A DNA stretch of 64,000 nt from Aequorivita soesokkakensis (lineage in GTDB: Bacteria > Bacteroidota > Bacteroidia > Flavobacteriales > Flavobacteriaceae): positions 62,001-126,000 of the forward strand of contig NZ_LXIE01000023.1 of NCBI RefSeq assembly GCF_001641085.1. Direction: 5' to 3'. Each line of letters starts with the position of its first letter. Within the stretch, counting starts at the first letter, position 1. Position numbers and translations under genes: made by a program. Below, in pieces: positions 1 through 64,000 of this stretch. The notes beneath the pieces are model-generated. The model was not told the DNA's origin. It saw only the letters and a program-made list of their open reading frames with translations, and searched no databases.

Positions 1-900
1 GAAACCAAAAACGAAAATATGTCCGTTATCAGCGGTATTCCCTCGTGGGTGCAGATGTATTTTGAAAGACTCCAAAAAAGCAGTGGAAAAAAGGTTGGCG
101 ACCTTTTCAAAAACTTCAACCTCTTCATTTACGGCGGCGTAAACTTTGAACCTTATCGTGCCAAATTTGAAAATTTAATAGGAAGAAAAGTTGATAGCAT
201 CGAGCTGTTTCCCGCCAGTGAAGGCTTTTTCGCCTTTCAGGATAGTCAAAAGGAAAAGGGAATGCTATTACTGTTGAATTCTGGAATTTTCTATGAATTT
301 GTTGAAGCAACTACTTTTTTTGACAAAAATCCAAAGCGATTGACCATTGGCGAAGTTGAAATAGGCGTGAATTATGTAATGATAATTTCAACAAACGCAG
401 GCCTTTGGGCGTATAATTTGGGAGATACCGTTCAGTTCACTTCAACAAAACCCTATCGTGTTATTGTATCGGGACGCATAAAACATTTTATTTCGGCCTT
501 TGGAGAACATGTGATTGGGAAAGAAGTGGAAGAAGCGATGAACAAAGCCATTTCAAAATTCAATTTTTCGATTACCGAATTTACCGTGGCACCGCAAATT
601 ACGCCTTCCGAAGAAAATCTTCCCTATCACGAATGGCTTGTTGAGTTTGATAACTCACCCGAAAACCTTCAAAAAATAGCTGAATTTCTCGATTTAGAAA
701 TGCAACAACAAAATTCATATTATTTCGATTTAATTGAAGGAAAAGTGCTTCAGCCCTTAAAAATTACTTCGCTTAAAAAAGACAGTTTTCAGGAATTTAT
801 GAAATCTGAAGGCAAACTTGGCGGTCAAAATAAAGTGCCACGCCTTTCAAACGACCGTAAAATTGCAGTTGCATTAATACAAATTCAGCCCCAAAATTAG
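1..900 (+). CDS. GH3-family acyl-adenylating protein, 5'-truncated
   Basis: The frame is already open at base 1, so only about 299 C-terminal residues are visible; GH3 proteins are usually around 500 residues. Segments such as IYGGVNFEPYR, FPASEGFFAFQ, YNLGDTVQFTS and SGRIKHFISAFGEH fit the adenylate-binding and hinge regions of the bacterial GH3 (auxin-responsive promoter) family, relatives of plant acyl-acid amido synthetases. The substrate of bacterial members is not established. The gene stops at TAG 898-900. The -7 box of the next gene begins four bases later, so the next gene probably has its own promoter. Family call is firm, function open. Confidence 0.85.
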   Translation, partial: ETKNENMSVISGIPSWVQMYFERLQKSSGKKVGDLFKNFNLFIYGGVNFEPYRAKFENLIGRKVDSIELFPASEGFFAFQDSQKEKGMLLLLNSGIFYEFVEATTFFDKNPKRLTIGEVEIGVNYVMIISTNAGLWAYNLGDTVQFTSTKPYRVIVSGRIKHFISAFGEHVIGKEVEEAMNKAISKFNFSITEFTVAPQITPSEENLPYHEWLVEFDNSPENLQKIAEFLDLEMQQQNSYYFDLIEGKVLQPLKITSLKKDSFQEFMKSEGKLGGQNKVPRLSNDRKIAVALIQIQPQN

Positions 901-903
901 TGT

Positions 904-911
904 TATCTTTG
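904..911 (+). promoter_or_regulatory. Bacteroidota -7 promoter box (TAtcTTTG) of the DUF6909 gene
   Basis: An exact TAnnTTTG match lies just after the GH3 stop codon. No clear TTG -33 element is seen at the usual 19-21 base spacing. The box ends only six bases before the ATG at 918, which implies an mRNA with almost no 5' leader. Confidence 0.6.
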
Positions 912-917
912 CACCCA

Positions 918-2618
918 ATGAATAAACAAAGATCACATACACGTACCCGCGCGCAGGAAAGCACACAAGCTATTGAAAGATTATACATTACCATGCGCCA
1001 TCTTTTTAACCGTGGGTTTTACAAGCCTATGGGCATTTCCGGAGAGACGCTTCGCGAGTCATTATTAACACTTCGGCCAGAGATTTATGGCTCTATAAAA
1101 GAAGACAAAATTGAGTTGCAGGGCTTATTGTATGTTATGGACCGTCTGCCTTACGGAATTGAGGAATGCAGGTTTATCAATTTAACGAGTGATGAAGGCT
1201 ATAAAAATTCACATTTTGAAGCTATAATTCCGCTTAAACGCCGTAGAAACTGTTACCGAATAGATTCGGAACAGATGAATATTGAAATTACCCGTGGCCG
1301 TTCGGAAATCTATGATATCCTAACGCATCTTACCTTTCTTTTCATTGAGTCGCACAAAATTATGAAGCAAGTGCTCATTAATGAGAACGGAGAAGTAATC
1401 CGCGATTGGAAAAAGCTGGAACAGGCAGTGCTGAAAAAAGGCAAACTGTCACAGGAAGAAAAAGAAATAACCCTTACCCACACAGCTAATTTTCTCGGAA
1501 GAACTTTTGAAGAAGTTAAAAGCGTATATCCCTTTTTTGCAAGCGAAAAGAACGAGAATAGATTCTTCAATATTATTTATTTTTTAGGCAAAATTGCGAT
1601 AGAGGAGGTTATTGAAGATAACAAACGCATCATCACTTTCAGTCCGGTATTGCGCGAAAGCTTAGGGCACCATATTCACGGCGAACAATGGGCTTATAAT
1701 ATAAAGCAGACCTTGCAGCATAAAGGTTTACTGGAGCGTCCGTTACATATTATCAGTGCCAATATGCACAGTGTGATGAACAGTCTGTATGCCCCAAAAG
1801 CTTTGGCTTCGGAATTTTCAAAGAATAAACCAATGGAGGTTTTTGAAGCTTTGAGCATTCCGGCAAATTTAAAATTGCGCGAAAAAGTAAACAAAACGGC
1901 TTTGGCGGAAGGAATGATTTTTATTGAGGACCAAAGTGGGACCAATATAGACGTTCAGCTAATTGATACCGCCAAAATAAAACAGAATCTTTATACCGAA
2001 GGATTAAAGGATTTTGAAGATTCAAAAAAGCCCGTTATTATTGTGATGGATTATGCATTTGGCGAACAAGCTTACGAAACCATGGATGAGCTTTTGAAGC
2101 CGTTTGTGGATGCTACTAAGGTACGCCATTTTTTAAATGTGGTTTCAGTTTCCATCATGGGAAAAGCAGGAATTTTGGAAGGTGGAAAGGGCGATATCAT
2201 GATTCCGTCAGCCCACGTTTTTGAAGGAACAGCAGATAATTATCCTTTTAAGAATAAACTTGAAAAATCACTTTTTAAGGACGATAATGTAAAAGTTTGT
2301 ACCGGAACAATGATTTCGGTATTGGGAACCTCGCTTCAAAATAGGGATGTGCTGAAGTTTTTTCACAATTCTACGTGGAATGTCATTGGGCTTGAAATGG
2401 AAGGCGCACATTATCAAAAAGCAATTCAGGCTGCTTCAAAAATTAGGCGAAGCATTAGTCCAAAAGTGAAGGTTCGATATGCTTATTACGCCTCAGATAA
2501 TCCATTGGAAACTGGAAGCACTTTGGCTTCGGGAGGCTTAGGTACAACTGGGGTAAAACCCACCTATTTAATTACCGAAAAGATGTTAAAACAGATTTTA
2601 GACACTACTAAAAATTAA
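918..2618 (+). CDS. DUF6909 family protein with nucleoside-phosphorylase-like C-terminal domain
   Basis: A 566-residue protein that I recognise as a flavobacterial DUF6909-type conserved protein. The N-terminal half (RAQESTQAIERLYITMRHLF onward) has no recognised catalytic motif. The C-terminal part (about residues 370-560) resembles purine nucleoside phosphorylases and nucleosidases: IVMDYAFGEQAYE, then SIMGKAGILEGGKGDIMIPS, and a VIGLEMEGAHYQKAI segment like the ribose-binding MEG/MEA motif. A GTG at 900 would also open the frame, but it overlaps the previous stop and lies upstream of the promoter box; ATG 918 is chosen. A role in nucleoside or nucleotide cleavage is inference only. Confidence 0.75.
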   Translation: MNKQRSHTRTRAQESTQAIERLYITMRHLFNRGFYKPMGISGETLRESLLTLRPEIYGSIKEDKIELQGLLYVMDRLPYGIEECRFINLTSDEGYKNSHFEAIIPLKRRRNCYRIDSEQMNIEITRGRSEIYDILTHLTFLFIESHKIMKQVLINENGEVIRDWKKLEQAVLKKGKLSQEEKEITLTHTANFLGRTFEEVKSVYPFFASEKNENRFFNIIYFLGKIAIEEVIEDNKRIITFSPVLRESLGHHIHGEQWAYNIKQTLQHKGLLERPLHIISANMHSVMNSLYAPKALASEFSKNKPMEVFEALSIPANLKLREKVNKTALAEGMIFIEDQSGTNIDVQLIDTAKIKQNLYTEGLKDFEDSKKPVIIVMDYAFGEQAYETMDELLKPFVDATKVRHFLNVVSVSIMGKAGILEGGKGDIMIPSAHVFEGTADNYPFKNKLEKSLFKDDNVKVCTGTMISVLGTSLQNRDVLKFFHNSTWNVIGLEMEGAHYQKAIQAASKIRRSISPKVKVRYAYYASDNPLETGSTLASGGLGTTGVKPTYLITEKMLKQILDTTKN

Positions 2619-2620
2619 TT

Positions 2621-3631
2621 TTGAAAAACGATAAAGTACTGATTACAGGAGGCGCAGGATTTATAGGTTCCAATTATGTGGAATACGTCCTTAAAAATTC
2701 AGAAGACGAAATTTTCGTGCTGGACAAACTAACCTATGCCGGAAATTTGAAAAATTTGGAAGCTGTTTCACATAAAATCACCTTCATAAAAGGAGATATT
2801 TGTGATACCGAATTCATTCAGAATTTATTCGAAAAACATAAATTTCAAAAAGTAGTCCACTTCGCTGCGGAAAGCCACGTGGACAATTCCATTTCGGGAC
2901 CTTCGGAATTTATTCAAACAAATATTGTAGGAACATTCAATTTGCTTCAAAACTCCTATAAAACCTGGATGAACTGCCCGAACGATTTGAAAGAAGAATT
3001 TAAAAATGCGCGTTTTCTGCATATTTCTACCGATGAGGTTTATGGTACTTTGGGTGAAACGGGTCTTTTTACGGAAGAAACGTCCTATGCTCCCAATAGC
3101 CCTTATAGCGCTTCAAAAGCGTCGTCAGATTTTATTGTTCGTAGCTATTTTCACACCTACGGTTTGCCAGTTGTAACTACAAACTGCTCCAACAATTACG
3201 GTCCCAATCAGCATAAGGAAAAATTGATTCCTACAATTATTCGCAAAGCAATTTCAGGCGAACCTATCCCGATTTATGGCGATGGAAAAAATGTGCGCGA
3301 TTGGCTTTATGTAATGGATCATTGCAGCGGAATTTATTTGGCTTTGGAAAATGGAAAACTTGGTGAAACCTATAACATTGGCGGTCGTAACGAACGCGAA
3401 AACCTTTATATTGCAAATGTTATCTGTGAATTGTTGGATGAGATGCTTCCGAAGAATTCGCCGTATAAAGAACAAATAACTTTTGTAAAAGACCGTCCAG
3501 GCCACGATTTTAGATACGCCATTGACGCTTCAAAAATAGAAAATGAACTTGGCTGGAAGGCGAAAGAAAATTTTGAGACAGGCATTCGGAAAACGATTGC
3601 TTGGTATTTGAAAAATAGAGATAGATTGTAA
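2621..3631 (+). CDS. rmlB: dTDP-glucose 4,6-dehydratase
   Basis: Second step of dTDP-L-rhamnose synthesis: NAD-dependent dehydration of dTDP-glucose to the 4-keto-6-deoxy sugar in the cytoplasm. It is an extended SDR protein of 336 residues, the usual length. The Rossmann motif TGGAGFIGSNY is at 9-19, the catalytic TDE (T137, D138, E139 in HISTDEVYG) is present, and YSASK (Y162, K166) is the SDR dyad. The start is TTG, two bases after the DUF6909 stop, because the motif-bearing N-terminus begins there and no nearby ATG fits. It heads the rml cassette, although a 67-base gap with an inverted repeat separates it from rmlA. Confidence 0.95.
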   Translation: MKNDKVLITGGAGFIGSNYVEYVLKNSEDEIFVLDKLTYAGNLKNLEAVSHKITFIKGDICDTEFIQNLFEKHKFQKVVHFAAESHVDNSISGPSEFIQTNIVGTFNLLQNSYKTWMNCPNDLKEEFKNARFLHISTDEVYGTLGETGLFTEETSYAPNSPYSASKASSDFIVRSYFHTYGLPVVTTNCSNNYGPNQHKEKLIPTIIRKAISGEPIPIYGDGKNVRDWLYVMDHCSGIYLALENGKLGETYNIGGRNERENLYIANVICELLDEMLPKNSPYKEQITFVKDRPGHDFRYAIDASKIENELGWKAKENFETGIRKTIAWYLKNRDRL

Positions 3632-3641
3632 TTTAAAACCT

Positions 3642-3681
3642 CGAATTCACGAATAATTGTAAAAAAGTATTCGTGAATTCG
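3642..3681. repeat. Perfect 14-bp inverted repeat between rmlB and rmlA
   Basis: Arms CGAATTCACGAATA (3642-3655) and TATTCGTGAATTCG (3668-3681) are exact reverse complements around a 12-base loop. This would fold into a strong hairpin in the rmlB-rmlA mRNA. No T-run follows, so it is not a typical intrinsic terminator. The sequence resembles REP-like intergenic repeats common in Flavobacteriia, but copy number cannot be tested here. Confidence 0.8.
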
Positions 3682-3698
3682 TGGCAAAATAAACACAA

Positions 3699-4556
3699 AT
3701 GAAAGGAATAATTTTAGCAGGAGGTTCGGGTACGCGTTTGCATCCAATCACACTGGCTGTGAGCAAGCAGTTGATGCCGGTGTATGACAAACCGATGATT
3801 TATTATCCGCTGTCAACACTAATGATTGCAGGTATTCGGGATATTTTGATTATTTCTACACCTCAGGATCTTCCACTTTTCAAACAACTTTTGGGGGATG
3901 GCAAAAAACTGGGTTGTAATTTTCAATATGCTGAACAAGCAAACCCAAACGGCCTTGCTGAAGCTTTCATAATTGGAAAGGATTTTATCGGAAATGATAA
4001 AGTTGCATTGATACTGGGCGACAATATTTTTTACGGCTCTGGCTTGAAAGAACTTTTGCAATCAAACAATAATCCAGATGGCGGCGTTATCTATGCGTAT
4101 CACGTTTTAGACCCCGAAAGATATGGCGTTGTGGAATTCGACAAAAACGGAAAAGCCCTTTCTATTGAAGAAAAACCTGAAAATCCAAAATCAAATTACG
4201 CCGTTCCGGGAATCTATTTTTATGACAATAGTGTAGTGGAAATTGCTGCCAATATAAAACCGAGTCCCCGTGGCGAACTGGAAATAACCGATGTCAATAA
4301 CGAATATTTAAAAAAGGGGAAACTGAGCGTCAGCATACTGGATAAAGGCACCGCTTGGCTGGATACCGGAACGTTCGCGTCGTTGATGCAAGCTGCCCAA
4401 TTCGTTGAGGTTATTGAAGAACGGCAAGGCTTAAAAATTGGCGCCATTGAAGAAGCGGCTTATGAAATGGGCTTTATTTCAAAGGAACAATTAATAGCTT
4501 TGGCAGAGCCTTTACTTAAAAGCGGTTACGGAAAACATTTACTTCAACTAGATTAG
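3699..4556 (+). CDS. rmlA: Glucose-1-phosphate thymidylyltransferase
   Basis: Makes dTDP-glucose from dTTP and glucose-1-phosphate, the first step of dTDP-rhamnose synthesis. The 285 residues match the short RmlA type. The nucleotidyltransferase signature GGSGTRLHP is at 8-16, followed by [18 protein letters not shown] (22-39). LGDNIFYG (about 107-114) carries the metal-binding Asp, and [20 protein letters not shown] is typical of the family. ATG start, directly downstream of the inverted repeat; rmlC follows after two bases. Confidence 0.96.
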
Positions 4557-4558
4557 AT

Positions 4559-5104
4559 TTGGAACTACAAAACACCCCATTAAAAGATTGTTTTATTCTG
4601 AAACCGAACGTTTTTAGGGACGAACGCGGAATATTTTATGAAACTTACAATCAAAAAGTTTTTGAAAAAACCACGGGTTTAGATATTGATTTTGTTCAGG
4701 ACAACCAGTCGGTTTCTTCAAAAGGCGTGCTGCGCGGACTTCATTTTCAAAACGGAAAAATGGCGCAGGCTAAGTTGGTTCGCGTTGTAAAAGGAACAGT
4801 ATTGGACATTGTTGTAGATATTCGAAAAAATTCAGAAACCTTCGGAAAATCATTTTCCGTTATTTTGGATGATGTGGAACATCTGCAACTATTTGTCCCT
4901 CGCGGGTTTGCGCACGGTTTTATTACACTTTCGGAACAATCCATTTTTTCTTATAAATGTGATAACTACTACGATAAAGCTTCGGAAAGCGGAATCATCT
5001 ATAATGACGCAACCTTAGCGTTGGATTGGCATCTTCCGAAGGAAGAATTTATTATTTCAGCAAAAGATTTGGAACTTCCCGGTTTTGAGGAAGCGGTTTC
5101 ATGA
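4559..5104 (+). CDS. rmlC: dTDP-4-dehydrorhamnose 3,5-epimerase
   Basis: Epimerises dTDP-4-keto-6-deoxyglucose to the L-rhamno form. It is a cupin-fold protein of 181 residues, the family's usual size. RGLHFQ (59-64) carries the catalytic His62. VLDIVVDIRK (81-90) carries the conserved acidic residue, PRGFAHGF (114-121) follows, and Tyr132 sits in the SYKCD segment. The start is TTG 4559, two bases after rmlA. The stop overlaps the rmlD start as ATGA, which suggests translational coupling. Confidence 0.95.
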   Translation: MELQNTPLKDCFILKPNVFRDERGIFYETYNQKVFEKTTGLDIDFVQDNQSVSSKGVLRGLHFQNGKMAQAKLVRVVKGTVLDIVVDIRKNSETFGKSFSVILDDVEHLQLFVPRGFAHGFITLSEQSIFSYKCDNYYDKASESGIIYNDATLALDWHLPKEEFIISAKDLELPGFEEAVS

Positions 5105-5955
5105 AAAAAATACTGGTAACAGGCGCAAACGGACAATTGGGAAGATGCATAAAAGATGCAGCTGCCAGTTTTCCCGACCTTGAATTTGTCTTCGTTTCAA
5201 AGGAAGAACTCGATATAGAAAATTCGGACTTGCTTCTAGATTTCTTCAGCAAAAATTCCTTTACACATTGCATCAATACTGCAGCATACACCAACGTTGA
5301 AAATGCGGAAAGTGAACCTGAAAAAGCTTTTGCCATTAATGCCGAAGCCGTAAAGAAGGTTGCAGTTTCCTGTAAAGAAAATGATGTTGTTATGCTTCAT
5401 ATTTCTACAGATTATGTTTTTGACGGAAAAAAACAAGCACCCTATTTGGAAACAGATGCTACAAACCCCATCAATGTTTATGGGGCTTCAAAGCTGAAAG
5501 GAGAGCAATACATTCAGGAAATCTGTGATAAATTCTTCATCTTTCGCACTTCGTGGCTCTATTCGCAATACGGGCATAATTTTGTGAAAACCATTTTAAA
5601 ATACGCTGAAGCGGAAAAACCCCTTACAATTACAACCGAACAAACGGGAACACCCACAAATGCAAATGATTTGGCTAAAGCGCTATTGCAGGTAATTGCG
5701 CAAGATTCAACAGATTACGGCATTTACCACTATAGTAACGGGGGTGAAACCACATGGTTTGGATTTGCAGAGGAGATACTTCAGCAAACTGAAAAATTAA
5801 AAGATACAAAACTTGCAAAAACCAACCATTACCGTACTTTTGCCGCACGGCCAGCGTACAGTGTTTTAAACAATAAAAAGTATTTAATTATTTTTAAGCA
5901 ACCCTTAATTGACTGGAGAAAAGGTGTGCAAAACTTGTTCAACCAATATTTATAA
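5101..5955 (+). CDS. rmlD: dTDP-4-dehydrorhamnose reductase
   Basis: Final step of dTDP-L-rhamnose synthesis, NAD(P)H reduction of the 4-keto sugar. SDR protein of 284 residues. The nucleotide-binding motif TGANGQLG is at 7-14, HISTDYVFDG around 100-109, and the YGASK dyad has Y127 and K131. The start overlaps the rmlC stop by four bases. It completes an rmlBACD set, so L-rhamnose is a predicted component of the polymer built by the downstream genes. Confidence 0.95.
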   Translation: MKKILVTGANGQLGRCIKDAAASFPDLEFVFVSKEELDIENSDLLLDFFSKNSFTHCINTAAYTNVENAESEPEKAFAINAEAVKKVAVSCKENDVVMLHISTDYVFDGKKQAPYLETDATNPINVYGASKLKGEQYIQEICDKFFIFRTSWLYSQYGHNFVKTILKYAEAEKPLTITTEQTGTPTNANDLAKALLQVIAQDSTDYGIYHYSNGGETTWFGFAEEILQQTEKLKDTKLAKTNHYRTFAARPAYSVLNNKKYLIIFKQPLIDWRKGVQNLFNQYL

Positions 5956-5958
5956 AAA

Positions 5959-6933
5959 ATGAAATCAAACACAGACGAAGTTGATTTGGACTCTTTATTT
6001 AAAGGACTAAAAAGGGTTAGAAATAGTATTTTATTGAGCTTCTATAATGCAATTCAATTTTTGATAAGAAGCTGGTATATTATTTTAATACTGTTTATTG
6101 TTGGTGTTATTCTCGGCTATATTTCAATGAAATTCTCTGAGTCAAAACAAGAAGCTACAGTGGTTATCCGCACTAATTTTAACAGTGAGGAATACACATA
6201 TAATGCTATTGACATTTTGGCGAAAAAGGTAAAAGCCAAAGACACAGTATTCATTGAAAAAAATGGCTTTAGAGGAGACACTCTGGAAATTAAGGACATA
6301 GAAATCACACCAATTTTTAGTTTTAAGGATTTAGCCGAAGAATTTCAAGATGATGAAAGAAATATTGATGCACTTTTAAGAAACCTTAATTTTCAAGACA
6401 TTACAGAAGAAAAAGTGGAGCCTTTTAGAAGTTCCTTTAAATACCACACTTTATTTTTAACCCTTTCTTCCGTTGCTAATGATGCGACTATAGATAACGT
6501 TATAAATTATCTTAACAACCAAGAAATTATAAAAAACCTGGGTGAGGTTGGAAAAAAGAATATTGAAGATCAAATTAAGGTCAATGCAAACACATTAAAA
6601 CAAATTGATAGTGTAATTAGCACCTATAGTACAAGCCAATCTCTGCCATCGCCTAATTCACAAATTTTTGTGGTTGACAAAAACTTCAACATTTCCAATA
6701 TACTAGAGATGAAGGAGAATTTGCAAAAGGCCAATAAAAATTTGAAAGAAGACTTGGTTTTTGCAGATAGAACCATAATAAGTATAGATAGCAACGCTGC
6801 AGTTATTGAATCAAAAGGGATTTTAAGTAATAAACTATTGTTATATCCATTTTTGTTTGTGTTCTTATTTTTATTTTTTGCTTTCTGCAGGCATGTTTAT
6901 AGATATATTAAAAGAATTGCAGCGGAGCAATAA
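5959..6933 (+). CDS. Wzz/GumC-like chain-length determinant membrane protein
   Basis: 324 residues with Wzz topology. A hydrophilic N-terminus is followed by TM1 (about 38-57, SWYIILILFIVGVILGYISM). A large periplasmic region predicted to be partly coiled (about 60-290) comes next, then TM2 (about 294-313, LLLYPFLFVFLFLFFAFC) and a short basic tail. Wzz proteins set the length of Wzy-polymerised polysaccharides in the inner membrane. No tyrosine-kinase domain is fused and none is encoded nearby. Sequence identity to any named Wzz is not obvious, so the call rests on topology and on its position between rmlD and wecB. Confidence 0.65.
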   Translation: MKSNTDEVDLDSLFKGLKRVRNSILLSFYNAIQFLIRSWYIILILFIVGVILGYISMKFSESKQEATVVIRTNFNSEEYTYNAIDILAKKVKAKDTVFIEKNGFRGDTLEIKDIEITPIFSFKDLAEEFQDDERNIDALLRNLNFQDITEEKVEPFRSSFKYHTLFLTLSSVANDATIDNVINYLNNQEIIKNLGEVGKKNIEDQIKVNANTLKQIDSVISTYSTSQSLPSPNSQIFVVDKNFNISNILEMKENLQKANKNLKEDLVFADRTIISIDSNAAVIESKGILSNKLLLYPFLFVFLFLFFAFCRHVYRYIKRIAAEQ

Positions 6934-6950
6934 AACAAAAAAAGCTTCCT

Positions 6951-8081
6951 ATGCTTTCCAACCTTATTATATTTGGTACTCGACCTGAAGCCATAAAAAT
7001 GGCTCCATTGGTCAAGGCCTTTAAGTCTTATCCTGCCTTTTTCAATACAAAGGTATGCATTACCGCACAACACAGGGAAATGCTGGATCAAGTGCTTGAT
7101 TTTTTTGAAATTGTTCCAGATTATGATTTGGATTTAATGAAACCAAACCAAAATCTATATTTCCTAACAGCAGATATTATTACGGGCCTTAAACCCATTT
7201 TGGAAGATTTTAATCCAGATTATGTGTATGTTCACGGAGATACCACCACCACAATGGCGGCGAGTATAGCAGCTTTTTATTCTGGCGCAAAAGTTTGCCA
7301 TGTAGAAGCTGGTTTAAGGACATTCAATAAATTATCGCCTTTTCCGGAAGAAGTAAATAGGTCTATTGCCGGAAGGGTTTGTGATTATCATTTTGCGCCT
7401 ACCGAAACCTCAAAAAATAATTTATTAAAGGAAAACATTCAATCAGATCAAATCCTTGTTACGGGAAATACGGTTATAGACGCATTAAACTATAGTGTAA
7501 AAAAAGTATCCTCTCCAACTTATAAAGATGAAGAGATTGAAGCCTTAAAGAAGATTATTGAGCCCGAAAAACAGATAATTTTAGTAACCGGACATAGACG
7601 TGAAAATCATGGCGAAGGGTTTATAAATATCTGTAATGCGTTAAAGGAAATTGCCAAAACCTCATCAAATTTTCAAATCATTTATCCCGTTCATTTAAAT
7701 CCAAATGTCCAAAAACCGGTTTATGATCTTTTGGAAGGATTGGATAATGTATTTCTTATTTCACCATTGAGCTATCCGGCCTTTGTTTGGTTGATGAATG
7801 AATCCAAACTTATTATAACTGATAGCGGAGGGGTACAAGAAGAGGCCCCGAGCCTAGGCAAGCCTGTTTTGGTAATGCGAAATACCACGGAACGCCCTGA
7901 AGCAGTAAATGTAGGAACTGTAAAGTTGGTAGGGACCAATAAAAATGAAATAGTTTCCCAGGCTTTAAACCTTTTAACAAACAAGGAAGAATATAATAAA
8001 ATGTGTAAGCTTCACAATCCGTATGGAGATGGCAAAGCCTGTGAAAGAATTGTTGATTTTATAAAAAACTTACAGCATTAA
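6951..8081 (+). CDS. wecB: UDP-N-acetylglucosamine 2-epimerase (non-hydrolysing)
   Basis: Interconverts UDP-GlcNAc and UDP-ManNAc in the cytoplasm. 376 residues, normal length. Family motifs are FGTRPEAIKMAPL (8-20), TAQHREMLDQ (38-47), HGDTTTTMAA, CHVEAGLRTF, FPEEVNR, VTGHRREN and TDSGGVQEEAPSLGKP. The nearby WecG/TagA transferase would use the UDP-ManNAc product. This is one of two such epimerases in the locus; the second lies at 22214-23308 on the other strand and belongs to a visibly different subgroup. Confidence 0.95.
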   Translation: MLSNLIIFGTRPEAIKMAPLVKAFKSYPAFFNTKVCITAQHREMLDQVLDFFEIVPDYDLDLMKPNQNLYFLTADIITGLKPILEDFNPDYVYVHGDTTTTMAASIAAFYSGAKVCHVEAGLRTFNKLSPFPEEVNRSIAGRVCDYHFAPTETSKNNLLKENIQSDQILVTGNTVIDALNYSVKKVSSPTYKDEEIEALKKIIEPEKQIILVTGHRRENHGEGFINICNALKEIAKTSSNFQIIYPVHLNPNVQKPVYDLLEGLDNVFLISPLSYPAFVWLMNESKLIITDSGGVQEEAPSLGKPVLVMRNTTERPEAVNVGTVKLVGTNKNEIVSQALNLLTNKEEYNKMCKLHNPYGDGKACERIVDFIKNLQH

Positions 8082-8103
8082 TAGCATTTTTATATAGATA
8101 TTA

Positions 8104-9381
8104 ATGAAAAAGATAAAGATAGAAGCTGACTTGATGGAAATTTTAAAAAAAGGGGGAATAGCCCTTTTTTTAAGGATATTAGGTTTTCTTGCCGGCTATC
8201 TTTTTGTCTATTATACCGTGCGTTATTTTGGCGCGGAAACTCAAGGAAGAATTTCCCTAAGCTTTTCTTTTCTGATGATTGCATCACTGGTTTGTATTTT
8301 AGGTGCTGATGTTAATTTCGTAAAACTTTTCGCCATTGAAAACAATTTTGAGAATGCGAAGGGATTATTTTTAAAATCCTATCCGTTTTTTGTCGGTAGT
8401 TCTTTACTAATAGGAATTATTTTGTTTTTCAGTTCAAATTGGATAAGCGTTAATATCTTCAAAGATGCTGAATTAACGCCATTTTTGGAATGGACGGCTC
8501 CAAGTATCGTGCTCTATACTTTAATGCTAATAAACGCCTCAGTTTTTAGGGGGATAAGAAAAAACACGCTTTATGCATTTTTGTTTAATGGAGGGCGTTT
8601 TATATTTACAATGGTCTTTTTTTTGGTTTTGGTTTTTGCCTGGACCAAAGACCCAATTACAACCGCGATTGCACACACTGCAGCGGTTGCGGCACTTTTC
8701 CTAATCTCATTATGGTATTTGGGAAAACATTTATTGCCCCTTTCCAGACAGACCACTTACACCGTAACTTCGTTTCTTAAAGATTCTTTCCCAATGTTTT
8801 TGTCTGCATCCATGATTGTTCTTTTAGGATGGGCAGACACTATTATTTTGGGAATGTATGAGGATAGCAGTGTTGTGGGCCTTTACAGTGTTGCCTTGAA
8901 GATTGCAACTGTAGTAAGCTTTTCATTGCAGGCTGTAGATTCTATCCTTGCCCCTAAACTATCCCATGCTTTTCACGCCGATAATTATACTCTTTTTAGA
9001 AGATTGATCAAATTTTCTACATACATAAACGCAGTATTTTCAATTACTTCGGTGTTGGGTATTTTTCTTTTCAAGGATTTTATATTAAACATTTTTGGAC
9101 CAGAATTTATAGCTGCTTCCACTGCAATGATTATTTTGTCCCTTGGGCAATTATTCAATTCAGTAATTGGGCCCGTAGGATCCATTTTCCAAATGACGGG
9201 GCACCAAAAAGTATTTCAGAATATACTGATAGTATCATTTGTTATAAACCTTATTTTAAATTTAACGTTAGTAAAAGAATACGGTATTAATGGTGTGGCA
9301 TTCGCAACGGCATTTAGCTTAATATTTTCTAAAATAGCGAGTGCCATTTATATTAAAAAACTAATCTGGAAAGCGTCATGA
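8104..9381 (+). CDS. wzx: Oligosaccharide flippase (Wzx-like, MOP superfamily)
   Basis: 425 residues, almost entirely hydrophobic helices, about 12 membrane segments, as in Wzx/RfbX polysaccharide transporters. The N-terminal segment GGIALFLRILGFLAGYLFVYYTVRYFGAETQG is characteristic of this family. It would flip undecaprenyl-linked repeat units to the periplasmic side for polymerisation. The stop overlaps the next gene's ATG (ATGA, 9378-9381), tying it to the downstream polymerase-like gene. Confidence 0.85.
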   Translation: MKKIKIEADLMEILKKGGIALFLRILGFLAGYLFVYYTVRYFGAETQGRISLSFSFLMIASLVCILGADVNFVKLFAIENNFENAKGLFLKSYPFFVGSSLLIGIILFFSSNWISVNIFKDAELTPFLEWTAPSIVLYTLMLINASVFRGIRKNTLYAFLFNGGRFIFTMVFFLVLVFAWTKDPITTAIAHTAAVAALFLISLWYLGKHLLPLSRQTTYTVTSFLKDSFPMFLSASMIVLLGWADTIILGMYEDSSVVGLYSVALKIATVVSFSLQAVDSILAPKLSHAFHADNYTLFRRLIKFSTYINAVFSITSVLGIFLFKDFILNIFGPEFIAASTAMIILSLGQLFNSVIGPVGSIFQMTGHQKVFQNILIVSFVINLILNLTLVKEYGINGVAFATAFSLIFSKIASAIYIKKLIWKAS

Positions 9382-10613
9382 ATGCTATAACAAGAAAATT
9401 TTTTCTGTTTCTTTCAGCGCTCAGCCTGTTCAAATTCTTTTTTGAGAAATTAACAACGTTAAGCCTATTCGACTATTCAGACGAATTATTACTGCTGTTC
9501 TCCCTAGTCCTAATTACTTATGATGTATTGAGCAAAAGAAAAATGTCTCTTATACACATTGCAATATTTGGTTTTTTAGGTTATTCAATTCTAATAAGCA
9601 TTCTGTTTGGACTCAACAGAAACCTCTTTCATATTATAGTTCAAAGCCTTGTATCCATAAAGTTCTTTATAATTTTGGCTTCCTATGTAATACTGTTTAA
9701 AAACCACATGGAGGAAATCAAGAAATTTTTCTTTTATGTAATGGTTTTTGCGGGTATCGGAATCCTGTTACATGTGCTCTTGGGCGAAACATTCAACACA
9801 GTTTACGGTGTTTCGAAATATACAAGACCCGGTTTTTCAACAATCAGATATACTGGATTTTTCAGGCATCCAAACCATATGGCCTACATGGTTGTGGTTT
9901 TTATAGCGCTGACCCTAAATGATTTTAAAAATAAAAAGAAAAACATTGATACCACGGGATGGTTAAAAATCGTGATAGGCCTATTTATTATTGTGCTGGC
10001 CGATACACGAACAGCAATTTTGGCGATAGGCATACTGCTCACTTTTTTTTACTGGGGCTATATCTACAAAAATTTTCTTGTCTTTTTTGGATTTCTATTT
10101 TTGGGAATACTCACCGTGACCGCCGTTTTGATATTTACAGATTTGCCAGAAAGCATCATGGACAATATAGAGGCATCCTATAGTCTAGAATCTGATTATA
10201 TTAGGGGGCTTATGTTCTATATGTCTATACTTTTGATTGTAAAATATTTCCCCATAGGTTCCGGCGCAGGATCGTTCGGTTCAATTTATGCCAAGGACAG
10301 TCAGGTTTACAAGGATTTTGGAGTAGATAAGCGATTCTATTTTGTGGAAGAATGGGGAATTTATGACAGTAATTTCGCTTCAATTATTGGAGAATATGGC
10401 TTTATAGGAATTATTGTATTTATTATACTTTTTAGGTTTTCCTATCTGCATTTGAAAAGCAATTTTAGCGGCTTAAAAGCACCCCCGATGCTGAAAGCAA
10501 TGTTTTGGGTATTCGTTTTCTTTTGTATTTCAAACCCTATGCTCACAAACAATGTTTATATATTGCTGAGCGTTCCAGTTTTAATGTTAATTGCCAATAC
10601 GGAGAAAGCGTGA
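9378..10613 (+). CDS. O-antigen polymerase/ligase-like membrane protein 1 (Wzy candidate)
   Basis: 411 residues with 10-12 predicted membrane helices and a large periplasmic loop (about residues 270-335, containing GSGAGSFGSIYAKDSQVYKDF and EEWGIYDSNFASIIGEYG), typical of the Wzy/WaaL superfamily. TRPGFSTIRYTGFFRHPNHMAY, with its Arg/His pair, precedes helices in the usual place. Position right behind wzx makes it the best candidate for repeat-unit polymerase. Polymerases and ligases cannot be separated by sequence alone. Overlaps wzx by four bases; its stop overlaps the GTG of the next gene. Confidence 0.75.
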   Translation: MNAITRKFFLFLSALSLFKFFFEKLTTLSLFDYSDELLLLFSLVLITYDVLSKRKMSLIHIAIFGFLGYSILISILFGLNRNLFHIIVQSLVSIKFFIILASYVILFKNHMEEIKKFFFYVMVFAGIGILLHVLLGETFNTVYGVSKYTRPGFSTIRYTGFFRHPNHMAYMVVVFIALTLNDFKNKKKNIDTTGWLKIVIGLFIIVLADTRTAILAIGILLTFFYWGYIYKNFLVFFGFLFLGILTVTAVLIFTDLPESIMDNIEASYSLESDYIRGLMFYMSILLIVKYFPIGSGAGSFGSIYAKDSQVYKDFGVDKRFYFVEEWGIYDSNFASIIGEYGFIGIIVFIILFRFSYLHLKSNFSGLKAPPMLKAMFWVFVFFCISNPMLTNNVYILLSVPVLMLIANTEKA

Positions 10614-11641
10614 AAGTATTGCTCATAACCAGCATGTATCCCAGCCCGGAAAAAAAATATTCTGGGATTTTTGTGAAAAATCAATTTGAGCTTTTGCAAA
10701 AAATGATGCGTGAAGGTGAGCAAATATCCATCTTTTTTTTACGAAGAAAAATAACCTCTACTTTCGGAAGCATTACCAAACATTTAGTCTCGTTTTTTAA
10801 GTTTATACCCTATTTGTTTAAAAGCTATGACGTTGTGCATCTGCACAGCTTTTACCCTTTGATTGTAACGGCTTGGCTCTATAAAATTTTTCATCCGAAA
10901 ACAAAATTGGTGGTTACCTTTCACGGTATGGACATCAATCTACAAGTGAATAAAAAGAATGAAAAAATGTTTCGTTTTTTCGCAAAAAAGATTGACGCTG
11001 CCATTCCCGTGGGAAAAGAAGTAGCAAAAAATGTTACGGCAAAACTTAAACTTCCTATTGCGAAAATACTTCCCGTGGGCGTAAATTCCGCAGTTTTTTA
11101 CCCAGAATCGGATGTCCAAAAAATATATGATTATCTATATGTGGGGTCGTTTTTTGAAGTAAAGGGAATTGATATTCTCTACAAATCCATACAAGATTTG
11201 GGCAAAGAAACACGTTTCTGTATTGTGGGTAACGGAGAAGAATATCACAAAAAGTTTACAGACCTAATAAATGACGGTTATTCCATTGAATTGAAAAAAG
11301 ACCAAAGCCACGAACAACTGAGAAGTTTATACAACCAATCCAAGTTTTTGGTGCTTCCCTCGCGTTCGGAGGGTTTTGCAACCGTTATTGTGGAAGCAAT
11401 GTATTGTGGCACTCCGGTGGTTACTTCAGATATTCCACAGTTTAGGGAACAAGTAGTTGAAAATGAAAATGGTTTTACTTTTCCGCTAGACAATCCTGAA
11501 AAACTTACCGAACTATTGGGCAACCTTCTTCATATTTCTCCATCTCAATATCAAGCCCTATCTTTAAAAGCAAAAGCTTCCTTTAAGGAAATTTCCTTGG
11601 ACGCGGTTTGTAAAGAACTTTTGGAAATATATAGATCATGA
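10610..11641 (+). CDS. Glycosyltransferase family 4
   Basis: 343-residue GT-B fold transferase. The N-terminal domain begins VKVLLITSMYPSPEKKYSGI, and the C-terminal nucleotide-sugar domain has SRSEGFATVIVEAMYCGTPVV, with the two Glu of the E-x7-E retaining-transferase motif. It probably adds one sugar to the lipid-linked repeat unit on the cytoplasmic face; donor and acceptor are unknown. The start chosen is GTG 10610, overlapping the previous stop as GTGA. An in-frame ATG at 10505 would bury 35 unrelated residues inside the upstream gene and is rejected. Confidence 0.88.
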   Translation: MKVLLITSMYPSPEKKYSGIFVKNQFELLQKMMREGEQISIFFLRRKITSTFGSITKHLVSFFKFIPYLFKSYDVVHLHSFYPLIVTAWLYKIFHPKTKLVVTFHGMDINLQVNKKNEKMFRFFAKKIDAAIPVGKEVAKNVTAKLKLPIAKILPVGVNSAVFYPESDVQKIYDYLYVGSFFEVKGIDILYKSIQDLGKETRFCIVGNGEEYHKKFTDLINDGYSIELKKDQSHEQLRSLYNQSKFLVLPSRSEGFATVIVEAMYCGTPVVTSDIPQFREQVVENENGFTFPLDNPEKLTELLGNLLHISPSQYQALSLKAKASFKEISLDAVCKELLEIYRS

Positions 11642-12165
11642 AAAAATTTCTATACCTAATATATTTGGTTTTTTTCAGAAACACTCCAGAGGATTATCGT
11701 CCCTACAGCCTTTTTTTCCCACAACTTCGAAGTTTTTTGGTCAAAAACTTTTTGAAGAAATGCGGAAAAAAGCCTTTAGTGAAAAATCGTGCTGAAATTT
11801 CACTATATGCAACCGTTGGAGATTATTCTGAAATGGGCACGCGTTGCATGATTCAATCCAACGTTCACCTGGGAAGCTACGTTATTATGGGCCCAGATGT
11901 AAAAATATATTCCCGAAACCACAAATTTGAATCGTTGGATATCCCTATCGCGAAACAAGGCAAGCATTATCTAGAAACCTATGTGGGCGATGACGTTTGG
12001 ATTGGAGCCAACGTAATTATTACCGCAGGATGCAAAATAGGAAATCATTGTGTAATTGCTGCGGGATCAGTAGTTACAAAAGACGTTCCCGACTATGCTG
12101 TTGTGGGCGGCGTGCCGGCAAAAGTCCTTAAATACAGAAACCAGGCAGAAACCCCAAATGTTTAG
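11638..12165 (+). CDS. Hexapeptide-repeat acetyl/acyltransferase (WcaF/CatB-like)
   Basis: 175 residues with left-handed beta-helix hexapeptide repeats running from about residue 60 (CMIQSNVHLGSYVIMGPDV) to 165. The probable catalytic His is in YSRNHKF, and the C-terminal TKDVPDYAVVGGVPAKVLKYR is diagnostic for maltose/galactoside-type O-acetyltransferases. It probably O-acetylates a sugar of the polymer. Starts at ATG 11638, overlapping the upstream transferase by four bases. Confidence 0.85.
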   Translation: MKKFLYLIYLVFFRNTPEDYRPYSLFFPQLRSFLVKNFLKKCGKKPLVKNRAEISLYATVGDYSEMGTRCMIQSNVHLGSYVIMGPDVKIYSRNHKFESLDIPIAKQGKHYLETYVGDDVWIGANVIITAGCKIGNHCVIAAGSVVTKDVPDYAVVGGVPAKVLKYRNQAETPNV

Positions 12166-12190
12166 GGAAACGGTATAACAAGGCTGCAGG

Positions 12191-13054
12191 ATGGAAGAAA
12201 AACCAATTAATATAATATACCTTTTGGGTGCGGGGCGCAGCGGCACAACGATGCTTTCCACCGTTTTGAATAATCGTTCCAAAATTCATACTGTTGGAGA
12301 AATGCATCAATTTCTGGACTATGTTTATGAAAATAAAGACTGTTCGTGCGGCAAGAATATGTCTGAGTGTGAATTTTGGTCTCCCTTGTTAGCTGAAATG
12401 AATTTAGAGTTGTTGAAGAACAAAGAAAACGTAGAGCTTTCAAACAAACTGGAAAAACACTACAATATTCCGCTATATCTTCTGGGTAAACCATTAAATG
12501 GGACATACCGCGAAATGACCGATGTAATTTTTCAGACCATTCACAAAAAAGAATCAAAACCTTGGCTATTGGATTCTTCAAAATATATTGCGAGATACCT
12601 TCTTTTGCGAAAAAATAAAAAGGTAAATCTAAAAGGAATATACCTGGTCAGAGATGTTAGAGGCGTAGTTTATTCTTTCGGAAAAAATGTACAAACCCAC
12701 AAAAACCCGCTTTCCGCAATAATTTATTACACGTTGATTAATTTTTGGGCGCAATGGGTTTCGTTATTTGACAAAAGAATCATTAAAATAAAATATGAAG
12801 ATTTTGTAAACGAACCGGACAAAGCCATTCAAAAAATTGACAAACACCTTTTTGGAAGCGAAACAAAAACTTCCTATTTAAAGGACACTACTTTTGAAAT
12901 CCCGCATATTATAGCTGGAAATAGATTGCGTTCTGACAAACAACTTATTATAAAAAAGGATTTAAAATGGAAGGAAGAAATTTCTAGACCCAAACAGATT
13001 CTTTATTATTTGCTTGCGCTGCCATTAATGATTATTAATAAATACAGCCCTTGA
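12191..13054 (+). CDS. PAPS-dependent sulfotransferase family protein
   Basis: 287 residues. The N-terminal YLLGAGRSGTTMLSTVL (about 10-26) is the 5'-phosphosulfate-binding loop. IYLVRDVRGVVYSFGKN (about 154-170) is the 3'-phosphate-binding segment of carbohydrate sulfotransferases. It would transfer sulfate from PAPS to a sugar hydroxyl or a related acceptor. Its place between an acyltransferase and a polymerase-like gene suggests that the secreted polysaccharide is sulfated. The acceptor is inference. Cys-rich CSCGKNMSECEFW near residues 52-64 is typical of one bacterial subgroup. Confidence 0.8.
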   Translation: MEEKPINIIYLLGAGRSGTTMLSTVLNNRSKIHTVGEMHQFLDYVYENKDCSCGKNMSECEFWSPLLAEMNLELLKNKENVELSNKLEKHYNIPLYLLGKPLNGTYREMTDVIFQTIHKKESKPWLLDSSKYIARYLLLRKNKKVNLKGIYLVRDVRGVVYSFGKNVQTHKNPLSAIIYYTLINFWAQWVSLFDKRIIKIKYEDFVNEPDKAIQKIDKHLFGSETKTSYLKDTTFEIPHIIAGNRLRSDKQLIIKKDLKWKEEISRPKQILYYLLALPLMIINKYSP

Positions 13055-14241
13055 AATTTATTAGTCCAATAAAAAGATATGCGCTCTATGCAGTATTGTT
13101 TACGTTGCCTATGTTTATTAGGCTTAACAATATATTTCTGGTAATATTTTTTGCGCTGTTTATTTTAGAAGGTGGTTTTAAAATGAAACTGGACAACCTA
13201 AAACGAAACTATCGTTTAATGGTTCCGCTCGTTTTAATATTTTTATTGGCGTTGCTAGCTGCTTTAAATCTGCCAGAAAGCGTAGGTTCAGTATTTAAAA
13301 ATCTGGAAAAATATTGGGGATTGCTCATCATTCCAATCACTATTATTTCCTGCCCCGAAGAGTACAATAAAGAATGGAGAAATTTATTTATGGCGCTGCT
13401 TTGGGGATGTATTGCCACCTTGGCAATTTGCTACGGAAATGCCATATATGAAATGTTTGTTGGCAATGAACCGCTACATTACTTTTGGAGATTTAGACAT
13501 TTAAACCACCAATTCACGGCTATAGCAGATACACATCCTGCTTATTTGGGACTTTTCATAGTGGTTTCCATCACCTATCTTTTTATGGAATCTTCCTATA
13601 AAAAATGGGCTAAAATTATAATATGCTTCATTTTATTGCTTGGGTTGATTCAACTGGCTAGCAGAACTGCCATTATATGCACCCTATTGATGGGGGTTAT
13701 ATTGCTTTGGTCGCGAATAAAAACAAATTGGAAAGAAATAGCAATTGGTTTTGGGGTATTTGCGCTTATAGGATTATTGTTTATAAATACCGCAAGCAGT
13801 TTTATGAAAGAGAGGTTGATTTCTTTTCAGAATATTGAAAACGATCAACGATTGAGCCGCTATAAGGTTTCATATGACATATTTACGGAATATCCCGTTT
13901 TTGGAGTAGGGTTTGCAAATAAAGAAACTGTTAGAAAGGAAAAATATCTTGAAAATAATTTTATTACAGCAGCTGAGGAAAGATATAATGCCCACAATCA
14001 ATTATTGGAATATTTAAGCGTCAATGGAATTATTGGTGGAATCATATTCTTGGGCGTTTTTGGATATTTACTATTTATGGCTTGGCGGAAAAGACAATTC
14101 TTTTTTTTCTGGGCATTGGTTTTATTTTTTATAGCCAATTTAACGGAATCAATGTTAGTTGTAATAAAAGGAATAGAGTTCTTCGCCATTACAGTATCTT
14201 TGCTAATTATTTTAAATAAAAAGGAAAAAAGCTTCTCATGA
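13051..14241 (+). CDS. O-antigen polymerase/ligase-like membrane protein 2
   Basis: 396 residues, about 10-12 membrane helices. A large loop holds RYKVSYDIFTEYPVFGVGFANKETVRKEKY and the family motif YNAHNQLLEYLSVNGIIG, the Wzy_C/O-antigen-ligase signature (H near residue 313). Located after the sulfotransferase; the start is TTG 13051, overlapping the previous stop. The AHNQ motif is shared with gene 16102-17322 but is not obvious in gene 9378-10613. That makes these two candidates for ligase-type members and the first a polymerase candidate. Confidence 0.78.
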   Translation: MKFISPIKRYALYAVLFTLPMFIRLNNIFLVIFFALFILEGGFKMKLDNLKRNYRLMVPLVLIFLLALLAALNLPESVGSVFKNLEKYWGLLIIPITIISCPEEYNKEWRNLFMALLWGCIATLAICYGNAIYEMFVGNEPLHYFWRFRHLNHQFTAIADTHPAYLGLFIVVSITYLFMESSYKKWAKIIICFILLLGLIQLASRTAIICTLLMGVILLWSRIKTNWKEIAIGFGVFALIGLLFINTASSFMKERLISFQNIENDQRLSRYKVSYDIFTEYPVFGVGFANKETVRKEKYLENNFITAAEERYNAHNQLLEYLSVNGIIGGIIFLGVFGYLLFMAWRKRQFFFFWALVLFFIANLTESMLVVIKGIEFFAITVSLLIILNKKEKSFS

Positions 14242-15224
14242 AGATATTGATCACGCTGGATTACGAACTTTTTTACGAAAATAACCCGAAGCCTGAGGAT
14301 TGCATAATTAAACCGATGCAGGAAATTTTAAAAATTGTTGACCCGCTTGGGGTTAAACTTGTCCTTTTTGTGGATGTTGGGTATTTGAAATGTTTGGAAA
14401 AATATAAAAGCGCTTTCCCTGAACTGGAAAAGGATTATCAACTTGTCACCGGGCAGATGAAGGAATTGTGCGCCAATGGCCACGAAGTGCAACTTCATAT
14501 TCACCCACATTGGGAAGACACAATTTATAACGAGAAAGGTTGGGATTTTGACCTTACCCGCTATAAACTTTCAGATTTTACGGATGAGGAAACGTTGGCT
14601 ATAGTTACTGAATATACTGAAATACTTCACAGAATTACTGGGCAAGAAATAACATCTTTTAGAGCTGGCGGATGGTCCGCACAACCTTTTGAACCTATTG
14701 GAAAAGCATTGCTCCAAAATGGCGTGACAATAGACAGTACGGTTTATCCACGAGGATTATTAAAATCAAAGGATCAATGGTTTGATTTTAAAAATATTGG
14801 GTTCGAAAAATCAAGCTGGAGATTTTCAAAAGACTTAGTGAAAGAAGACAAAAATGGTTCTTTTTTGGAAGTAGCGATCAGCTCGTTTAAAGTACTTCCC
14901 TTCTTTTTCTGGAGATTTGTTGCCGTTCGTTTGTTGAAAATTTCGGAACACGTTTCCTATAGCAAATCATCAGCTGTTGGGCCTTCAAAACTCCATATTT
15001 TAAGATTGTTGCTGTGGCCGTCATATTCGGTTGTTGCTATTGATGGTTTTAAAGCCCGTTATTTGGAAAATGCCTATCAGTTTTACAAAAAGAAAAACCT
15101 TGAAGATTTTGTGATTATTGGCCACCCGAAGGCTTTCACACCATTTTCTATGAAAAAATTCAAACAATTTATTGAAAAGGAAAACCGCGCTAAACAAGTG
15201 GTAGTTTTTTCAGAATACAAATAA
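14238..15224 (+). CDS. Polysaccharide deacetylase-like (WalW/NodB-type) protein
   Basis: 328 residues. The N-terminal ILITLDYELFYE contains the acidic residue of the NodB motif 1. HEVQLHIHPHWEDT (about 78-91) matches the metal-binding His region, and TSFRAGGWSAQPFEPIGKAL the next family block. Such proteins remove N- or O-acetyl groups from sugars or are non-catalytic relatives. The canonical DD of motif 1 reads DYE here, a difference seen in the WalW-like subgroup. No signal peptide is visible, so action on cytoplasmic precursors is likely. ATGA overlap with the upstream gene. Confidence 0.75.
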   Translation: MKILITLDYELFYENNPKPEDCIIKPMQEILKIVDPLGVKLVLFVDVGYLKCLEKYKSAFPELEKDYQLVTGQMKELCANGHEVQLHIHPHWEDTIYNEKGWDFDLTRYKLSDFTDEETLAIVTEYTEILHRITGQEITSFRAGGWSAQPFEPIGKALLQNGVTIDSTVYPRGLLKSKDQWFDFKNIGFEKSSWRFSKDLVKEDKNGSFLEVAISSFKVLPFFFWRFVAVRLLKISEHVSYSKSSAVGPSKLHILRLLLWPSYSVVAIDGFKARYLENAYQFYKKKNLEDFVIIGHPKAFTPFSMKKFKQFIEKENRAKQVVVFSEYK

Positions 15225-15242
15225 AACGGTCTAAGAAAGGCT

Positions 15243-15992
15243 ATGGAATACAAAACCGCAGAAATTTTAGGAACACAGATAGAAAACCTTTCCCAGACAG
15301 AGGTGATTGAAATAGTTGAAAATGCTATTGAATCCAACAACCAAGTCCATTTGGAAGGAGTTAATGCAGGAAAACTTGCCGACATGCAAGTAGATCCCGA
15401 ACTAAGGGAAAGTGTTCTTTGCAGCAATCTTATTACCGCAGATGGACAATCGGTTGTTTGGGCTTCAAAAATTCTTGGAACCCCTTTAAAAGAAAGGGTT
15501 GCCGGAATTGACCTTATGTCCCAACTTGTAGAAAAGGCGCATGAAAAGGGATATAAAATATATTTATTTGGCGCCAAAGAAGCCATAGTTAAAGAAGTTG
15601 TGGACCAATACACAAAAAAATACGGACAAGAAATTATTGCAGGCTATAGAAACGGATATTTTAATGCTTCAGATGAGGAAGCGATTGCAAAGAATATTTC
15701 GGAAAGCGGAGCCCACATGCTTTTTGTGGCAATAACATCACCCATTAAGGAAAATTTCCTTCGCAAACACAAGGAACAGCTTAAAAACATAAACCTTATT
15801 ATGGGGGTTGGAGGCTCATTGGATGTTATTTCCGGAATGACAAAACGCGCCCCCGTATGGATGCAGGACATAGGTATGGAATGGTTTTTTCGTTTTTTAC
15901 AGGAACCACGGAGAATGTGGAAGCGCTACCTTGTTGGCAATTCTAAATTTATCTACTTAGTTTTTAGGCAACGTTTTTCAAAAAAGAAGTAA
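15243..15992 (+). CDS. WecG/TagA/CpsF-family glycosyltransferase
   Basis: 249 residues, family GT26. Diagnostic segments are GVNAGKLADMQVDPELR, ITADGQSVVWASKILGTPLKERVAGIDLM (catalytic Asp region), YLFGAKEAIVKEV, GVGGSLDVISGMTKRAPVWMQ and GMEWFFRFLQEPRRMWKRY. Family members transfer ManNAc, ManNAcA or related sugars onto undecaprenyl-PP-linked acceptors. No ManNAc dehydrogenase is nearby, so transfer of ManNAc itself, made by WecB, is the simplest reading. The C-terminal basic helix would dock on the membrane. Confidence 0.9.
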   Translation: MEYKTAEILGTQIENLSQTEVIEIVENAIESNNQVHLEGVNAGKLADMQVDPELRESVLCSNLITADGQSVVWASKILGTPLKERVAGIDLMSQLVEKAHEKGYKIYLFGAKEAIVKEVVDQYTKKYGQEIIAGYRNGYFNASDEEAIAKNISESGAHMLFVAITSPIKENFLRKHKEQLKNINLIMGVGGSLDVISGMTKRAPVWMQDIGMEWFFRFLQEPRRMWKRYLVGNSKFIYLVFRQRFSKKK

Positions 15993-16101
15993 GGGAATTT
16001 TTTTTCGCCTTCGCTTCAATTCCAATATCTCATTTCTATTCCCCATTTTCTCGGAAGAGTTTTTTATCTTCCCCTAAATTTTCCCAAATGCCCGTATTGT
16101 T

Positions 16102-17322
16102 ATGAGGATTTTGCTTGCCGCTATATACCCTTATGCATTTTTGCTGCTATACCTCATCATTCCTTTTGATGATTACTTTAGGGCGCCCCCAAATATTCTT
16201 TTGGGAATTCTTGTTGTGGCGTTTCCGTTTATTGTGAAGAAAGAGGATTTTAAAAAGTTGAAATCCCTTCCCATTGCCATATTCTTGGCCCTTTTTGCAT
16301 ATCTCTGTATCAATTCATTTCTTTCGGGAAGATGGGAGGAAGATTATAAAATTATAAATAAAGTGATGATAGCCATTGGCCTTGCCATCCTTTATATTCC
16401 GGTGGCTGATGTTAAAAAAATAAACACAGCCATTATTTTTTCATCCCTGGCGGCAATTATTTTTTCGGTATATAATTTTGTACTTATTACTGATGCAACG
16501 GGAAGTTTTGCTTTGGGGGAATCACCACAGGTAGTAGAATCATTGTTGATTGACAGGCTGTATCTTGGCCTTTTAAGCACTTTCAGCATTTTGATTTCCT
16601 TTCAGGCAATCCAAAAAAAATATCATCCCAACAACAATTACTATTTGGCAAACATCTTTGTCAATGCCATATTTATAGTTTTGATAGCTTCAAAAATTGC
16701 GGTCGTTTCATTATTTGTATTGTTGCTGATACGGCAATTTTATGGAAAAAGAAAAATCTGGAAAGCATTGATAGCCCTCATTTCTTTAGCGGCTGTTGTG
16801 GCGCTTTTCTTTCTTTTAAAAAATGAAAATAGTTTTCAAAAAAGTGAAAATGAAAAAATTTCCCCCCCAGCATTCATTGAAAAATCCATGACCTATGAGC
16901 TGCGTGCGGTGGTTTGGCATTGCGCCAATACTATCATCAGCAATGAGCCTTTTTCGCTTACGGGAATTGGTTTTGACGCTACCAAGGAAAAACTCGTTTC
17001 GTGTTATGATTTCCACATTACGGATCCCCATAAAAAACAGCGGTTTGTAGCGGAAAGATATAACACCCACAATCAATTTTTGGATTTTTATCTCAGTGCG
17101 GGCTTTATTGCATTACTACTCTTTCTGCTTTTTATCGGGACAAGTTTTTTTCCGGTCCGAAAACAATTTTTTCCTACGGCAATGCTTGCAATATTAATAA
17201 TGTATTGCTTGGTTGAAAATGTTTTCAACAGACAGATTGGGGCATATTATGTAGGTTTCATATTGATAGTTCTGCTAACGAGTGTTAAACCCACAGAAAA
17301 CAACCCTATAAAAAATATTTAA
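16102..17322 (+). CDS. O-antigen polymerase/ligase-like membrane protein 3
   Basis: 406 residues, about 11 membrane helices. A periplasmic loop around 245-320 contains ELRAVVWHCANTIISNEPF, and the AERYNTHNQFLDFYLSAG motif is the O-antigen-ligase signature with its conserved His. It is preceded by a 109-base gap, unlike most neighbours, and may begin a separate transcription unit. It resembles gene 13051-14241 more than gene 9378-10613. A ligase joining the polymer to a lipid or protein acceptor is one option; a second polymerase is another. Confidence 0.78.
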   Translation: MRILLAAIYPYAFLLLYLIIPFDDYFRAPPNILLGILVVAFPFIVKKEDFKKLKSLPIAIFLALFAYLCINSFLSGRWEEDYKIINKVMIAIGLAILYIPVADVKKINTAIIFSSLAAIIFSVYNFVLITDATGSFALGESPQVVESLLIDRLYLGLLSTFSILISFQAIQKKYHPNNNYYLANIFVNAIFIVLIASKIAVVSLFVLLLIRQFYGKRKIWKALIALISLAAVVALFFLLKNENSFQKSENEKISPPAFIEKSMTYELRAVVWHCANTIISNEPFSLTGIGFDATKEKLVSCYDFHITDPHKKQRFVAERYNTHNQFLDFYLSAGFIALLLFLLFIGTSFFPVRKQFFPTAMLAILIMYCLVENVFNRQIGAYYVGFILIVLLTSVKPTENNPIKNI

Positions 17323-17338
17323 AAAGAATTGCAAATTG

Positions 17339-17346
17339 TACTTTTG
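17339..17346 (+). promoter_or_regulatory. -7 promoter box (TActTTTG) upstream of ugd
   Basis: Exact TAnnTTTG in the 84-base gap before the UDP-glucose dehydrogenase gene, implying a leader of roughly 55 bases. No clear TTG -33 element is seen. The leader contains an inverted repeat, CCTTTTC (17371-17377) and GAAAAGG (17386-17392), with an 8-base loop. Confidence 0.5.
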
Positions 17347-17406
17347 CGCTTAATTAACAAATAAAAGAGACCTTTTCCAGCTTTTGAAAAGGCCATAAAT
17401 AGATAG

Positions 17407-18720
17407 ATGAAAATTTCAGTAATAGGAACAGGTTATGTTGGCCTTGTAACAGGAACCTGCTTGGCAGAAACTGGCAATGAGGTTATATGTGTTGATATAG
17501 ATAAAGAAAAAGTTGAAAAAATGCGCAACGGCGTGGTACCAATCTATGAGCCGCATCTGGACGTTCTTTTTGAAAGAAACATTAAAGCCAACCGCCTCAA
17601 ATTTACAACTTCTTTAGAGGAAGGCTTGGACCATGGCGACATCATTTTTCTTGCCCTGCCAACGCCCGAAGATGAAGATGGCTCGGCTGATCTTTCCTAC
17701 GTTTTGAATGTTTCGGAAGAAATAGGAAAAAAAATCAAGAATTATAAAGTAATTGTGGACAAAAGCACGGTGCCAGTTGGCACAGCGGAAAAAGTCCACA
17801 AAGTAATTGCGAAAAACGCTTCCTGTGAATTTGATGTGGTTTCCAACCCAGAATTTCTTCGTGAAGGCTTTGCGGTTGATGATTTTTTGAAGCCTGAGCG
17901 CATCGTTGTAGGTTCAAGTAGCGAAAGAGCAACAGCCCTGATGAAAAAGCTTTACAGCCCTTTCGTACGCTCCGGAAACCCAATCATAATTATGGATGAA
18001 AAATCTGCAGAGCTCACAAAGTATGCTGCAAATTCATTTTTGGCAACCAAAATCACTTTTATGAACGAAATCGCAAACTATTGCGAAAAAGTGGGAGCAG
18101 ATGTAGATATGGTCCGGGTTGGAATGGGCACCGATAGTCGTATTGGAAAACGCTTTCTTTTCCCCGGAATTGGTTACGGAGGGTCTTGTTTCCCAAAAGA
18201 CGTAAAAGCGCTTCAAAAAGCCGGAAAGGATAAAAATTACGATTTTAAGATTTTGACTTCAGTAATCGAAATCAATTCGGCCCAAAAAACAATTTTACTG
18301 CCTAAAATAGAGAACTATTTCAGCAATGATTTAAAAGGGAAAACAATAGCAATTTGGGGATTGGCTTTTAAACCGGAAACTGACGATATTCGCGAAGCGC
18401 CATCCATAGATATGATGGAAGGTTTGCTAAAAAAAGGAGCAAAACTGCAAGTTTTCGATCCAGAGGCTATGCCGAATATTGAAAAGCGTTTTGGAAATAG
18501 ACTCAACTATTCGGAATCTATGTATGCCGCCCTTGAAAATGCAGACGCGCTATTAATCTGCACAGAATGGAGCATTTTCCGCACCCCTGATTTTAGCAGA
18601 TTAAAGAAACTTTTAAAGAATCCAGTAATTTTTGATGGAAGAAACCTATATAATTTGAATGACGTTGAAGCGGAAGGTTTTGTTTATGTTTCCGTAGGGA
18701 GAAAAACTGTCAATATATGA
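17407..18720 (+). CDS. ugd: UDP-glucose 6-dehydrogenase
   Basis: Oxidises UDP-glucose to UDP-glucuronate with two NAD+. 437 residues, standard. [17 protein letters not shown] (7-23) is the NAD fold, [11 protein letters not shown] (120-130) is conserved, NPEFLREG (147-154) follows, and Cys261 in [10 protein letters not shown] is the catalytic nucleophile. [12 protein letters not shown] carries the conserved Lys and Asn. The next gene overlaps by four bases and decarboxylates the product, so both UDP-GlcA and UDP-xylose are available to the locus. Confidence 0.95.
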
Positions 18721-19703
18721 AGAAGCGCGTTCTGATTACAGGTGCCGCCGGATTTTTGGGTTCGCATCTTTGTGATAAATTTATTGCTGAAGATTTCCAC
18801 GTAATTGGGATGGACAACCTTATTACCGGAGATCTTAAAAATATTGAGCATCTCTTTAAATTGGAAGATTTCGAATTTTATCATCACGATGTAACGAAAT
18901 TTGTACACGTTCCCGGAAAAATAGATTATATTCTTCATTTTGCATCTCCTGCAAGCCCAATTGATTATTTAAAAATTCCAATCCAAACGCTGAAGGTTGG
19001 TTCTTTGGGAACCCACAATTTGCTCGGTTTGGCCCGAGAAAAGAACGCTCGTATTTTAATTGCTTCCACCTCTGAGGTTTATGGAGATCCTTTGGTTCAT
19101 CCACAAACCGAGGAATATTTTGGAAATGTAAACACAATTGGGCCTCGCGGTGTATATGACGAAGCAAAGCGTTTTCAGGAATCCATAACCATGGCCTATC
19201 ACAGATTTCACGGGTTGGAAACTAGAATAGCCCGTATTTTCAATACATACGGACCAAGAATGCGCTTGAACGACGGACGCGTAATTCCAGCTTTTATTGG
19301 CCAAGCATTAAGGGGTGAAAATTTAACTGTTTTTGGCGATGGAATGCAAACCCGTTCCTTTTGTTATGTTGATGATGAAGTGGAAGGATTGTACAGATTA
19401 TTATTAAGTGATTATGCACTTCCGGTAAATATTGGAAATCCGGAGGAAATAACTATTCTTGATTTTGCAAAGGAAATTATTAAATTGACCGGGACAGATC
19501 AAAAAATTGTTTTCAAACCTTTGCCACAGGATGATCCCCTGCAGCGCGAACCCGATATTTCAAAAGCTAGGGAAATATTAGGCTGGGAGCCAAAAGTTTC
19601 AAGGGAAGAAGGAATGAGAAAGACATTTGAATATTTTAAAAATCTTACAAAAGAAGAGCTTTTTAAAAGTGAACATAAAGATTTTTCAAAACATAATAAG
19701 TAG
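18717..19703 (+). CDS. UDP-glucuronate decarboxylase (UDP-xylose synthase)
   Basis: NAD-dependent SDR that converts UDP-glucuronate to UDP-xylose. [13 protein letters not shown] (8-20), [15 protein letters not shown] (74-88), STSEVYGDP (117-125) and [11 protein letters not shown] with Y147 and K151 are the hallmarks separating this family from 4,6-dehydratases. 328 residues. Starts with ATG overlapping the ugd stop, which strongly supports the two-step pathway. A last-residue tail rich in Lys follows the domain. Confidence 0.92.
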
Positions 19704-19708
19704 TAAAA

Positions 19709-21061
19709 ATGTTTAAAAGCGGAAGATATTCTGGATTTTTGAGGCCTATTTCTTATGGAATAGACATCTTCTTTATCCATTTTTTTGCTTTTGAATTCTT
19801 CGGAAATCCATTTCCCTATTTTAACTATGTAATTTTCCTTACGGCTGCGTGGCTGCTGCTTTCGTTGCGTTCAGGATTTTATGAAATATACCGCTTTACA
19901 CATCTTTCCAAAATTATGTCCCTAATAGGAAAACAGGGCATTATTTTCCTGCTGATTGTTTTTTCATTTTTTGGATTTTACAATGAATTGACCACTACGG
20001 CCTCGGTCATTTTTAAGTATTTCTTTGTTGTAATGATTTGCATTACAATTGTAAAACTTGGCATCTACTTTTTACTTAAAAAATATCGATTACACCTCGG
20101 CGGAAATGTTAGAAAAGTAGTAATCATCGGTCTTAATCAGAAGACAGATCAGCTTCGAAAATTTTTTATCACTAATCCTGTTTACGGCTATAAACTATAC
20201 AGAACCTTTGACCTTAAAGGGCCGGAAAAAGTTTCCATTGAAGAATGTATGGATTACATTTTGGAGGAAAAAATTGATGAGGTTTATTCTTCAGTGGCCG
20301 AAATTGGCAATAAGGATTTAATTAAACTGATTGATTTTGTTGACAACAATCTAAAAATTCTGAAATTCCTTCCGGACAACAAGGAAATTTATAGCAAAAA
20401 GCTGGATTTTACCTATTACGGAGTACTCCCTATTCTTTCCATGCGGAAAATACCCATAGACGAACCTTTCAATAAATTTTTAAAGAGAAGTTTTGACATC
20501 GTTCTTTCGCTTTTAATAATCGTTGGACTTTTATCTTGGCTCACGCCTTTACTTGGTTTACTTATAAAGCTGGAATCAAAAGGCCCCGTATTTTTTAAGC
20601 AAAAAAGGAATGGATTGGATTATCAGGAATTTTACTGCTATAAATTTCGTTCCATGAAACCGAACCCCATGGCGCATCTTCACCAAATAAGCAAAGGGGA
20701 CGAACGTGTAACCCGCGTAGGGAGGGTAATCCGAAAAACAAGTATTGATGAGCTTCCGCAGTTTATCAACGTTTTAAAAGGAGACATGTCCGTAGTTGGT
20801 CCAAGACCGCACATGGTGAGCCACACCCATATGTATGCAGAACGAATAGACAAATTTATGGTACGCCATTTTATTAAACCGGGCATTACAGGATTGGCCC
20901 AAGTAAGTGGTTATCGCGGAGAGGTAGAAGATGACAACCACATTATCAATAGAGTTAAGTACGATATTTTCTATCTTGAAAATTGGAGTCTCTTTTTGGA
21001 TATTAAAATTGTCTTCCAAACTATTTTTAACGCAATTCGCGGGGAAGAAAAGGCGTACTAA
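19709..21061 (+). CDS. Undecaprenyl-phosphate sugar phosphotransferase (WcaJ-like)
   Basis: Initiates repeat-unit assembly by moving a sugar-1-phosphate, usually glucose, onto undecaprenyl phosphate. 450 residues: four N-terminal membrane helices (about 10-130), a CoA-binding-like central domain, then a further membrane segment (about 265-290) and the catalytic polyprenol phosphotransferase domain. The last includes KRSFD, CYKFRSMKPN, SIDELPQFINVLKGDMSVVGPRP and KPGITGLAQVSGYRGE. The HMVSHTHMY stretch resembles WcaJ-type glucose transferases. It ends convergently with the GT4 gene; the two stop codons overlap as CTAA. Confidence 0.92.
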   Translation: MFKSGRYSGFLRPISYGIDIFFIHFFAFEFFGNPFPYFNYVIFLTAAWLLLSLRSGFYEIYRFTHLSKIMSLIGKQGIIFLLIVFSFFGFYNELTTTASVIFKYFFVVMICITIVKLGIYFLLKKYRLHLGGNVRKVVIIGLNQKTDQLRKFFITNPVYGYKLYRTFDLKGPEKVSIEECMDYILEEKIDEVYSSVAEIGNKDLIKLIDFVDNNLKILKFLPDNKEIYSKKLDFTYYGVLPILSMRKIPIDEPFNKFLKRSFDIVLSLLIIVGLLSWLTPLLGLLIKLESKGPVFFKQKRNGLDYQEFYCYKFRSMKPNPMAHLHQISKGDERVTRVGRVIRKTSIDELPQFINVLKGDMSVVGPRPHMVSHTHMYAERIDKFMVRHFIKPGITGLAQVSGYRGEVEDDNHIINRVKYDIFYLENWSLFLDIKIVFQTIFNAIRGEEKAY

Positions 21062-22221
21062 ATAGCTTCAATTGCAATTATGAATTTTTCAAACTGCTTT
21101 TTAAAATCAAAAGCTGAAGTTGAATTTTTCTGAACAGTTTCTTTTGCAAAACGTTTTAACTCTTCTACAGAAATTGTGTTTGTAAAATGCTGCAACGCTT
21201 CAAAATTATTTACGGGAACCACCCATCCCAAAGCTTCCTTTTCAACCAGCTCCCCACCTTCCCCACCAGCAAAATAGAGCAAAGGCAAGCCCAAACGGGA
21301 ATATTCAAAAATTTTTGAAGGTACCGAACCGTAAATTCTTTTTATAAGCGGTATGAATGCAATATCATATTTCCGCAACTCTTTGTGCAATGACTCCCTT
21401 TCCAATTCTCCATAAAAGTGGATGTTCTGCTTTTCCAAAGTTTTTATTTTTTCAGTCTCCGGCCCTGCTCCGTAAATATGCAGGCTTACGTTTTCTGGAA
21501 AAGTGATTTGTTGGCAGATTTCAAAAATTCCTTGTGCAATACCCAATAAACCAGCGTAAACAATTTTGATTTCCTTTGTTGGGGAATTTTCGGGCATTTG
21601 CGGAACTTCAAAATTTGGGATATTTCGGTATAAAAATGAAGGTTTCTCTCTTTCAAAAGTTGAAACATGCTCAAGTATTTCTTCAGATTGTCCAACAATT
21701 AACGTAGCATTTCGATAACAAAAACGTTCCATTTTCAACAAAAGCGAATAATACCAGCCTTCTTTCAAAAGCCCCATTTCCAATCCTGCAAGCGGCCAAA
21801 GATCAGAAACATTCAAAATTATTTTTTTTGAAAATAACCGTCCCAACACCACAGCCGTAAATCCCACAAAAACAGGGGAGTATTGGATAAATATTTTTTT
21901 GGGTGTTTTGGTGAAAAGGAAAAATAAAACCAAACTGAAAGAAAACGAAACCATCGAAAGCAAACGCACCAATTTATTGCTGGAATTGCTGGGCCAAATC
22001 CACAAACGTGTTACTTTTCCAAAGAAGGTATTTTCAGTCTTTGATGCCTTTCCGCTATAACCGTCAAAGATTTTACCGTTCGGGTAATTGGGCAGCGGAC
22101 AAACAACTTTAACGTTAAACCCTGCATTTCCCAATCCTTCTGCCAAACTGGACATACGGTTGGAAGCGGCACCTTTTTCAGGTGGAAAATAGTTTGTTAT
22201 GAGTAAAATCTCTTTACCCAT
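21058..22221 (-). CDS. Glycosyltransferase family 4 (WbuB-like)
   Basis: 387 residues, GT-B fold. The N-terminal segment LITNYFPPEKGAASNRMSSLAEGL is typical of the WbuB/WcaI-type subgroup. A hydrophobic patch (LVRLLSMVSFSFSLVLFFLF) probably associates with the membrane. The C-terminal region has FIPLIKRIYGSVPSKIFEYSRLGLPLLYF, the nucleotide-sugar site. It is the last gene of a minus-strand trio and starts inside the end of the upstream epimerase gene (8-base overlap). Donor sugar is unknown; an N-acetylated deoxyhexosamine is common for WbuB relatives. Confidence 0.87.
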   Translation of the reverse strand: MGKEILLITNYFPPEKGAASNRMSSLAEGLGNAGFNVKVVCPLPNYPNGKIFDGYSGKASKTENTFFGKVTRLWIWPSNSSNKLVRLLSMVSFSFSLVLFFLFTKTPKKIFIQYSPVFVGFTAVVLGRLFSKKIILNVSDLWPLAGLEMGLLKEGWYYSLLLKMERFCYRNATLIVGQSEEILEHVSTFEREKPSFLYRNIPNFEVPQMPENSPTKEIKIVYAGLLGIAQGIFEICQQITFPENVSLHIYGAGPETEKIKTLEKQNIHFYGELERESLHKELRKYDIAFIPLIKRIYGSVPSKIFEYSRLGLPLLYFAGGEGGELVEKEALGWVVPVNNFEALQHFTNTISVEELKRFAKETVQKNSTSAFDFKKQFEKFIIAIEAI

Positions 22222-23308
22222 AATGAATTTTTAATAAGGTAGAAATGATTCTTTCGGATGCTTTACCATCCCAAAGTGGGATGTTTTGTGTTTCTTTCCA
22301 TTTGCCGTTTTTCAATTTTTCAAAAGCTTGGGAAATTTTCTCTTTGTCATTTGCGACCAAAACGTTTGTGCCCAATTCACAGGTTTCGGGCCGTTCAGTG
22401 GAATTTCTAAAAGTAATACAGGGCACATTGAGTATGGAGGCTTCTTCGGTAATTCCGCCCGAATCGGTTAAAATAGCCTGTGAATTTTTCAACAAATAGA
22501 TAAAATTCAAATAGCCCTGCGGTTCCACCAAATGCAAATTTTTAAATTCATTTTGGGTTTCCGCTAAAATTTGCTGTGTTCTGGGGTGAACAGGAAATAT
22601 AATGGGCGCCTCTTCTGCCTGCTCCATAATTTGTTTTAAAAGTTCAATAAATGAAGAGCCGTCATCTACGTTTGAAGGTCTGTGGAGTGTCAATAAATAG
22701 TAGTTTTTTGATGTTAAATTCAAATCATCCCAAAAAACAGGTTTTTTGATTCTAGTGAGATTTTGCAGAAGCGTATCAATCATAACATTCCCAACAAAAA
22801 AAATATTCTCTTTGGAATGCCCAGCTTTCAGAAGGTTTTCCGAAGCTTTTTCAGAAGTAGTAAAAAAGTAATCCGTGATGCTGTCTGTCACCATTCGGTT
22901 GATTTCTTCGGGCATTGTTATATCCCCGCTTCTAATGCCAGCTTCCACGTGAATTAAAGCAATATTGGCTTTTTTTGTAACGATTGAGCAGGCCATTGTT
23001 GAGGTTACGTCCCCAACGACCAAAACAAAATCGGGCCGGTTTTCCGTCAATTCTTTTTCGAAAGCAATCATAATCCCCGCTGTTTGCTCTGCTTGTGTCC
23101 CGCTTTTAACATTAAAGTTTTCATTGGGATGCGGGATTTGCAATTCTTCAAAAAAAGTATCACTTAAATTCGCATTGTAATGTTGCCCGGTGTGGATTAA
23201 TCTATAAGAAATAGGATTTTTTTCAGTCCGAAGTTTTTCTATCGCCTTTATAATTGGCGATATCTTCATAAAATTTGGCCGTGCACCTGCAACAATGGTT
23301 ATCTTCAT
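22214..23308 (-). CDS. wecB: UDP-N-acetylglucosamine 2-epimerase, second copy
   Basis: 364 residues with VAGARPNFMKISPIIKAI (6-23), RLIHTGQHYNANLSD, VLVVGDVTSTMA, HVEAGIRSGDITMPEEINR, TLHRPSNVDD and LTDSGGITEEASIL. It is clearly the same fold and reaction type as the gene at 6951-8081 but from a different subgroup (ARPNFMK in place of TRPEAIK). Two epimerases in one locus suggest either two polymers or one acting on another UDP-N-acetyl sugar. It lies 11 bases downstream of the PaaK-like gene, in the same orientation. Confidence 0.93.
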   Translation of the reverse strand: MKITIVAGARPNFMKISPIIKAIEKLRTEKNPISYRLIHTGQHYNANLSDTFFEELQIPHPNENFNVKSGTQAEQTAGIMIAFEKELTENRPDFVLVVGDVTSTMACSIVTKKANIALIHVEAGIRSGDITMPEEINRMVTDSITDYFFTTSEKASENLLKAGHSKENIFFVGNVMIDTLLQNLTRIKKPVFWDDLNLTSKNYYLLTLHRPSNVDDGSSFIELLKQIMEQAEEAPIIFPVHPRTQQILAETQNEFKNLHLVEPQGYLNFIYLLKNSQAILTDSGGITEEASILNVPCITFRNSTERPETCELGTNVLVANDKEKISQAFEKLKNGKWKETQNIPLWDGKASERIISTLLKIHYG

Positions 23309-23319
23309 TTTATATTTTT

Positions 23320-24630
23320 TTAAATTTCAACCAACGAAACAAACTGTTTCAATTTGCCGCTTTCGGTTCTGTCCAGCTGTTCCTTTCGGTTGAAATTAAA
23401 AGTTAAACCGGGCTCTAAAAATTGTTCAAGGGTTTTAATTATGAATTGTTTTTTCTCCACTGTCAAAGCTTCTTCGCTCACATAATTAATTTCAAAAGTA
23501 TCAATCTTTGTTTGAATCACTTTAAATTCCTTTATGTTTCCGCTCTCTTCCATTATTTTTTTTGTGACCACATAAAAAGTCATTCCCGCAGCTTTTTTCC
23601 CACTTGGTAGTATTGCGAAATCATTTGTTCTGCCCGTAAGCTTTTTAAGAATTGGCTTTTTTAAAGTACTTTCTTCGCTCAGTGCGCCATAATCGCCAAT
23701 TTCATAACGGATAAACGGATGCGCTTTGTTGTGAAGGGAAGTAATTACAATTTTACCTTCATCCCCCAACGGAACAGCCCGATTTTTTTCATCCAAAATC
23801 TCAACAAAAAGCGTTTTGGAATCAACTTCCCATTCGCCTTTTTTATTGGTAAAAGCAATTACCCCAGCTTCCGAACAGCCGTATTCATTGACAACTGGAA
23901 CGCCCAACTGTTTTTCGAGCAGGATTTTATCGTCTTCAAAAAGCATTTCGGAAGTAACGATGCAAACCTTCAGCGAAGGACAAACATTTTTTAAAACTAT
24001 ATTTTTTCCTTTTAAAAATTTCGCAAAAAGAACGATGCTGCTTGCGTAACCGTTTATATAATTAAAAGGCTTTTTCTTGTAAACATTCAGCATTTCTTCC
24101 AACGCTTTTTCAGAAAGATCCAATATTGAAAACCGATGGCGCTTGGCCAGAAAATCCTTTAATCGCACGGTTTTATTTTGGATTAAATCTAAAGGAATTC
24201 CATAATAACGCGCCTGTAACGAGCTGTTGAAATCTATGCCATGCCAGCCAAAACGTTCCATGTGGTACGCCCAAGTCATCGCGTGGCTGTATTTGTCTTT
24301 TGCAAAACGAATTGGGTTGCCGCTGGATCCCGACGTTTTATTTATATATACTTTTTTTTCTGAAAATCCTTCGGAGAGTCTTTCTTTCAGCGGAATTTGA
24401 AAATCTTCCTTTTTCAAGATAGGAAGCGATTCCCAAGTTGAAAAGCCATCTTTTACCTTACTTCGATAAAAAGGATTGTTTTTTAAGTGATAGTTTACGA
24501 TTTCAGCTTTTTTCGAATTCAAAAACGCTTCGTAATCCGCTTCCTTTATTTCTGAAATTTGAAGCAACTCTTCCTTCGCCCTTTCAATAGGGAAACGTTT
24601 CAGAAAAAGGGAAAAGTTGAAGATTTTCAA
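23320..24630 (-). CDS. Phenylacetate-CoA ligase-like (PaaK/CapK) adenylating protein
   Basis: 436 residues of the ANL superfamily. INKTSGSSGNPIRFAKD is the adenylate P-loop, NEYGCSEAGVIAF the substrate and adenine region, and IRYEIGDYGALSE plus KLTGRTNDFAILPSGK the hinge. CapK-like members are found in capsule and EPS loci, where their substrate is unclear; amide- or ester-linking an acyl group to a sugar is one idea. First gene of the minus-strand trio, divergent from purD, with a 12-bp inverted repeat in the shared upstream region. Confidence 0.88.
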   Translation of the reverse strand: MKIFNFSLFLKRFPIERAKEELLQISEIKEADYEAFLNSKKAEIVNYHLKNNPFYRSKVKDGFSTWESLPILKKEDFQIPLKERLSEGFSEKKVYINKTSGSSGNPIRFAKDKYSHAMTWAYHMERFGWHGIDFNSSLQARYYGIPLDLIQNKTVRLKDFLAKRHRFSILDLSEKALEEMLNVYKKKPFNYINGYASSIVLFAKFLKGKNIVLKNVCPSLKVCIVTSEMLFEDDKILLEKQLGVPVVNEYGCSEAGVIAFTNKKGEWEVDSKTLFVEILDEKNRAVPLGDEGKIVITSLHNKAHPFIRYEIGDYGALSEESTLKKPILKKLTGRTNDFAILPSGKKAAGMTFYVVTKKIMEESGNIKEFKVIQTKIDTFEINYVSEEALTVEKKQFIIKTLEQFLEPGLTFNFNRKEQLDRTESGKLKQFVSLVEI

Positions 24631-24663
24631 AGCTGATTTTTATATTTCACTTAAACCTAAAGG

Positions 24664-24698
24664 AATTTATTTAAAACAAAATTCGCTTTAAATAAATT
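24664..24698. promoter_or_regulatory. Perfect 12-bp inverted repeat in divergent capK-like/purD promoter region
   Basis: Arms AATTTATTTAAA (24664-24675) and TTTAAATAAATT (24687-24698) are exact reverse complements, with an 11-base spacer. The right arm abuts the expected -33 region of the purD promoter. Placement between divergent genes argues against a terminator and for an operator or local melting site. AT-rich sequence raises the chance of coincidence, but a 12/12 match is still notable. Confidence 0.55.
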
Positions 24699-24720
24699 AG
24701 CGGTTCAAGGTACAAACAAT

Positions 24721-24728
24721 TATTTTTG
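24721..24728 (+). promoter_or_regulatory. -7 promoter box (TAttTTTG) of purD
   Basis: Exact TAnnTTTG with a TTAG about 21 bases upstream as a degenerate -33. It gives a leader of about 20 bases to ATG 24753 and excludes the in-frame TTG at 24726, which lies inside the box. Confidence 0.6.
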
Positions 24729-24752
24729 ACACCGAAACAAAACATTTCAATT

Positions 24753-26024
24753 ATGAATATTCTCATCCTTGGTTCCGGCGGTCGCGAACATACTTTTGCC
24801 TATAAAATTTCACAGAGCAATCGCTGCGAAAAACTTTTTGTAGCTCCTGGAAATGCTGGTACCGAAGCTATAGCAACAAATGTGGAACTAAAGGTAACCG
24901 ATTTTGAAGCGGTGAAAAAATGCGTTGTTGAAAATAATATTGAAATGGTTGTTGTTGGCCCGGAAGATCCATTGGTGCACGGAATTGCAGATTATTTTGC
25001 CGAGACTTCAGCATTAAAAAATGTAATGCTCATTGGCCCTTCAAAACGCGGTGCATTGCTGGAAGGCAGCAAACAGCGCGCAAAGGAGTTTATGATGCAA
25101 CACAACATTCCAACGGCGGCCTATGAAAGTTTTACTGCGGAATCTTTGGAAGCCGGAAAAGCTTTTTTGGAAAAATTGAATCCACCCTATGTTTTAAAAG
25201 CCGATGGACTTGCGGCAGGAAAAGGCGTTTTGATTTTGAAGGATTTAGAGGAAGCAAAGCAGGAACTTGAGAATATGCTTGCGCACAGCAAATTTGGCGA
25301 AGCAAGTTCTAAAGTGGTTATTGAAGAGTTTTTGGACGGAATTGAGCTTAGTGTTTTTGTATTGACAGATGGTAAAAATTACAAAATCCTGCCCACGGCA
25401 AAAGATTACAAACGCATAGGCGAAGGAGATACGGGCTTGAACACAGGCGGAATGGGAGCCATTTCCCCAGTTCCTTTTGCAGACGAAGTTTTGATGAAAA
25501 AAATTGAAGACCGTATTGTGAAACCAACGGTGAATGGCCTTTCCAAAGAAAACATTGATTACAAAGGTTTTGTATTCATCGGGTTGATAAAAGTGAACGA
25601 TGAACCGTTCGTAATAGAATACAACGTTCGCATGGGCGATCCCGAAACAGAAGTTGTTCTTCCACGTATAAAAACCGATTTGGTAGCTTTATTTGAAGCG
25701 ACATACAACCAAACTTTAAACAACATCACTATTGAAATTGACGAAAGGGCCGCCACAACCGTGATGCTTGTTTCCGGCGGATATCCGGAAGATTATGAAA
25801 AAGGAAAGGAAATTTCAGGCTTGGAAAATGTGGAAGGCTCCATCGTTTTTCACGCAGGAACAAAATCTGAAAACGGAAAAATATTGAGTAATGGCGGGCG
25901 TGTTATGGCCGTAACTTCGTTGGATGATGATTTCAGAAAAGCGCTAAAAAAATCCTATCAAAACATAGAAAAACTAAATTTTGATAGGATGCAGTATCGT
26001 AGTGATATAGGTTTCGACCTTTAA
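24753..26024 (+). CDS. purD: Phosphoribosylamine-glycine ligase
   Basis: Second step of de novo purine synthesis: ATP-dependent joining of glycine to phosphoribosylamine. 423 residues. N-terminal ILGSGGREHTFAYKI, the ATP-grasp region KADGLAAGKGVLIL, TGLNTGGMGAISPVPFAD, and IEYNVRMGDPETEVVLPR with the metal-binding residues are all intact. The ATG at 24753 is used because a promoter box covers the only upstream alternative. Convergent with the small DUF6341-like gene; a nested inverted repeat sits between them. Confidence 0.96.
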   Translation: MNILILGSGGREHTFAYKISQSNRCEKLFVAPGNAGTEAIATNVELKVTDFEAVKKCVVENNIEMVVVGPEDPLVHGIADYFAETSALKNVMLIGPSKRGALLEGSKQRAKEFMMQHNIPTAAYESFTAESLEAGKAFLEKLNPPYVLKADGLAAGKGVLILKDLEEAKQELENMLAHSKFGEASSKVVIEEFLDGIELSVFVLTDGKNYKILPTAKDYKRIGEGDTGLNTGGMGAISPVPFADEVLMKKIEDRIVKPTVNGLSKENIDYKGFVFIGLIKVNDEPFVIEYNVRMGDPETEVVLPRIKTDLVALFEATYNQTLNNITIEIDERAATTVMLVSGGYPEDYEKGKEISGLENVEGSIVFHAGTKSENGKILSNGGRVMAVTSLDDDFRKALKKSYQNIEKLNFDRMQYRSDIGFDL

Positions 26025-26047
26025 AAAATCAAGGATTTTCGTCGAAA
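26012..26047. terminator. Possible bidirectional hairpin between purD and DUF6341-like gene
   Basis: Outer arms TTTCGAC (26012-26018) and GTCGAAA (26041-26047) enclose an inner AAAATC-aag-GATTTT stem. The structure overlaps both stop codons of the convergent genes. No clean T-run follows, so termination is only a possibility. Confidence 0.35.
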
Positions 26048-26256
26048 GTATAGGTGCTTTCAGTGTTTTCGTTGAAATCCTTAAGTTTCATCAGCCAATA
26101 AATAAAAGCAACAGCTCCAATAGTTAAGAAAATCCAGGAAACAATATTTGCAAGCCACCAGCTATCAAACTGGATGCTAGTAAGCCAGTCATAAGGTTTA
26201 AAAAGCACATTTTCAAAAAGAGAAGCTATTCCTTCCCAAAAACCTTTCCAAGTCAT
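26029..26256 (-). CDS. Small single-TM membrane protein, DUF6341-like
   Basis: 75 residues: an amphipathic Trp-rich N-terminus (WKGFWEGIASLFENVLFKPYDWL), one membrane helix (about 33-55, WWLANIVSWIFLTIGAVAFIYWL) and an acidic C-terminal tail. It matches my recollection of the flavobacterial DUF6341 family, which tends to sit beside purD and DUF6427 genes. No function is known. A -7 box lies 20 bases upstream of its start. Confidence 0.7.
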   Translation of the reverse strand: MTWKGFWEGIASLFENVLFKPYDWLTSIQFDSWWLANIVSWIFLTIGAVAFIYWLMKLKDFNENTESTYTFDENP

Positions 26257-26275
26257 ATCTTTAATCTTTAGAAGG

Positions 26276-26283
26276 CAAAAATA
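26276..26283 (-). promoter_or_regulatory. -7 promoter box (TAttTTTG) of DUF6341-like gene
   Basis: Exact TAnnTTTG on the minus strand in the 41-base divergent gap, giving a leader of about 14 bases. The opposite gene's promoter must overlap this region. Confidence 0.5.
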
Positions 26284-26297
26284 TAAAATTACCCCAT

Positions 26298-27251
26298 ATG
26301 CTTACAAGCTTTTTCGGAAAATCTAACCCAATAAATTATTTAATTCTCGGCGCTTTTATTGTTGTGGGCTATTTATTGGGTGCAATTTCGGGGTCTTCAA
26401 TTGTAATTACGCCTTTTTTAGTGCTTGACCACGGATTTTTTATTGTTCTCAATGTGTTGATTATGTTGCTGTTGGATTTCATTATCCGAAAAAACCACTT
26501 AACAAAAAACAACACTTTTGCGATTCTTTTTTTTACGTGTTTTTTGGTAATGCTTCCGGTTATTTTTCTTCAGCATAAAATACTTTTGGCAAACGCATTT
26601 CTTTTATTGGCCTTGAGAAGGATAATGAGCCTTCGAAGCGATAAAAATTCCTCAAAGAAAATTCTGGATGCCAGTATTTGGATTACCGTGGCTTCCCTTT
26701 TCTATTTTTGGAGCCTCTTGTTTTTCATTCCGCTATTTATTGCGGTTTTTCAAAAACCAAATACAAATTACAAGCAAATCCTTATTCCATTTACTGGTTT
26801 TGTGGCGGTTTTGATTATTAATACGGCATATCAATTACTGACCAACGATTCCCTCTTTTGGTTTGCAGACTGGCAGGAAACCATAAGTTTTGACTTTTCA
26901 AAATACAACTCGGCTTCCATTTTGGTGCCGATAACCGTAATACTTGCTTTTTTTATTTGGGCAGGAGTGTATCGGTTTTTGAAACTTTCCGCAATTCCCC
27001 TAAAGGAGCGGCCCAATTATCTTTTACTGCTTTACGTGAGCATTACCGCATTGTTTGTTGCCTTGGCGGGACCTGAAAAAACGGGAGCCGAGATAGTTTT
27101 TGTTTTGGCACCCATCGCGATTATAGCAACCAATTATATTGAAAATTTTGAAACGGAACGCTATGTTGAAAAAGATGTTGCCGAATTTTGGTTCAAGGAA
27201 ATTATGCTTTGGCTAGTGGTTGTTTTGCCCTTTGTATTTTTATTTTTATGA
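26298..27251 (+). CDS. DUF6427 family multi-pass membrane protein
   Basis: 317 residues, about eight to nine hydrophobic helices (starting NPINYLILGAFIVVGYLLGAI), separated by short basic loops. It fits the flavobacterial DUF6427 family, function unknown. It lies beside purD and the DUF6341-like gene, as commonly seen in this group. Its stop overlaps the ATG of the putative endonuclease gene (ATGA at 27248-27251), so translation of the next gene may be coupled to it. Confidence 0.75.
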   Translation: MLTSFFGKSNPINYLILGAFIVVGYLLGAISGSSIVITPFLVLDHGFFIVLNVLIMLLLDFIIRKNHLTKNNTFAILFFTCFLVMLPVIFLQHKILLANAFLLLALRRIMSLRSDKNSSKKILDASIWITVASLFYFWSLLFFIPLFIAVFQKPNTNYKQILIPFTGFVAVLIINTAYQLLTNDSLFWFADWQETISFDFSKYNSASILVPITVILAFFIWAGVYRFLKLSAIPLKERPNYLLLLYVSITALFVALAGPEKTGAEIVFVLAPIAIIATNYIENFETERYVEKDVAEFWFKEIMLWLVVVLPFVFLFL

Positions 27252-27892
27252 GCGCGCTGGATTTAGAAAATATTGAAAAGGAACTTAAAAAAAGATGCCA
27301 ATTTCCCTATAAATGGTTTCGGAAACAGAATGATCAGTGGGATCGTTTTACCCAATTTATCTACCAAATTCCCAATTGGGAAGCATTAGTTCGGAAGATT
27401 GCAATTGTTGCAGAATCACAGGAAGTGGACAAGCAGCAAATATTTCAATATGCCGCCAATAGGTGGTATAATTTCTGGAGCGCACAGGCTGTGGAACAGA
27501 TTTTCACTGAGATTGACGGAATTGAACCAGTAGCCGAAACAAAAGATTCCGAAAAGGATTTTTATCTCTTCGGAATTCCTTTTGACCATAAAACTTCTGT
27601 TTTTCCGAAGCAATTCAACAAAACTTTTGAATATGCCCAAAACCATAAAAGCGAACTTATTGAATGGCTCTACAAAAACCAAAGCACCCAAAAGCGGCAT
27701 CACTTTAAAAACCGTCTTTTTATTGTGGTTTTTGAAAGGAACGGTGAACATTGGAAACTGAAGGCTGAAATTTCCCTTCTTAAAAAGTCTATTCAAAAAT
27801 ATGCGGCATCTTTCCGGCCAGAGCAATTGCAATCCTTTACTTTTGTTGACGGACAAACAACGTTAAGCGATATTATCTGGGTTTCTAAATGA
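27248..27892 (+). CDS. Unrecognised protein, candidate PD-(D/E)xK restriction endonuclease
   Basis: 214 residues with no family I recognise. A possible nuclease core can be read: Glu83 in the helix SAQAVEQIF, Asp104 (EKDFYLFGIP), then Asp113-His-Lys115 in PFDHKTSVFPK. This gives the E...D...DxK spacing of many type II enzymes, and a beta-rich LFIVVFERNGEHWKLKAE segment follows. It is sandwiched by ATGA overlaps between DUF6427 and a DNA adenine methylase, the arrangement of a type II restriction-modification pair. ATG 27248 is chosen over an upstream in-frame ATG at 27188, which lies inside DUF6427. The nuclease role is inference. Confidence 0.55.
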   Translation: MSALDLENIEKELKKRCQFPYKWFRKQNDQWDRFTQFIYQIPNWEALVRKIAIVAESQEVDKQQIFQYAANRWYNFWSAQAVEQIFTEIDGIEPVAETKDSEKDFYLFGIPFDHKTSVFPKQFNKTFEYAQNHKSELIEWLYKNQSTQKRHHFKNRLFIVVFERNGEHWKLKAEISLLKKSIQKYAASFRPEQLQSFTFVDGQTTLSDIIWVSK

Positions 27893-28887
27893 ACTATATA
27901 GGCTCGAAACATAAACTCTCCAATTTCATTTTTGAAACGGTTGCCGAAACTTGCGGCGACAATCTTTCACAAAAAACATTTTGCGATCTTTTTGCGGGAA
28001 CTGGAATCGTAGGCCGAAACTTTAAACCACACGTAAAACAAGTGATAGCCAATGATGTGGAATATTACAGTTATGTACTGAACCGAAACTACATCGGCAA
28101 TCATATTGCTTTTGATTACGAAGAATTCATAAATGAATTGAATTTGCTCAACGGAAAGAAAGGCTTCATTTTCCAAAATTATTCCGAAGGCGGAAAAGCT
28201 GGAAGAAATTACTTCACTTCAGAAAACGGACAAAAAATAGATGCTGCTCGCACCCAAATTGAGGAATGGAAAAAAGCATCAAAAATTACGGAAGACCAAT
28301 ATTATTTTCTACTTGCTTCTTTGCTTGAAAGTGCTGATAAAGTAGCAAATACGGCTTCGGTTTATGGTGCTTATTTAAAACACATAAAGACTTCCGCGGC
28401 AAAAAAAATCATTATTAAACCAGCCGTTTTTCAAGAAACGACGAATTCGCATCAAGTATTTCAGCAGGATAGCAACGAGTTGATTAAAAAGATAAAAGGC
28501 GATATTCTCTATTTGGATCCGCCTTACAATGCGCGTCAGTACGGCGCCAACTATCATTTGCTGAATACTATCGCAAAATATGATACCTTTGTGCCAAAGG
28601 GGAAAACGGGCCTGCGCGATTACTATAAAAGCGATTGGTGCAGAACCGGAGAAGTACTGAAAAGTTTTGGGGAATTGATTGAAAAAGCACAATTTCCCTA
28701 CATTTTCCTAAGTTATAACAACGAAGGATTAATGAGCCAAAAGGAAGTGCAAACGGTGATGGAAAGCTTCGGAAAATACACTTTGAAAACCAAAAAATAC
28801 CAACGTTTCAAAGCAGATAAAACCGAAAACAGAAACCACAAAGCCTCAGAGACTTTTGAATATTTACACATTTTAGAAAAATCATGA
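27889..28887 (+). CDS. D12-class DNA N6-adenine methyltransferase
   Basis: 332 residues. Motif X NYIGSKHKL (2-10), motif I DLFAGTGIVG (33-42), motif II Asp57 (ANDVEYYSYVLNRN) and motif IV LDPPYNARQY (209-218) occur in the order X-I-TRD-IV of alpha-type (Dam-like) adenine methylases. Residues about 80-195 between motifs II and IV would recognise the target. AdoMet is the donor. It overlaps the upstream candidate endonuclease by four bases, so it probably protects the host DNA. The recognition sequence cannot be predicted. Confidence 0.9.
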   Translation: MNYIGSKHKLSNFIFETVAETCGDNLSQKTFCDLFAGTGIVGRNFKPHVKQVIANDVEYYSYVLNRNYIGNHIAFDYEEFINELNLLNGKKGFIFQNYSEGGKAGRNYFTSENGQKIDAARTQIEEWKKASKITEDQYYFLLASLLESADKVANTASVYGAYLKHIKTSAAKKIIIKPAVFQETTNSHQVFQQDSNELIKKIKGDILYLDPPYNARQYGANYHLLNTIAKYDTFVPKGKTGLRDYYKSDWCRTGEVLKSFGELIEKAQFPYIFLSYNNEGLMSQKEVQTVMESFGKYTLKTKKYQRFKADKTENRNHKASETFEYLHILEKS

Positions 28888-28893
28888 TCTAAA

Positions 28894-28919
28894 TGTCAGG
28901 TTGAGCGCAGTCGAAACCT
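28894..28919 (+). repeat. TGTC-stem-loop repeat, copy 1
   Basis: TGTC is followed by the stem AGGTT/AACCT closing a 12-base loop GAGCGCAGTCGA. A second copy at 38176-38201 keeps the TGTC, the loop (one base different) and the pairing while changing three stem positions in both arms. It lies between the methylase stop and the DUF4254 start. Confidence 0.8.
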
Positions 28920-28948
28920 ACTTAAGATTTCAAAATAAAAATAAAACT

Positions 28949-29563
28949 ATGTTCTCAGACAAAGCCAACAAAATCTTCGCAGAAGTGATTGACAAATACC
29001 ACGAAATAAATACTGTGGACCAAAATTTCAGCAATCCGTATGATAAAGACAGTAATTTAATTGAACATTTGTTGTATCGAAAATGCTGGATAGACACGGT
29101 TCAGTGGCATTATGAGGACATCATCCGCGATCCGAATATTGACCCCGTTGCTGCCCTAAAGTTAAAGCGCCAAATAGACGCTTCAAACCAAGACCGTACA
29201 GATATGGTGGAATACATTGACAGTTATTTCCTCGAAAAATTTAAGGATGTAAAGGTGAATGATGACGCAACCATCAACACTGAAAGCCCAGCTTGGGGTA
29301 TTGATAGGCTTTCTATTTTAGCTTTGAAAGTATATCATATGAACGAAGAAGCTACCCGTACGGATGCTTCCCAAGAACACTTGATGGCCTGCAAAGCGAA
29401 GTTGAATATCTTGCTGGAACAACGTGTAGATTTAAGCACCGCCATCAACCAATTGCTGGATGATATTGCTCAAGGCAGAAAATATATGAAAGTCTATAAG
29501 CAGATGAAAATGTACAATGACGATGAGCTAAACCCAGTGCTTCGCGGAAATAAAGCCCCCTAA
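28949..29563 (+). CDS. DUF4254 family protein
   Basis: 204 residues, mostly helical and soluble, with IEHLLYRKCWIDTVQWHYEDIIRDP and LKRQIDASNQDRTDMVEYID, as in the DUF4254 family of Bacteroidota. Function unknown; the gene commonly precedes a GT9 transferase, as here, suggesting a part in lipopolysaccharide core or lipid-linked glycan metabolism. ATG 28949 is used; the in-frame TTG at 28901 falls inside a repeat. The last codons (Ala-Pro-stop) are formed by a C-rich repeat at 29552-29579. Confidence 0.85.
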   Translation: MFSDKANKIFAEVIDKYHEINTVDQNFSNPYDKDSNLIEHLLYRKCWIDTVQWHYEDIIRDPNIDPVAALKLKRQIDASNQDRTDMVEYIDSYFLEKFKDVKVNDDATINTESPAWGIDRLSILALKVYHMNEEATRTDASQEHLMACKAKLNILLEQRVDLSTAINQLLDDIAQGRKYMKVYKQMKMYNDDELNPVLRGNKAP

Positions 29564-29579
29564 CCCCCAAAAGGGGAAT
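29552..29579. repeat. C-rich palindromic repeat covering the DUF4254 stop codon
   Basis: AAAGCCCCC-TAA-CCCCC is followed by AAAA and GGGG; the CCCC/GGGG arms (29565-29568, 29573-29576) close a 4-base loop. The stop codon of DUF4254 lies inside it. It resembles the C/G-rich element inserted in mfd at 60292-60333. Confidence 0.55.
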
Positions 29580-29585
29580 CTCAAG

Positions 29586-30617
29586 ATGCCCAAAATTGAT
29601 CACATATTAGTAATCCGTCTCTCCGCAATGGGCGATGTGGCTATGACAGTGCCTGTGCTTCGGGTTTTTTCGCAAACGTATCCCGATGTAAAAATCACGG
29701 TACTTTCCCGTCCCTTTTTCAAACCTTTTTTTGAAGAAATCCCTAACCTTGATTTTTTGGAAGCTGATGTTTATGGGGAACACAAGCGTTTCGGACTGAT
29801 TAAATTAGCAAACGAAGCCAGGGATTTAGGAATTGACGCCGTTGCAGATCTTCACAACGTAATTCGTTCAAAAATCATTACGAAGTATTTAAAGTTTAAG
29901 GGAATTGATACCGCTACTATTGATAAAGGCAGAGCGGAAAAGAAAGCTTTGATTGCTGCCAAAGGCGAAAATATTTCTCAATTGAAAACTACACATCAGC
30001 GCTATGCTGATGTTTTTGAAAAACTCGGATTTCCTTTAAATTTAGAAAATCATATTGCCCCGCCCAAAAAAAGATTGTCGCCAAAACTCAACGGACTTTT
30101 GGGTATAGAGCCAAAAAAATTAATTGGTATTGCCCCTTTTGCAGCCCATCAAAGCAAAATGTATCCTTTAAGTTTAATGGCTGAGGTAATTCGTGAATTG
30201 GATGAAACCGATAAATACCGAATCTTTCTTTTTGGTGGTGGAAAGAAAGAAATAAAACTTTTAAAGGAAATGGAAATCCCTTTTGCAAATGTGACCAACG
30301 TTGCTGGAAAATTGTCCTTTGAAGAAGAACTTGCTTTAATTTCAAATCTGGATTTAATGTTTTCCATGGATAGCGGCAATGGCCATTTGGCGGCTATGTA
30401 CGGCGTTCCAGTAATTACGCTTTGGGGAGTTACGCATCCGTTTGCTGGCTTTGTGCCTTTCAATCAGCCTGATAACAATCAGCTTCTTTCAGACCGCAAA
30501 GAATATGCATTGATTCCAACTTCAATTTATGGAAACAAGTTCCCAAAAGGATACGATGATGCAATGAAAACTATTTCACCTGAAACAGTTGTTCAAAAAG
30601 CACAAGAATTGCTTTAA
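29586..30617 (+). CDS. Glycosyltransferase family 9 (heptosyltransferase-like)
   Basis: 343 residues, GT-B fold. The N-terminal ILVIRLSAMGDVAMTVPVL (7-25) is the ADP-heptose:LPS heptosyltransferase signature, and DAVADLHNVIRSK follows. In the C-terminal half, GIAPFAAHQSKMYPLSLMAEV and MFSMDSGNGHLAAMYGVPVITLWG form the nucleotide-sugar site. It probably adds a sugar to the LPS core in the cytoplasm; the donor is not proven. It follows DUF4254 by 22 bases, a pairing common in this phylum. Confidence 0.9.
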   Translation: MPKIDHILVIRLSAMGDVAMTVPVLRVFSQTYPDVKITVLSRPFFKPFFEEIPNLDFLEADVYGEHKRFGLIKLANEARDLGIDAVADLHNVIRSKIITKYLKFKGIDTATIDKGRAEKKALIAAKGENISQLKTTHQRYADVFEKLGFPLNLENHIAPPKKRLSPKLNGLLGIEPKKLIGIAPFAAHQSKMYPLSLMAEVIRELDETDKYRIFLFGGGKKEIKLLKEMEIPFANVTNVAGKLSFEEELALISNLDLMFSMDSGNGHLAAMYGVPVITLWGVTHPFAGFVPFNQPDNNQLLSDRKEYALIPTSIYGNKFPKGYDDAMKTISPETVVQKAQELL

Positions 30618-30635
30618 GTTTCTTCAAAAAATTAT

Positions 30636-31676
30636 TTAAACATCATCATAATCCACAACAACTTTCGCAGTGGTGGGATGCGCTTGGCAAGTAAGAATTA
30701 ATCCATCCGCAATTTCAGATTCGGTGAGTATTTGATTTTTGCGCATTTCGGCCTTTCCTTCTTTCAATCGCGCAATACAGGTGCTACAAATTCCACCTTG
30801 GCAGGAATACGGCGGGTCTAAACCTTCGTCCAAAGCTGCTTCAAGAATGGATTTTGTTTGTGGCATTTCAAAAACTTCCTCTTCGTCATCAAGAATTATG
30901 GTAATGCTGGTATTTCCGTCGTGCTTTTCAACCAAAAGTCCTTTTTCGGCAGTAGAAAAAAGCTCGTGGTGAATTTGTTTCGAATTGATGCCGTTGTGCT
31001 TCAAAGTTGCGGAAACTTCGTCAATCATCTGTTCGGGACCGCACAAATAAAAGGCTTCAAAAGTAATCTGGCCGTATTTATTTTTTAGGTAAAAATTAAC
31101 CAGGGAGCGACCTATTCTTCCAAATTGAGCATCGTCCAACTTTTCTCGACTATAGACAAATTCAACATCAAACCGCTCCGGAAATTTATCCTGTAACTGA
31201 ACGATTTCGTCATAGAACATGGTTTCCTTTTTATTCTGATTGCCATAAATAAGTAAAAACGAACTTTGGGGCATTTCTTCCAAAGTGCTTTTTATTAAAG
31301 AAAGTACAGGAGTTATACCACTTCCAGCGGCAAAAGCCGCATAGTTTTTTAAGTTTGGCTCCAAAATAAATTTTCCCGTTGGTGGCATTACTTGCAGCGT
31401 GTCGCCAGCTTTCAAATCGTTATTCGCATATTCGGAAAAAACACCTTTTTCCACTTTTTTCACTGCAACTTTTAGCATCCCACTTTTTGGAGAAGAACAA
31501 ATAGAATAGGCTCGGCGTAAATCTTTGCCGCCGCTTTGATGTTTAATGGTGATGTATTGCCCTGCTTTAAAAGCAAAAAGATTTTTTAAGTTTTCGGGTA
31601 TTGAAAATGTGATGGAAACTGAATTTGGGGTCTCTTTTTTTACTTCGGAAACGGTAAGCGTATGAAATTCGCTCAT
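30636..31676 (-). CDS. PaaE-like FAD/NAD(P)H 2Fe-2S oxidoreductase
   Basis: 346 residues of the ferredoxin-reductase plus plant-type ferredoxin architecture. FAD-binding RRAYSICSSP is near 53-62, the NAD(P)H domain has AAFAAGSGITPVLSLIKS and FYLCGPEQMIDEV, and the C-terminal ferredoxin has YSCQGGICSTCIARLKEG with a fourth Cys in LILTCQAHP. It would pass electrons from NAD(P)H to an oxygenase or similar partner. No paaABCD genes are present, so phenylacetate metabolism is not implied; stand-alone copies are common in Flavobacteriaceae. ATG 31676 is favoured because the upstream extension would cover the promoter. Confidence 0.9.
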   Translation of the reverse strand: MSEFHTLTVSEVKKETPNSVSITFSIPENLKNLFAFKAGQYITIKHQSGGKDLRRAYSICSSPKSGMLKVAVKKVEKGVFSEYANNDLKAGDTLQVMPPTGKFILEPNLKNYAAFAAGSGITPVLSLIKSTLEEMPQSSFLLIYGNQNKKETMFYDEIVQLQDKFPERFDVEFVYSREKLDDAQFGRIGRSLVNFYLKNKYGQITFEAFYLCGPEQMIDEVSATLKHNGINSKQIHHELFSTAEKGLLVEKHDGNTSITIILDDEEEVFEMPQTKSILEAALDEGLDPPYSCQGGICSTCIARLKEGKAEMRKNQILTESEIADGLILTCQAHPTTAKVVVDYDDV

Positions 31677-31694
31677 AATCTTAATTTTTTTTTG

Positions 31695-31723
31695 CAAAAG
31701 TACAAATGAAATCAAGGAAACAA
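31695..31723 (-). promoter_or_regulatory. Promoter of the PaaE-like gene (TTG-N18-TActTTTG)
   Basis: On the minus strand a TTG (31723-31721) is followed by 18 bases and the -7 box TActTTTG (31702-31695). The leader to ATG 31676 would be about 14 bases. Best-formed promoter in the window. Confidence 0.65.
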
Positions 31724-31868
31724 AGCTTCAAAAGCTTTAAAGTGAAGCATTTTTTGGGCGTTTCATTAAGCAGATATTAAAAAGAAATGTATTTTTACCG
31801 CTCTTTAGTGATTCTACATACTAAAATAGAACCTTTTAAGTTTGAATATTATATAAACCGAAACCATT

Positions 31869-34415
31869 TTGAAGGGCACATATAAAATTACACTATTTAT
31901 TCTCGCTGTTGTCTTTTTGGCAGCGTGTTCACGTAAAAAGAATACATTTTTAAACCGCAACGTTCATGCGGTTACTACAGAATTCAATACGCTTTACAAT
32001 GGCAATCTTGCATTTACCAATGGAAAGGAGCAATTGGCCGCTGGGTATCGAGACAATTTTTGGGAAATACTTCCCGTAGAACGCATTGATGTTGAAGAAG
32101 CGGAAACAAAATCTCCCGGTGCCTCCAAAAATGCCGACTTTAACCGCGCGGAGGAAAAAGCCGCGAAGGCAATCCAAAAACATTCCATGTACATAAACGG
32201 CAGGGAATACAACCCACAGATTGACGAGGCTTATATCCTGCTTGGCAAAGCGCGTTATTACGACGGGCGCTTTATTCCTGCTCTTGATGCTTTCAATTTT
32301 ATTTTGGACCGTTATCCAAACAGCAACAATATTAATGTTGCGAAAGTTTGGAAAGCAAAAACCAATATCCGTTTGAAGAATGAAGAATACGCTATCGAAA
32401 ACCTCAAAAAGATGTTTGAGACAGCTAATTTGAAGGAAGAGGAAATTGCAGACGGTGCCGCAATGATGGCCCAAGCTTTTATTAATTTGGATTCTTTGCA
32501 GCCAGCGCTTGATTACATAAAAATGGCCACTGAAAATGTGAAGGATAAGGAATTGAAGGGAAGATACACTTTCATTAAAGGCCAACTTTACAATCGTTTG
32601 GATCAAAAAGACAGCGCTAATATCGCTTTTGATGAGGTTATTGAAATGAACCGCAAGACTTCGCGGGCTTATATGATTAATGCCTATTTGGAAAAAGGCA
32701 AAAATTTCGATTACGAAAAAGGAGACCGCACCGCTTTTTTGGAATTGTTGCAGGACCTTGAAAAAAATCGCGAAAACCGTCCGTTTTTGGATAAAATCTA
32801 CAATCAGTTTGGGGATTATTACAGAAACAGTGATAGTACAGAAACGGCCGTTAAATATTACAATAAATCCATCAAAGCGTTTAAACAGGATAGAGTGCTA
32901 CAATCTGTAAACTATCAAACGCTGGCTGAAATAAATTTTGAAAAGGCTAAATACAAAACTGCTGGCGCTTATTATGACAGTACTTTAACCTACCTTGAAG
33001 AAAAAAGCCGCCAGTGGCGCAGAATTACAAAGAAGCGTGAAAACCTTGACGATGTTATAAAATATGAAGACATTGCCACCACTAATGATAGCATCCTGAA
33101 ATTAACAAATATGAGCGAGGCCGAACAGCTTGCTTATTTTACGGATTATACTTCAAAACTGAAGGAACAGGCAATAAAAGATTCTTTGGAAGCCATCAAA
33201 ATTGAACAGAAAATAGCCAATAAGGAATTTTATGAAAAAGGCAACAAGGTTTCGGGCCCTAATAAGGGCGGAAGTACTTTCTATTTTTATAATACTTCCA
33301 CGGTAGCCTACGGAAAAGGAGAGTTCAGAAAAATATGGGGCGACCGAAAGTTGGAAGACAATTGGAGACTTTCCAGCAAAAAAACATCTTTGAACAATAA
33401 TGATGATGAGCTTGTAACCGTGACCCCAATTGCCGAAAACGAACTTTACAAACCACAAACCTATATCGCCAGAATACCAACTGACGAAAAAGTAATAGAT
33501 AGTTTGGCGAAAGACCGAAACTTTGCTTATTACCAATTAGGATTGATTTACAAAGAAAAATTCAAAGAATACAACCTTGCGGCAAACAGACTTGAAAAAC
33601 TGCTTACATACAATCCTGAAGAACGTTTGGTCGTGCCTGCAAAATACAATTTGGTGAAGATTTATGAAATTTTGGAGAACCCTTCCCAAGCAGATAAATA
33701 TAGAAATGATGTGTTGACAAATCATGCTGACACACGTTATGCTGAAATACTCCGCAACCCAAATTCACAGCTGCCAACAGACGAATCAAGCCCAGAATTT
33801 AAGTATAAACAATTGTACAAAGAATTTGAAGCCGCCAAATATGCTGAGGTTATTCAGAAAAGTGATGAATACATGATGGTGTACAATGGCAATGATATTG
33901 TTCCAAAATTTGAAATGTTGAAGGCCACTGCCATAGGGCGCCAGCAAGGTTTTGAGGCTTACAAAAAAGCCCTGAATTTTGTTTCGCTAAACTATCCAAG
34001 TACTGAAGAAGGTAAGCAAGCACAGCAGATTTACAGCAATCTACTGCCTTTACTTGCGGTGAAGGATTTTGCACCAGAAGCAGAGTCTGATAGTTGGAAA
34101 TTGGTTTACAAATTCACAAATGAGGAAGGCGAAGCCGCCCAAAAACTGAAAGAACAACTGGACAAAGCCATTAAAAATTACCGCTATACAAATATGGTTA
34201 CCTCTATAGATTATTACAATCCGCAAACCCAATTTGTAATTGTTCACGGATTAAACACGAAGCTTGGAGCCCGTGGTTTTGGCGAAGTTTTAAAAGAGAA
34301 TAAGGAATATAAAATTAAGTATCCATTCTTCGAAATTTCAAGCCCAAATTATAAAATAATTCAGATTCATAAAAACCTAGATGATTACCTCAAGCAAGAT
34401 GTAACCGAACAATAG
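31869..34415 (+). CDS. sprE: Type IX secretion/gliding lipoprotein SprE (PorW)
   Basis: 848 residues. A lipoprotein signal peptide with lipobox LAAC (Cys about 20) is followed by RKKNTFLNRNVHAVTTEFNTLYNGN, a start I recognise from SprE/PorW. Tetratricopeptide-like repeats follow (ILGKARYYDGRFIPALDAFNFILDRYPNS, then several copies to about residue 360, and further ones at 580-720). SprE is required for type IX secretion and gliding in Flavobacterium. The start is TTG 31869. It sits ahead of a bactofilin and the ATP synthase operon, an order seen in relatives. Confidence 0.88.
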   Translation: MKGTYKITLFILAVVFLAACSRKKNTFLNRNVHAVTTEFNTLYNGNLAFTNGKEQLAAGYRDNFWEILPVERIDVEEAETKSPGASKNADFNRAEEKAAKAIQKHSMYINGREYNPQIDEAYILLGKARYYDGRFIPALDAFNFILDRYPNSNNINVAKVWKAKTNIRLKNEEYAIENLKKMFETANLKEEEIADGAAMMAQAFINLDSLQPALDYIKMATENVKDKELKGRYTFIKGQLYNRLDQKDSANIAFDEVIEMNRKTSRAYMINAYLEKGKNFDYEKGDRTAFLELLQDLEKNRENRPFLDKIYNQFGDYYRNSDSTETAVKYYNKSIKAFKQDRVLQSVNYQTLAEINFEKAKYKTAGAYYDSTLTYLEEKSRQWRRITKKRENLDDVIKYEDIATTNDSILKLTNMSEAEQLAYFTDYTSKLKEQAIKDSLEAIKIEQKIANKEFYEKGNKVSGPNKGGSTFYFYNTSTVAYGKGEFRKIWGDRKLEDNWRLSSKKTSLNNNDDELVTVTPIAENELYKPQTYIARIPTDEKVIDSLAKDRNFAYYQLGLIYKEKFKEYNLAANRLEKLLTYNPEERLVVPAKYNLVKIYEILENPSQADKYRNDVLTNHADTRYAEILRNPNSQLPTDESSPEFKYKQLYKEFEAAKYAEVIQKSDEYMMVYNGNDIVPKFEMLKATAIGRQQGFEAYKKALNFVSLNYPSTEEGKQAQQIYSNLLPLLAVKDFAPEAESDSWKLVYKFTNEEGEAAQKLKEQLDKAIKNYRYTNMVTSIDYYNPQTQFVIVHGLNTKLGARGFGEVLKENKEYKIKYPFFEISSPNYKIIQIHKNLDDYLKQDVTEQ

Positions 34416-34464
34416 CCTACTAACAAACCGAACAACAGAATAGTAACCTTTAAAACCAACTGCT

Positions 34465-34938
34465 ATGTTTTCAGACAAAAAAGAGAAGAACGTTGCCTCC
34501 GAACCGGGAAGTGCCCAAAACAGGATTAACGAAGGAACGAAACTTAAAGGAGATATTTCCTCCACGGGATTTTTTAGAATTGACGGTGTTGTTGAAGGCA
34601 ATGTAAAAACCCCTTCAAAAGTAGTTTTGGGAAAATCGGGAGTTATAATAGGAACACTTAGTTGTGAAAACGCCGACATTGAAGGTAGGTTTGAAGGAAA
34701 TCTTCAGGTTTCCGGAACGCTTTCTTTGCGCTCCACCGCAATTATTGAAGGTGATGTTATTGTAGGTAAGTTGGCTGTAGAGCCAGGTGCTACCATGAAT
34801 GCCTCTTGCGTTATGCAGGATGGAAAGCCAAAAAACGCAACTGCAAATCTACCAATTTCGGAAAACTCCAAAGTGCATCCTTTTGACCGCCAACAGCGAA
34901 TTAAAAAAGCAGCTGTTGAGACTGATCTTGACGATTAA
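34465..34938 (+). CDS. Bactofilin (polymer-forming cytoskeletal protein)
   Basis: 157 residues. The central bactofilin beta-helix runs from about 26 (INEGTKLKGDISSTGFFRIDGVVEGNV) to 120, made of short repeats such as ADIEGRFEGNLQVSGTLSL and STAIIEGDVIVGKLAVEPGA. Flexible charged ends flank it. Bactofilins self-assemble without nucleotide and scaffold envelope machinery. It lies 49 bases after sprE and 11 before atpZ, so it may be co-transcribed with either. Confidence 0.93.
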   Translation: MFSDKKEKNVASEPGSAQNRINEGTKLKGDISSTGFFRIDGVVEGNVKTPSKVVLGKSGVIIGTLSCENADIEGRFEGNLQVSGTLSLRSTAIIEGDVIVGKLAVEPGATMNASCVMQDGKPKNATANLPISENSKVHPFDRQQRIKKAAVETDLDD

Positions 34939-34949
34939 ACTTCTCTAAA

Positions 34950-35168
34950 ATGGCCGACAAAAAGGACAATGGGATAAAAAGATGGGCCATCCTTTCCGGT
35001 ATCGGAATACAGATGGGCGTAATCATTTATCTTTTTGTGAAATTGGGCCAATGGCTGGACGGCAAATATTCTGACGGCGGAAAAACGTTTCTTATAATCT
35101 GCACACTTGTTGGTGTTGGCGCATCACTATTCTTGGTGATTAAACAGACTAATAAATTGAATTCCTGA
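34950..35168 (+). CDS. AtpZ/AtpI-family F-ATPase accessory protein
   Basis: 72 residues with two membrane helices (about 12-32 and 45-65) joined by a short loop WLDGKYSDGGKTFL. The layout and sequence fit the AtpZ/AtpI family, small accessory proteins linked to c-ring assembly or Mg2+/Ca2+ transport in other bacteria. Position just upstream of the ATP synthase genes supports this. Role in this organism is inferred. Confidence 0.85.
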   Translation: MADKKDNGIKRWAILSGIGIQMGVIIYLFVKLGQWLDGKYSDGGKTFLIICTLVGVGASLFLVIKQTNKLNS

Positions 35169-35175
35169 TTTTTTA

Positions 35176-35565
35176 ATGAAAAAAACTACTTTCAAATTTT
35201 TGACGGTTCTTTTATTGGTAATAATGGCTGTTTTCGCTGCGCACCTATTTATACTTCAAAATATGGAATTGCCAATTTTTGCAGACCGAATCTTGCTTTC
35301 CTATATAGTTAATTATACCCTGGCAGCGGCAATTTTAATCTTCATTCAATCAAAGTTTAATAAGAAATCCTCACAAACAGGTTTTATATTTCTTGCTGGC
35401 AGCGGACTTAAATTTTTGGTTTTCTTTCTAGTTTTCTATCCTTTTTATCGGGAAGACGGAACGATGTCAACTTCGGAATTTGCTGCTTTTTTTGTGCCCT
35501 ACGCCACCTGTTTGATTTTAGAAGTGGCATTTCTTTCAAAACAGCTTAATAATCAGGATTCTTAG
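35176..35565 (+). CDS. Four-TM membrane protein, DUF6168-like
   Basis: 129 residues with four predicted helices (about 7-28, 42-60, 68-88, 103-120). I believe it corresponds to the flavobacterial DUF6168 family found between atpZ and atpB. It occupies the position where other bacteria carry atpI, and its topology resembles AtpI, so a divergent AtpI role is plausible but unproven. Seven bases after atpZ; followed by palindromes and a promoter for atpB. Confidence 0.7.
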   Translation: MKKTTFKFLTVLLLVIMAVFAAHLFILQNMELPIFADRILLSYIVNYTLAAAILIFIQSKFNKKSSQTGFIFLAGSGLKFLVFFLVFYPFYREDGTMSTSEFAAFFVPYATCLILEVAFLSKQLNNQDS

Positions 35566-35569
35566 CAGA

Positions 35570-35622
35570 TTTCTTCCGAAGAAAAAAACACAAAAAATAG
35601 TTTTTTCTTTCTCAGAAAGAAA
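35570..35622. promoter_or_regulatory. Two palindromes upstream of the atpB promoter
   Basis: First: TTTCTTC-c-GAAGAAA at 35570-35584. Second: TTTCTTTCT-c-AGAAAGAAA at 35604-35622, a 9-bp arm palindrome occupying the spacer of the atpB promoter and ending two bases before its -7 box. They could be operators for a dimeric regulator; the first could instead end the upstream transcript. Confidence 0.5.
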
Positions 35623-35624
35623 TG

Positions 35625-35632
35625 TATTTTTG
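35625..35632 (+). promoter_or_regulatory. -7 promoter box (TAttTTTG) of the ATP synthase operon
   Basis: Exact TAnnTTTG with a T-run instead of a clear TTG at -33. Leader to ATG 35667 about 29 bases. The box overlaps an in-frame upstream ATG (35622), so that start is unlikely. Confidence 0.55.
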
Positions 35633-35666
35633 CACCGATTTTAAGGACACCGTTATTTGTTCAAAG

Positions 35667-36809
35667 ATGCAAAGAAAAACATTGGTTAGAATACTTTCAG
35701 TTTTATTGTTGGCAACCTCTATTTCGGGTTTTGCCAATGAGAATTCAAAAGAAGAGACACAAGGTGGCAACACACAAGCGGAAAGAAAGGAGCATGTAAG
35801 AGAATATGTTATACATCACCTTTCTGACACTCATGATTTTGGATTGTACTCCTACAAAGATGAAAATGGCGAGGCGCATCACGTTGGGTTTCCGCTACCT
35901 GTTATTTTATGGGACAACGGATTAAAAATATTTTCTTCTTCAAAATTTCATCATGGTGAAACTGTTGCAGAGGTTGATGGTAATTATTATAAAATTGACC
36001 ATTCTAAAATATACAAAACAGACGCCGCGGGAACCATCAATTATGATGAGCACCAACATGCAACAAATGTAAAACCTTTAGATATTTCCATAACAAAAGG
36101 TGTTTTTATGATGTTGCTTACCACTATTTTAATGATTCTTTTGTTTAGAAGCTTGGCCAAAAGCTATGCAAAAAATGGCAATATCGCAAAGGGAATTGGC
36201 CGTTTCTTCGAGCCAATCGTGCTTTACATTCGTGATGATATTGCTATCGCAAACATTGGCGAAAAAAAATACAAAAAATATATGCCGTTCCTATTGACTG
36301 TATTTTTCTTTATATGGTTTTTAAATATGTTCGGTTTAACTCCGCTTGGTGTTAACGTAACGGGAAACATTGCTATTACTACATGCTTAGCAATTATAGT
36401 TTTTTTAATCACAACCTTTACAGGAACCAAAGATTACTGGAAACACATTTTTGATCCATTGGGCGATGGTATGCCTTGGGCTGGAAAAATATTTATTTAT
36501 ATAATTCTTGTTCCTATTGAAATTTTAGGAATATTCATCAAGCCTTTCGCACTACTTATACGTTTGTACGCAAACATGACTGCAGGGCACGTAGTATTGG
36601 GTAGTTTGATTGGTTTGATTTACATTTTCCAAACGTGGTTGGGCGGAACATTATCTTTCGGACTTGCTTTTGCAATTTCATTAATTGAAATATTGGTAGC
36701 ATTGCTACAGGCATATATTTTCACAATGTTGGCAGCGTTGTATTTCGGTTTTGCAAGTGAAACACACGAGCATGCTGAAGAGCACGAGGGCGAAATCCAA
36801 CATTTATAA
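35667..36809 (+). CDS. atpB: ATP synthase F0 subunit a
   Basis: Proton-channel subunit of F1F0 ATP synthase. 380 residues, longer than the E. coli protein. It has a cleavable signal peptide (1 to about 22) and a hydrophilic stretch of roughly 120 residues rich in His and charged residues, as usual in Bacteroidota, before the membrane helices. The essential Arg is in FALLIRLYANMTAGHVV, and the last helix reads LLQAYIFTMLAALYFGFA. A C-terminal His/Glu-rich tail follows. It starts the structural gene order B-E-F-H-A-G. Confidence 0.95.
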   Translation: MQRKTLVRILSVLLLATSISGFANENSKEETQGGNTQAERKEHVREYVIHHLSDTHDFGLYSYKDENGEAHHVGFPLPVILWDNGLKIFSSSKFHHGETVAEVDGNYYKIDHSKIYKTDAAGTINYDEHQHATNVKPLDISITKGVFMMLLTTILMILLFRSLAKSYAKNGNIAKGIGRFFEPIVLYIRDDIAIANIGEKKYKKYMPFLLTVFFFIWFLNMFGLTPLGVNVTGNIAITTCLAIIVFLITTFTGTKDYWKHIFDPLGDGMPWAGKIFIYIILVPIEILGIFIKPFALLIRLYANMTAGHVVLGSLIGLIYIFQTWLGGTLSFGLAFAISLIEILVALLQAYIFTMLAALYFGFASETHEHAEEHEGEIQHL

Positions 36810-36823
36810 TAACGAGTGTTTAA

Positions 36824-37033
<210 letters not shown>

Positions 37034-37044
37034 TCAAAAAAAAC

Positions 37045-37083
37045 TAACAAACGGCTGTAACGGTTGGTTATAGCTGTTTGTTA
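37045..37083 (+). other. 12-bp intercistronic hairpin after atpE
   Basis: Arms TAACAAACGGCT (37045-37056) and AGCTGTTTGTTA (37072-37083) pair over 12 positions with one G-U, around a 15-base loop. No T-run follows, so it is more likely an mRNA-stabilising or processing structure than a terminator. Confidence 0.65.
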
Positions 37084-37125
37084 CAATTTTTAAAAGGAAT
37101 ATTGTTTAGTATACAATTGTAAAAA

Positions 37126-37626
37126 ATGGAAAAATTAATAAATGAATTTTCAATAGGTCTTTTCTTTTGGCAAGCAGTTATATTTATACTGTTGCTTATT
37201 TTATTAAGAAAATTTGCTTGGAAACCAATCTTGAACGCGGTGAACGATCGTGAAGAAGGAATAAAAAACGCATTGGATTCTGCCGAAAAGGCAAAACTTG
37301 AAATGCAAAATCTTCAAGCAGATAATGAAAAATTATTGCAAGAAGCACGTGCAGAACGTGAGGTGATGATGAAGGAAGCTCGCGAGATTAAAGCAAAAAT
37401 GATTTCAGACGCTAAAGAGGAAGCTAAAACAGAAGCAGACAAAATGGTTGCCCAAGCACAAGCTGCAATTGAAAGCGAAAAGAAATCAGCAATCGCTGAG
37501 TTGAAGCAACAAGTAGCAAGCCTTTCTCTGGAAATTGCTGAAAAAGTAGTAAAACACGAACTTTCCGATAAAGACAAGCAATTAAAACTTGTTGACGAAA
37601 TGTTGGGCGACGCCAAATTAAACTAA
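37126..37626 (+). CDS. atpF: ATP synthase F0 subunit b
   Basis: 166 residues: an N-terminal membrane helix (about 10-27, IGLFFWQAVIFILLLILL), the junction RKFAWKPILNAVNDRE, then a long Ala/Glu/Lys-rich coiled coil to the C-terminus. It forms the peripheral stator with the delta subunit. One copy of the gene, so a b2 homodimer is expected. Six bases separate it from atpH. Confidence 0.95.
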   Translation: MEKLINEFSIGLFFWQAVIFILLLILLRKFAWKPILNAVNDREEGIKNALDSAEKAKLEMQNLQADNEKLLQEARAEREVMMKEAREIKAKMISDAKEEAKTEADKMVAQAQAAIESEKKSAIAELKQQVASLSLEIAEKVVKHELSDKDKQLKLVDEMLGDAKLN

Positions 37627-37632
37627 TATTCA

Positions 37633-38169
37633 ATGAGCAGAGCAGCGATTAGATACGCGAAAGCAATTTTGCAGAAAGCAAACGAGAACAACACAGAAGC
37701 TGTTGTTTTTGGCGATATGCAATCTGTTTACAACACTATTGAAGGTAGCCGCGAATTGCAAACAGTGCTTCAAAGTCCTGTAATAAAAGCCAACGATAAA
37801 AAGGAAGCTTTATTGAAAATTTTCAACGGACAATCAGAAATCACACATTCGCTTATCAATATTTTAGTTGACAATAAACGTACTTCATTATTAGGAAATG
37901 TGGCTAAAAGCTATGTTGATCTTTACAATGAAGAACAAGGCGTAAAAGTAGCAACCGTAATTACAGCCGTTCCTCTTTCTTCAGAATTGGAAAGCAAAGT
38001 GATGGCCAAAATAAAAGAATTGACCGGAAGCGAAAAAGTAACGCTTAAAAACGAAGTTGACCCAGCGATTATTGGAGGATTTATCCTTCGCGTTGGCGAT
38101 ATTCAATACAACGCAAGCATCGCGAACCAATTTGGAAATTTAAAAAGAGAATTCAGTAAATCAATATAA
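37633..38169 (+). CDS. atpH: ATP synthase F1 subunit delta
   Basis: 178 residues. The N-terminal helical domain begins SRAAIRYAKAILQKANEN, and the C-terminal part has the conserved KVTLKNEVDPAIIGGFILRVGDIQYNASI. It links the b stator to the top of the alpha/beta ring. It follows atpF closely and is separated from atpA by a 54-base gap that holds a TGTC stem-loop repeat. Confidence 0.95.
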   Translation: MSRAAIRYAKAILQKANENNTEAVVFGDMQSVYNTIEGSRELQTVLQSPVIKANDKKEALLKIFNGQSEITHSLINILVDNKRTSLLGNVAKSYVDLYNEEQGVKVATVITAVPLSSELESKVMAKIKELTGSEKVTLKNEVDPAIIGGFILRVGDIQYNASIANQFGNLKREFSKSI

Positions 38170-38175
38170 TTTTTG

Positions 38176-38201
38176 TGTCACCCTGAGCACAGTCGAAGGG
38201 T
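38176..38201 (+). repeat. TGTC-stem-loop repeat, copy 2 (between atpH and atpA)
   Basis: TGTC, stem ACCCT/AGGGT, loop GAGCACAGTCGA. Compared with copy 1 at 28894-28919, three stem pairs are changed on both sides with pairing kept, and the loop differs at one base. It is transcribed within the ATP synthase operon. Confidence 0.8.
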
Positions 38202-38223
38202 AAAATCATAAATACAAATAAAA

Positions 38224-39804
38224 ATGGCAGAAGTAAAACCAGCTGAAGTATCAGCAATATTAAAGCAACAACTTACAGGCTTTGAAGCAACTGCTTCCCT
38301 GGACGAAGTAGGAACTGTTTTAACCGTGGGTGACGGTATTGTTCGTGCATACGGACTTTCAAACGCACAATACGGTGAATTGGTAGCCTTTGAAAGCGGT
38401 CTTGAAGGTATTGTATTGAACCTTGAGGAAGACAACGTAGGTATCGTACTTTTAGGTCCTTCAAAAGAAATTAAGGAAGGTTCAACCGTAAAACGTACAC
38501 AACGTATTGCTTCACTTAAAGTAGGTGAAGGTATTGTTGGTCGTGTGGTAAACACATTGGGTCAGCCTATCGATGGTAAAGGTCCAATCACCGGTGAAAC
38601 TTATGAAATGCCATTGGAGCGTAAAGCTCCGGGTGTAATTTACCGTCAGCCGGTAACTGAGCCACTTCAAACTGGTATTAAGTCTATTGATGCAATGATT
38701 CCTGTGGGCCGTGGCCAGCGTGAGCTTGTTATTGGTGACCGCCAAACAGGTAAATCTACCGTTTGTATCGATACCATTTTGAACCAAAAAGAATTTTACG
38801 ATGCAGGTCAGCCTGTATATTGTATATATGTAGCGATTGGGCAAAAAGCTTCAACCGTAGCGAACATTGCACAAGTTTTGGAAGAAAAAGGTGCATTGGC
38901 CTATACAACCATTGTTGCGGCAAACGCATCAGATCCTGCGCCAATGCAGGTATATGCTCCTTTCGCAGGTGCTGCAATTGGTGAGTACTTCCGTGATACT
39001 GGTCGTCCAGCATTGATTGTTTATGATGATTTATCTAAACAAGCGGTAGCATACCGTGAGGTTTCACTTTTGCTTCGTCGTCCACCGGGACGTGAGGCAT
39101 ATCCTGGAGACGTTTTCTTCCTTCACTCAAGATTGTTGGAGCGTGCCGCTAAGGTAATTGCCGATGATGATATTGCAAAGGAAATGAACGACCTTCCAGA
39201 ATCATTAAAAGGTTTAGTAAAAGGTGGTGGTTCATTAACAGCACTTCCTATTATTGAAACACAGGCGGGTGACGTTTCGGCGTATATTCCAACAAACGTA
39301 ATTTCGATTACCGACGGTCAGATTTTCTTGGATGGAGATTTGTTCAACGCGGGGGTTCGTCCAGCTATTAACGTAGGTATTTCGGTATCTCGTGTGGGTG
39401 GTAACGCTCAGATTAAATCGATGAAAAAGGTAGCAGGTACCTTGAAACTGGATCAGGCTGCTTTCCGTGAATTGGAAGCGTTTGCAAAATTCGGTTCAGA
39501 TTTGGATGCTGCAACCTTGAATGTTATTGAAAAAGGAAAGCGTAACGTAGAAATATTAAAGCAATCTGAAAACGATCCGTACACGGTAGAAGATCAAATT
39601 GCAGTTATTTATGCAGGTTCCAAAAACTTGATGCGTAGCGTTCCTGTTGAAAAAGTAAAAGAATTTGAAAGAGATTACCTAGAAATGTTAAACGTAAAGC
39701 ACAGAGACACGCTTAACGATCTTAAAGCTGGTAAACTTACTGATGAAGCAATTGATGTGATGACAACGGTTGCTGCTGATCTTTCAGCGAAATATAAAAA
39801 GTAG
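38224..39804 (+). CDS. atpA: ATP synthase F1 subunit alpha
   Basis: 526 residues. Walker [10 protein letters not shown] is at 171-179. The conserved [34 protein letters not shown] block and SRVGGNAQ with the arginine finger are present. Non-catalytic nucleotide-binding subunit, three copies per complex. It is visibly enriched in GGT, CGT and GTA-type codons compared with neighbours, a sign of high expression. Flanked on both sides by hairpin elements. The beta and epsilon genes are not in the window, which is usual in this group. Confidence 0.97.
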
Positions 39805-39814
39805 TTAGATTTCT

Positions 39815-39853
39815 GTATTGAGTATTGAGAAAATATATCTCGATACTCAATAC
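39815..39853 (+). other. 16-bp intercistronic hairpin between atpA and atpG
   Basis: GTATTGAGTATTGAGA (39815-39830) pairs with TCTCGATACTCAATAC (39838-39853), 16 pairs with a single T-G mismatch (G-U in RNA), around a 7-base loop. A partial extra TACTCAAT copy follows. This is the strongest hairpin in the operon and resembles TATTGAG-type intergenic repeats of flavobacteria. No T-run. Confidence 0.75.
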
Positions 39854-39876
39854 TAAATACTCAATTCTATAAAAGA

Positions 39877-40752
39877 ATGGCGAATCTTAAGGAAATTAGA
39901 AACAGAATATCATCCGTCGGTTCAACGATGCAGATTACTAGTGCCATGAAAATGGTTTCTGCCGCAAAGTTGAAGAAGGCGCAGGATGCAATTACTGCAA
40001 TGCGTCCCTATTCTGAAAAACTTACTGAACTTTTGCAAAACCTAAGCGCCACGCTTGATGCCGATACCGGGAGCAAGTATTCAGAACAGCGCGAAGTGAA
40101 CAAAGTCTTGGTGGTTGCCATTACCAGTAACCGTGGTTTGGCGGGAGCTTTTAATACAAACGTCATAAAAGAATCACGCAATTTGGCGGCAAATACGTAT
40201 GCTGGCAAACAAGTGGATTTTATGACCCTTGGTAAAAAAGGAAATGATATTCTGAAAAAAACCGGAAATGTTATAGAAAACAACAACGGTATTTTTGACG
40301 ATCTTTCTTTTGATACTACTGCAGAAATTGCTGAAAAACTGATGCTTCTTTTTTCCGAAGGAAAATATGACAAGATCATTTTGGTGTACAACAATTTCAA
40401 AAATGCTGCTACACAGGTAGTAATGACTGAGCAGTTCTTGCCTATTTTGCCTCCAAAACCAATTGAAGGTCAAGAAGCAAAAACTACCGAAACTTTTTAC
40501 ATATTTGAACCTTCAAAAGAAGAAATTGTTGAGGCGTTAATTCCTAAGAGTTTAAAAACACAGTTGTTCAAAGGTCTTCGCGATAGTGTTGCCAGCGAGC
40601 ACGGCGCACGTATGACGGCGATGCACAAGGCAACAGACAACGCAACCGAGCTTCGCGATGCATTGAAACTTCAATACAACAAAGCGCGTCAAGCTGCCAT
40701 TACTAACGAAATCCTTGAAATTGTTGGTGGTGCAGAGGCATTGGCCGGATAA
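39877..40752 (+). CDS. atpG: ATP synthase F1 subunit gamma
   Basis: 291 residues. N-terminal LKEIRNRISSVGSTMQITSAMKMVSAAKLKKAQ and C-terminal SEHGARMTAMHKATDNATEL with YNKARQAAITNEILEIVGGA are the rotor coiled coil and are highly conserved. Central shaft, one per complex. Last gene of the operon, followed by a strong intrinsic terminator. Confidence 0.97.
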   Translation: MANLKEIRNRISSVGSTMQITSAMKMVSAAKLKKAQDAITAMRPYSEKLTELLQNLSATLDADTGSKYSEQREVNKVLVVAITSNRGLAGAFNTNVIKESRNLAANTYAGKQVDFMTLGKKGNDILKKTGNVIENNNGIFDDLSFDTTAEIAEKLMLLFSEGKYDKIILVYNNFKNAATQVVMTEQFLPILPPKPIEGQEAKTTETFYIFEPSKEEIVEALIPKSLKTQLFKGLRDSVASEHGARMTAMHKATDNATELRDALKLQYNKARQAAITNEILEIVGGAEALAG

Positions 40753-40770
40753 AATATCTTAAAATTTATT

Positions 40771-40805
40771 TAAAAAAAGCCTTTCGTTTTTCGGAAGGCT
40801 TTTTT
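40771..40805 (+). terminator. Intrinsic terminator of the ATP synthase operon
   Basis: AAAAAAAGCCTTTCG, a short T loop, and CGGAAGGCTTTTTT form a stable stem with a T-run, 19 bases after the atpG stop codon. Confidence 0.85.
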
Positions 40806-40832
40806 GTTGCATAATATTTGTAATTTTAGTGA

Positions 40833-41357
40833 ATGATGAAAAATTTAAAAATAATATTTGGACTTATAACTTTGCCAATGGTTTTACTCAGTTTTTCCAA
40901 CTGTGGCAGTGCGCAGGATTCAAGCAACAAAAAAGCATTTAATCAAAATCCTCCTTTCAAAATTAGTGAAGTATACTACCAAAACTGGGTTGCTGGCGTA
41001 AAGGAAGGTGGCTCTGGAACAAATATTTATATTACTTTCAGTGAAAAGAATACCGATGCTGTTATCCAAAATATCTATTTCAGGAACCAAATTTTGGAGG
41101 CAAAAGGCAATATAAACGAACCAAATCAATTTGTTGGCTATCTTAAAAATGATGCCCAACGTGATATTGTTATGGACGCTGACCCTATCAAAGAGGCGAA
41201 AAATAATCCGCCGAAAGTATTTCCGTTCCAGTTGGAAAATAATCAAGCGGTTATAGAATATTGGTTTGAAGGGAAAAAGAATTATTTCAAGGTTTCCAAT
41301 ATTACTGAAAAGGAAATGATTCCATATCCACAGGCGAATCCAAATTCGCACGAATAG
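40833..41357 (+). CDS. Uncharacterised lipoprotein
   Basis: 174 residues with a type II signal peptide: MMKNLKIIFGLITLPMVLLSFSNC, with Cys24 as the probable lipidated residue (lipobox FSNC is imperfect). The mature part is predicted beta-rich (GGSGTNIYITFSEKNTDAVIQNIYFRNQILEA) and ends in a polar tail. I recognise no named family; similar small lipoproteins are common in Flavobacteriaceae. Starts either at 40833 or at the adjacent ATG 40836. The next gene follows after two bases. Confidence 0.75.
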   Translation: MMKNLKIIFGLITLPMVLLSFSNCGSAQDSSNKKAFNQNPPFKISEVYYQNWVAGVKEGGSGTNIYITFSEKNTDAVIQNIYFRNQILEAKGNINEPNQFVGYLKNDAQRDIVMDADPIKEAKNNPPKVFPFQLENNQAVIEYWFEGKKNYFKVSNITEKEMIPYPQANPNSHE

Positions 41358-41359
41358 TT

Positions 41360-41758
41360 ATGCAAACTATCAATCTTAAAGATAAGTTTTCAACTTTCAA
41401 AAACCATTGGCACCCGCACCAAATAACGGTTGTGGATAATATGCAAGTGCTCTTGGCAAAGCTGAAGGATGAATTTGTCTGGCACAAACATGAAGAGGAA
41501 GATGAGTTGTTTTTTGTACAGAAGGGAACTTTGGAAATGCATTTTCGGCCTTCGCCCAACGAAGCCGATGGCGAAGGTGGGGATAAAGTTGAAATTGTTT
41601 CCGAAGGCGAAATAATTGTTGTTCCAAAAGGCGTTGAGCATTGCCCAAAAACCCGAAATGGCGAAGAAGTACACGTGCTTCTTTTTGAAAAACTCACTAC
41701 AAAACACACGGGAAATGTAACTTCGGAAAAAACTGTTTCCGACTACCCTAAAATTTAA
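41360..41758 (+). CDS. Cupin-domain protein
   Basis: 132 residues, single cupin. WHKHEEEDELFFVQKGTLEMHF supplies the H-x-H-x-E-x-E metal-binding set of cupin motif 1, and GEIIVVPKGVEHCPKTRNGEEV the motif 2 Gly, Pro and His. Ligands suggest a bound metal. Enzymatic role unknown; such stand-alone cupins may be isomerases, dioxygenases or sugar-binding proteins. It sits two bases after the lipoprotein gene and three before a dehydrogenase gene. Confidence 0.85.
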   Translation: MQTINLKDKFSTFKNHWHPHQITVVDNMQVLLAKLKDEFVWHKHEEEDELFFVQKGTLEMHFRPSPNEADGEGGDKVEIVSEGEIIVVPKGVEHCPKTRNGEEVHVLLFEKLTTKHTGNVTSEKTVSDYPKI

Positions 41759-41761
41759 AGT

Positions 41762-42706
41762 ATGAAAATACTTCACCTCGATAGCAACCATCCGTTATTA
41801 TTGAAAATGCTTATGGAAGCAGGGTTTTCAAATGAAGAAAACTACAAATCTTCAAAATCTGAAATTGAGGAAATCATTTCAAATTACGAAGGAATCGTCA
41901 TAAGAAGCCGTTTCAACATTGACAAACAATTTCTCGAGGCTGCAAAAAATCTGAAATTTATAGCCCGAGTTGGCGCCGGTTTGGAAAGCATCGACACCGA
42001 TTATGCAGATAAACTTGGCATTAAACTAATCGCTGCGCCTGAAGGCAATAGAAACGCCGTGGGTGAACATGCTTTGGGAATGCTCCTTTCGCTATTCAAC
42101 AAGCTGAATAAAGCCGATAGCGAGGTTAAAAACGGTCTCTGGAACCGTGAAGCAAACCGTGGAATTGAACTGGAGGGAAAAACCGTTGGAATAATTGGTT
42201 ACGGCAATATGGGCAAAGCTTTCGCAAAAAAATTGAAAGGTTTTGATTGCGAAGTAATTTGTTTCGATATAAAAGAAAATGTGGGTGATGAAAACGCTAA
42301 ACAAGCTTCATTGGATGAACTTCAGCAAAACGCTGATGTTTTAAGTCTTCACACGCCGTGGACGCCTTTGACAGATAAAATGGTGAATTCAGAATTTATC
42401 AATTCATTTGCAAAACCATTTTGGCTCATCAATACCGCGCGCGGAAAAAGTGTTGTAACCGCAGATTTGGTTTCGGCATTAAAATCCGGAAAAATTTTTG
42501 GAGCTGGACTTGATGTTTTGGAATTTGAAAAACTATCTTTTGAAACACTTTTTGATTCAGATAATTTACCCAATTCGTTGAAAGAACTCTTCGCGATGGA
42601 CAATGTAATTTTAAGTCCGCATATTGCTGGATGGACCGTTGAAAGCAAAGAGAAATTGGCAACGGTTATTGCAGAAAAAATAATTCAAAATTTTAAAAAT
42701 TCATAA
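41762..42706 (+). CDS. D-2-hydroxyacid dehydrogenase (3-phosphoglycerate dehydrogenase-like)
   Basis: 314 residues. NAD-binding VGIIGYGNMGKAFAKKL, catalytic Arg in LINTARGKSVV, Glu in FGAGLDVLEFE and His in ILSPHIAGWTVES are all present. The protein is the short form without ACT or ASB regulatory domains. NAD-dependent oxidation or reduction of a 2-hydroxy/2-keto acid is certain at family level; serine biosynthesis (serA) is possible but not proven, because serC is not adjacent. Close packing with the cupin suggests an operon. Confidence 0.88.
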   Translation: MKILHLDSNHPLLLKMLMEAGFSNEENYKSSKSEIEEIISNYEGIVIRSRFNIDKQFLEAAKNLKFIARVGAGLESIDTDYADKLGIKLIAAPEGNRNAVGEHALGMLLSLFNKLNKADSEVKNGLWNREANRGIELEGKTVGIIGYGNMGKAFAKKLKGFDCEVICFDIKENVGDENAKQASLDELQQNADVLSLHTPWTPLTDKMVNSEFINSFAKPFWLINTARGKSVVTADLVSALKSGKIFGAGLDVLEFEKLSFETLFDSDNLPNSLKELFAMDNVILSPHIAGWTVESKEKLATVIAEKIIQNFKNS

Positions 42707-42708
42707 TT

Positions 42709-43095
42709 ATGAAAAAAAGAGTAACTGGAATTGGCGGAATTTTCTTCAAAACAAAAGATCCGAAGCAAACGAGGGAATGGTACAAAAATCACTTGGGTTT
42801 TGATACTAATGAGTACGGCAGCAGTTTCAATTGGCAAGATGAAAACGGTAAACAATGTACAACACAATGGAGCCTTTTTAAAGATGATACCAAATATTTT
42901 GCGCCCAGTGAAAAAGAGTTTATGATGAACTATCGCGTAGAAAATCTTGAAGAATTGTTGAAAGTCTTAAAGGAAGAAGGTGTAACAATTGTGGGCGAAA
43001 TGGAGACTTATGATTATGGAAAATTTGGATGGATCCTAGATCCCGATGGCAATAAAATTGAACTTTGGGAACCCGCTGACGAAACACTTCTATAA
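42709..43095 (+). CDS. VOC superfamily (glyoxalase-like) protein
   Basis: 128 residues with paired beta-alpha-beta-beta-beta modules: GIFFKTKDPKQTREWYKNHLGF at the start and ILDPDGNKIELWEPAD at the end, where Glu is the typical metal ligand. Members include glyoxalases, dioxygenases and resistance proteins; the substrate cannot be deduced. ATG start two bases after the dehydrogenase stop. Confidence 0.85.
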   Translation: MKKRVTGIGGIFFKTKDPKQTREWYKNHLGFDTNEYGSSFNWQDENGKQCTTQWSLFKDDTKYFAPSEKEFMMNYRVENLEELLKVLKEEGVTIVGEMETYDYGKFGWILDPDGNKIELWEPADETLL

Positions 43096-43139
43096 TTTTT
43101 TATACATTTATTACTCATTAAAAACCAACTAATTAAACT

Positions 43140-43523
43140 ATGGAAGAAGAACAAAACTCTGACTACGACAGTACAAAAAAAAGGATAGATGAAGCCACCG
43201 ATAATTTTGAACAACAAGCAAAACATACCGCAAATGAGTTTAAAGAAGAGTGGAACAAAGTAACCCAGGGACAAGAAAATAAAAAACTATTAGCCGGAGT
43301 TTTGGCTCTTTTGTTTGGATGGTTAGGAATACACAAATTTATATTGGGTTATAATACTGAGGGAATAATTTTATTGGTCATCGGATTATCGGGAATTTTA
43401 ACGTGTGGAATAACCTCTGGAATATCTGGGATAATTGGAATTATTGAAGGAATTATTTACCTAACCAAAAGCGATGAAGAATTCTACCAAACCTATCAAG
43501 TAGGAAAAAAAGGATGGTTCTAA
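43140..43523 (+). CDS. TM2 domain-containing membrane protein
   Basis: 127 residues: an acidic, helical N-terminus (about 1-50) followed by the TM2 domain. KLLAGVLALLFGWLGIHKFILGYNTEGI contains the hallmark G-x-H-x-F-x-L-G turn, and a second hydrophobic stretch rich in Gly/Ile follows. Function unknown across the family. A strong terminator follows. Confidence 0.88.
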   Translation: MEEEQNSDYDSTKKRIDEATDNFEQQAKHTANEFKEEWNKVTQGQENKKLLAGVLALLFGWLGIHKFILGYNTEGIILLVIGLSGILTCGITSGISGIIGIIEGIIYLTKSDEEFYQTYQVGKKGWF

Positions 43524-43529
43524 ATATGT

Positions 43530-43560
43530 AAAGCCTTTGGATTTTTCAAAGGCTTTTTTT
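43530..43560 (+). terminator. Intrinsic terminator after TM2 gene
   Basis: AAAGCCTTTG, a 7-base loop, CAAAGGCTTT and a continuing T-run. It starts seven bases after the stop codon. Confidence 0.88.
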
Positions 43561-43570
43561 ATAAACTTAA

Positions 43571-43999
43571 ATGAGAAATAATATGAGCAAGTATGGAGCA
43601 ATACCCGCAATGAGCTATAAAGATGCCAACGCAGCTGTCGATTTTTTAACCAATGCTTTTGGATTTAAGGAACACTTCGTTTATAGGGATGAAAAAAATA
43701 TGGTTCATCACGCAGAGCTTTCATTAGGCAATGCGATGGTTATGATTGGCCCACAGCGTAAAGAAAGTGAATTCGGAAAAATGACCGGAACACCAGCACA
43801 GGCCAATGGTTTGAATACCCAAACTGCATATATTATTATTGATGAAGTGGACAATCACTACAAAAATGCAAAAGCCCATGGCGCCAAAATAGTAATGGAT
43901 ATTAAAGACGAAGATTACGGCGGCCGTGGTTACAGTTGCAAAGATCCCGAAGGAAATATTTGGAGTTTTGGAAGTTATAATCCCTACGAATCAAAATAA
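43571..43999 (+). CDS. VOC superfamily (glyoxalase/bleomycin-resistance-like) protein
   Basis: 142 residues. AIPAMSYKDANAAVDFLTNAFGFKEHFVYRDEKNMVHHAELSLGNAMVMIG and GGRGYSCKDPEGNIWSFGSYNP are typical of the PhnB/GlxII-like VOC group. It differs from the VOC protein at 42709 and is not a recent duplicate. The start could be ATG 43571 or ATG 43583 (MSKYG); the second fits related proteins better. It follows the terminator, so it has its own promoter or reads through. Confidence 0.82.
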   Translation: MRNNMSKYGAIPAMSYKDANAAVDFLTNAFGFKEHFVYRDEKNMVHHAELSLGNAMVMIGPQRKESEFGKMTGTPAQANGLNTQTAYIIIDEVDNHYKNAKAHGAKIVMDIKDEDYGGRGYSCKDPEGNIWSFGSYNPYESK

Positions 44000-44005
44000 A
44001 AAACT

Positions 44006-44389
44006 ATGATTTTTGACACCGCATTTCTTGCTGGATTCGCTCTTTTATTTCTTCGGATAATAATTGCGATTGTCTTTTTCTCTAGTGGAAAAAGTCACGT
44101 TCAAAAGCCAAAAGAACGCGGCGAAAGTATAGGAATGTCTCCAACGGCAACCACAGTTTTGGGGTTGGCAGAAATAGTTGGCGCAATTTCCATTGCTTTT
44201 GGAATTTTCACCCAAATAGGTGCGTTGCTAATTATGGGAGCAATGCTTGGAGCTATGTATAAAAAAATCTTTATTTGGAAAACGGGTTTTTATGAAGATA
44301 AAGGCTATGGTTGGCATTATGACCTTCTTTTATTTCTCGGCACTTTCGTGATTTTTACTACCCACGGTGGAAGTTTGATTCTTTTTTAA
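44006..44389 (+). CDS. DoxX-family membrane protein
   Basis: 127 residues with four predicted helices. FLRIIIAIVFFSSGKSHVQKPKERGESIGMS and LGLAEIVGAISIAFGIFTQIGALLIMGAMLGAM are typical of DoxX-like proteins, often linked with redox or quinone-associated functions. Six bases after the VOC gene. Its stop TAA is interlocked with the stop of the convergent DUF5995 gene in the tetramer TTAA (44386-44389). Confidence 0.82.
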   Translation: MIFDTAFLAGFALLFLRIIIAIVFFSSGKSHVQKPKERGESIGMSPTATTVLGLAEIVGAISIAFGIFTQIGALLIMGAMLGAMYKKIFIWKTGFYEDKGYGWHYDLLLFLGTFVIFTTHGGSLILF

Positions 44390-45138
44390 TCCTTCTTAAG
44401 CACTGCTACAATTTGCGGCACATCTTTCTTTTCAAAGAAATAAATGGTTTTTACCAAATATTTCAGTAGCCAACTTTTTTGGGTTATCAATTTTTCTGCA
44501 AGCATTGCAATAACTGTATCGCGGTTGTTTAACTCGTTTATTTTATTTGGTGAAATATGATATTGGTTTGCAAAAAGCCAAGCGCCGTCCCGTGCAACAT
44601 TTATACTAAAACTGACCAATTTATCCTCGCGTCCTTTCCCGAATTTATCCAACAATCCAAACAAAGGTGAAACCGAAATAATTTTGGCTTCCACATTTGC
44701 AATCATCGATGCTAATATTTCATTTATTTTATTGAAATCATTTTCAAAATCCAGCAACTCGCCATCATCGCCAACGGTTTCCGCAACGGCAATTCCCAAA
44801 TCTAAATTTATATGTGCATTAATCCCCAAAAGCAAATGTTGCATAATCAGCAACTTTCCTGTTTTTGCTGCTTCAAAAGCATTTTTCCAGCTTTTCGTAA
44901 AAGGTTTGTTGAATCCCGAACATTCATACGCATCAATATATCTGTTAGCAAAAAGCACGTCCAGTTTTTCCATTCGGGGATTATTTTCGAATTCATTATT
45001 TAGAATTCCCTCTTTTATGCGAACGGTTACTTTTCTGTAAAGTATAGGAAAATATGCCATGCAGGAATTGTTAGTACATTCCTTTTCAATAATTACATCG
45101 AGTGCGGAAATTACTTCGTCTATGGTTTTGGGCAACAT
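44386..45138 (-). CDS. DUF5995 family protein
   Basis: 250 residues, predicted helical and soluble. FANRYIDAYECSGFNKPFTKSWKNAFEAAKTGKLLIMQHLLLGINAHINLDLGIAVAE, with its Asn-His-Asp cluster, is the hallmark of DUF5995. The conserved polar residues (NAHINLDL) look like an active or metal site, but no activity is known. Single gene facing the DoxX gene. Confidence 0.85.
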   Translation of the reverse strand: MLPKTIDEVISALDVIIEKECTNNSCMAYFPILYRKVTVRIKEGILNNEFENNPRMEKLDVLFANRYIDAYECSGFNKPFTKSWKNAFEAAKTGKLLIMQHLLLGINAHINLDLGIAVAETVGDDGELLDFENDFNKINEILASMIANVEAKIISVSPLFGLLDKFGKGREDKLVSFSINVARDGAWLFANQYHISPNKINELNNRDTVIAMLAEKLITQKSWLLKYLVKTIYFFEKKDVPQIVAVLKKD

Positions 45139-45212
45139 ATTTAAATAGTTAGCAATTACGAAGTTATACTTTTTTGAAGCTTTTTTTGAAAAAAGGGAAA
45201 AGAAAACCGAAT

Positions 45213-47027
45213 TTATTTATCGCCGTTTTGGGAATCTGAATATTTTTTCTCAAGTTCCGCCTGAAACTCTTCCATAACAGGTTTTACGGTACTTTCCGGT
45301 AAATCTGCGATACGGATGTACATTAAACCATCCACCGCATTATTGAAAAGTGGATCTACGTTGAAGGCCACAACCTTTGCGTTCTGTTTGATGTATTTTT
45401 TGATAAGCACGGGCAAACGAAGACTTCCCGGCTCCACTTCGTCAATTATTTTGTCGAATTTGTTTAAATCCGCTTCACTTTCATCAAAAATGAAATCTTT
45501 ATCGGCGTCCTTCAATTTTACTTTGTATTCCTTCTTCGGATTGATGTATTGAGCCACATACGGATCGTAATAATTCGATTTCATAAACTCAATCATCAAA
45601 CTTTTCGAGAATTCTGAAAATTTATTGCTGATGCTCACGCCACCAATCAAATAGCGATGTTCGGGATAGCGAAGCGTTGTGTGTACGATTCCTTTCCAAA
45701 GCAAAAACAAAGGCATCGGGCGAAGTTGGTATTCCTTAATAATAAAAGCGCGTCCCATTTCGATGGATTTGCTCATCATTTCATACAATTCGGGCTCAAA
45801 ACGAAACAGATCCTGTAAATAAAAACCATCAATCCCAAATCGTGGAAAAATCTCTGAACCAAGCCCCATTCTGTATGCTCCCGCCATTTTCTGGGCGTCA
45901 TTATCCCACAGAAACATATGGTGATAATAGCTGTCAAATTTGTCAAGATCCGTACTATTGTTGGTTCCTTCGCCCACTTCACGGAACGTTATTTCACGAA
46001 GTCTTCCTATTTCCTGCAGAATGTAGGGAATGGTATCTGCCTGGGCTAAAAACACTTCGTAATTTTTACTAACAAGCAATCGCTTATCATTTTCGCGAAG
46101 TTTTTCTATTTCCGCCTCCATCGCTTTCAATGGAATTGGACCCGCAATTTTCTTCGGTGGCTTCGGAAATTTTAGTGTTTTCGGAATGTTGTCCAACAAT
46201 TTTTTCTTCTGAAAAGCATTGGAAAGCATATAGGTTTTCTTCCGAAGAAATTCAGTAAAAATGGGCAACGACTCGTGTTCCTTTTGGTCTTCAGCAGAAA
46301 TTGCGTTTCCAATTCGCACTTTAATCAATCGCTCTTTTTGAGTCAACAATTCTGAAGGCAATTTGGCGGTGCGCAGCGTATCGCTCATCTTTGCCAAACG
46401 GTAAAACAACTTGCTATTTTTTGCGTGAAAATATATGGGAACTATTGGTACTTCAGCTTTTTTAACCAATTTCATCGCGGCTTCTTCCCAAGGTTTGTCA
46501 ACCAATAATTTATCGTCCCTATAAGTTGAAACTTCACCTGCAGGAAAAATACCTAAAGGATGGCCATCCTGTAAATGTTTTAGCGCTGATTTAAATCCTG
46601 TAATGCTTGATTTAACGTCTTTCCTGTCCTCAAAAGGATTTACGGGCATAACGTAAGGTTTCAGCGGTTCAATTCTATGTAGTAAAAAATTCGCAACAAT
46701 TTTGAAATCTGGACGGTGTTCCAACAATAATTTAAGCAAAAGAATGCCGTCAATTCCACCCAACGGATGGTTTGAAATAGTTATAAAAGCACCTGTTTTT
46801 GGGATTCGGCGAAGGTCTTCTTCTGGAATTTCAAACTTTATTTCAAACTCTTCAATCAGCGCATTTATAAATTCCAGATCGTGCAGATGCTTGTTTTTAT
46901 CGTAAATTTTGTTGAGAGTGGTAATGTTCAGAACTTTCATTAAAGACCAGCCCATAAAAGTGCCCAGAAAGCCGAATTTATCGACGTTTATGGCTTTTGC
47001 AACTTCCTTTGCATTGACTAATCCCAT
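45213..47027 (-). CDS. OlsF-like bifunctional acyltransferase (aminolipid synthesis)
   Basis: 604 residues, two enzymes in one chain. The N-terminal lysophospholipid-type O-acyltransferase has ISNHPLGGIDGILLLKLL (N86, H87, D93) and GIFPAGEVST. The C-terminal GNAT-like N-acyltransferase of the OlsB/hemolysin type has RLREITFREVGEGTNNSTDLDKFDSYYHHMFLWD, AGAYRMGLGSEIF and RAFIIKEYQLRPMPLFLLWKG. The order matches OlsF of Flavobacterium johnsoniae and Serratia, which makes ornithine lipids; glycine lipids are an alternative. A tail of about 90 residues is extra. Its promoter lies in the 50-base gap before it. Confidence 0.85.
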   Translation of the reverse strand: MGLVNAKEVAKAINVDKFGFLGTFMGWSLMKVLNITTLNKIYDKNKHLHDLEFINALIEEFEIKFEIPEEDLRRIPKTGAFITISNHPLGGIDGILLLKLLLEHRPDFKIVANFLLHRIEPLKPYVMPVNPFEDRKDVKSSITGFKSALKHLQDGHPLGIFPAGEVSTYRDDKLLVDKPWEEAAMKLVKKAEVPIVPIYFHAKNSKLFYRLAKMSDTLRTAKLPSELLTQKERLIKVRIGNAISAEDQKEHESLPIFTEFLRKKTYMLSNAFQKKKLLDNIPKTLKFPKPPKKIAGPIPLKAMEAEIEKLRENDKRLLVSKNYEVFLAQADTIPYILQEIGRLREITFREVGEGTNNSTDLDKFDSYYHHMFLWDNDAQKMAGAYRMGLGSEIFPRFGIDGFYLQDLFRFEPELYEMMSKSIEMGRAFIIKEYQLRPMPLFLLWKGIVHTTLRYPEHRYLIGGVSISNKFSEFSKSLMIEFMKSNYYDPYVAQYINPKKEYKVKLKDADKDFIFDESEADLNKFDKIIDEVEPGSLRLPVLIKKYIKQNAKVVAFNVDPLFNNAVDGLMYIRIADLPESTVKPVMEEFQAELEKKYSDSQNGDK

Positions 47028-47053
47028 GAAATATTTAGATTGTTTGTATCCAA

Positions 47054-47061
47054 CAAATATA
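47054..47061 (-). promoter_or_regulatory. -7 promoter box (TAtaTTTG) of olsF-like gene
   Basis: Exact TAnnTTTG on the minus strand, leader about 20 bases. No TTG at the expected -33 position, which would fall in the end of the aspartate kinase gene. Confidence 0.45.
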
Positions 47062-47077
47062 ACGAAACCGATTGATA

Positions 47078-48337
47078 CTATTCCTTAATTACGAGCTGTA
47101 CCGTCTCCTTGCTTTCCTGCTTTAAAAGCACGTTTTTATTTTCCGCAAGTGCCTTTATTTCAGCAGTGTTAAAATGCCGAATGGTGTAGAGCGTAACGTT
47201 TTCGTTCCATTTTACACTGAATTTCTCGCGAAGCTTTGCAAGCAATGCCTCTAAATTGTTGAACTTGTCGTTAACGCAGACCGAAAAACTAATGGCTGAA
47301 TTCTGTATCATTTCAACCTTCATTTTGTGCTTGTGAAGCCATTTGAACACGTCGCCAATATTGTCTTCCATCATAAACGAAAAGTCTAAAGACGAAAGTG
47401 AAATAAGCACCAAATCCTTTTTCAGAATAAAACAGGAAGTCTGCGGATCCAGCGTTACGCCTTTGCCCACACAGGTTCCGGGCGCTGTCGGATTTAAAAA
47501 TGATTTCACGAAAAGAGGAATTTCCTTTCGCTGTAAAGGTTGAAGCGTTTTTGGGTGAATTACCGATGCGCCATAAAATGCAAGCTCAATTGCCTCCCGA
47601 TAGCTTATGTGGTTCAGGAGCATAGTTTGTGTAAAGTAACGCGGATCTGCATTCAGCACGCCGGGAACGTCTTTCCAAATGGTTACGCTTTCAGCATTTA
47701 AACAATATGCAAAAATCGCCGCCGTATAGTCACTTCCCTCGCGGCCAAGGGTTGTGGTGAAATTATTCGTGGTTTCTGAACCCAAAAACCCTTGTGTAAT
47801 TGTGATACCGTTCGCACTTACTTTTTTCTGAATTTTTTTCTGGGTTGCTTCCCAATCTACACTTGCATCGCGGTAATTAGCATCGGTTTTGATGCATTTG
47901 CGAACGTCCAAAAATTCATTTTTCAAACCAATTTCTGAAAGATATGCGGAAACAATTGTGCTGGAAACCAATTCACCAAAACTCACCACTTGGTCGTATA
48001 AAAAAGCGTGATTTTTGGATTTGTTGACATCTAAAAATGAAGCCATTTTCCCAAACAGTTTTGAAACATCTTCATAAACAGGATGATTCCTATTTTCAAA
48101 AAGACCTTCTAAAATTTCAAGGTGATATTCTTTAAATTCGGAAACGAATTCCTTGCATTTATTGCGATTGTCATTTAGGTATTCTGCAACCACTTTCTCA
48201 AGTAAATTGGTAGTTTTTCCCATCGCTGAAACTACGATTACCAGATTTTTTTGGTTGGTTATTTTCAGTACTTCAGAAACATTTTTTACGCCGTCCGCAT
48301 CTTTTATTGAAGCTCCTCCGAATTTGAATATTTTCAT
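47078..48337 (-). CDS. Aspartate kinase, monofunctional
   Basis: 419 residues. The kinase signature KFGGASIKD (4-12), VIVVSAMGKTTNLL, and TTLGREGSDYTAAIFAYCL of the catalytic domain are followed by a regulatory ACT-like region (about 300-400, VLISLSSLDFSFMMEDNIGDVFKWLHKHKMKVEMIQNSAISFSV). First step from aspartate to lysine, threonine and methionine. No homoserine dehydrogenase domain is fused. Downstream of a GNAT gene with a 13-base gap, likely one transcript. Confidence 0.92.
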   Translation of the reverse strand: MKIFKFGGASIKDADGVKNVSEVLKITNQKNLVIVVSAMGKTTNLLEKVVAEYLNDNRNKCKEFVSEFKEYHLEILEGLFENRNHPVYEDVSKLFGKMASFLDVNKSKNHAFLYDQVVSFGELVSSTIVSAYLSEIGLKNEFLDVRKCIKTDANYRDASVDWEATQKKIQKKVSANGITITQGFLGSETTNNFTTTLGREGSDYTAAIFAYCLNAESVTIWKDVPGVLNADPRYFTQTMLLNHISYREAIELAFYGASVIHPKTLQPLQRKEIPLFVKSFLNPTAPGTCVGKGVTLDPQTSCFILKKDLVLISLSSLDFSFMMEDNIGDVFKWLHKHKMKVEMIQNSAISFSVCVNDKFNNLEALLAKLREKFSVKWNENVTLYTIRHFNTAEIKALAENKNVLLKQESKETVQLVIKE

Positions 48338-48350
48338 TCAGACTATTTTT

Positions 48351-48821
48351 TTATGAATTTATATAATTTTTCAGACTTTTTTCGTCCATATGGACAACAC
48401 GCCATGTGCTTAAAACATTGGCGCCGCTACGTTCGTAGAAGCGAATTGCACCAGTATTCCAATCCAGCACATCCCAAGCAACCCGTTTTAAACCCCGATC
48501 GAAAGCAAATTGCATCACTTTTTTATACAGTGCTTCGCCAATTCCCTTGCCGCGTTTGGCTTCTTTAACAATTAAATCTTCCAAATGAAGTGTTCTTCCT
48601 TTCCAGGTTGAAAAGCGGAAATATACCAATGCCGCACCAACAATCTCATCGTCAAGTTCTGCAACAAAACAGGTAAACAGTGGATTCTCACCAAAACCTT
48701 CCCTTTCTAAATCCTGCACGGTAACTTCAACTGCATCAGGTTCTTTTTCAAAAATGGCAAGTTCTTTTATAAGTTCTAAAACTTGTGGCATGTCCTTTTT
48801 TAGCGCTTCACGTACCTTCAT
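48351..48821 (-). CDS. GNAT-family N-acetyltransferase
   Basis: 156 residues. EDLIVKEAKRGKGIGEALYKKVMQFAFDRG carries the acetyl-CoA pyrophosphate loop (R-x-x-G-x-G), and WDVLDWNTGAIRFYERSGA is typical of the diamine/thialysine acetyltransferase (SSAT-like) subgroup. A polyamine or amino-acid amine acceptor is possible but not proven. It starts 24 bases from one half of a symmetric divergent promoter shared with fbp. Confidence 0.87.
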   Translation of the reverse strand: MKVREALKKDMPQVLELIKELAIFEKEPDAVEVTVQDLEREGFGENPLFTCFVAELDDEIVGAALVYFRFSTWKGRTLHLEDLIVKEAKRGKGIGEALYKKVMQFAFDRGLKRVAWDVLDWNTGAIRFYERSGANVLSTWRVVHMDEKSLKNYINS

Positions 48822-48844
48822 CTTTCTGAAAATTAATTAGAATT

Positions 48845-48884
48845 GCAAATATCGGTTCAATTTCTTAAAAATCCCGATATTTGC
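48845..48884. promoter_or_regulatory. Symmetric divergent promoter region (GNAT / fbp)
   Basis: GCAAATATCGG (48845-48855) and CCGATATTTGC (48874-48884) are perfect 11-bp inverted repeats with an 18-base spacer. Each arm read outward contains GATATTTG, one base off the -7 box TAnnTTTG, placed 24-27 bases from the respective start codons. It could serve as two back-to-back promoters and/or a regulator site. Confidence 0.55.
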
Positions 48885-48910
48885 CACAAATTCAGGATAT
48901 CTTCAACCCA

Positions 48911-49918
48911 ATGGCAAAAATAAATCAATCCCTCGGCGAGTTTATAATTGAAAATCAAAGCGAATTCAAATACTCTTCCGGAGAACTGTCGCGGCTTATC
49001 AATTCCATCCGTTTGGCGGCAAAAGTGGTAAACCATAAAGTGAATAAAGCTGGACTGGTAGATATTTTAGGCGCTGCGGGCGATATGAACGTGCAGGGTG
49101 AAGACCAACAAAAGCTGGACGTTTTTGCAAATGAAGTTTTTATTAATACACTTACAAATCGTGAAATTGTCTGCGGAATTGCCAGTGAAGAGGAAGACGA
49201 TTTTATCACAATCAAAGGCAGAAACGAGAAGAACGATAACAAATATGTGGTTTTGATGGATCCTTTGGATGGTTCCTCAAATATTGACGTAAATGTTTCC
49301 GTGGGCACCATTTTTTCAATTTACAGAAGAATAACACCTTCCGGAACTCCTGTTACAATTGAAGATTTTCTTCAACCGGGCATCAATCAGGTTGCTGCTG
49401 GGTATATTGTTTATGGAACTTCAACAATGATAGTTTATACAACGGGCCATGGGGTAAACGGTTTTACGCTGAACCCAGCTATCGGTACATACTATCTTTC
49501 ACATCCAAACATGAGATTTCCTGAAAATGGAAATATTTATTCTGTGAATGAAGGCAATTATGTTCACTTTCCGCAAGGCGTAAAAGATTATATTAAATAC
49601 TGCCAAAAAGAAGAAGAGGATCGCCCATATACTTCGCGATACATAGGGTCTTTGGTTTCTGATTTCCACAGAAATATGATAAAAGGTGGAATTTATATTT
49701 ACCCAAATACATCAAAAGATCCGAATGGAAAACTTCGCCTTTTGTATGAATGTAACCCGATGGCGATGATTGCTGAACAGGCGGGAGGAAAGGCCAGTAA
49801 TGGTTTTCAAAGAATTTTGGAAATTCAGCCAACTTCATTGCACCAGCGTGTTCCCTTTTTCACTGGAAGTAAAAAAATGGTTGAAAAAGCAGAGGAATTT
49901 ATGGCTAGTGCTAAATAA
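48911..49918 (+). CDS. fbp: Fructose-1,6-bisphosphatase, class I
   Basis: Hydrolyses fructose-1,6-bisphosphate in gluconeogenesis. 335 residues. Metal and substrate motifs are [26 protein letters not shown] (D, D, S), the [26 protein letters not shown] block near the C-terminus, and [19 protein letters not shown]. The ATG at 48911 begins [13 protein letters not shown]; an in-frame TTG at 48881 lies inside the promoter repeat and is rejected. Confidence 0.96.
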
Positions 49919-49920
49919 AA

Positions 49921-49946
49921 AAACCCGAAGCTTTCACATCGGGTTT
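49921..49946. terminator. Terminator hairpin between fbp and terB-like gene
   Basis: AAACCCGA (49921-49928) and TCGGGTTT (49939-49946) close a 10-base loop, directly after the fbp stop. A-rich sequence on one side and T-rich on the other would let it work for both convergent genes. Confidence 0.7.
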
Positions 49947-49965
49947 CTAATTTCTTTTAAAAAAA

Positions 49966-50394
49966 CTACTCTTTTCTGTTAAGCAAATAACGGTAATCTT
50001 CCAGGCTTAAGCCGCCACTGTATATTGCAATAGATCTTTTTATCAAATCTTGCGCAATCTCAGCAGAGTAACCTAGGCCGATGGCATATCTTTCAATCAA
50101 AAAACGTTCGTGATCATCAATTTCGTGATCTGCAAAAATCATTTCGAAAAGATCGTGAATGCGCTCTAAACGTCTTTCGGAATCATTGGGAGGATTGATT
50201 GGGTATTTTCCTGGATTTTTCAAAACTTCATTGTATTCGTCTTCTTCTATATCCAGTTTACGGGCAAAACGTTTTAACATTTTTTCTTCTTCACTGTTAA
50301 TTTCTCCATCAACCGAAGCAATATTTGCAATAGATGCAAAGTGCCCTAAATTTCGGGAATGCTCCCCACTTTCGAATAAATCTGTAAATGACAT
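49966..50394 (-). CDS. TerB-family (tellurite-resistance-like) protein
   Basis: 142 residues, all-helical. HFASIANIASVDGEINSEEEKMLKRFARKLDIEEDEYNEVL and MIFADHEIDDHERFLIERYAIGLGYS each contain an acidic D-G/E-I-x-x-E helix pair typical of TerB domains. Such proteins are widespread, and tellurite resistance is not implied by a lone copy. A -7 box sits 18 bases upstream. Confidence 0.85.
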   Translation of the reverse strand: MSFTDLFESGEHSRNLGHFASIANIASVDGEINSEEEKMLKRFARKLDIEEDEYNEVLKNPGKYPINPPNDSERRLERIHDLFEMIFADHEIDDHERFLIERYAIGLGYSAEIAQDLIKRSIAIYSGGLSLEDYRYLLNRKE

Positions 50395-50411
50395 AATTTG
50401 GTTTTATTGTG

Positions 50412-50419
50412 CAAATATA
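50412..50419 (-). promoter_or_regulatory. -7 promoter box (TAtaTTTG) of terB-like gene
   Basis: Exact TAnnTTTG on the minus strand; leader about 12 bases. No TTG at the expected -33 spacing. Confidence 0.5.
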
Positions 50420-50559
50420 AAACGAATTGCGAGCAAAGCGAAGCAATCTGTTCAAGTTTTTCACCATTTTCTTTTGAAACCATTTCAACCTAAACTTTTC
50501 TTAATTGAAACCCAAGCGAAGCAACCTTTTCTTATTTTTAAACTGCTACTGAAAGAAAA

Positions 50560-51582
50560 ATGAAACAACCACTGCTCGTCTTTAACGAAAAAGGAATTTA
50601 TTGTGAAAAAGCCGATGTTTACATTGATGCATGGCGCCCTGTGGATAAATGCATTGTCACCCACGGCCACGCCGATCATAGTCGGTGGGGGCATAAGCAC
50701 TATATTACCCAAACCAACAATGTTCCTATCATTAAACATCGTTTGGGTGAAATTTCAGTAACAGGCAAAGTTTGGAACGAGACATTTACTATAAATGGAG
50801 TGAAATTTTCACTGCATCCCGCGGGTCATATTATTGCTTCTTCTCAAGTTCGCGTGGAATATAAAGGGGAAGTTTGGGTTTTTACTGGCGATTTTAAAAC
50901 CGAAGACGACGGCTTGGCTGAAATTTACGAACCGGTAAAATGCCACACTTTTATAACAGAATGCACCTTCGGTTTACCAGCTTTTAAATGGGAGCCGCAA
51001 GCGGAAGTCTTCAAGGATATAAACAATTGGTGGGCAACCAATAAAAGTGAAGGTAGAACTTCGATTCTTTTTGGTTATAGTTTGGGAAAAGCCCAGCGGT
51101 TACTGAAACATTTGGACACTTCCATCGGAAAAATTTACACCCACGGCGCCGTTGAAAATATGACGGAAGTAGTTAGGGAAAATTATAAACTACCCGAAAC
51201 TACTTTAATTACGCGCGATACTTCCAAAGAAGAAATAAAAGGAAACATAATTGTTGCCCCACCGAGCGCCCACGGAAGCACTTGGATTAGACGCTTTGTG
51301 CCTTTTGTAACAGCTTCAGCGAGCGGTTGGATGACCTTTCGTGGCGCACGAAGAAGACGGGCAATCGACCGCGGATTTGTTTTAAGCGACCACGCAGATT
51401 GGGAAGGCCTGCTTTCCGCAATTAAAGCCACAGGTTGCGAAAAAGTAATCGCCACCCATGGATATACAGATATTTTTGCGCGCTATTTAAGGGAAGAATT
51501 GGGCTACGACGCCCGAACCGAAAAAACCCAATACGAAGAAGAAAGTGCCGAAATTGATAAGAAAATTGAAAATGAGGATTAA
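50560..51582 (+). CDS. Ligase-associated metallo-beta-lactamase-fold DNA exonuclease
   Basis: 340 residues. THGHADHSRWGH carries the H-x-H-x-D-H zinc motif, FTGDFKTEDDG and ECTFGLPAFKW follow, and the C-terminal beta-CASP part has FGYSLGKAQRLL, THGAVENM and SDHADWEGLL. It is the MBL exonuclease member of a conserved bacterial repair cluster with ligase, Lhr-like helicase and PdeM, all present here. Stop and the ligase GTG are four bases apart. Confidence 0.93.
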   Translation: MKQPLLVFNEKGIYCEKADVYIDAWRPVDKCIVTHGHADHSRWGHKHYITQTNNVPIIKHRLGEISVTGKVWNETFTINGVKFSLHPAGHIIASSQVRVEYKGEVWVFTGDFKTEDDGLAEIYEPVKCHTFITECTFGLPAFKWEPQAEVFKDINNWWATNKSEGRTSILFGYSLGKAQRLLKHLDTSIGKIYTHGAVENMTEVVRENYKLPETTLITRDTSKEEIKGNIIVAPPSAHGSTWIRRFVPFVTASASGWMTFRGARRRRAIDRGFVLSDHADWEGLLSAIKATGCEKVIATHGYTDIFARYLREELGYDARTEKTQYEEESAEIDKKIENED

Positions 51583-51585
51583 GCT

Positions 51586-53178
51586 GTGAAAGATTTTGCC
51601 CAACTCATAAAAAAGCTCGATAGCACCAACAAAACCAATGAAAAGGTTGCGGCGCTCACCGCATATTTTCAAAATGCGAACGATGCAGATAAACTTTGGA
51701 CAATCGCCATTCTTTCACATCGCCGACCAAAAAGACCTGTAAATACAACGCTTTTACGACTTTGGGCTACGGAAATCAGCGGAATTCCGCTTTGGCTTTT
51801 TGAGGAAAGTTATCACATTGTGGGCGATTTGGCAGAAACGATTGCACTCATTTTACCAACTTCGTCAGCACATTCCGAAAAGTCGCTTTCAGAATTTGTT
51901 TCGGAAATTATTGAATTGCGAACACTGCCCGAAGAAGAAAAAAAGAAATATCTGCACGACAATTGGTTGGCGCTTAATTATTTTGAACGTTTCGTTTTCA
52001 ATAAAATCCTTACCGGAAGTTTTAGAATTGGCGTAAGCCAAAAGTTAATGACGCGCGCGCTTTCAAAAGCTACAGGAATTGATGAAGATATTCTCGCATA
52101 TAAATTAATGGGCGATTGGACGCCGGAAAAAACAACGTATAAAAAACTGATTTTAGAACAAAACGAGGAAGATTATCTCAGCAAACCATATCCATTTTAT
52201 TTGGCTTATGCGGTCGAGGATAATTTTCAAGAGGATTTAGGCCCGATTTCAAATTGGAGTTTTGAGCACAAATGGGATGGAATCCGAAGTCAGGTTATTA
52301 TCAGAAATGATGAGGTTTTTGTGTGGTCGCGTGGGGAAGAATTGGTGACCGATAAATATCCAGAGTTTCAGGATTTTCTAAAAGTGATTCCCAATGGAAC
52401 TGTAATAGATGGGGAAATTTTGCCTTTTGGCGAAGGCGAAATTCAAAATTTCAACACACTTCAAACCAGAATTGGACGCAAAAATATTTCAAAAGCACTT
52501 TTACAAAAAACGCCTGTAATTCTGAATGCTTATGATTTGCTGGAATGGAATGGTGAGGATATTCGGCAAAAACCATTTTCAGAAAGAAGAAAGATTTTGG
52601 ATGAAATGATTCAAAAAATCAATTCCGAAGAAATAGGAATCTATTTAAGTGAAACAATGAATTTCGAAACTTGGGAACAAGCCGCGGCAGAACGCGACCT
52701 TTCCCGAGAAAAACGAAGCGAAGGCTTGATGTTAAAACGAAAGGATTCCCCATATTTAGTCGGAAGAAAAAAAGGCGATTGGTGGAAGTGGAAAATCGAC
52801 CCCTTCACAATCGACGCAGTGTTAACTTATGCCATGCGCGGCCACGGAAGACGCGCAAATCTTTATACAGATTACACTTTTGCGCTTTGGGACGAGGGCG
52901 AATTGGTCACATTTGCAAAAGCATATTCCGGTTTGACGGATGCCGAATTCCGGCAAGTGGATGCATGGATAAAACGAAATACTTTGGAACGTTTCGGCCC
53001 AGTGCGAAGTGTAACTCCGCAACACGTTTTTGAAATCGCTTTCGAGGGAATCGCGGAAAGTAGTCGTCACAAAAGTGGAATCGCAACACGTTTTCCGCGG
53101 ATTCTTCGTTGGAGAAAAGATAAGCCAATTGCCGAAGCAAATACACTTGATGATTTAAAAGCGCTAATCCCAAAATGA
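51586..53178 (+). CDS. ATP-dependent DNA ligase
   Basis: 530 residues. N-terminal DNA-binding domain, then the nucleotidyltransferase motif I EHKWDGIRSQ with Lys229 as the AMP-accepting residue, motif III DGEILPFG, motif IV EGLMLKRKDSPY and motif V GDWWKWKIDP. The C-terminal OB-fold follows (TFALWDEGELVTFAKAYSGL). It seals nicks using ATP and is distinct from the main NAD-dependent LigA. The start is GTG. Overlaps the helicase start by four bases. Confidence 0.95.
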   Translation: MKDFAQLIKKLDSTNKTNEKVAALTAYFQNANDADKLWTIAILSHRRPKRPVNTTLLRLWATEISGIPLWLFEESYHIVGDLAETIALILPTSSAHSEKSLSEFVSEIIELRTLPEEEKKKYLHDNWLALNYFERFVFNKILTGSFRIGVSQKLMTRALSKATGIDEDILAYKLMGDWTPEKTTYKKLILEQNEEDYLSKPYPFYLAYAVEDNFQEDLGPISNWSFEHKWDGIRSQVIIRNDEVFVWSRGEELVTDKYPEFQDFLKVIPNGTVIDGEILPFGEGEIQNFNTLQTRIGRKNISKALLQKTPVILNAYDLLEWNGEDIRQKPFSERRKILDEMIQKINSEEIGIYLSETMNFETWEQAAAERDLSREKRSEGLMLKRKDSPYLVGRKKGDWWKWKIDPFTIDAVLTYAMRGHGRRANLYTDYTFALWDEGELVTFAKAYSGLTDAEFRQVDAWIKRNTLERFGPVRSVTPQHVFEIAFEGIAESSRHKSGIATRFPRILRWRKDKPIAEANTLDDLKALIPK

Positions 53179-55634
53179 AACAATCTGAACTAATTTCAAT
53201 AGCCGAAGATTGGTTTCAATCAAAAAAATGGAAGTCATTCCCCTTCCAACAAAAAACGTGGAAGGCCTTTCTAGATGGCAAACACGGACTTTTAAACGCG
53301 CCAACCGGAAGCGGAAAAACGTATGCACTTTGGGTTCCAATTGTTCTTCAATATTTAAAGGAAAATCCTGATTATAAAACGAAGCATACCAAAGGTTTAA
53401 AAGCTATTTGGATAACGCCTTTGCGCGCACTTTCCGTAGAAATTCAACAAGCAGCACAACGTTTTGCGGATGATTTGGGAACAGGTTTGACTGTTGGAAT
53501 ACGCACAGGTGATACTTCGCAAAGTGAACGCGCAAAACAAAAACGCCAAATGCCAGATTTGTTGATTACAACCCCTGAAAGTTTAATGCTTTTATTGGCT
53601 TCAAAAGGGTATGATAAAACTTTCAAAACGTTGACCGCAATTGTGGTTGATGAATGGCACGAACTATTGGGAAGCAAGCGCGGCGTGCAAATGGAACTTG
53701 CACTTTCAAGATTAAAAACGGTTTCACCAAAAATTCGGATTTGGGGTATTTCTGCAACAATTGGCAATTTGGAGGAAGCGCAGGATGTTCTTTTAGGAAT
53801 GGATTCTGAATTCAGAAAAAATGCAGTCTTAATTAAATCCAAACAAAAGTCGAAAATCGAAGTCCGCTCGATAATTCCAAAAAAAATGGAAACATTTCCG
53901 TGGCGCGGACATTTGGGATTGCATCTTTTGGAAGAAATAATTCCTATAATTAACAACAGTAAAACCACGCTTATTTTTACAAATACACGCGGACAGTGCG
54001 AAATTTGGTTTCAGAAAATTTTAGAGAAACACCCTGAATTTGCTGGCGAAATTGCGATGCACCACGGCAGTATTGGGAAAGAAACACGACTTTGGGTAGA
54101 GCAAGCAATTCGCAACGAATCGTTAACGGCGGTTGTGGCAACTTCGAGTTTAGATTTGGGAGTAGATTTTGCGCCTGTGGAAACCATAATTCAAATTGGC
54201 GGACCCAAAGGTATTGCAAAATTTCTGCAACGCGCCGGCCGAAGCAATCACCGTCCGGGAGAGCCTTCGGTGATTTATTTTTTGCCCACGCACGCGTTGG
54301 AATTGGTGGAAGCTTCAGCATTAAAAAGAGCTGTAAAAGAAGAAGTTGTTGAAGATAGAATTCCGTATTTGCTGAGTTTCGATGTGCTTATTCAGTATTT
54401 GGTAACACTCGCCATCAGCAATGGATTTTTTCCGAAGGAAATTTTCCCTGAAATAAAAAACACTTTTTGTTTCCAAGGAATTACGGAAGAACAGTGGAAT
54501 TGGTGCCTAAATTTCATCACTTTGGGAAGCCAAAGTCTGCAAGCATACGACGAATATAAAAAAGTTGAAATTACGGATGAAGGCCTTTTTAAAGTTGAAA
54601 GCAGACAGATTGCAATGATGCATCGCTTAAGTATTGGAACGATTGTGAGCGATTCAATGATGCTCGTAAAATACGTTTCCGGCGGATTTATCGGCACGAT
54701 TGAAGAATGGTTCATCAGTAAAATGAAACCCGGCGATACCTTTGTTTTTGCTGGACGAACGTTGGAATTGGTTCGTATTCGGCAAATGATGGCGCAAGTT
54801 CGGAAGTCTTCAAAAAAATCTGCGAAAGTTGTAAGTTTTATGGGCGGGCGGTTGCCACTTTCTTCACAAATGAGTAAAATTCTTCGGGAAGAATTGCAAA
54901 GCGAGGCAGACCACAAACGAAACACTCCGGAATTAAAAGCATTGAGCCACATTTTTGACAGACAGGAACGCGAAAGTATCGTCCCCGGAGAGAATGAATT
55001 TTTGATTGAAACCTTCAAAACCCGCGAAGGCTATCATGCACTTTTTTATCCGTTTGAAGGACGATTTGTGCACGAAGCGATGAGCAGTTTGTTGGCTTAT
55101 AGAATTAGTTTGTTATCGCCAATTACATTTTCGTTGGCGTATAACGATTATGGTTTTGAACTATTGAGCGACCAATTTCTGGACATTCAAAATGTGATTG
55201 ACAACAATCTTTTTTCTTCGAAATATCTTTTTGACGACCTCCAAAAAAGCTTGAATGCTACGGAATTGGCGCGTCGAAAATTCCGTGATATTGCCGTTAT
55301 TAGCGGAATGGTTTTTCAGGGTTACCCGAATAAAGTGATTAAAACGAAGCATTTGCAAAGTAATAGCCAATTGCTTTTTGACGTGTTCCGCGATTATGAG
55401 CCCGACAATCTTTTGTACCTTCAAGCCTACCGCGAAACTTTTGAGCACCAATTGGAAGAAGGACGATTGCGCTTGGCCTTGGAACGAATAAATTCGCAAA
55501 AAATAATTTGGAAACAGTGTGAAAAGCCGACACCTTTCAGCTTTCCGATAATAACGGATAGACTTCGCGAAAAACTTTCTTCGGAAAAACTCGCGGATCG
55601 GATTAAAAAGATGACATTGCAATTAATGAAATGA
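53175..55634 (+). CDS. Ligase-associated DEXH-box helicase (Lhr-Core-like)
   Basis: 819 residues, superfamily 2. Motif I NAPTGSGKTYALWVP (about 38-52), motif II VVDEWHELLGSKRG, motif III GISATIGN, then TTLIFTNTRGQCEIWF, TSSLDLGVDFAPVETIIQIGGPKGIAKFLQRAGRSNHRPGE (motifs V-VI). A winged-helix and Lhr-type C-terminal domain follow, shorter than full-length Lhr. It would translocate on single-stranded DNA within the same repair pathway as the flanking ligase and nucleases. Confidence 0.93.
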   Translation: MKQSELISIAEDWFQSKKWKSFPFQQKTWKAFLDGKHGLLNAPTGSGKTYALWVPIVLQYLKENPDYKTKHTKGLKAIWITPLRALSVEIQQAAQRFADDLGTGLTVGIRTGDTSQSERAKQKRQMPDLLITTPESLMLLLASKGYDKTFKTLTAIVVDEWHELLGSKRGVQMELALSRLKTVSPKIRIWGISATIGNLEEAQDVLLGMDSEFRKNAVLIKSKQKSKIEVRSIIPKKMETFPWRGHLGLHLLEEIIPIINNSKTTLIFTNTRGQCEIWFQKILEKHPEFAGEIAMHHGSIGKETRLWVEQAIRNESLTAVVATSSLDLGVDFAPVETIIQIGGPKGIAKFLQRAGRSNHRPGEPSVIYFLPTHALELVEASALKRAVKEEVVEDRIPYLLSFDVLIQYLVTLAISNGFFPKEIFPEIKNTFCFQGITEEQWNWCLNFITLGSQSLQAYDEYKKVEITDEGLFKVESRQIAMMHRLSIGTIVSDSMMLVKYVSGGFIGTIEEWFISKMKPGDTFVFAGRTLELVRIRQMMAQVRKSSKKSAKVVSFMGGRLPLSSQMSKILREELQSEADHKRNTPELKALSHIFDRQERESIVPGENEFLIETFKTREGYHALFYPFEGRFVHEAMSSLLAYRISLLSPITFSLAYNDYGFELLSDQFLDIQNVIDNNLFSSKYLFDDLQKSLNATELARRKFRDIAVISGMVFQGYPNKVIKTKHLQSNSQLLFDVFRDYEPDNLLYLQAYRETFEHQLEEGRLRLALERINSQKIIWKQCEKPTPFSFPIITDRLREKLSSEKLADRIKKMTLQLMK

Positions 55635-55665
55635 GGGATATTATATTTGCTAAAAATCAATCTTT

Positions 55666-56289
55666 ATGAAGTTTATCTACATAATAATTATATCGTTTTT
55701 TAGCATAACCTCTTTTGGACAAACCCAAAAAGAATCAAAAAGAGCCCTAAAAAAAATAACTTTCTTACATCAATTAGATTCTTTAAAAAAAGCGCATCCA
55801 AATTGGATGATTATCCAAACTACCTATTCTCCCGATGATTCAAAAACTTTGAATTATGATACAAATGGATTGAGGGAAATTAAAAATGCATCACAAACTA
55901 TTACGGAAAAGCTGCTTCAAAAAGATTCAATATTAGAATTTAGGGTAAGCTATATATACTTGAACGGAAGTAAAATGCCAAAGAATAAAATTGATTCTTT
56001 GAGAGATGAAATCAAAAATAAATATACGGCCAACGTTCCTTTTTCAGAATTGGCAAAAGAATATTCTGACGATCCGTCTGCAAAAAATGGAGGCGATTTA
56101 GGCTGGTTTCCTTCAGGCAGAATGGTTGCTTCTTTTGAGTCTGCAATTAAAGCACACAAAAAAGACGATTTATTTTTTGCGGAATACGTTGAAGGTTCAA
56201 GAGAATGGTATTTTGTTATATTAAAAACGCATGAAGATCGAAAATCTGAAATAATAACTGTGGGACAAATACGAAACAAAAAAAATTAA
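55666..56289 (+). CDS. Secreted parvulin-type peptidyl-prolyl isomerase
   Basis: 207 residues. The signal peptide MKFIYIIIISFFSITSFG is probably cut before QTQ. The C-terminal rotamase domain has VPFSELAKEYSDDPSAKNGGDLGWFPSGRMVASFESAI, the parvulin signature. It should act on exported proteins in the periplasm. The placement is odd: it separates the helicase from pdeM in a cytoplasmic DNA-repair cluster, and its sequence looks more AT-rich than its neighbours, so it may be a later insertion. Confidence 0.88.
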   Translation: MKFIYIIIISFFSITSFGQTQKESKRALKKITFLHQLDSLKKAHPNWMIIQTTYSPDDSKTLNYDTNGLREIKNASQTITEKLLQKDSILEFRVSYIYLNGSKMPKNKIDSLRDEIKNKYTANVPFSELAKEYSDDPSAKNGGDLGWFPSGRMVASFESAIKAHKKDDLFFAEYVEGSREWYFVILKTHEDRKSEIITVGQIRNKKN

Positions 56290-56377
56290 ATTTTTTAAAT
56301 AGTTTCCTGATTACCAATGTATTGCATAATTTTTTTCTTTCGAAAAATGTATTGAACAATTGTCAAAATTCAAATAG

Positions 56378-57028
56378 TTGATCCAAAATATTCAAATAAA
56401 AAACAACTTTTTTATTCTTCACCCCAGCGGAGCTATCTTTTGGGAAGACAAGAAAATGTTATTGATTGCCGATGTTCATTTGGGAAAAGTGACACATTTC
56501 AGAAAACACGGAGCGCCTGTTCCCGCAAACGCGGCGTTTAAAAATCTTGAAAAACTTACAGAGATTAGCAATCAATTTCAACCTGAAATTATTTGTTTTT
56601 TGGGCGATCTTTTCCACAGTAAATTAAACGAGGAATGGCAGGATTTTGAAAAATGGGTGGAATACACAAAGGCTGAAGGGATATTAATTTCTGGCAACCA
56701 CGACATAATTCCACAATATTTATACGAAGATTTGGGCGTAAAAGTATTTGATGATTTGTTGCTGGACGGCTTTTTACTGACACATCATCCCACAGAAATA
56801 AAAGGGACGTTCAACTTTTCCGGCCATATTCATCCAGGAATTAGAATGAAAGGCGTTGGCAGACAATTTGTAAAATTACCGTGTTTTTATAAAACTGAAA
56901 CTCAACTTATTCTGCCAGCTTTTGGTAACTTTACGGGAAAACATATTTTAAATCCTTCAGAAAAAGATGAAATTTTTGCCATTGTGGAGGGAGAAGTTAT
57001 TTGTGTTTCGAAGAAAATTAAAGAATAA
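56378..57028 (+). CDS. pdeM: Ligase-associated DNA endonuclease PdeM
   Basis: 216 residues, calcineurin-like phosphoesterase fold. Metal motifs are IADVHLGKVTHFRKHG, FLGDLFHSK, SGNHD and FSGHIHPG. Relatives (MPE/PdeM) are manganese-dependent single-strand DNA endonucleases co-encoded with ligase, exonuclease and Lhr-Core. The start is TTG 56378. It completes the four-protein repair set; 88 bases separate it from the parvulin gene. Confidence 0.92.
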   Translation: MIQNIQIKNNFFILHPSGAIFWEDKKMLLIADVHLGKVTHFRKHGAPVPANAAFKNLEKLTEISNQFQPEIICFLGDLFHSKLNEEWQDFEKWVEYTKAEGILISGNHDIIPQYLYEDLGVKVFDDLLLDGFLLTHHPTEIKGTFNFSGHIHPGIRMKGVGRQFVKLPCFYKTETQLILPAFGNFTGKHILNPSEKDEIFAIVEGEVICVSKKIKE

Positions 57029-57059
57029 TTTTAAAAAGATGGCTTCGTGCCTCGCCATT

Positions 57060-57863
57060 ATGAAAAAAACACTACAAATAGCAAACATAATTGCTTTCGT
57101 TGCAACAGTTTTCGTAAACTATCTTTCCAATACGGGAGCAATAAATAACACCACCATTGGCGAAATTTCAGATTCCTCTAGAAATCTTTTCACACCCGCC
57201 GGATATGCTTTCTCCATTTGGGGACTAATTTATTTAATGCTTTTAGGATTTGTAATTTATCAAAGCCGAAGCCTGTTCACAAAAGTGCGTGACGATGAAT
57301 TTATCCTGAAAACAGGCTGGTGGTTTGTACTTTCGTGCTTTGCCAATATAATGTGGATTACCTTTTGGCTCTACGGATTTATGGAATATTCTATTTTGGC
57401 AATTTTCGTACTTCTCTTTTCACTTTTAAAAATTGTAACCAAAAACCGAATGGAACTTTGGGATGCACCAATTTCCATTATTGCTTTTCTTTGGTGGCCT
57501 TTCGTTTTTTACAGCGGTTGGGTTACCGTTGCCAGTATTGCTAATGTTGCAGCATATTTAACCAGTATTGACTGGAACGCCTGGGGTTACAGTGAAATTT
57601 CTTGGGCGGTAACAATGATTATAATTGCAGGAATAATAAACCTGGTTGTTACTTGGCGAAGAAATATGCGGGAATTTGCATTAGTGGGAGCATGGGCTTT
57701 GGCAGCGATTGCTGTTGCTAATTGGGAAGTAAGCCAAACAGTTGCATACGCCGCCATTGCTGTTGCAGCGGTTTTATTTGTAAGCAGTACCTATCACGGG
57801 TTTAAAAATAGAGCGACGAGCCCGAATATTAAATTAAAGGAACATCTAAATTCTAAAAAGTAG
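57060..57863 (+). CDS. TspO/MBR-like tryptophan-rich membrane protein
   Basis: 267 residues, longer than the usual 160 of TspO, with about seven to eight hydrophobic helices rich in Trp. NLFTPAGYAFSIWGLIYLMLLGFVIYQ carries the TspO-like P-x-G-Y-x-F-x-x-W motif. Related bacterial proteins bind tetrapyrroles or act as sensors; this longer group is uncharacterised. The start is ATG 57060; ATG 57039 is an alternative. It follows pdeM by about 30 bases. Confidence 0.8.
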   Translation: MKKTLQIANIIAFVATVFVNYLSNTGAINNTTIGEISDSSRNLFTPAGYAFSIWGLIYLMLLGFVIYQSRSLFTKVRDDEFILKTGWWFVLSCFANIMWITFWLYGFMEYSILAIFVLLFSLLKIVTKNRMELWDAPISIIAFLWWPFVFYSGWVTVASIANVAAYLTSIDWNAWGYSEISWAVTMIIIAGIINLVVTWRRNMREFALVGAWALAAIAVANWEVSQTVAYAAIAVAAVLFVSSTYHGFKNRATSPNIKLKEHLNSKK

Positions 57864-57899
57864 TTTTGGAATTTGGGTTTTGAAAATTTGGAATTTCAC

Positions 57900-59252
57900 C
57901 TAAACCATTCCCTTAATATCATTCCCCCAAGTAGGGTAGGCAAAAATCATGGCTTTTATATTTTCTGTGGTGAGTTTTCCGCACATTGCGAGGACGAAAA
58001 GATTGATCATTTCCCCCGCTTCGGAAGCAATAATGTGTGCCCCCAAAACGATGTTTCGTTTTTTGTCCACAATGGTTTTATATGCGTAAACCTCCTCGTT
58101 TACACGTTTTGCGTTGAACCATTTTGGAACACTTTTATATTCCACCACATAATCGTAGCCCTTTTTCTTTACTTCTTCCTCTGTCAAACCAATCGATGCA
58201 ACTTGTGGGATTGTAAAAACAACCGAGGGAACGGGTGGAAAATCCATTTTGGTGTGGTTTCCATTTCTGATATTCAACGAAACAATCCGCGCTTCCTGCG
58301 AAGAAGTGGGCGTCAATGGTATCGCCCCACTCGCCGAAACATCGCCACAGGCATACACATTTTTATTGGTTGTATTCTGAAGAAATTCGTTCACCGAAAT
58401 TCCGCCTTTTTCAAAAACAACATTTCCTTTTTCCAAATCCAGGTCGTCGATGGATGGCACGCGGCCGGCGGTATTGAAAACCATTCGGGCGACAACGGAT
58501 TCGATTTTACCATTCTTTTCATAAGAAACACGAAAGTTTTTCTGAAGTTTTTCCACCTCGGAAACTTTTGCGTTGAAAATAAATTCAATCCCAAGTTCTT
58601 CCGAAGCTTTTGTGAGGTGCGAAACGATATCGGCTTCAAAAGGCCCGAGCGGACGATCCTCAAACTCAATTACCGTAACTTTTGCGCCGCAGCGCGCGGC
58701 AATATGCGCAAACTCCATCCCGATATAACCCGCGCCAACAAAGACAATGCTTTCGGGCAGTTCTTCCAATTCCAAAAAATCATCACTAATCATTAAATGT
58801 TCCCTTCCGGGAATTTTCAGTTCCATCGGTTTTTGCCCGGTAGCGATTACAATTTTCTTCGCTTTCACCGTTTTTCCCTCTACCGAAAGTGTATTTTCAT
58901 CCAAAAATTTGGGCGATTGGTGAAACATTTCAATTCCGGCTTCCTTCAATTTCTTTTCAGTGGAAGCAGGCACAGCATCGGTAAAAGTTGATTTAAATTT
59001 TTGAAGATCTTTCCAACTTATTTTTGGAACGGAAACGATTCCCTTTCCCTTTAAATTTTCTGAAAGCTGCATCGCTTCAGTAATTCCCACCAAAACTTTT
59101 TTCGGGTCGCAGCCTCTATTTGGGCAGGTTCCGCCAAATTCGCGGTTGTCGGCAATCGCCACTTTCATTCCTTCCGCAGCGCAATCAAACGCCACAGTTT
59201 TTCCGGCGGTTCCGGTTCCTATTACAAAAACATCGTATTCTTTTATAGCCAT
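57900..59252 (-). CDS. FAD-dependent pyridine nucleotide-disulfide oxidoreductase (MerA-like)
   Basis: 450 residues. FAD motif IGTGTAGKTVAFDCA (11-25), redox-active pair Cys43/Cys48 in GGTCPNRGCDPKKVL, NAD(P)-binding FVGAGYIGMEFAHIA, and NVYACGDVS. The dimer-interface motif that is HPTxxE in glutathione reductases and lipoamide dehydrogenases reads YPTWGND (439-445), so the usual catalytic His-Glu pair is absent; MerA-type enzymes also carry Tyr near this position. The substrate is therefore open. ATG 59252 is used; upstream residues do not fit. Divergent from mfd. Confidence 0.85.
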   Translation of the reverse strand: MAIKEYDVFVIGTGTAGKTVAFDCAAEGMKVAIADNREFGGTCPNRGCDPKKVLVGITEAMQLSENLKGKGIVSVPKISWKDLQKFKSTFTDAVPASTEKKLKEAGIEMFHQSPKFLDENTLSVEGKTVKAKKIVIATGQKPMELKIPGREHLMISDDFLELEELPESIVFVGAGYIGMEFAHIAARCGAKVTVIEFEDRPLGPFEADIVSHLTKASEELGIEFIFNAKVSEVEKLQKNFRVSYEKNGKIESVVARMVFNTAGRVPSIDDLDLEKGNVVFEKGGISVNEFLQNTTNKNVYACGDVSASGAIPLTPTSSQEARIVSLNIRNGNHTKMDFPPVPSVVFTIPQVASIGLTEEEVKKKGYDYVVEYKSVPKWFNAKRVNEEVYAYKTIVDKKRNIVLGAHIIASEAGEMINLFVLAMCGKLTTENIKAMIFAYPTWGNDIKGMV

Positions 59253-59318
59253 AAACCGAAAATAGAGAAACGCCCAAGTTATTTGTGTTAGCAAAATGAT
59301 AAAGTTGAATTTTGCAGT

Positions 59319-59347
59319 TTGAAAAATAATAAAGCGTACTATCTTTG
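59319..59347 (+). promoter_or_regulatory. Promoter of mfd (TTG-N18-TAtcTTTG)
   Basis: TTG at 59319-59321, an 18-base spacer and TAtcTTTG at 59340-59347. The ATG of mfd is at 59356, only eight bases past the box, so the transcript would be nearly leaderless. Confidence 0.6.
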
Positions 59348-59355
59348 CCGTCCCG

Positions 59356-62300
59356 ATGAGCAAAACACTCGTTACTTCGCTATATTCACGGTCTTCGCAA
59401 ACACGAAAACTGCGGGATTCTATTGCTTCATCCGAAAATAAAATTCAAGTTTCTGGCCTCGTTGGCTCATCGCTTTCACTTGTAATTGCTGAAACTTTTT
59501 CTACTTCGGAATTGCCTTTTCTTTTAATTTTTAATGATAAAGAAGAAGCTGCCTATCATTTAAACGATCTCGAAAATCTTTTGGGCGACCAAAATGTGCT
59601 TTTCTATCCTGGAAGTTATCGGCGTCCCTATCAAATTGAAGAGACTGATAACGCCAATGTTTTGTTGCGAAGCGAGGTTTTAAACCGAATAAATTCCAGA
59701 AAAAAACCGGCGTTGATTGTTACCTATCCCGAAGCACTTTTTGAGAAAGTGGTTACTCGAAAGGAATTAGAGCGAAACACCCTGAAAATTGCAGTAAACG
59801 ACCAACTTTCCATCGATTTTGTAAACGAGGTTTTATTTGAGTACCGCTTCAAACGCACTGATTTTGTTACCGAACCGGGCGAATTTTCAGTGCGGGGTGG
59901 AATTTTGGATGTATTTAGTTTCAGCAATGACGAACCGTACCGAATTGAATTTTTTGGCGATGAGGTTGACAGTATTCGGACCTTTGATGTGGAAACACAG
60001 CTTTCTTTGGAACAGGTTAAAAAAGTTTCCATCATTCCAAATGTGGAAAACAAAATGGTGGATGAAAACCGTGAAAGTTTTCTGAAATATATCGCATCCA
60101 AAACCGTGGTTTTTCTAAAAAATGAAGAACTTTTTAGTAGCGCAATTGATAACCTTTTCAAAAAAGCAACTGAAGCTTTTAATGCAATCGATTCTGAAAT
60201 AAAACGCGCAAAACCTTCGGAATTGTTCTGTACTTCGGAATTATTGAAAGCTCAACTTTCCGAATTTACAACGGTTCATTTAAAAAATAACAAAACTCCC
60301 CTCCCCTCGGTAGGGGCTGGGGGTGGGCTTTCGTTTTCAACCAAACCCCAACCTTCATTCAACAAACAATTCAATTTGCTGATTGAAAATCTGAATGAGA
60401 ATACCGAAAAAGGCTATAAAAACTACATTTTCTGCAGCAGCGAACAACAGGCAAAACGCTTTCACGATATTTTTGAAGATGCCCAGCAAAATGTTGAGCA
60501 GTTTGAAGCCGTTGTATTTCCACTCTTTCAGGGGTTTATTGATGACGATTTAAAAATTGTTTGCTACACCGATCATCAAATTTTTGAACGATACCACAAA
60601 TTTCAACTGAAAAACGGTTACGCCAAAAAGCAGGCAATTACATTAAAGGAAATCACCAATCTGGAAGTGGGTGATTACGTTACCCACATTGACCATGGCA
60701 TCGGGAAATTTGGCGGCTTGCAGAAAATTGAAGTGGAAGGGAAAATGCAGGAAGCCATCAAACTTTTTTACGGCGAACGCGATATTTTGTACCTTAGCAT
60801 CCATTCGCTGCACAAGATTTCAAAATACAATGGCAAGGATGGAAAAGAGCCCAAAATCTACAAATTGGGCAGCGATGCGTGGAAAAAACTGAAGCAAAAA
60901 ACCAAGACCCGCGTAAAGGAAATCGCTTTCAATTTAATTGAATTATATGCGAAACGTCGCACCTTGAAAGGTTTCGCATTCGATCCGGACAGTTATTTAC
61001 AGGCAGAATTGGAATCGTCCTTTATTTACGAAGACACGCCCGACCAAAGCACCGCGACCGAAGACGTAAAAAAAGATATGGAAAACGAACGTCCGATGGA
61101 CCGATTGGTCTGTGGCGACGTAGGATTCGGAAAGACGGAAGTCGCCATTCGCGCGGCTTTTAAAGCGGTGGACAACGGAAAGCAGGTCGCAGTTTTGGTC
61201 CCAACCACGATTTTGGCCTTTCAGCATTTTAAAACTTTTTCCGAACGTTTGGCTGATATGCCAGTAAAAGTTGATTATCTAAACCGTTTCCGCACAGCTA
61301 AAGAGCGAAAAACCGTTTTGGAGGAATTGAAAAACGGCAAACTCGATATTGTAATCGGCACACACCAATTGGTTAACAAATCGGTAGAGTTCAAGGATTT
61401 GGGACTTTTGATTATTGACGAGGAACAAAAATTTGGTGTAGCCGTAAAAGACAAGCTCAAAACTATCAAAGAAAATGTGGATACGTTGACGTTAACCGCG
61501 ACGCCCATTCCGCGTACGTTGCAGTTCAGTTTGATGGCCGCGCGCGACCTTTCGGTAATTACAACGCCGCCGCCAAACCGTTATCCGGTAGAAACGCACG
61601 TCATTCGTTTTGGGGAAGAAAGCATTCGCGATGCCGTTCGCTATGAAATTTCGCGCGGCGGACAAGTTTTCTTTGTTCACAACCGGATTGAAAATATAAA
61701 AGAAGTCGCCGGAATGCTCCAGCGATTGGTGCCCGATGCGAAAATAGGTATTGGTCACGGGCAAATGGACGGAAAGAAATTGGAGGATTTAATGCTTCGA
61801 TTTATGAACAATGAATTCGACGTTCTTGTTTCCACAACCATCATTGAAAGTGGACTGGACGTTCCGAATGCGAATACCATTTTCATCAACAACGCCAATA
61901 ATTTCGGGCTTTCCGATTTGCACCAAATGCGCGGTCGCGTGGGCCGGAGCAACAAAAAAGCGTTCTGTTATTTCATCACGCCGGAATATTCTGCGATGAC
62001 GGATGAAGCCCGAAAAAGGATCACTGCTTTGGAACAATTTTCAGAATTGGGAAGCGGTATCAACATTGCGATGAAGGATTTGGAAATCCGTGGCGCAGGC
62101 GATTTATTGGGGGGCGAACAGAGCGGGTTTATTAACGAAATAGGTTTTGAAACTTATCAAAAAATCCTTTCCGAAGCCATTGAGGAACTGAAAGAAAAGG
62201 AATTCAAAAACCTTTATGAAGAAACGGAAGGGCCGAAGAAGAATTTCGTAAAAGAAATGACCATCGACACCGATTTCGAATTGTTGTTCCCAGATGATTA

Positions 62301-62712
62301 CGTAAACAATATTACCGAAAGGCTCAATCTGTACACTAAGCTTAACGAGTTGAAAACCGAAGCTGAGCTTCAGAAATTTGAAAAAGAATTGCTGGATCGT
62401 TTTGGAAAAATGCCAAAAGAAGCGGAAGATTTGCTGAACAGCGTTCGCATAAAATGGATTGCAATTTCAATGGGCCTTGAACGCCTTGTGATGAAACAGA
62501 AAAAAATGGTCGGTTATTTTGTGGCAGACCAGCAGAGTGCTTTTTACCAAAGCGCAGCTTTTACCAAAGTGCTGCAATATGTACAAAGCCATCCACAAAA
62601 AGTAACGATGAAGGAAAAACAGACCCGAAATGGCTTGCGGTTGTTGCTTACTTTTGAAGGTATTTCTTCTGTTGACAAAGCGCTTCGGGCTTTGGAGCCC
62701 TGTAGCGAATAA
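59356..62712 (+). CDS. mfd: Transcription-repair coupling factor
   Basis: 1118 residues. Displaces stalled RNA polymerase and recruits UvrA. The UvrB-like N-terminal region has LFYPGSYRRPYQ and FVTEPGEFSVRGGILDVFSF. The RNA polymerase-binding domain has GDYVTHIDHGIGKFGGLQ. The translocase has Walker A GDVGFGKTEVA (587-597), DEEQ (688-691), TATPIPRTLQFSL, and the UvrA-homology end. Residues 313-326 (KTPLPSVGAGGGLS) are encoded by a G/C-rich palindromic repeat and look inserted. Divergent from the reductase gene. Confidence 0.96.
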   Translation: MSKTLVTSLYSRSSQTRKLRDSIASSENKIQVSGLVGSSLSLVIAETFSTSELPFLLIFNDKEEAAYHLNDLENLLGDQNVLFYPGSYRRPYQIEETDNANVLLRSEVLNRINSRKKPALIVTYPEALFEKVVTRKELERNTLKIAVNDQLSIDFVNEVLFEYRFKRTDFVTEPGEFSVRGGILDVFSFSNDEPYRIEFFGDEVDSIRTFDVETQLSLEQVKKVSIIPNVENKMVDENRESFLKYIASKTVVFLKNEELFSSAIDNLFKKATEAFNAIDSEIKRAKPSELFCTSELLKAQLSEFTTVHLKNNKTPLPSVGAGGGLSFSTKPQPSFNKQFNLLIENLNENTEKGYKNYIFCSSEQQAKRFHDIFEDAQQNVEQFEAVVFPLFQGFIDDDLKIVCYTDHQIFERYHKFQLKNGYAKKQAITLKEITNLEVGDYVTHIDHGIGKFGGLQKIEVEGKMQEAIKLFYGERDILYLSIHSLHKISKYNGKDGKEPKIYKLGSDAWKKLKQKTKTRVKEIAFNLIELYAKRRTLKGFAFDPDSYLQAELESSFIYEDTPDQSTATEDVKKDMENERPMDRLVCGDVGFGKTEVAIRAAFKAVDNGKQVAVLVPTTILAFQHFKTFSERLADMPVKVDYLNRFRTAKERKTVLEELKNGKLDIVIGTHQLVNKSVEFKDLGLLIIDEEQKFGVAVKDKLKTIKENVDTLTLTATPIPRTLQFSLMAARDLSVITTPPPNRYPVETHVIRFGEESIRDAVRYEISRGGQVFFVHNRIENIKEVAGMLQRLVPDAKIGIGHGQMDGKKLEDLMLRFMNNEFDVLVSTTIIESGLDVPNANTIFINNANNFGLSDLHQMRGRVGRSNKKAFCYFITPEYSAMTDEARKRITALEQFSELGSGINIAMKDLEIRGAGDLLGGEQSGFINEIGFETYQKILSEAIEELKEKEFKNLYEETEGPKKNFVKEMTIDTDFELLFPDDYVNNITERLNLYTKLNELKTEAELQKFEKELLDRFGKMPKEAEDLLNSVRIKWIAISMGLERLVMKQKKMVGYFVADQQSAFYQSAAFTKVLQYVQSHPQKVTMKEKQTRNGLRLLLTFEGISSVDKALRALEPCSE
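60292..60333. repeat. G/C-rich palindromic repeat inserted in frame within mfd
   Basis: The element contains CCCCT (60303-60307), loop cggt and AGGGG (60312-60316), flanked by further C-rich and G-rich tracts that can pair. Its composition is unlike the surrounding AT-rich codons and resembles intergenic C/G repeats of flavobacteria, such as the one at 29552-29579. It keeps the frame and adds about 14 residues. Confidence 0.65.
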
Positions 62713-62729
62713 CCCCTTTAAAATCAACG

Positions 62730-62750
62730 AATGTCGGGTAAATGTCGGGT
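62730..62750. promoter_or_regulatory. Tandem 10-bp direct repeats upstream of the XRE gene
   Basis: AATGTCGGGT occurs at 62730-62739 and 62741-62750, an 11-base period, about one helical turn. It lies in the 195-base gap between mfd and the XRE regulator gene. A TAtcTTTA near-match to a -7 box follows at 62775-62782. Possible binding site, perhaps autoregulatory. Nothing else was recognised in the gap. Confidence 0.4.
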
Positions 62751-62907
62751 GAAATTCACTTGAAAATATTGCACTATCTTTACTGCCATCGTACTATTGC
62801 TTCATAAATTTTTAGAAAATGAAACATCCGCTAATTTTTTCTAATCAACGACAAAATATCTAATAGGATGTTCCATTTGACTTTTTAGAAACAAATATAA
62901 TAGACAA

Positions 62908-63726
62908 ATGAAACAACCAGAACTCGGTCGAAAAATTTTAGAACTAAGAAAACAAAAAGGCCTAACACAGGAAGAACTTGTGGAGCAGTGCAACATTAAC
63001 GTGCGGACCATCCAGCGTATTGAAGCTGGCGAAGTAACGCCCCGAAGTTTTACGTTGAAAACGATTTTGAATGCCTTGGGCGAAGATTTGGAAGATCTGC
63101 AAGAACCCGAAACTTCCCCTTTTGAAAATTTCAATTTAAAAGAAATTGGCTTTTCTGTTTTTTACATAAAACTGGCTTGGATTTGCGGTATCATTTATTT
63201 CCTTTCCGGATTTGTGGAATTTGCCGTTGACTATGCCCGATTTTTTGAAGATGAATTGATAATCCCCAAAGCTGCATACATCAGTATGAAATTTATAGTG
63301 ATGCTTGCCTATATTTATTTTTTATGGGGCTTTGTTTTGAGCGGCAAAATTTTTAATAATTATTTGCTGAAAATCGGTGCTTTCTTTTTAATCGGTACAA
63401 CCATTTTATTTTATGGATATGATATGGCTTCGCTTTACTTTGAACCATTTTATACTGAATATGTTATGACTACACAATCCATTTTCTGCGGAATTGGCAG
63501 TATTATTTTTGGTTTGGCAATAATGCGATTGAAGGATCCTTTCGGTAAAATCCCCGAAATAGCTGGAGGATTTGAAGTAGTGAGCGGAATATTGTTTGCA
63601 ATTGTTTTTATGGCGTGGCTGGGGCTTACCTTTTTAATTCCAGCTATGATTTTACAGATTATTTTACTTTATAAAATTGAGGAGTTTGTAAGAAAAGAAA
63701 AAGATTCCCGACTTCCGGAGCATTAA
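62908..63726 (+). CDS. Membrane-anchored XRE-family transcriptional regulator
   Basis: 272 residues. The N-terminal helix-turn-helix (about 6-60) has LGRKILELRKQKGLTQEELVEQCNINVRTIQRIEAGEVTPRSFTLKTIL. From about residue 80 there are six hydrophobic helices (FYIKLAWICGIIYFLSGFVEF onward), ending in a charged tail. DNA binding at the inner membrane, coupled to an unknown membrane signal, is inferred. It ends interlocked with the convergent yraN gene (TTAA at 63723-63726). Confidence 0.83.
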   Translation: MKQPELGRKILELRKQKGLTQEELVEQCNINVRTIQRIEAGEVTPRSFTLKTILNALGEDLEDLQEPETSPFENFNLKEIGFSVFYIKLAWICGIIYFLSGFVEFAVDYARFFEDELIIPKAAYISMKFIVMLAYIYFLWGFVLSGKIFNNYLLKIGAFFLIGTTILFYGYDMASLYFEPFYTEYVMTTQSIFCGIGSIIFGLAIMRLKDPFGKIPEIAGGFEVVSGILFAIVFMAWLGLTFLIPAMILQIILLYKIEEFVRKEKDSRLPEH

Positions 63727-64000
63727 AAATGATAAAAAGCATTTTCAAAATGTTCCAATTTTTCCTCTTTTTGGTTTTTTAGAACAGCAATAATATCAAA
63801 ACGAACTTCCACATTTAGGTCGTTTGAAACAATATATTCGTTGGCGGCTTTTACCAAAAGTTTGATTTTGTTTTTTGTTACGAAATCTTGCGGATCACCA
63901 AAATATGAGTTATTTCGGGTTTTTACTTCCACGATTACAACAGTATCTTCCTCTTTTTGGGCAATGATGTCAATCTCAGCTTTGTCGAAATAAAAATTAC
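63723..64000 (-). CDS. yraN: YraN/UPF0102-family nuclease-like protein, partial
   Basis: The frame runs off the right edge, so the N-terminus is missing; about 92 residues are seen. KAEIDIIAQ, VVIVEVKTRNNSYFG and KIKLLVKAANEYI match the YraN family, a PD-(D/E)xK fold with the EID...EVK catalytic pattern. Family members are thought to act on branched DNA, but evidence is thin. No start codon in the window belongs to it; the internal GTG at 63932 is not the start. Confidence 0.85.
   Translation of the reverse strand, partial: NFYFDKAEIDIIAQKEEDTVVIVEVKTRNNSYFGDPQDFVTKNKIKLLVKAANEYIVSNDLNVEVRFDIIAVLKNQKEEKLEHFENAFYHF

Follow-up and report, generated by a model that had tools for sequence, protein, structure and literature searches.

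The window analysed here, a stretch of 64,000 nucleotides from Aequorivita soesokkakensis, carries on its forward strand two adjoining genes that we call R and M. R is an intact open reading frame of 214 codons (27248-27892, +) and M an intact frame of 332 codons (27889-28887, +), the stop of the first and the start of the second sharing an ATGA (27889-27892, +). The same layout is found at the other end of R, which starts in an ATGA (27248-27251, +) on the stop of a DUF6427 gene (26298-27251, +; Pfam E 1.6e-8). A first-pass annotation of this DNA had pointed out both overlaps, as well as the FAGTG (motif I, 27991-28005, +) and DPPY (motif IV, 28516-28527, +) motifs of M, and all of them are present in the sequence. 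The succession of starts on the preceding stops suggests that R and M are probably translated together. On the right, the pair is bordered by a DUF4254 gene (28949-29563, +; Pfam). In all four genomes without R that were examined, this slot is empty and DUF6427 is directly followed by DUF4254, so DUF6427 probably lies outside the restriction-modification (R-M) system; DUF4254 is likewise not judged to be part of it.

M belongs to the D12 class of DNA adenine methyltransferases: it matches the Pfam MethyltransfD12 model at E 3.1e-53 (181.5 bits vs a cut-off of 22) and the PADLOC MTase_II model PDLC03257 at E 1.1e-139 with near end-to-end coverage, while no PDB chain was found with M or with its profile. 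Among the matches listed, 5 of 10 phage relatives of M are annotated as 'ulcer associated adenine specific DNA' methyltransferase, which we take to be the name of HpyIM. RsmD and DUF3822 form a common pair in Bacteroidetes; this reading of R and M was rejected because M matches MethyltransfD12 so strongly whereas RsmD-type models remained under their cut-offs (22.7 bits vs 24, and 20.4 bits vs 117.5).

Relatives, conserved residues and predicted fold of R

R had resisted assignment to any family in the first pass, and library searches left it so. With E values of up to 1 allowed, R matched nothing in Pfam, the ICEA/NlaIII family (PF05315) included, and nothing in PADLOC; NCBIfam and PHROGs returned chance-level rows only (best E 0.037 and 0.18, respectively); and the PDB gave no relative by sequence and nothing, or chance matches, with R profiles. 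As judged from these searches, the R family is uncatalogued, that is, missing from Pfam, NCBIfam, PADLOC, PHROGs and, by sequence, the PDB; putative entries may exist in REBASE. A single pattern-based scan of 84,980 species genomes recovered 44 R loci, in Aequorivita, Dokdonia, Lutibacter, Ignavibacteria, other Bacteroidota and one Gracilibacteria, and the nearest named relatives of the window's R are from Aequorivita. Searching plasmids with R gave one match (Priestia, 28% identity) and searching phages gave none; a distant relative, L060, matched nothing among plasmids or phages. R-type relatives were also found on viral contigs, at 4 and 2 loci in two sets that have one contig in common.

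The first pass had pointed to Glu83, Asp104 and Asp113-x-Lys115 of R as being spaced like those of a PD-(D/E)xK nuclease. All four stand at these positions (E83 codon, 27494-27496; D104 codon, 27557-27559; D113-H-K115 codons, 27584-27592; all +), and they are conserved: each is invariant in 41 of 41 aligned R relatives, with identities down to 28%. This alignment holds the Priestia plasmid protein and the loci of the scan except L003, L006, L007, L009 and L010; Y68, R72, W73, N75, Q145, R150, N155 and R156 are among further columns invariant in it. These four positions also show no variation among 45 aligned rows nor, after renumbering, in two smaller alignments (10 and 14 rows) containing distant relatives of 363-368 residues. 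One exception lies outside these alignments, a divergent viral relative (L202) that by eye has N at the place of D113 (N-x-K).

The AlphaFold model of R has a pLDDT of 91.4 and a pTM of 0.88. Its elements follow the order helix-strand-strand-strand-helix-strand. A long helix (residues 62-87, carrying E83) comes ahead of the sheet; three strands follow, at 92-94, 105-107 and 110-118, then helical segments between residues 127 and 144, and a last strand at 156-162. D104 lies just ahead of the second core strand, and D113 and K115 are on the third. Such an order with residues so placed is that of PD-(D/E)xK nucleases; R has the D...(D/E)xK arrangement together with an acidic residue in the preceding helix. 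Structural searches gave weak scores. EcoO109I was the best row in Foldseek (E 0.13) and the top row in VIA (Z 4.0, rmsd 6.8, 127 aligned residues), where it was tied with unrelated rows. By our own classing, 28 of the 50 VIA rows listed are presumably PD-(D/E)xK nucleases, 15 of these 28 being influenza or Thogoto PA. The type II nucleases of this fold that were top or listed rows (EcoO109I, PspGI, Ecl18kI and 3ndh, which we take to be ThaI) match R at Z 2.6-4.0 and rmsd 4.5-6.8, with no PDB match by sequence. A search of a viral structure library gave nothing strong, and the model of L060 (pLDDT 91.1) gave no clear nuclease match. With regard to the fold expected in the first pass, the elements and residues are in place in the model and restriction nucleases are listed, but no strong match to one of them was obtained.

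One could imagine that R has decayed or lost its activity, leaving a pair that serves for DNA marking only, as might be suggested by a genome (G855) in which R is deleted save for its last 44 codons and M is kept. We regard this as extremely improbable, because in 25 of 28 genomes of Aequorivita no stop codon interrupts R, and its four residues are invariant throughout the 41-row alignment.

Methylases accompanying R

A methylase gene accompanies R almost everywhere, as would be expected for the type II R-M pair proposed in the first pass. When stretches of up to about 6 kb on each side were fetched and searched with profiles, the D12 family of M was found near R at 26 of the 44 loci and an unrelated N6/N4 methylase (PF01555, E about 1e-23) at 15, so that 41 of 44 loci have a methylase neighbour and three (L034, L042 and L044) have neither type in the fetched stretch. 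The genomes of L042 and L044 contain an M-type gene elsewhere; that of L034 has neither type. In all, five genomes with a neighbourless R were searched genome-wide, and four hold a methylase elsewhere: the M type in L042, L044 and G478, the N6/N4 type in G821. G814, in which R runs off the contig, was left out of this search, which for Priestia covered the plasmid record only. Two genomes with a divergent R (G676 and G739) have neither methylase type. Further carrier stretches showed the same company, the D12 type in 17 of 20 carriers of the window's family (f1) and the N6/N4 type in 18 of 20 carriers of family f35; these are partly of the same species as the 44 loci and some are the same contigs (e.g. 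L079 = L012, L095 = L041).

The two partner types are not scattered over the R family. In a midpoint-rooted tree of 61 R proteins (L009, on a second contig of one MAG, being left out), the rows partnered with the N6/N4 methylase form one cluster (96/79 support) among D12-partnered rows, as expected from a single exchange of partner; G821, which has no methylase neighbour, sits inside this cluster. Distant relatives of R also keep type II methylase company: L060 lies beside a D12 methylase, L061 (728 aa) is fused to one, L059 lies beside another type II methylase (PADLOC E 1e-25), and L062 and L067 are, by eye, similar to L059 in arrangement.

Could R instead be a small partner of the methylase, a controller or accessory protein with no nuclease activity? 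R has no family name and resembles solved nucleases only weakly, which would be in line with this. The idea is nonetheless highly improbable, since the invariant E, D and DxK residues fall in the right elements and the R family is found with unrelated methylases and even fused to one. R is very probably a nuclease, as predicted from these invariant residues, its methylase company and its modelled fold.

CATG in genomes with and without R

The first-pass annotation proposed no recognition site; CATG is an addition of the present analysis. Among four-letter palindromes, CATG ranks first by z in the window and in the Aequorivita, Dokdonia and Ignavibacteria loci, and its observed/expected ratio is the lowest of the palindromes in the Aequorivita (0.44) and Dokdonia (0.13) loci. 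By ratio, CTAG (0.42) is at least as low as CATG (0.45) in the window, where GATC (0.53) is only a little higher, and in the Ignavibacteria loci both GGCC (0.22) and CTAG (0.40) fall below CATG (0.48).

We next compared carriers of R, which make up 29 of 397 genomes in the window's family and 32 of 80 in f35, with non-carriers of the same families. The median CATG ratio was 0.47 in 20 carriers vs 0.81 in 16 non-carriers of the window's family (p 4.5e-6), and 0.40 in 20 carriers vs 0.78 in 18 non-carriers of f35 (p 2.4e-6). In this first test the carrier stretches surround the R locus, stretches below 7000 bases were dropped (4 non-carriers in f1 and 2 in f35), and the 20 carriers of f1 include the two with a divergent R. 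No other four-letter palindrome had p <0.01 in both families. The difference is also found in stretches far from the locus, both in the window's family (0.49 vs 0.81, 16 vs 16, p 2.2e-5) and in f35 (0.41 vs 0.78, 4 vs 18, p 1.4e-4). When kinship was handled by genus means, the only way in which it was handled, the difference held in the window's family with G676 and the genomes carrying an ICEA nuclease removed (13 vs 16, p 6.4e-6) and in f35 (9 vs 13, p 2.6e-4). Out of 136 four-letter words, CATG was the best in both families (combined log10 p -10.9, next -3.5) in a scan without G676 and the ICEA genomes G424, G595 and G739, and none of 507 five-letter and 1720 six-letter testable words reached it.

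In genus g363, CATG occurs 2 times vs 118 expected in G880 and 9 vs 63 in G587, neither of which has ICEA, and 2 vs 176 in G865, which does. A fourth carrier, G873, has 61 vs 133 (0.46), against 0.48 in a non-carrier; the six non-carriers of the genus range from 0.48 to 0.71. When carriers of this genus were pooled, G865 included, all ten NCATGN contexts were depleted (0.08-0.21), suggesting that the word is CATG itself. One survey links avoidance of recognition sites in host genomes to those type II systems in which the endonuclease and the methyltransferase are separate, and for the vast majority of cases not to systems of other types (PMC4687349). Such avoidance is what we find here for CATG, with the exceptions of G326, G444, G873 and Aequorivita genomes without R, and the association reported in the survey also speaks against R being a controller or accessory protein. 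As carriers with either a D12 or an N6/N4 partner are poor in CATG, R appears to be the constant part, which points to R as the component reading this word.

Some genomes depart from this pattern. The carrier G326 shows little depletion (0.81), and in the carrier G444 CATG is at 0.40 at the locus and 0.82 far from it. In the genus of the window, Aequorivita genomes without R are CATG-poor as well (G847, 0.32; G864, 0.51; G855, 0.57), and consequently no link between R and CATG is seen inside that genus. In G847 and G864 DUF6427 is directly followed by DUF4254, and in G847 21 residues between the two match M weakly (E 0.008); G855 is the genome that keeps M and the end of R. A recent loss of R could plausibly account for this scarcity, given that avoidance may be the trace of a lost system, as PMC4687349 reports; this is a rescue argument.

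The CATG claim is made only for the group of R proteins of about 205-230 residues. In the subfamily of 363-368 residues and the fused form, CATG ratios of 0.55-0.94 (G283, G128, G303, G338, G048 and G229) reveal no comparable deficit, so the site of this subfamily is likely to be a different one. R is broken in G303. A 277-residue relative in G337, of the N6/N4 methylase type, goes with a ratio of 0.41.

It is nevertheless conceivable that R and M form a genuine R-M system with a site other than CATG, the loss of CATG being due to co-occurring NlaIII-like or unrecognised systems. All five ICEA-bearing genomes among the 56 searched are indeed within the 47 carriers (G865 included), CATG is likewise scarce in the Aequorivita genomes that lack R, and in the window's family, but not in f35, GATC differs as well (p 0.007). 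Yet the CATG difference survives removal of the ICEA genomes (17 vs 16 in the window's family, p 3.7e-6), it appears in two distant families whose partner methylases are unrelated, no other word of the four-, five- or six-letter sets comes near CATG, and the depletion extends to all ten contexts in the pooled g363 carriers. We therefore hold this explanation to be improbable, and CATG to be very likely the recognition site, a prediction for the shorter R group.

Together with the gene pair, the conserved catalytic residues and the near-constant methylase company, all observed by computation, the loss of CATG in carriers makes it very probable that R and M constitute a type IIP R-M system in which R, of an uncatalogued nuclease family, probably cuts CATG. 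R would be a small PD-(D/E)xK-type nuclease that reads CATG in incoming DNA and cleaves it where it is unmodified, while M would methylate the adenine of CATG and so protect the host; cleavage and its position, the methylated base and phage protection are what we infer from these data.

Comparison with known CATG systems

The proposed site is that of the NlaIII and IceA1-HpyIM systems (ICEA, PF05315), which also have the methylase family of M. According to PMC4450513, the H. pylori methylase M.HpyI has CATG as its site and is the companion of IceA1, and PMC2816704 terms iceA1 a functional isoschizomer of NlaIII. Among the carriers, G865 has, next to an ICEA protein, another methylase of M's family (58% identical to M). 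G424 has an M-type methylase (67%) directly after an ICEA protein, and a methylase of the N6/N4 partner type (E 1.7e-87) lies one gene upstream. NlaIII belongs to the HNH enzymes; the ICEA proteins here have a DHKDGR motif, and one of the two scanned matched HNH_3 weakly (E 0.0096). R, in contrast, has the DxK motif and no match to the ICEA model, and would be a different nuclease. The methylase family of M is thus, on sequence evidence, common to two nuclease families, R and ICEA, and M itself is most likely a CATG-specific m6A methyltransferase of the M.NlaIII/M.HpyI type, as predicted from the ICEA company of its relatives and from site avoidance. The window's genome had no match to the ICEA model, and neither had any of 34 non-carriers. 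As no control genome matched in that search either, ICEA may yet be present in some of the non-carriers, though the same model matched five of the 56 others.

Two further CATG systems were compared by description only. UpaP162 (UPV_230) of Ureaplasma parvum was shown to cleave CATG, and its authors report that it resembles no restriction enzyme known to them and that no endonuclease domain is predicted in it; its methylase was predicted to be m5C and argued by them to be m6A (PMC6191088). It shares the site proposed for R and could belong to the R family. CviAII (A252R of PBCV-1, with M.CviAII A251R) is likewise described with CATG and m6A (PMC7248222), as proposed for R and M. No row named CviAII was present among the 50 matches listed for the R model against viral models, many of them nameless. 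Our searches of the literature found no paper linking Dokdonia with CATG, and one that connects Aequorivita with restriction-modification.

The mechanism suggested here is ordinary; what is new is a nuclease family that these libraries lack, along with the history by which its methylase partner was exchanged. We lean slightly towards a history in which a PD-(D/E)xK family cutting CATG took over a methylase of the NlaIII/IceA type, whose nucleases are HNH-like, and later swapped it for an unrelated one, the site remaining unchanged. If true, a family of restriction enzymes absent from four libraries and, by sequence, from the PDB would be added, with a testable site, and a recognition word would have persisted while nuclease and methylase were each replaced by unrelated proteins. 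A CATG barrier would also be expected to affect the entry of DNA into Aequorivita, Dokdonia and Ignavibacteria. In one carrier, G595, a remnant of the start of ICEA lies between R and M.

Depletion of words other than CATG

GGCC was also strongly depleted in the Ignavibacteria loci (L024-L040, for instance), with a pooled observed/expected ratio of 0.22. For this word, the difference between genomes that carry the predicted PD-(D/E)xK nuclease R and those that do not was weaker (p 0.046), suggesting that the GGCC depletion probably stems from another system. G283 (L213-L215) and G338 (L220), the two genomes in which a D12 methylase partners a distant relative of R, were nearly devoid of both GATC (9 vs 200 expected and 1 vs 53 expected, respectively) and GGCC (3 vs 160 and 1 vs 40). 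GATC may be the site of this distant R subfamily, or else other systems may be present in these genomes.

Fused and solitary R relatives

At L061 (1060-3243, minus strand), a single 728-residue protein joins a distant relative of R to a D12 methylase. Divergent R-like proteins with no methylase neighbour were encoded at L097 (9941-10636, genome G676), L098 (9914-10612) and L202 (2968-3585). In G676, neither methylase type (D12 or N6/N4) was found when the genome was searched, despite a low CATG ratio (0.20-0.23 observed/expected). By eye, DEAD-box-helicase-like genes adjoin the R-like proteins of L097 and L098.

Modules at the R/M junction

A two-gene module lies between R and its D12-class partner methylase, M, in L006 (6642-7480), and likewise in L013 and L019. 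The L006 genes match UPF0175 and DUF3368 (Pfam), a pair that we take to be toxin-antitoxin-like. The first 19-21 codons of M are duplicated on the module's R side: the module has inserted with a long duplication of its target, leaving M intact. Another two-gene module (DUF6364 and a PIN domain) occupies the same junction in L008 (6734-7406). R and an M-type methylase also occur together (L200, 2983-4601) on a 70 kb contig classed as viral (IMG/VR).
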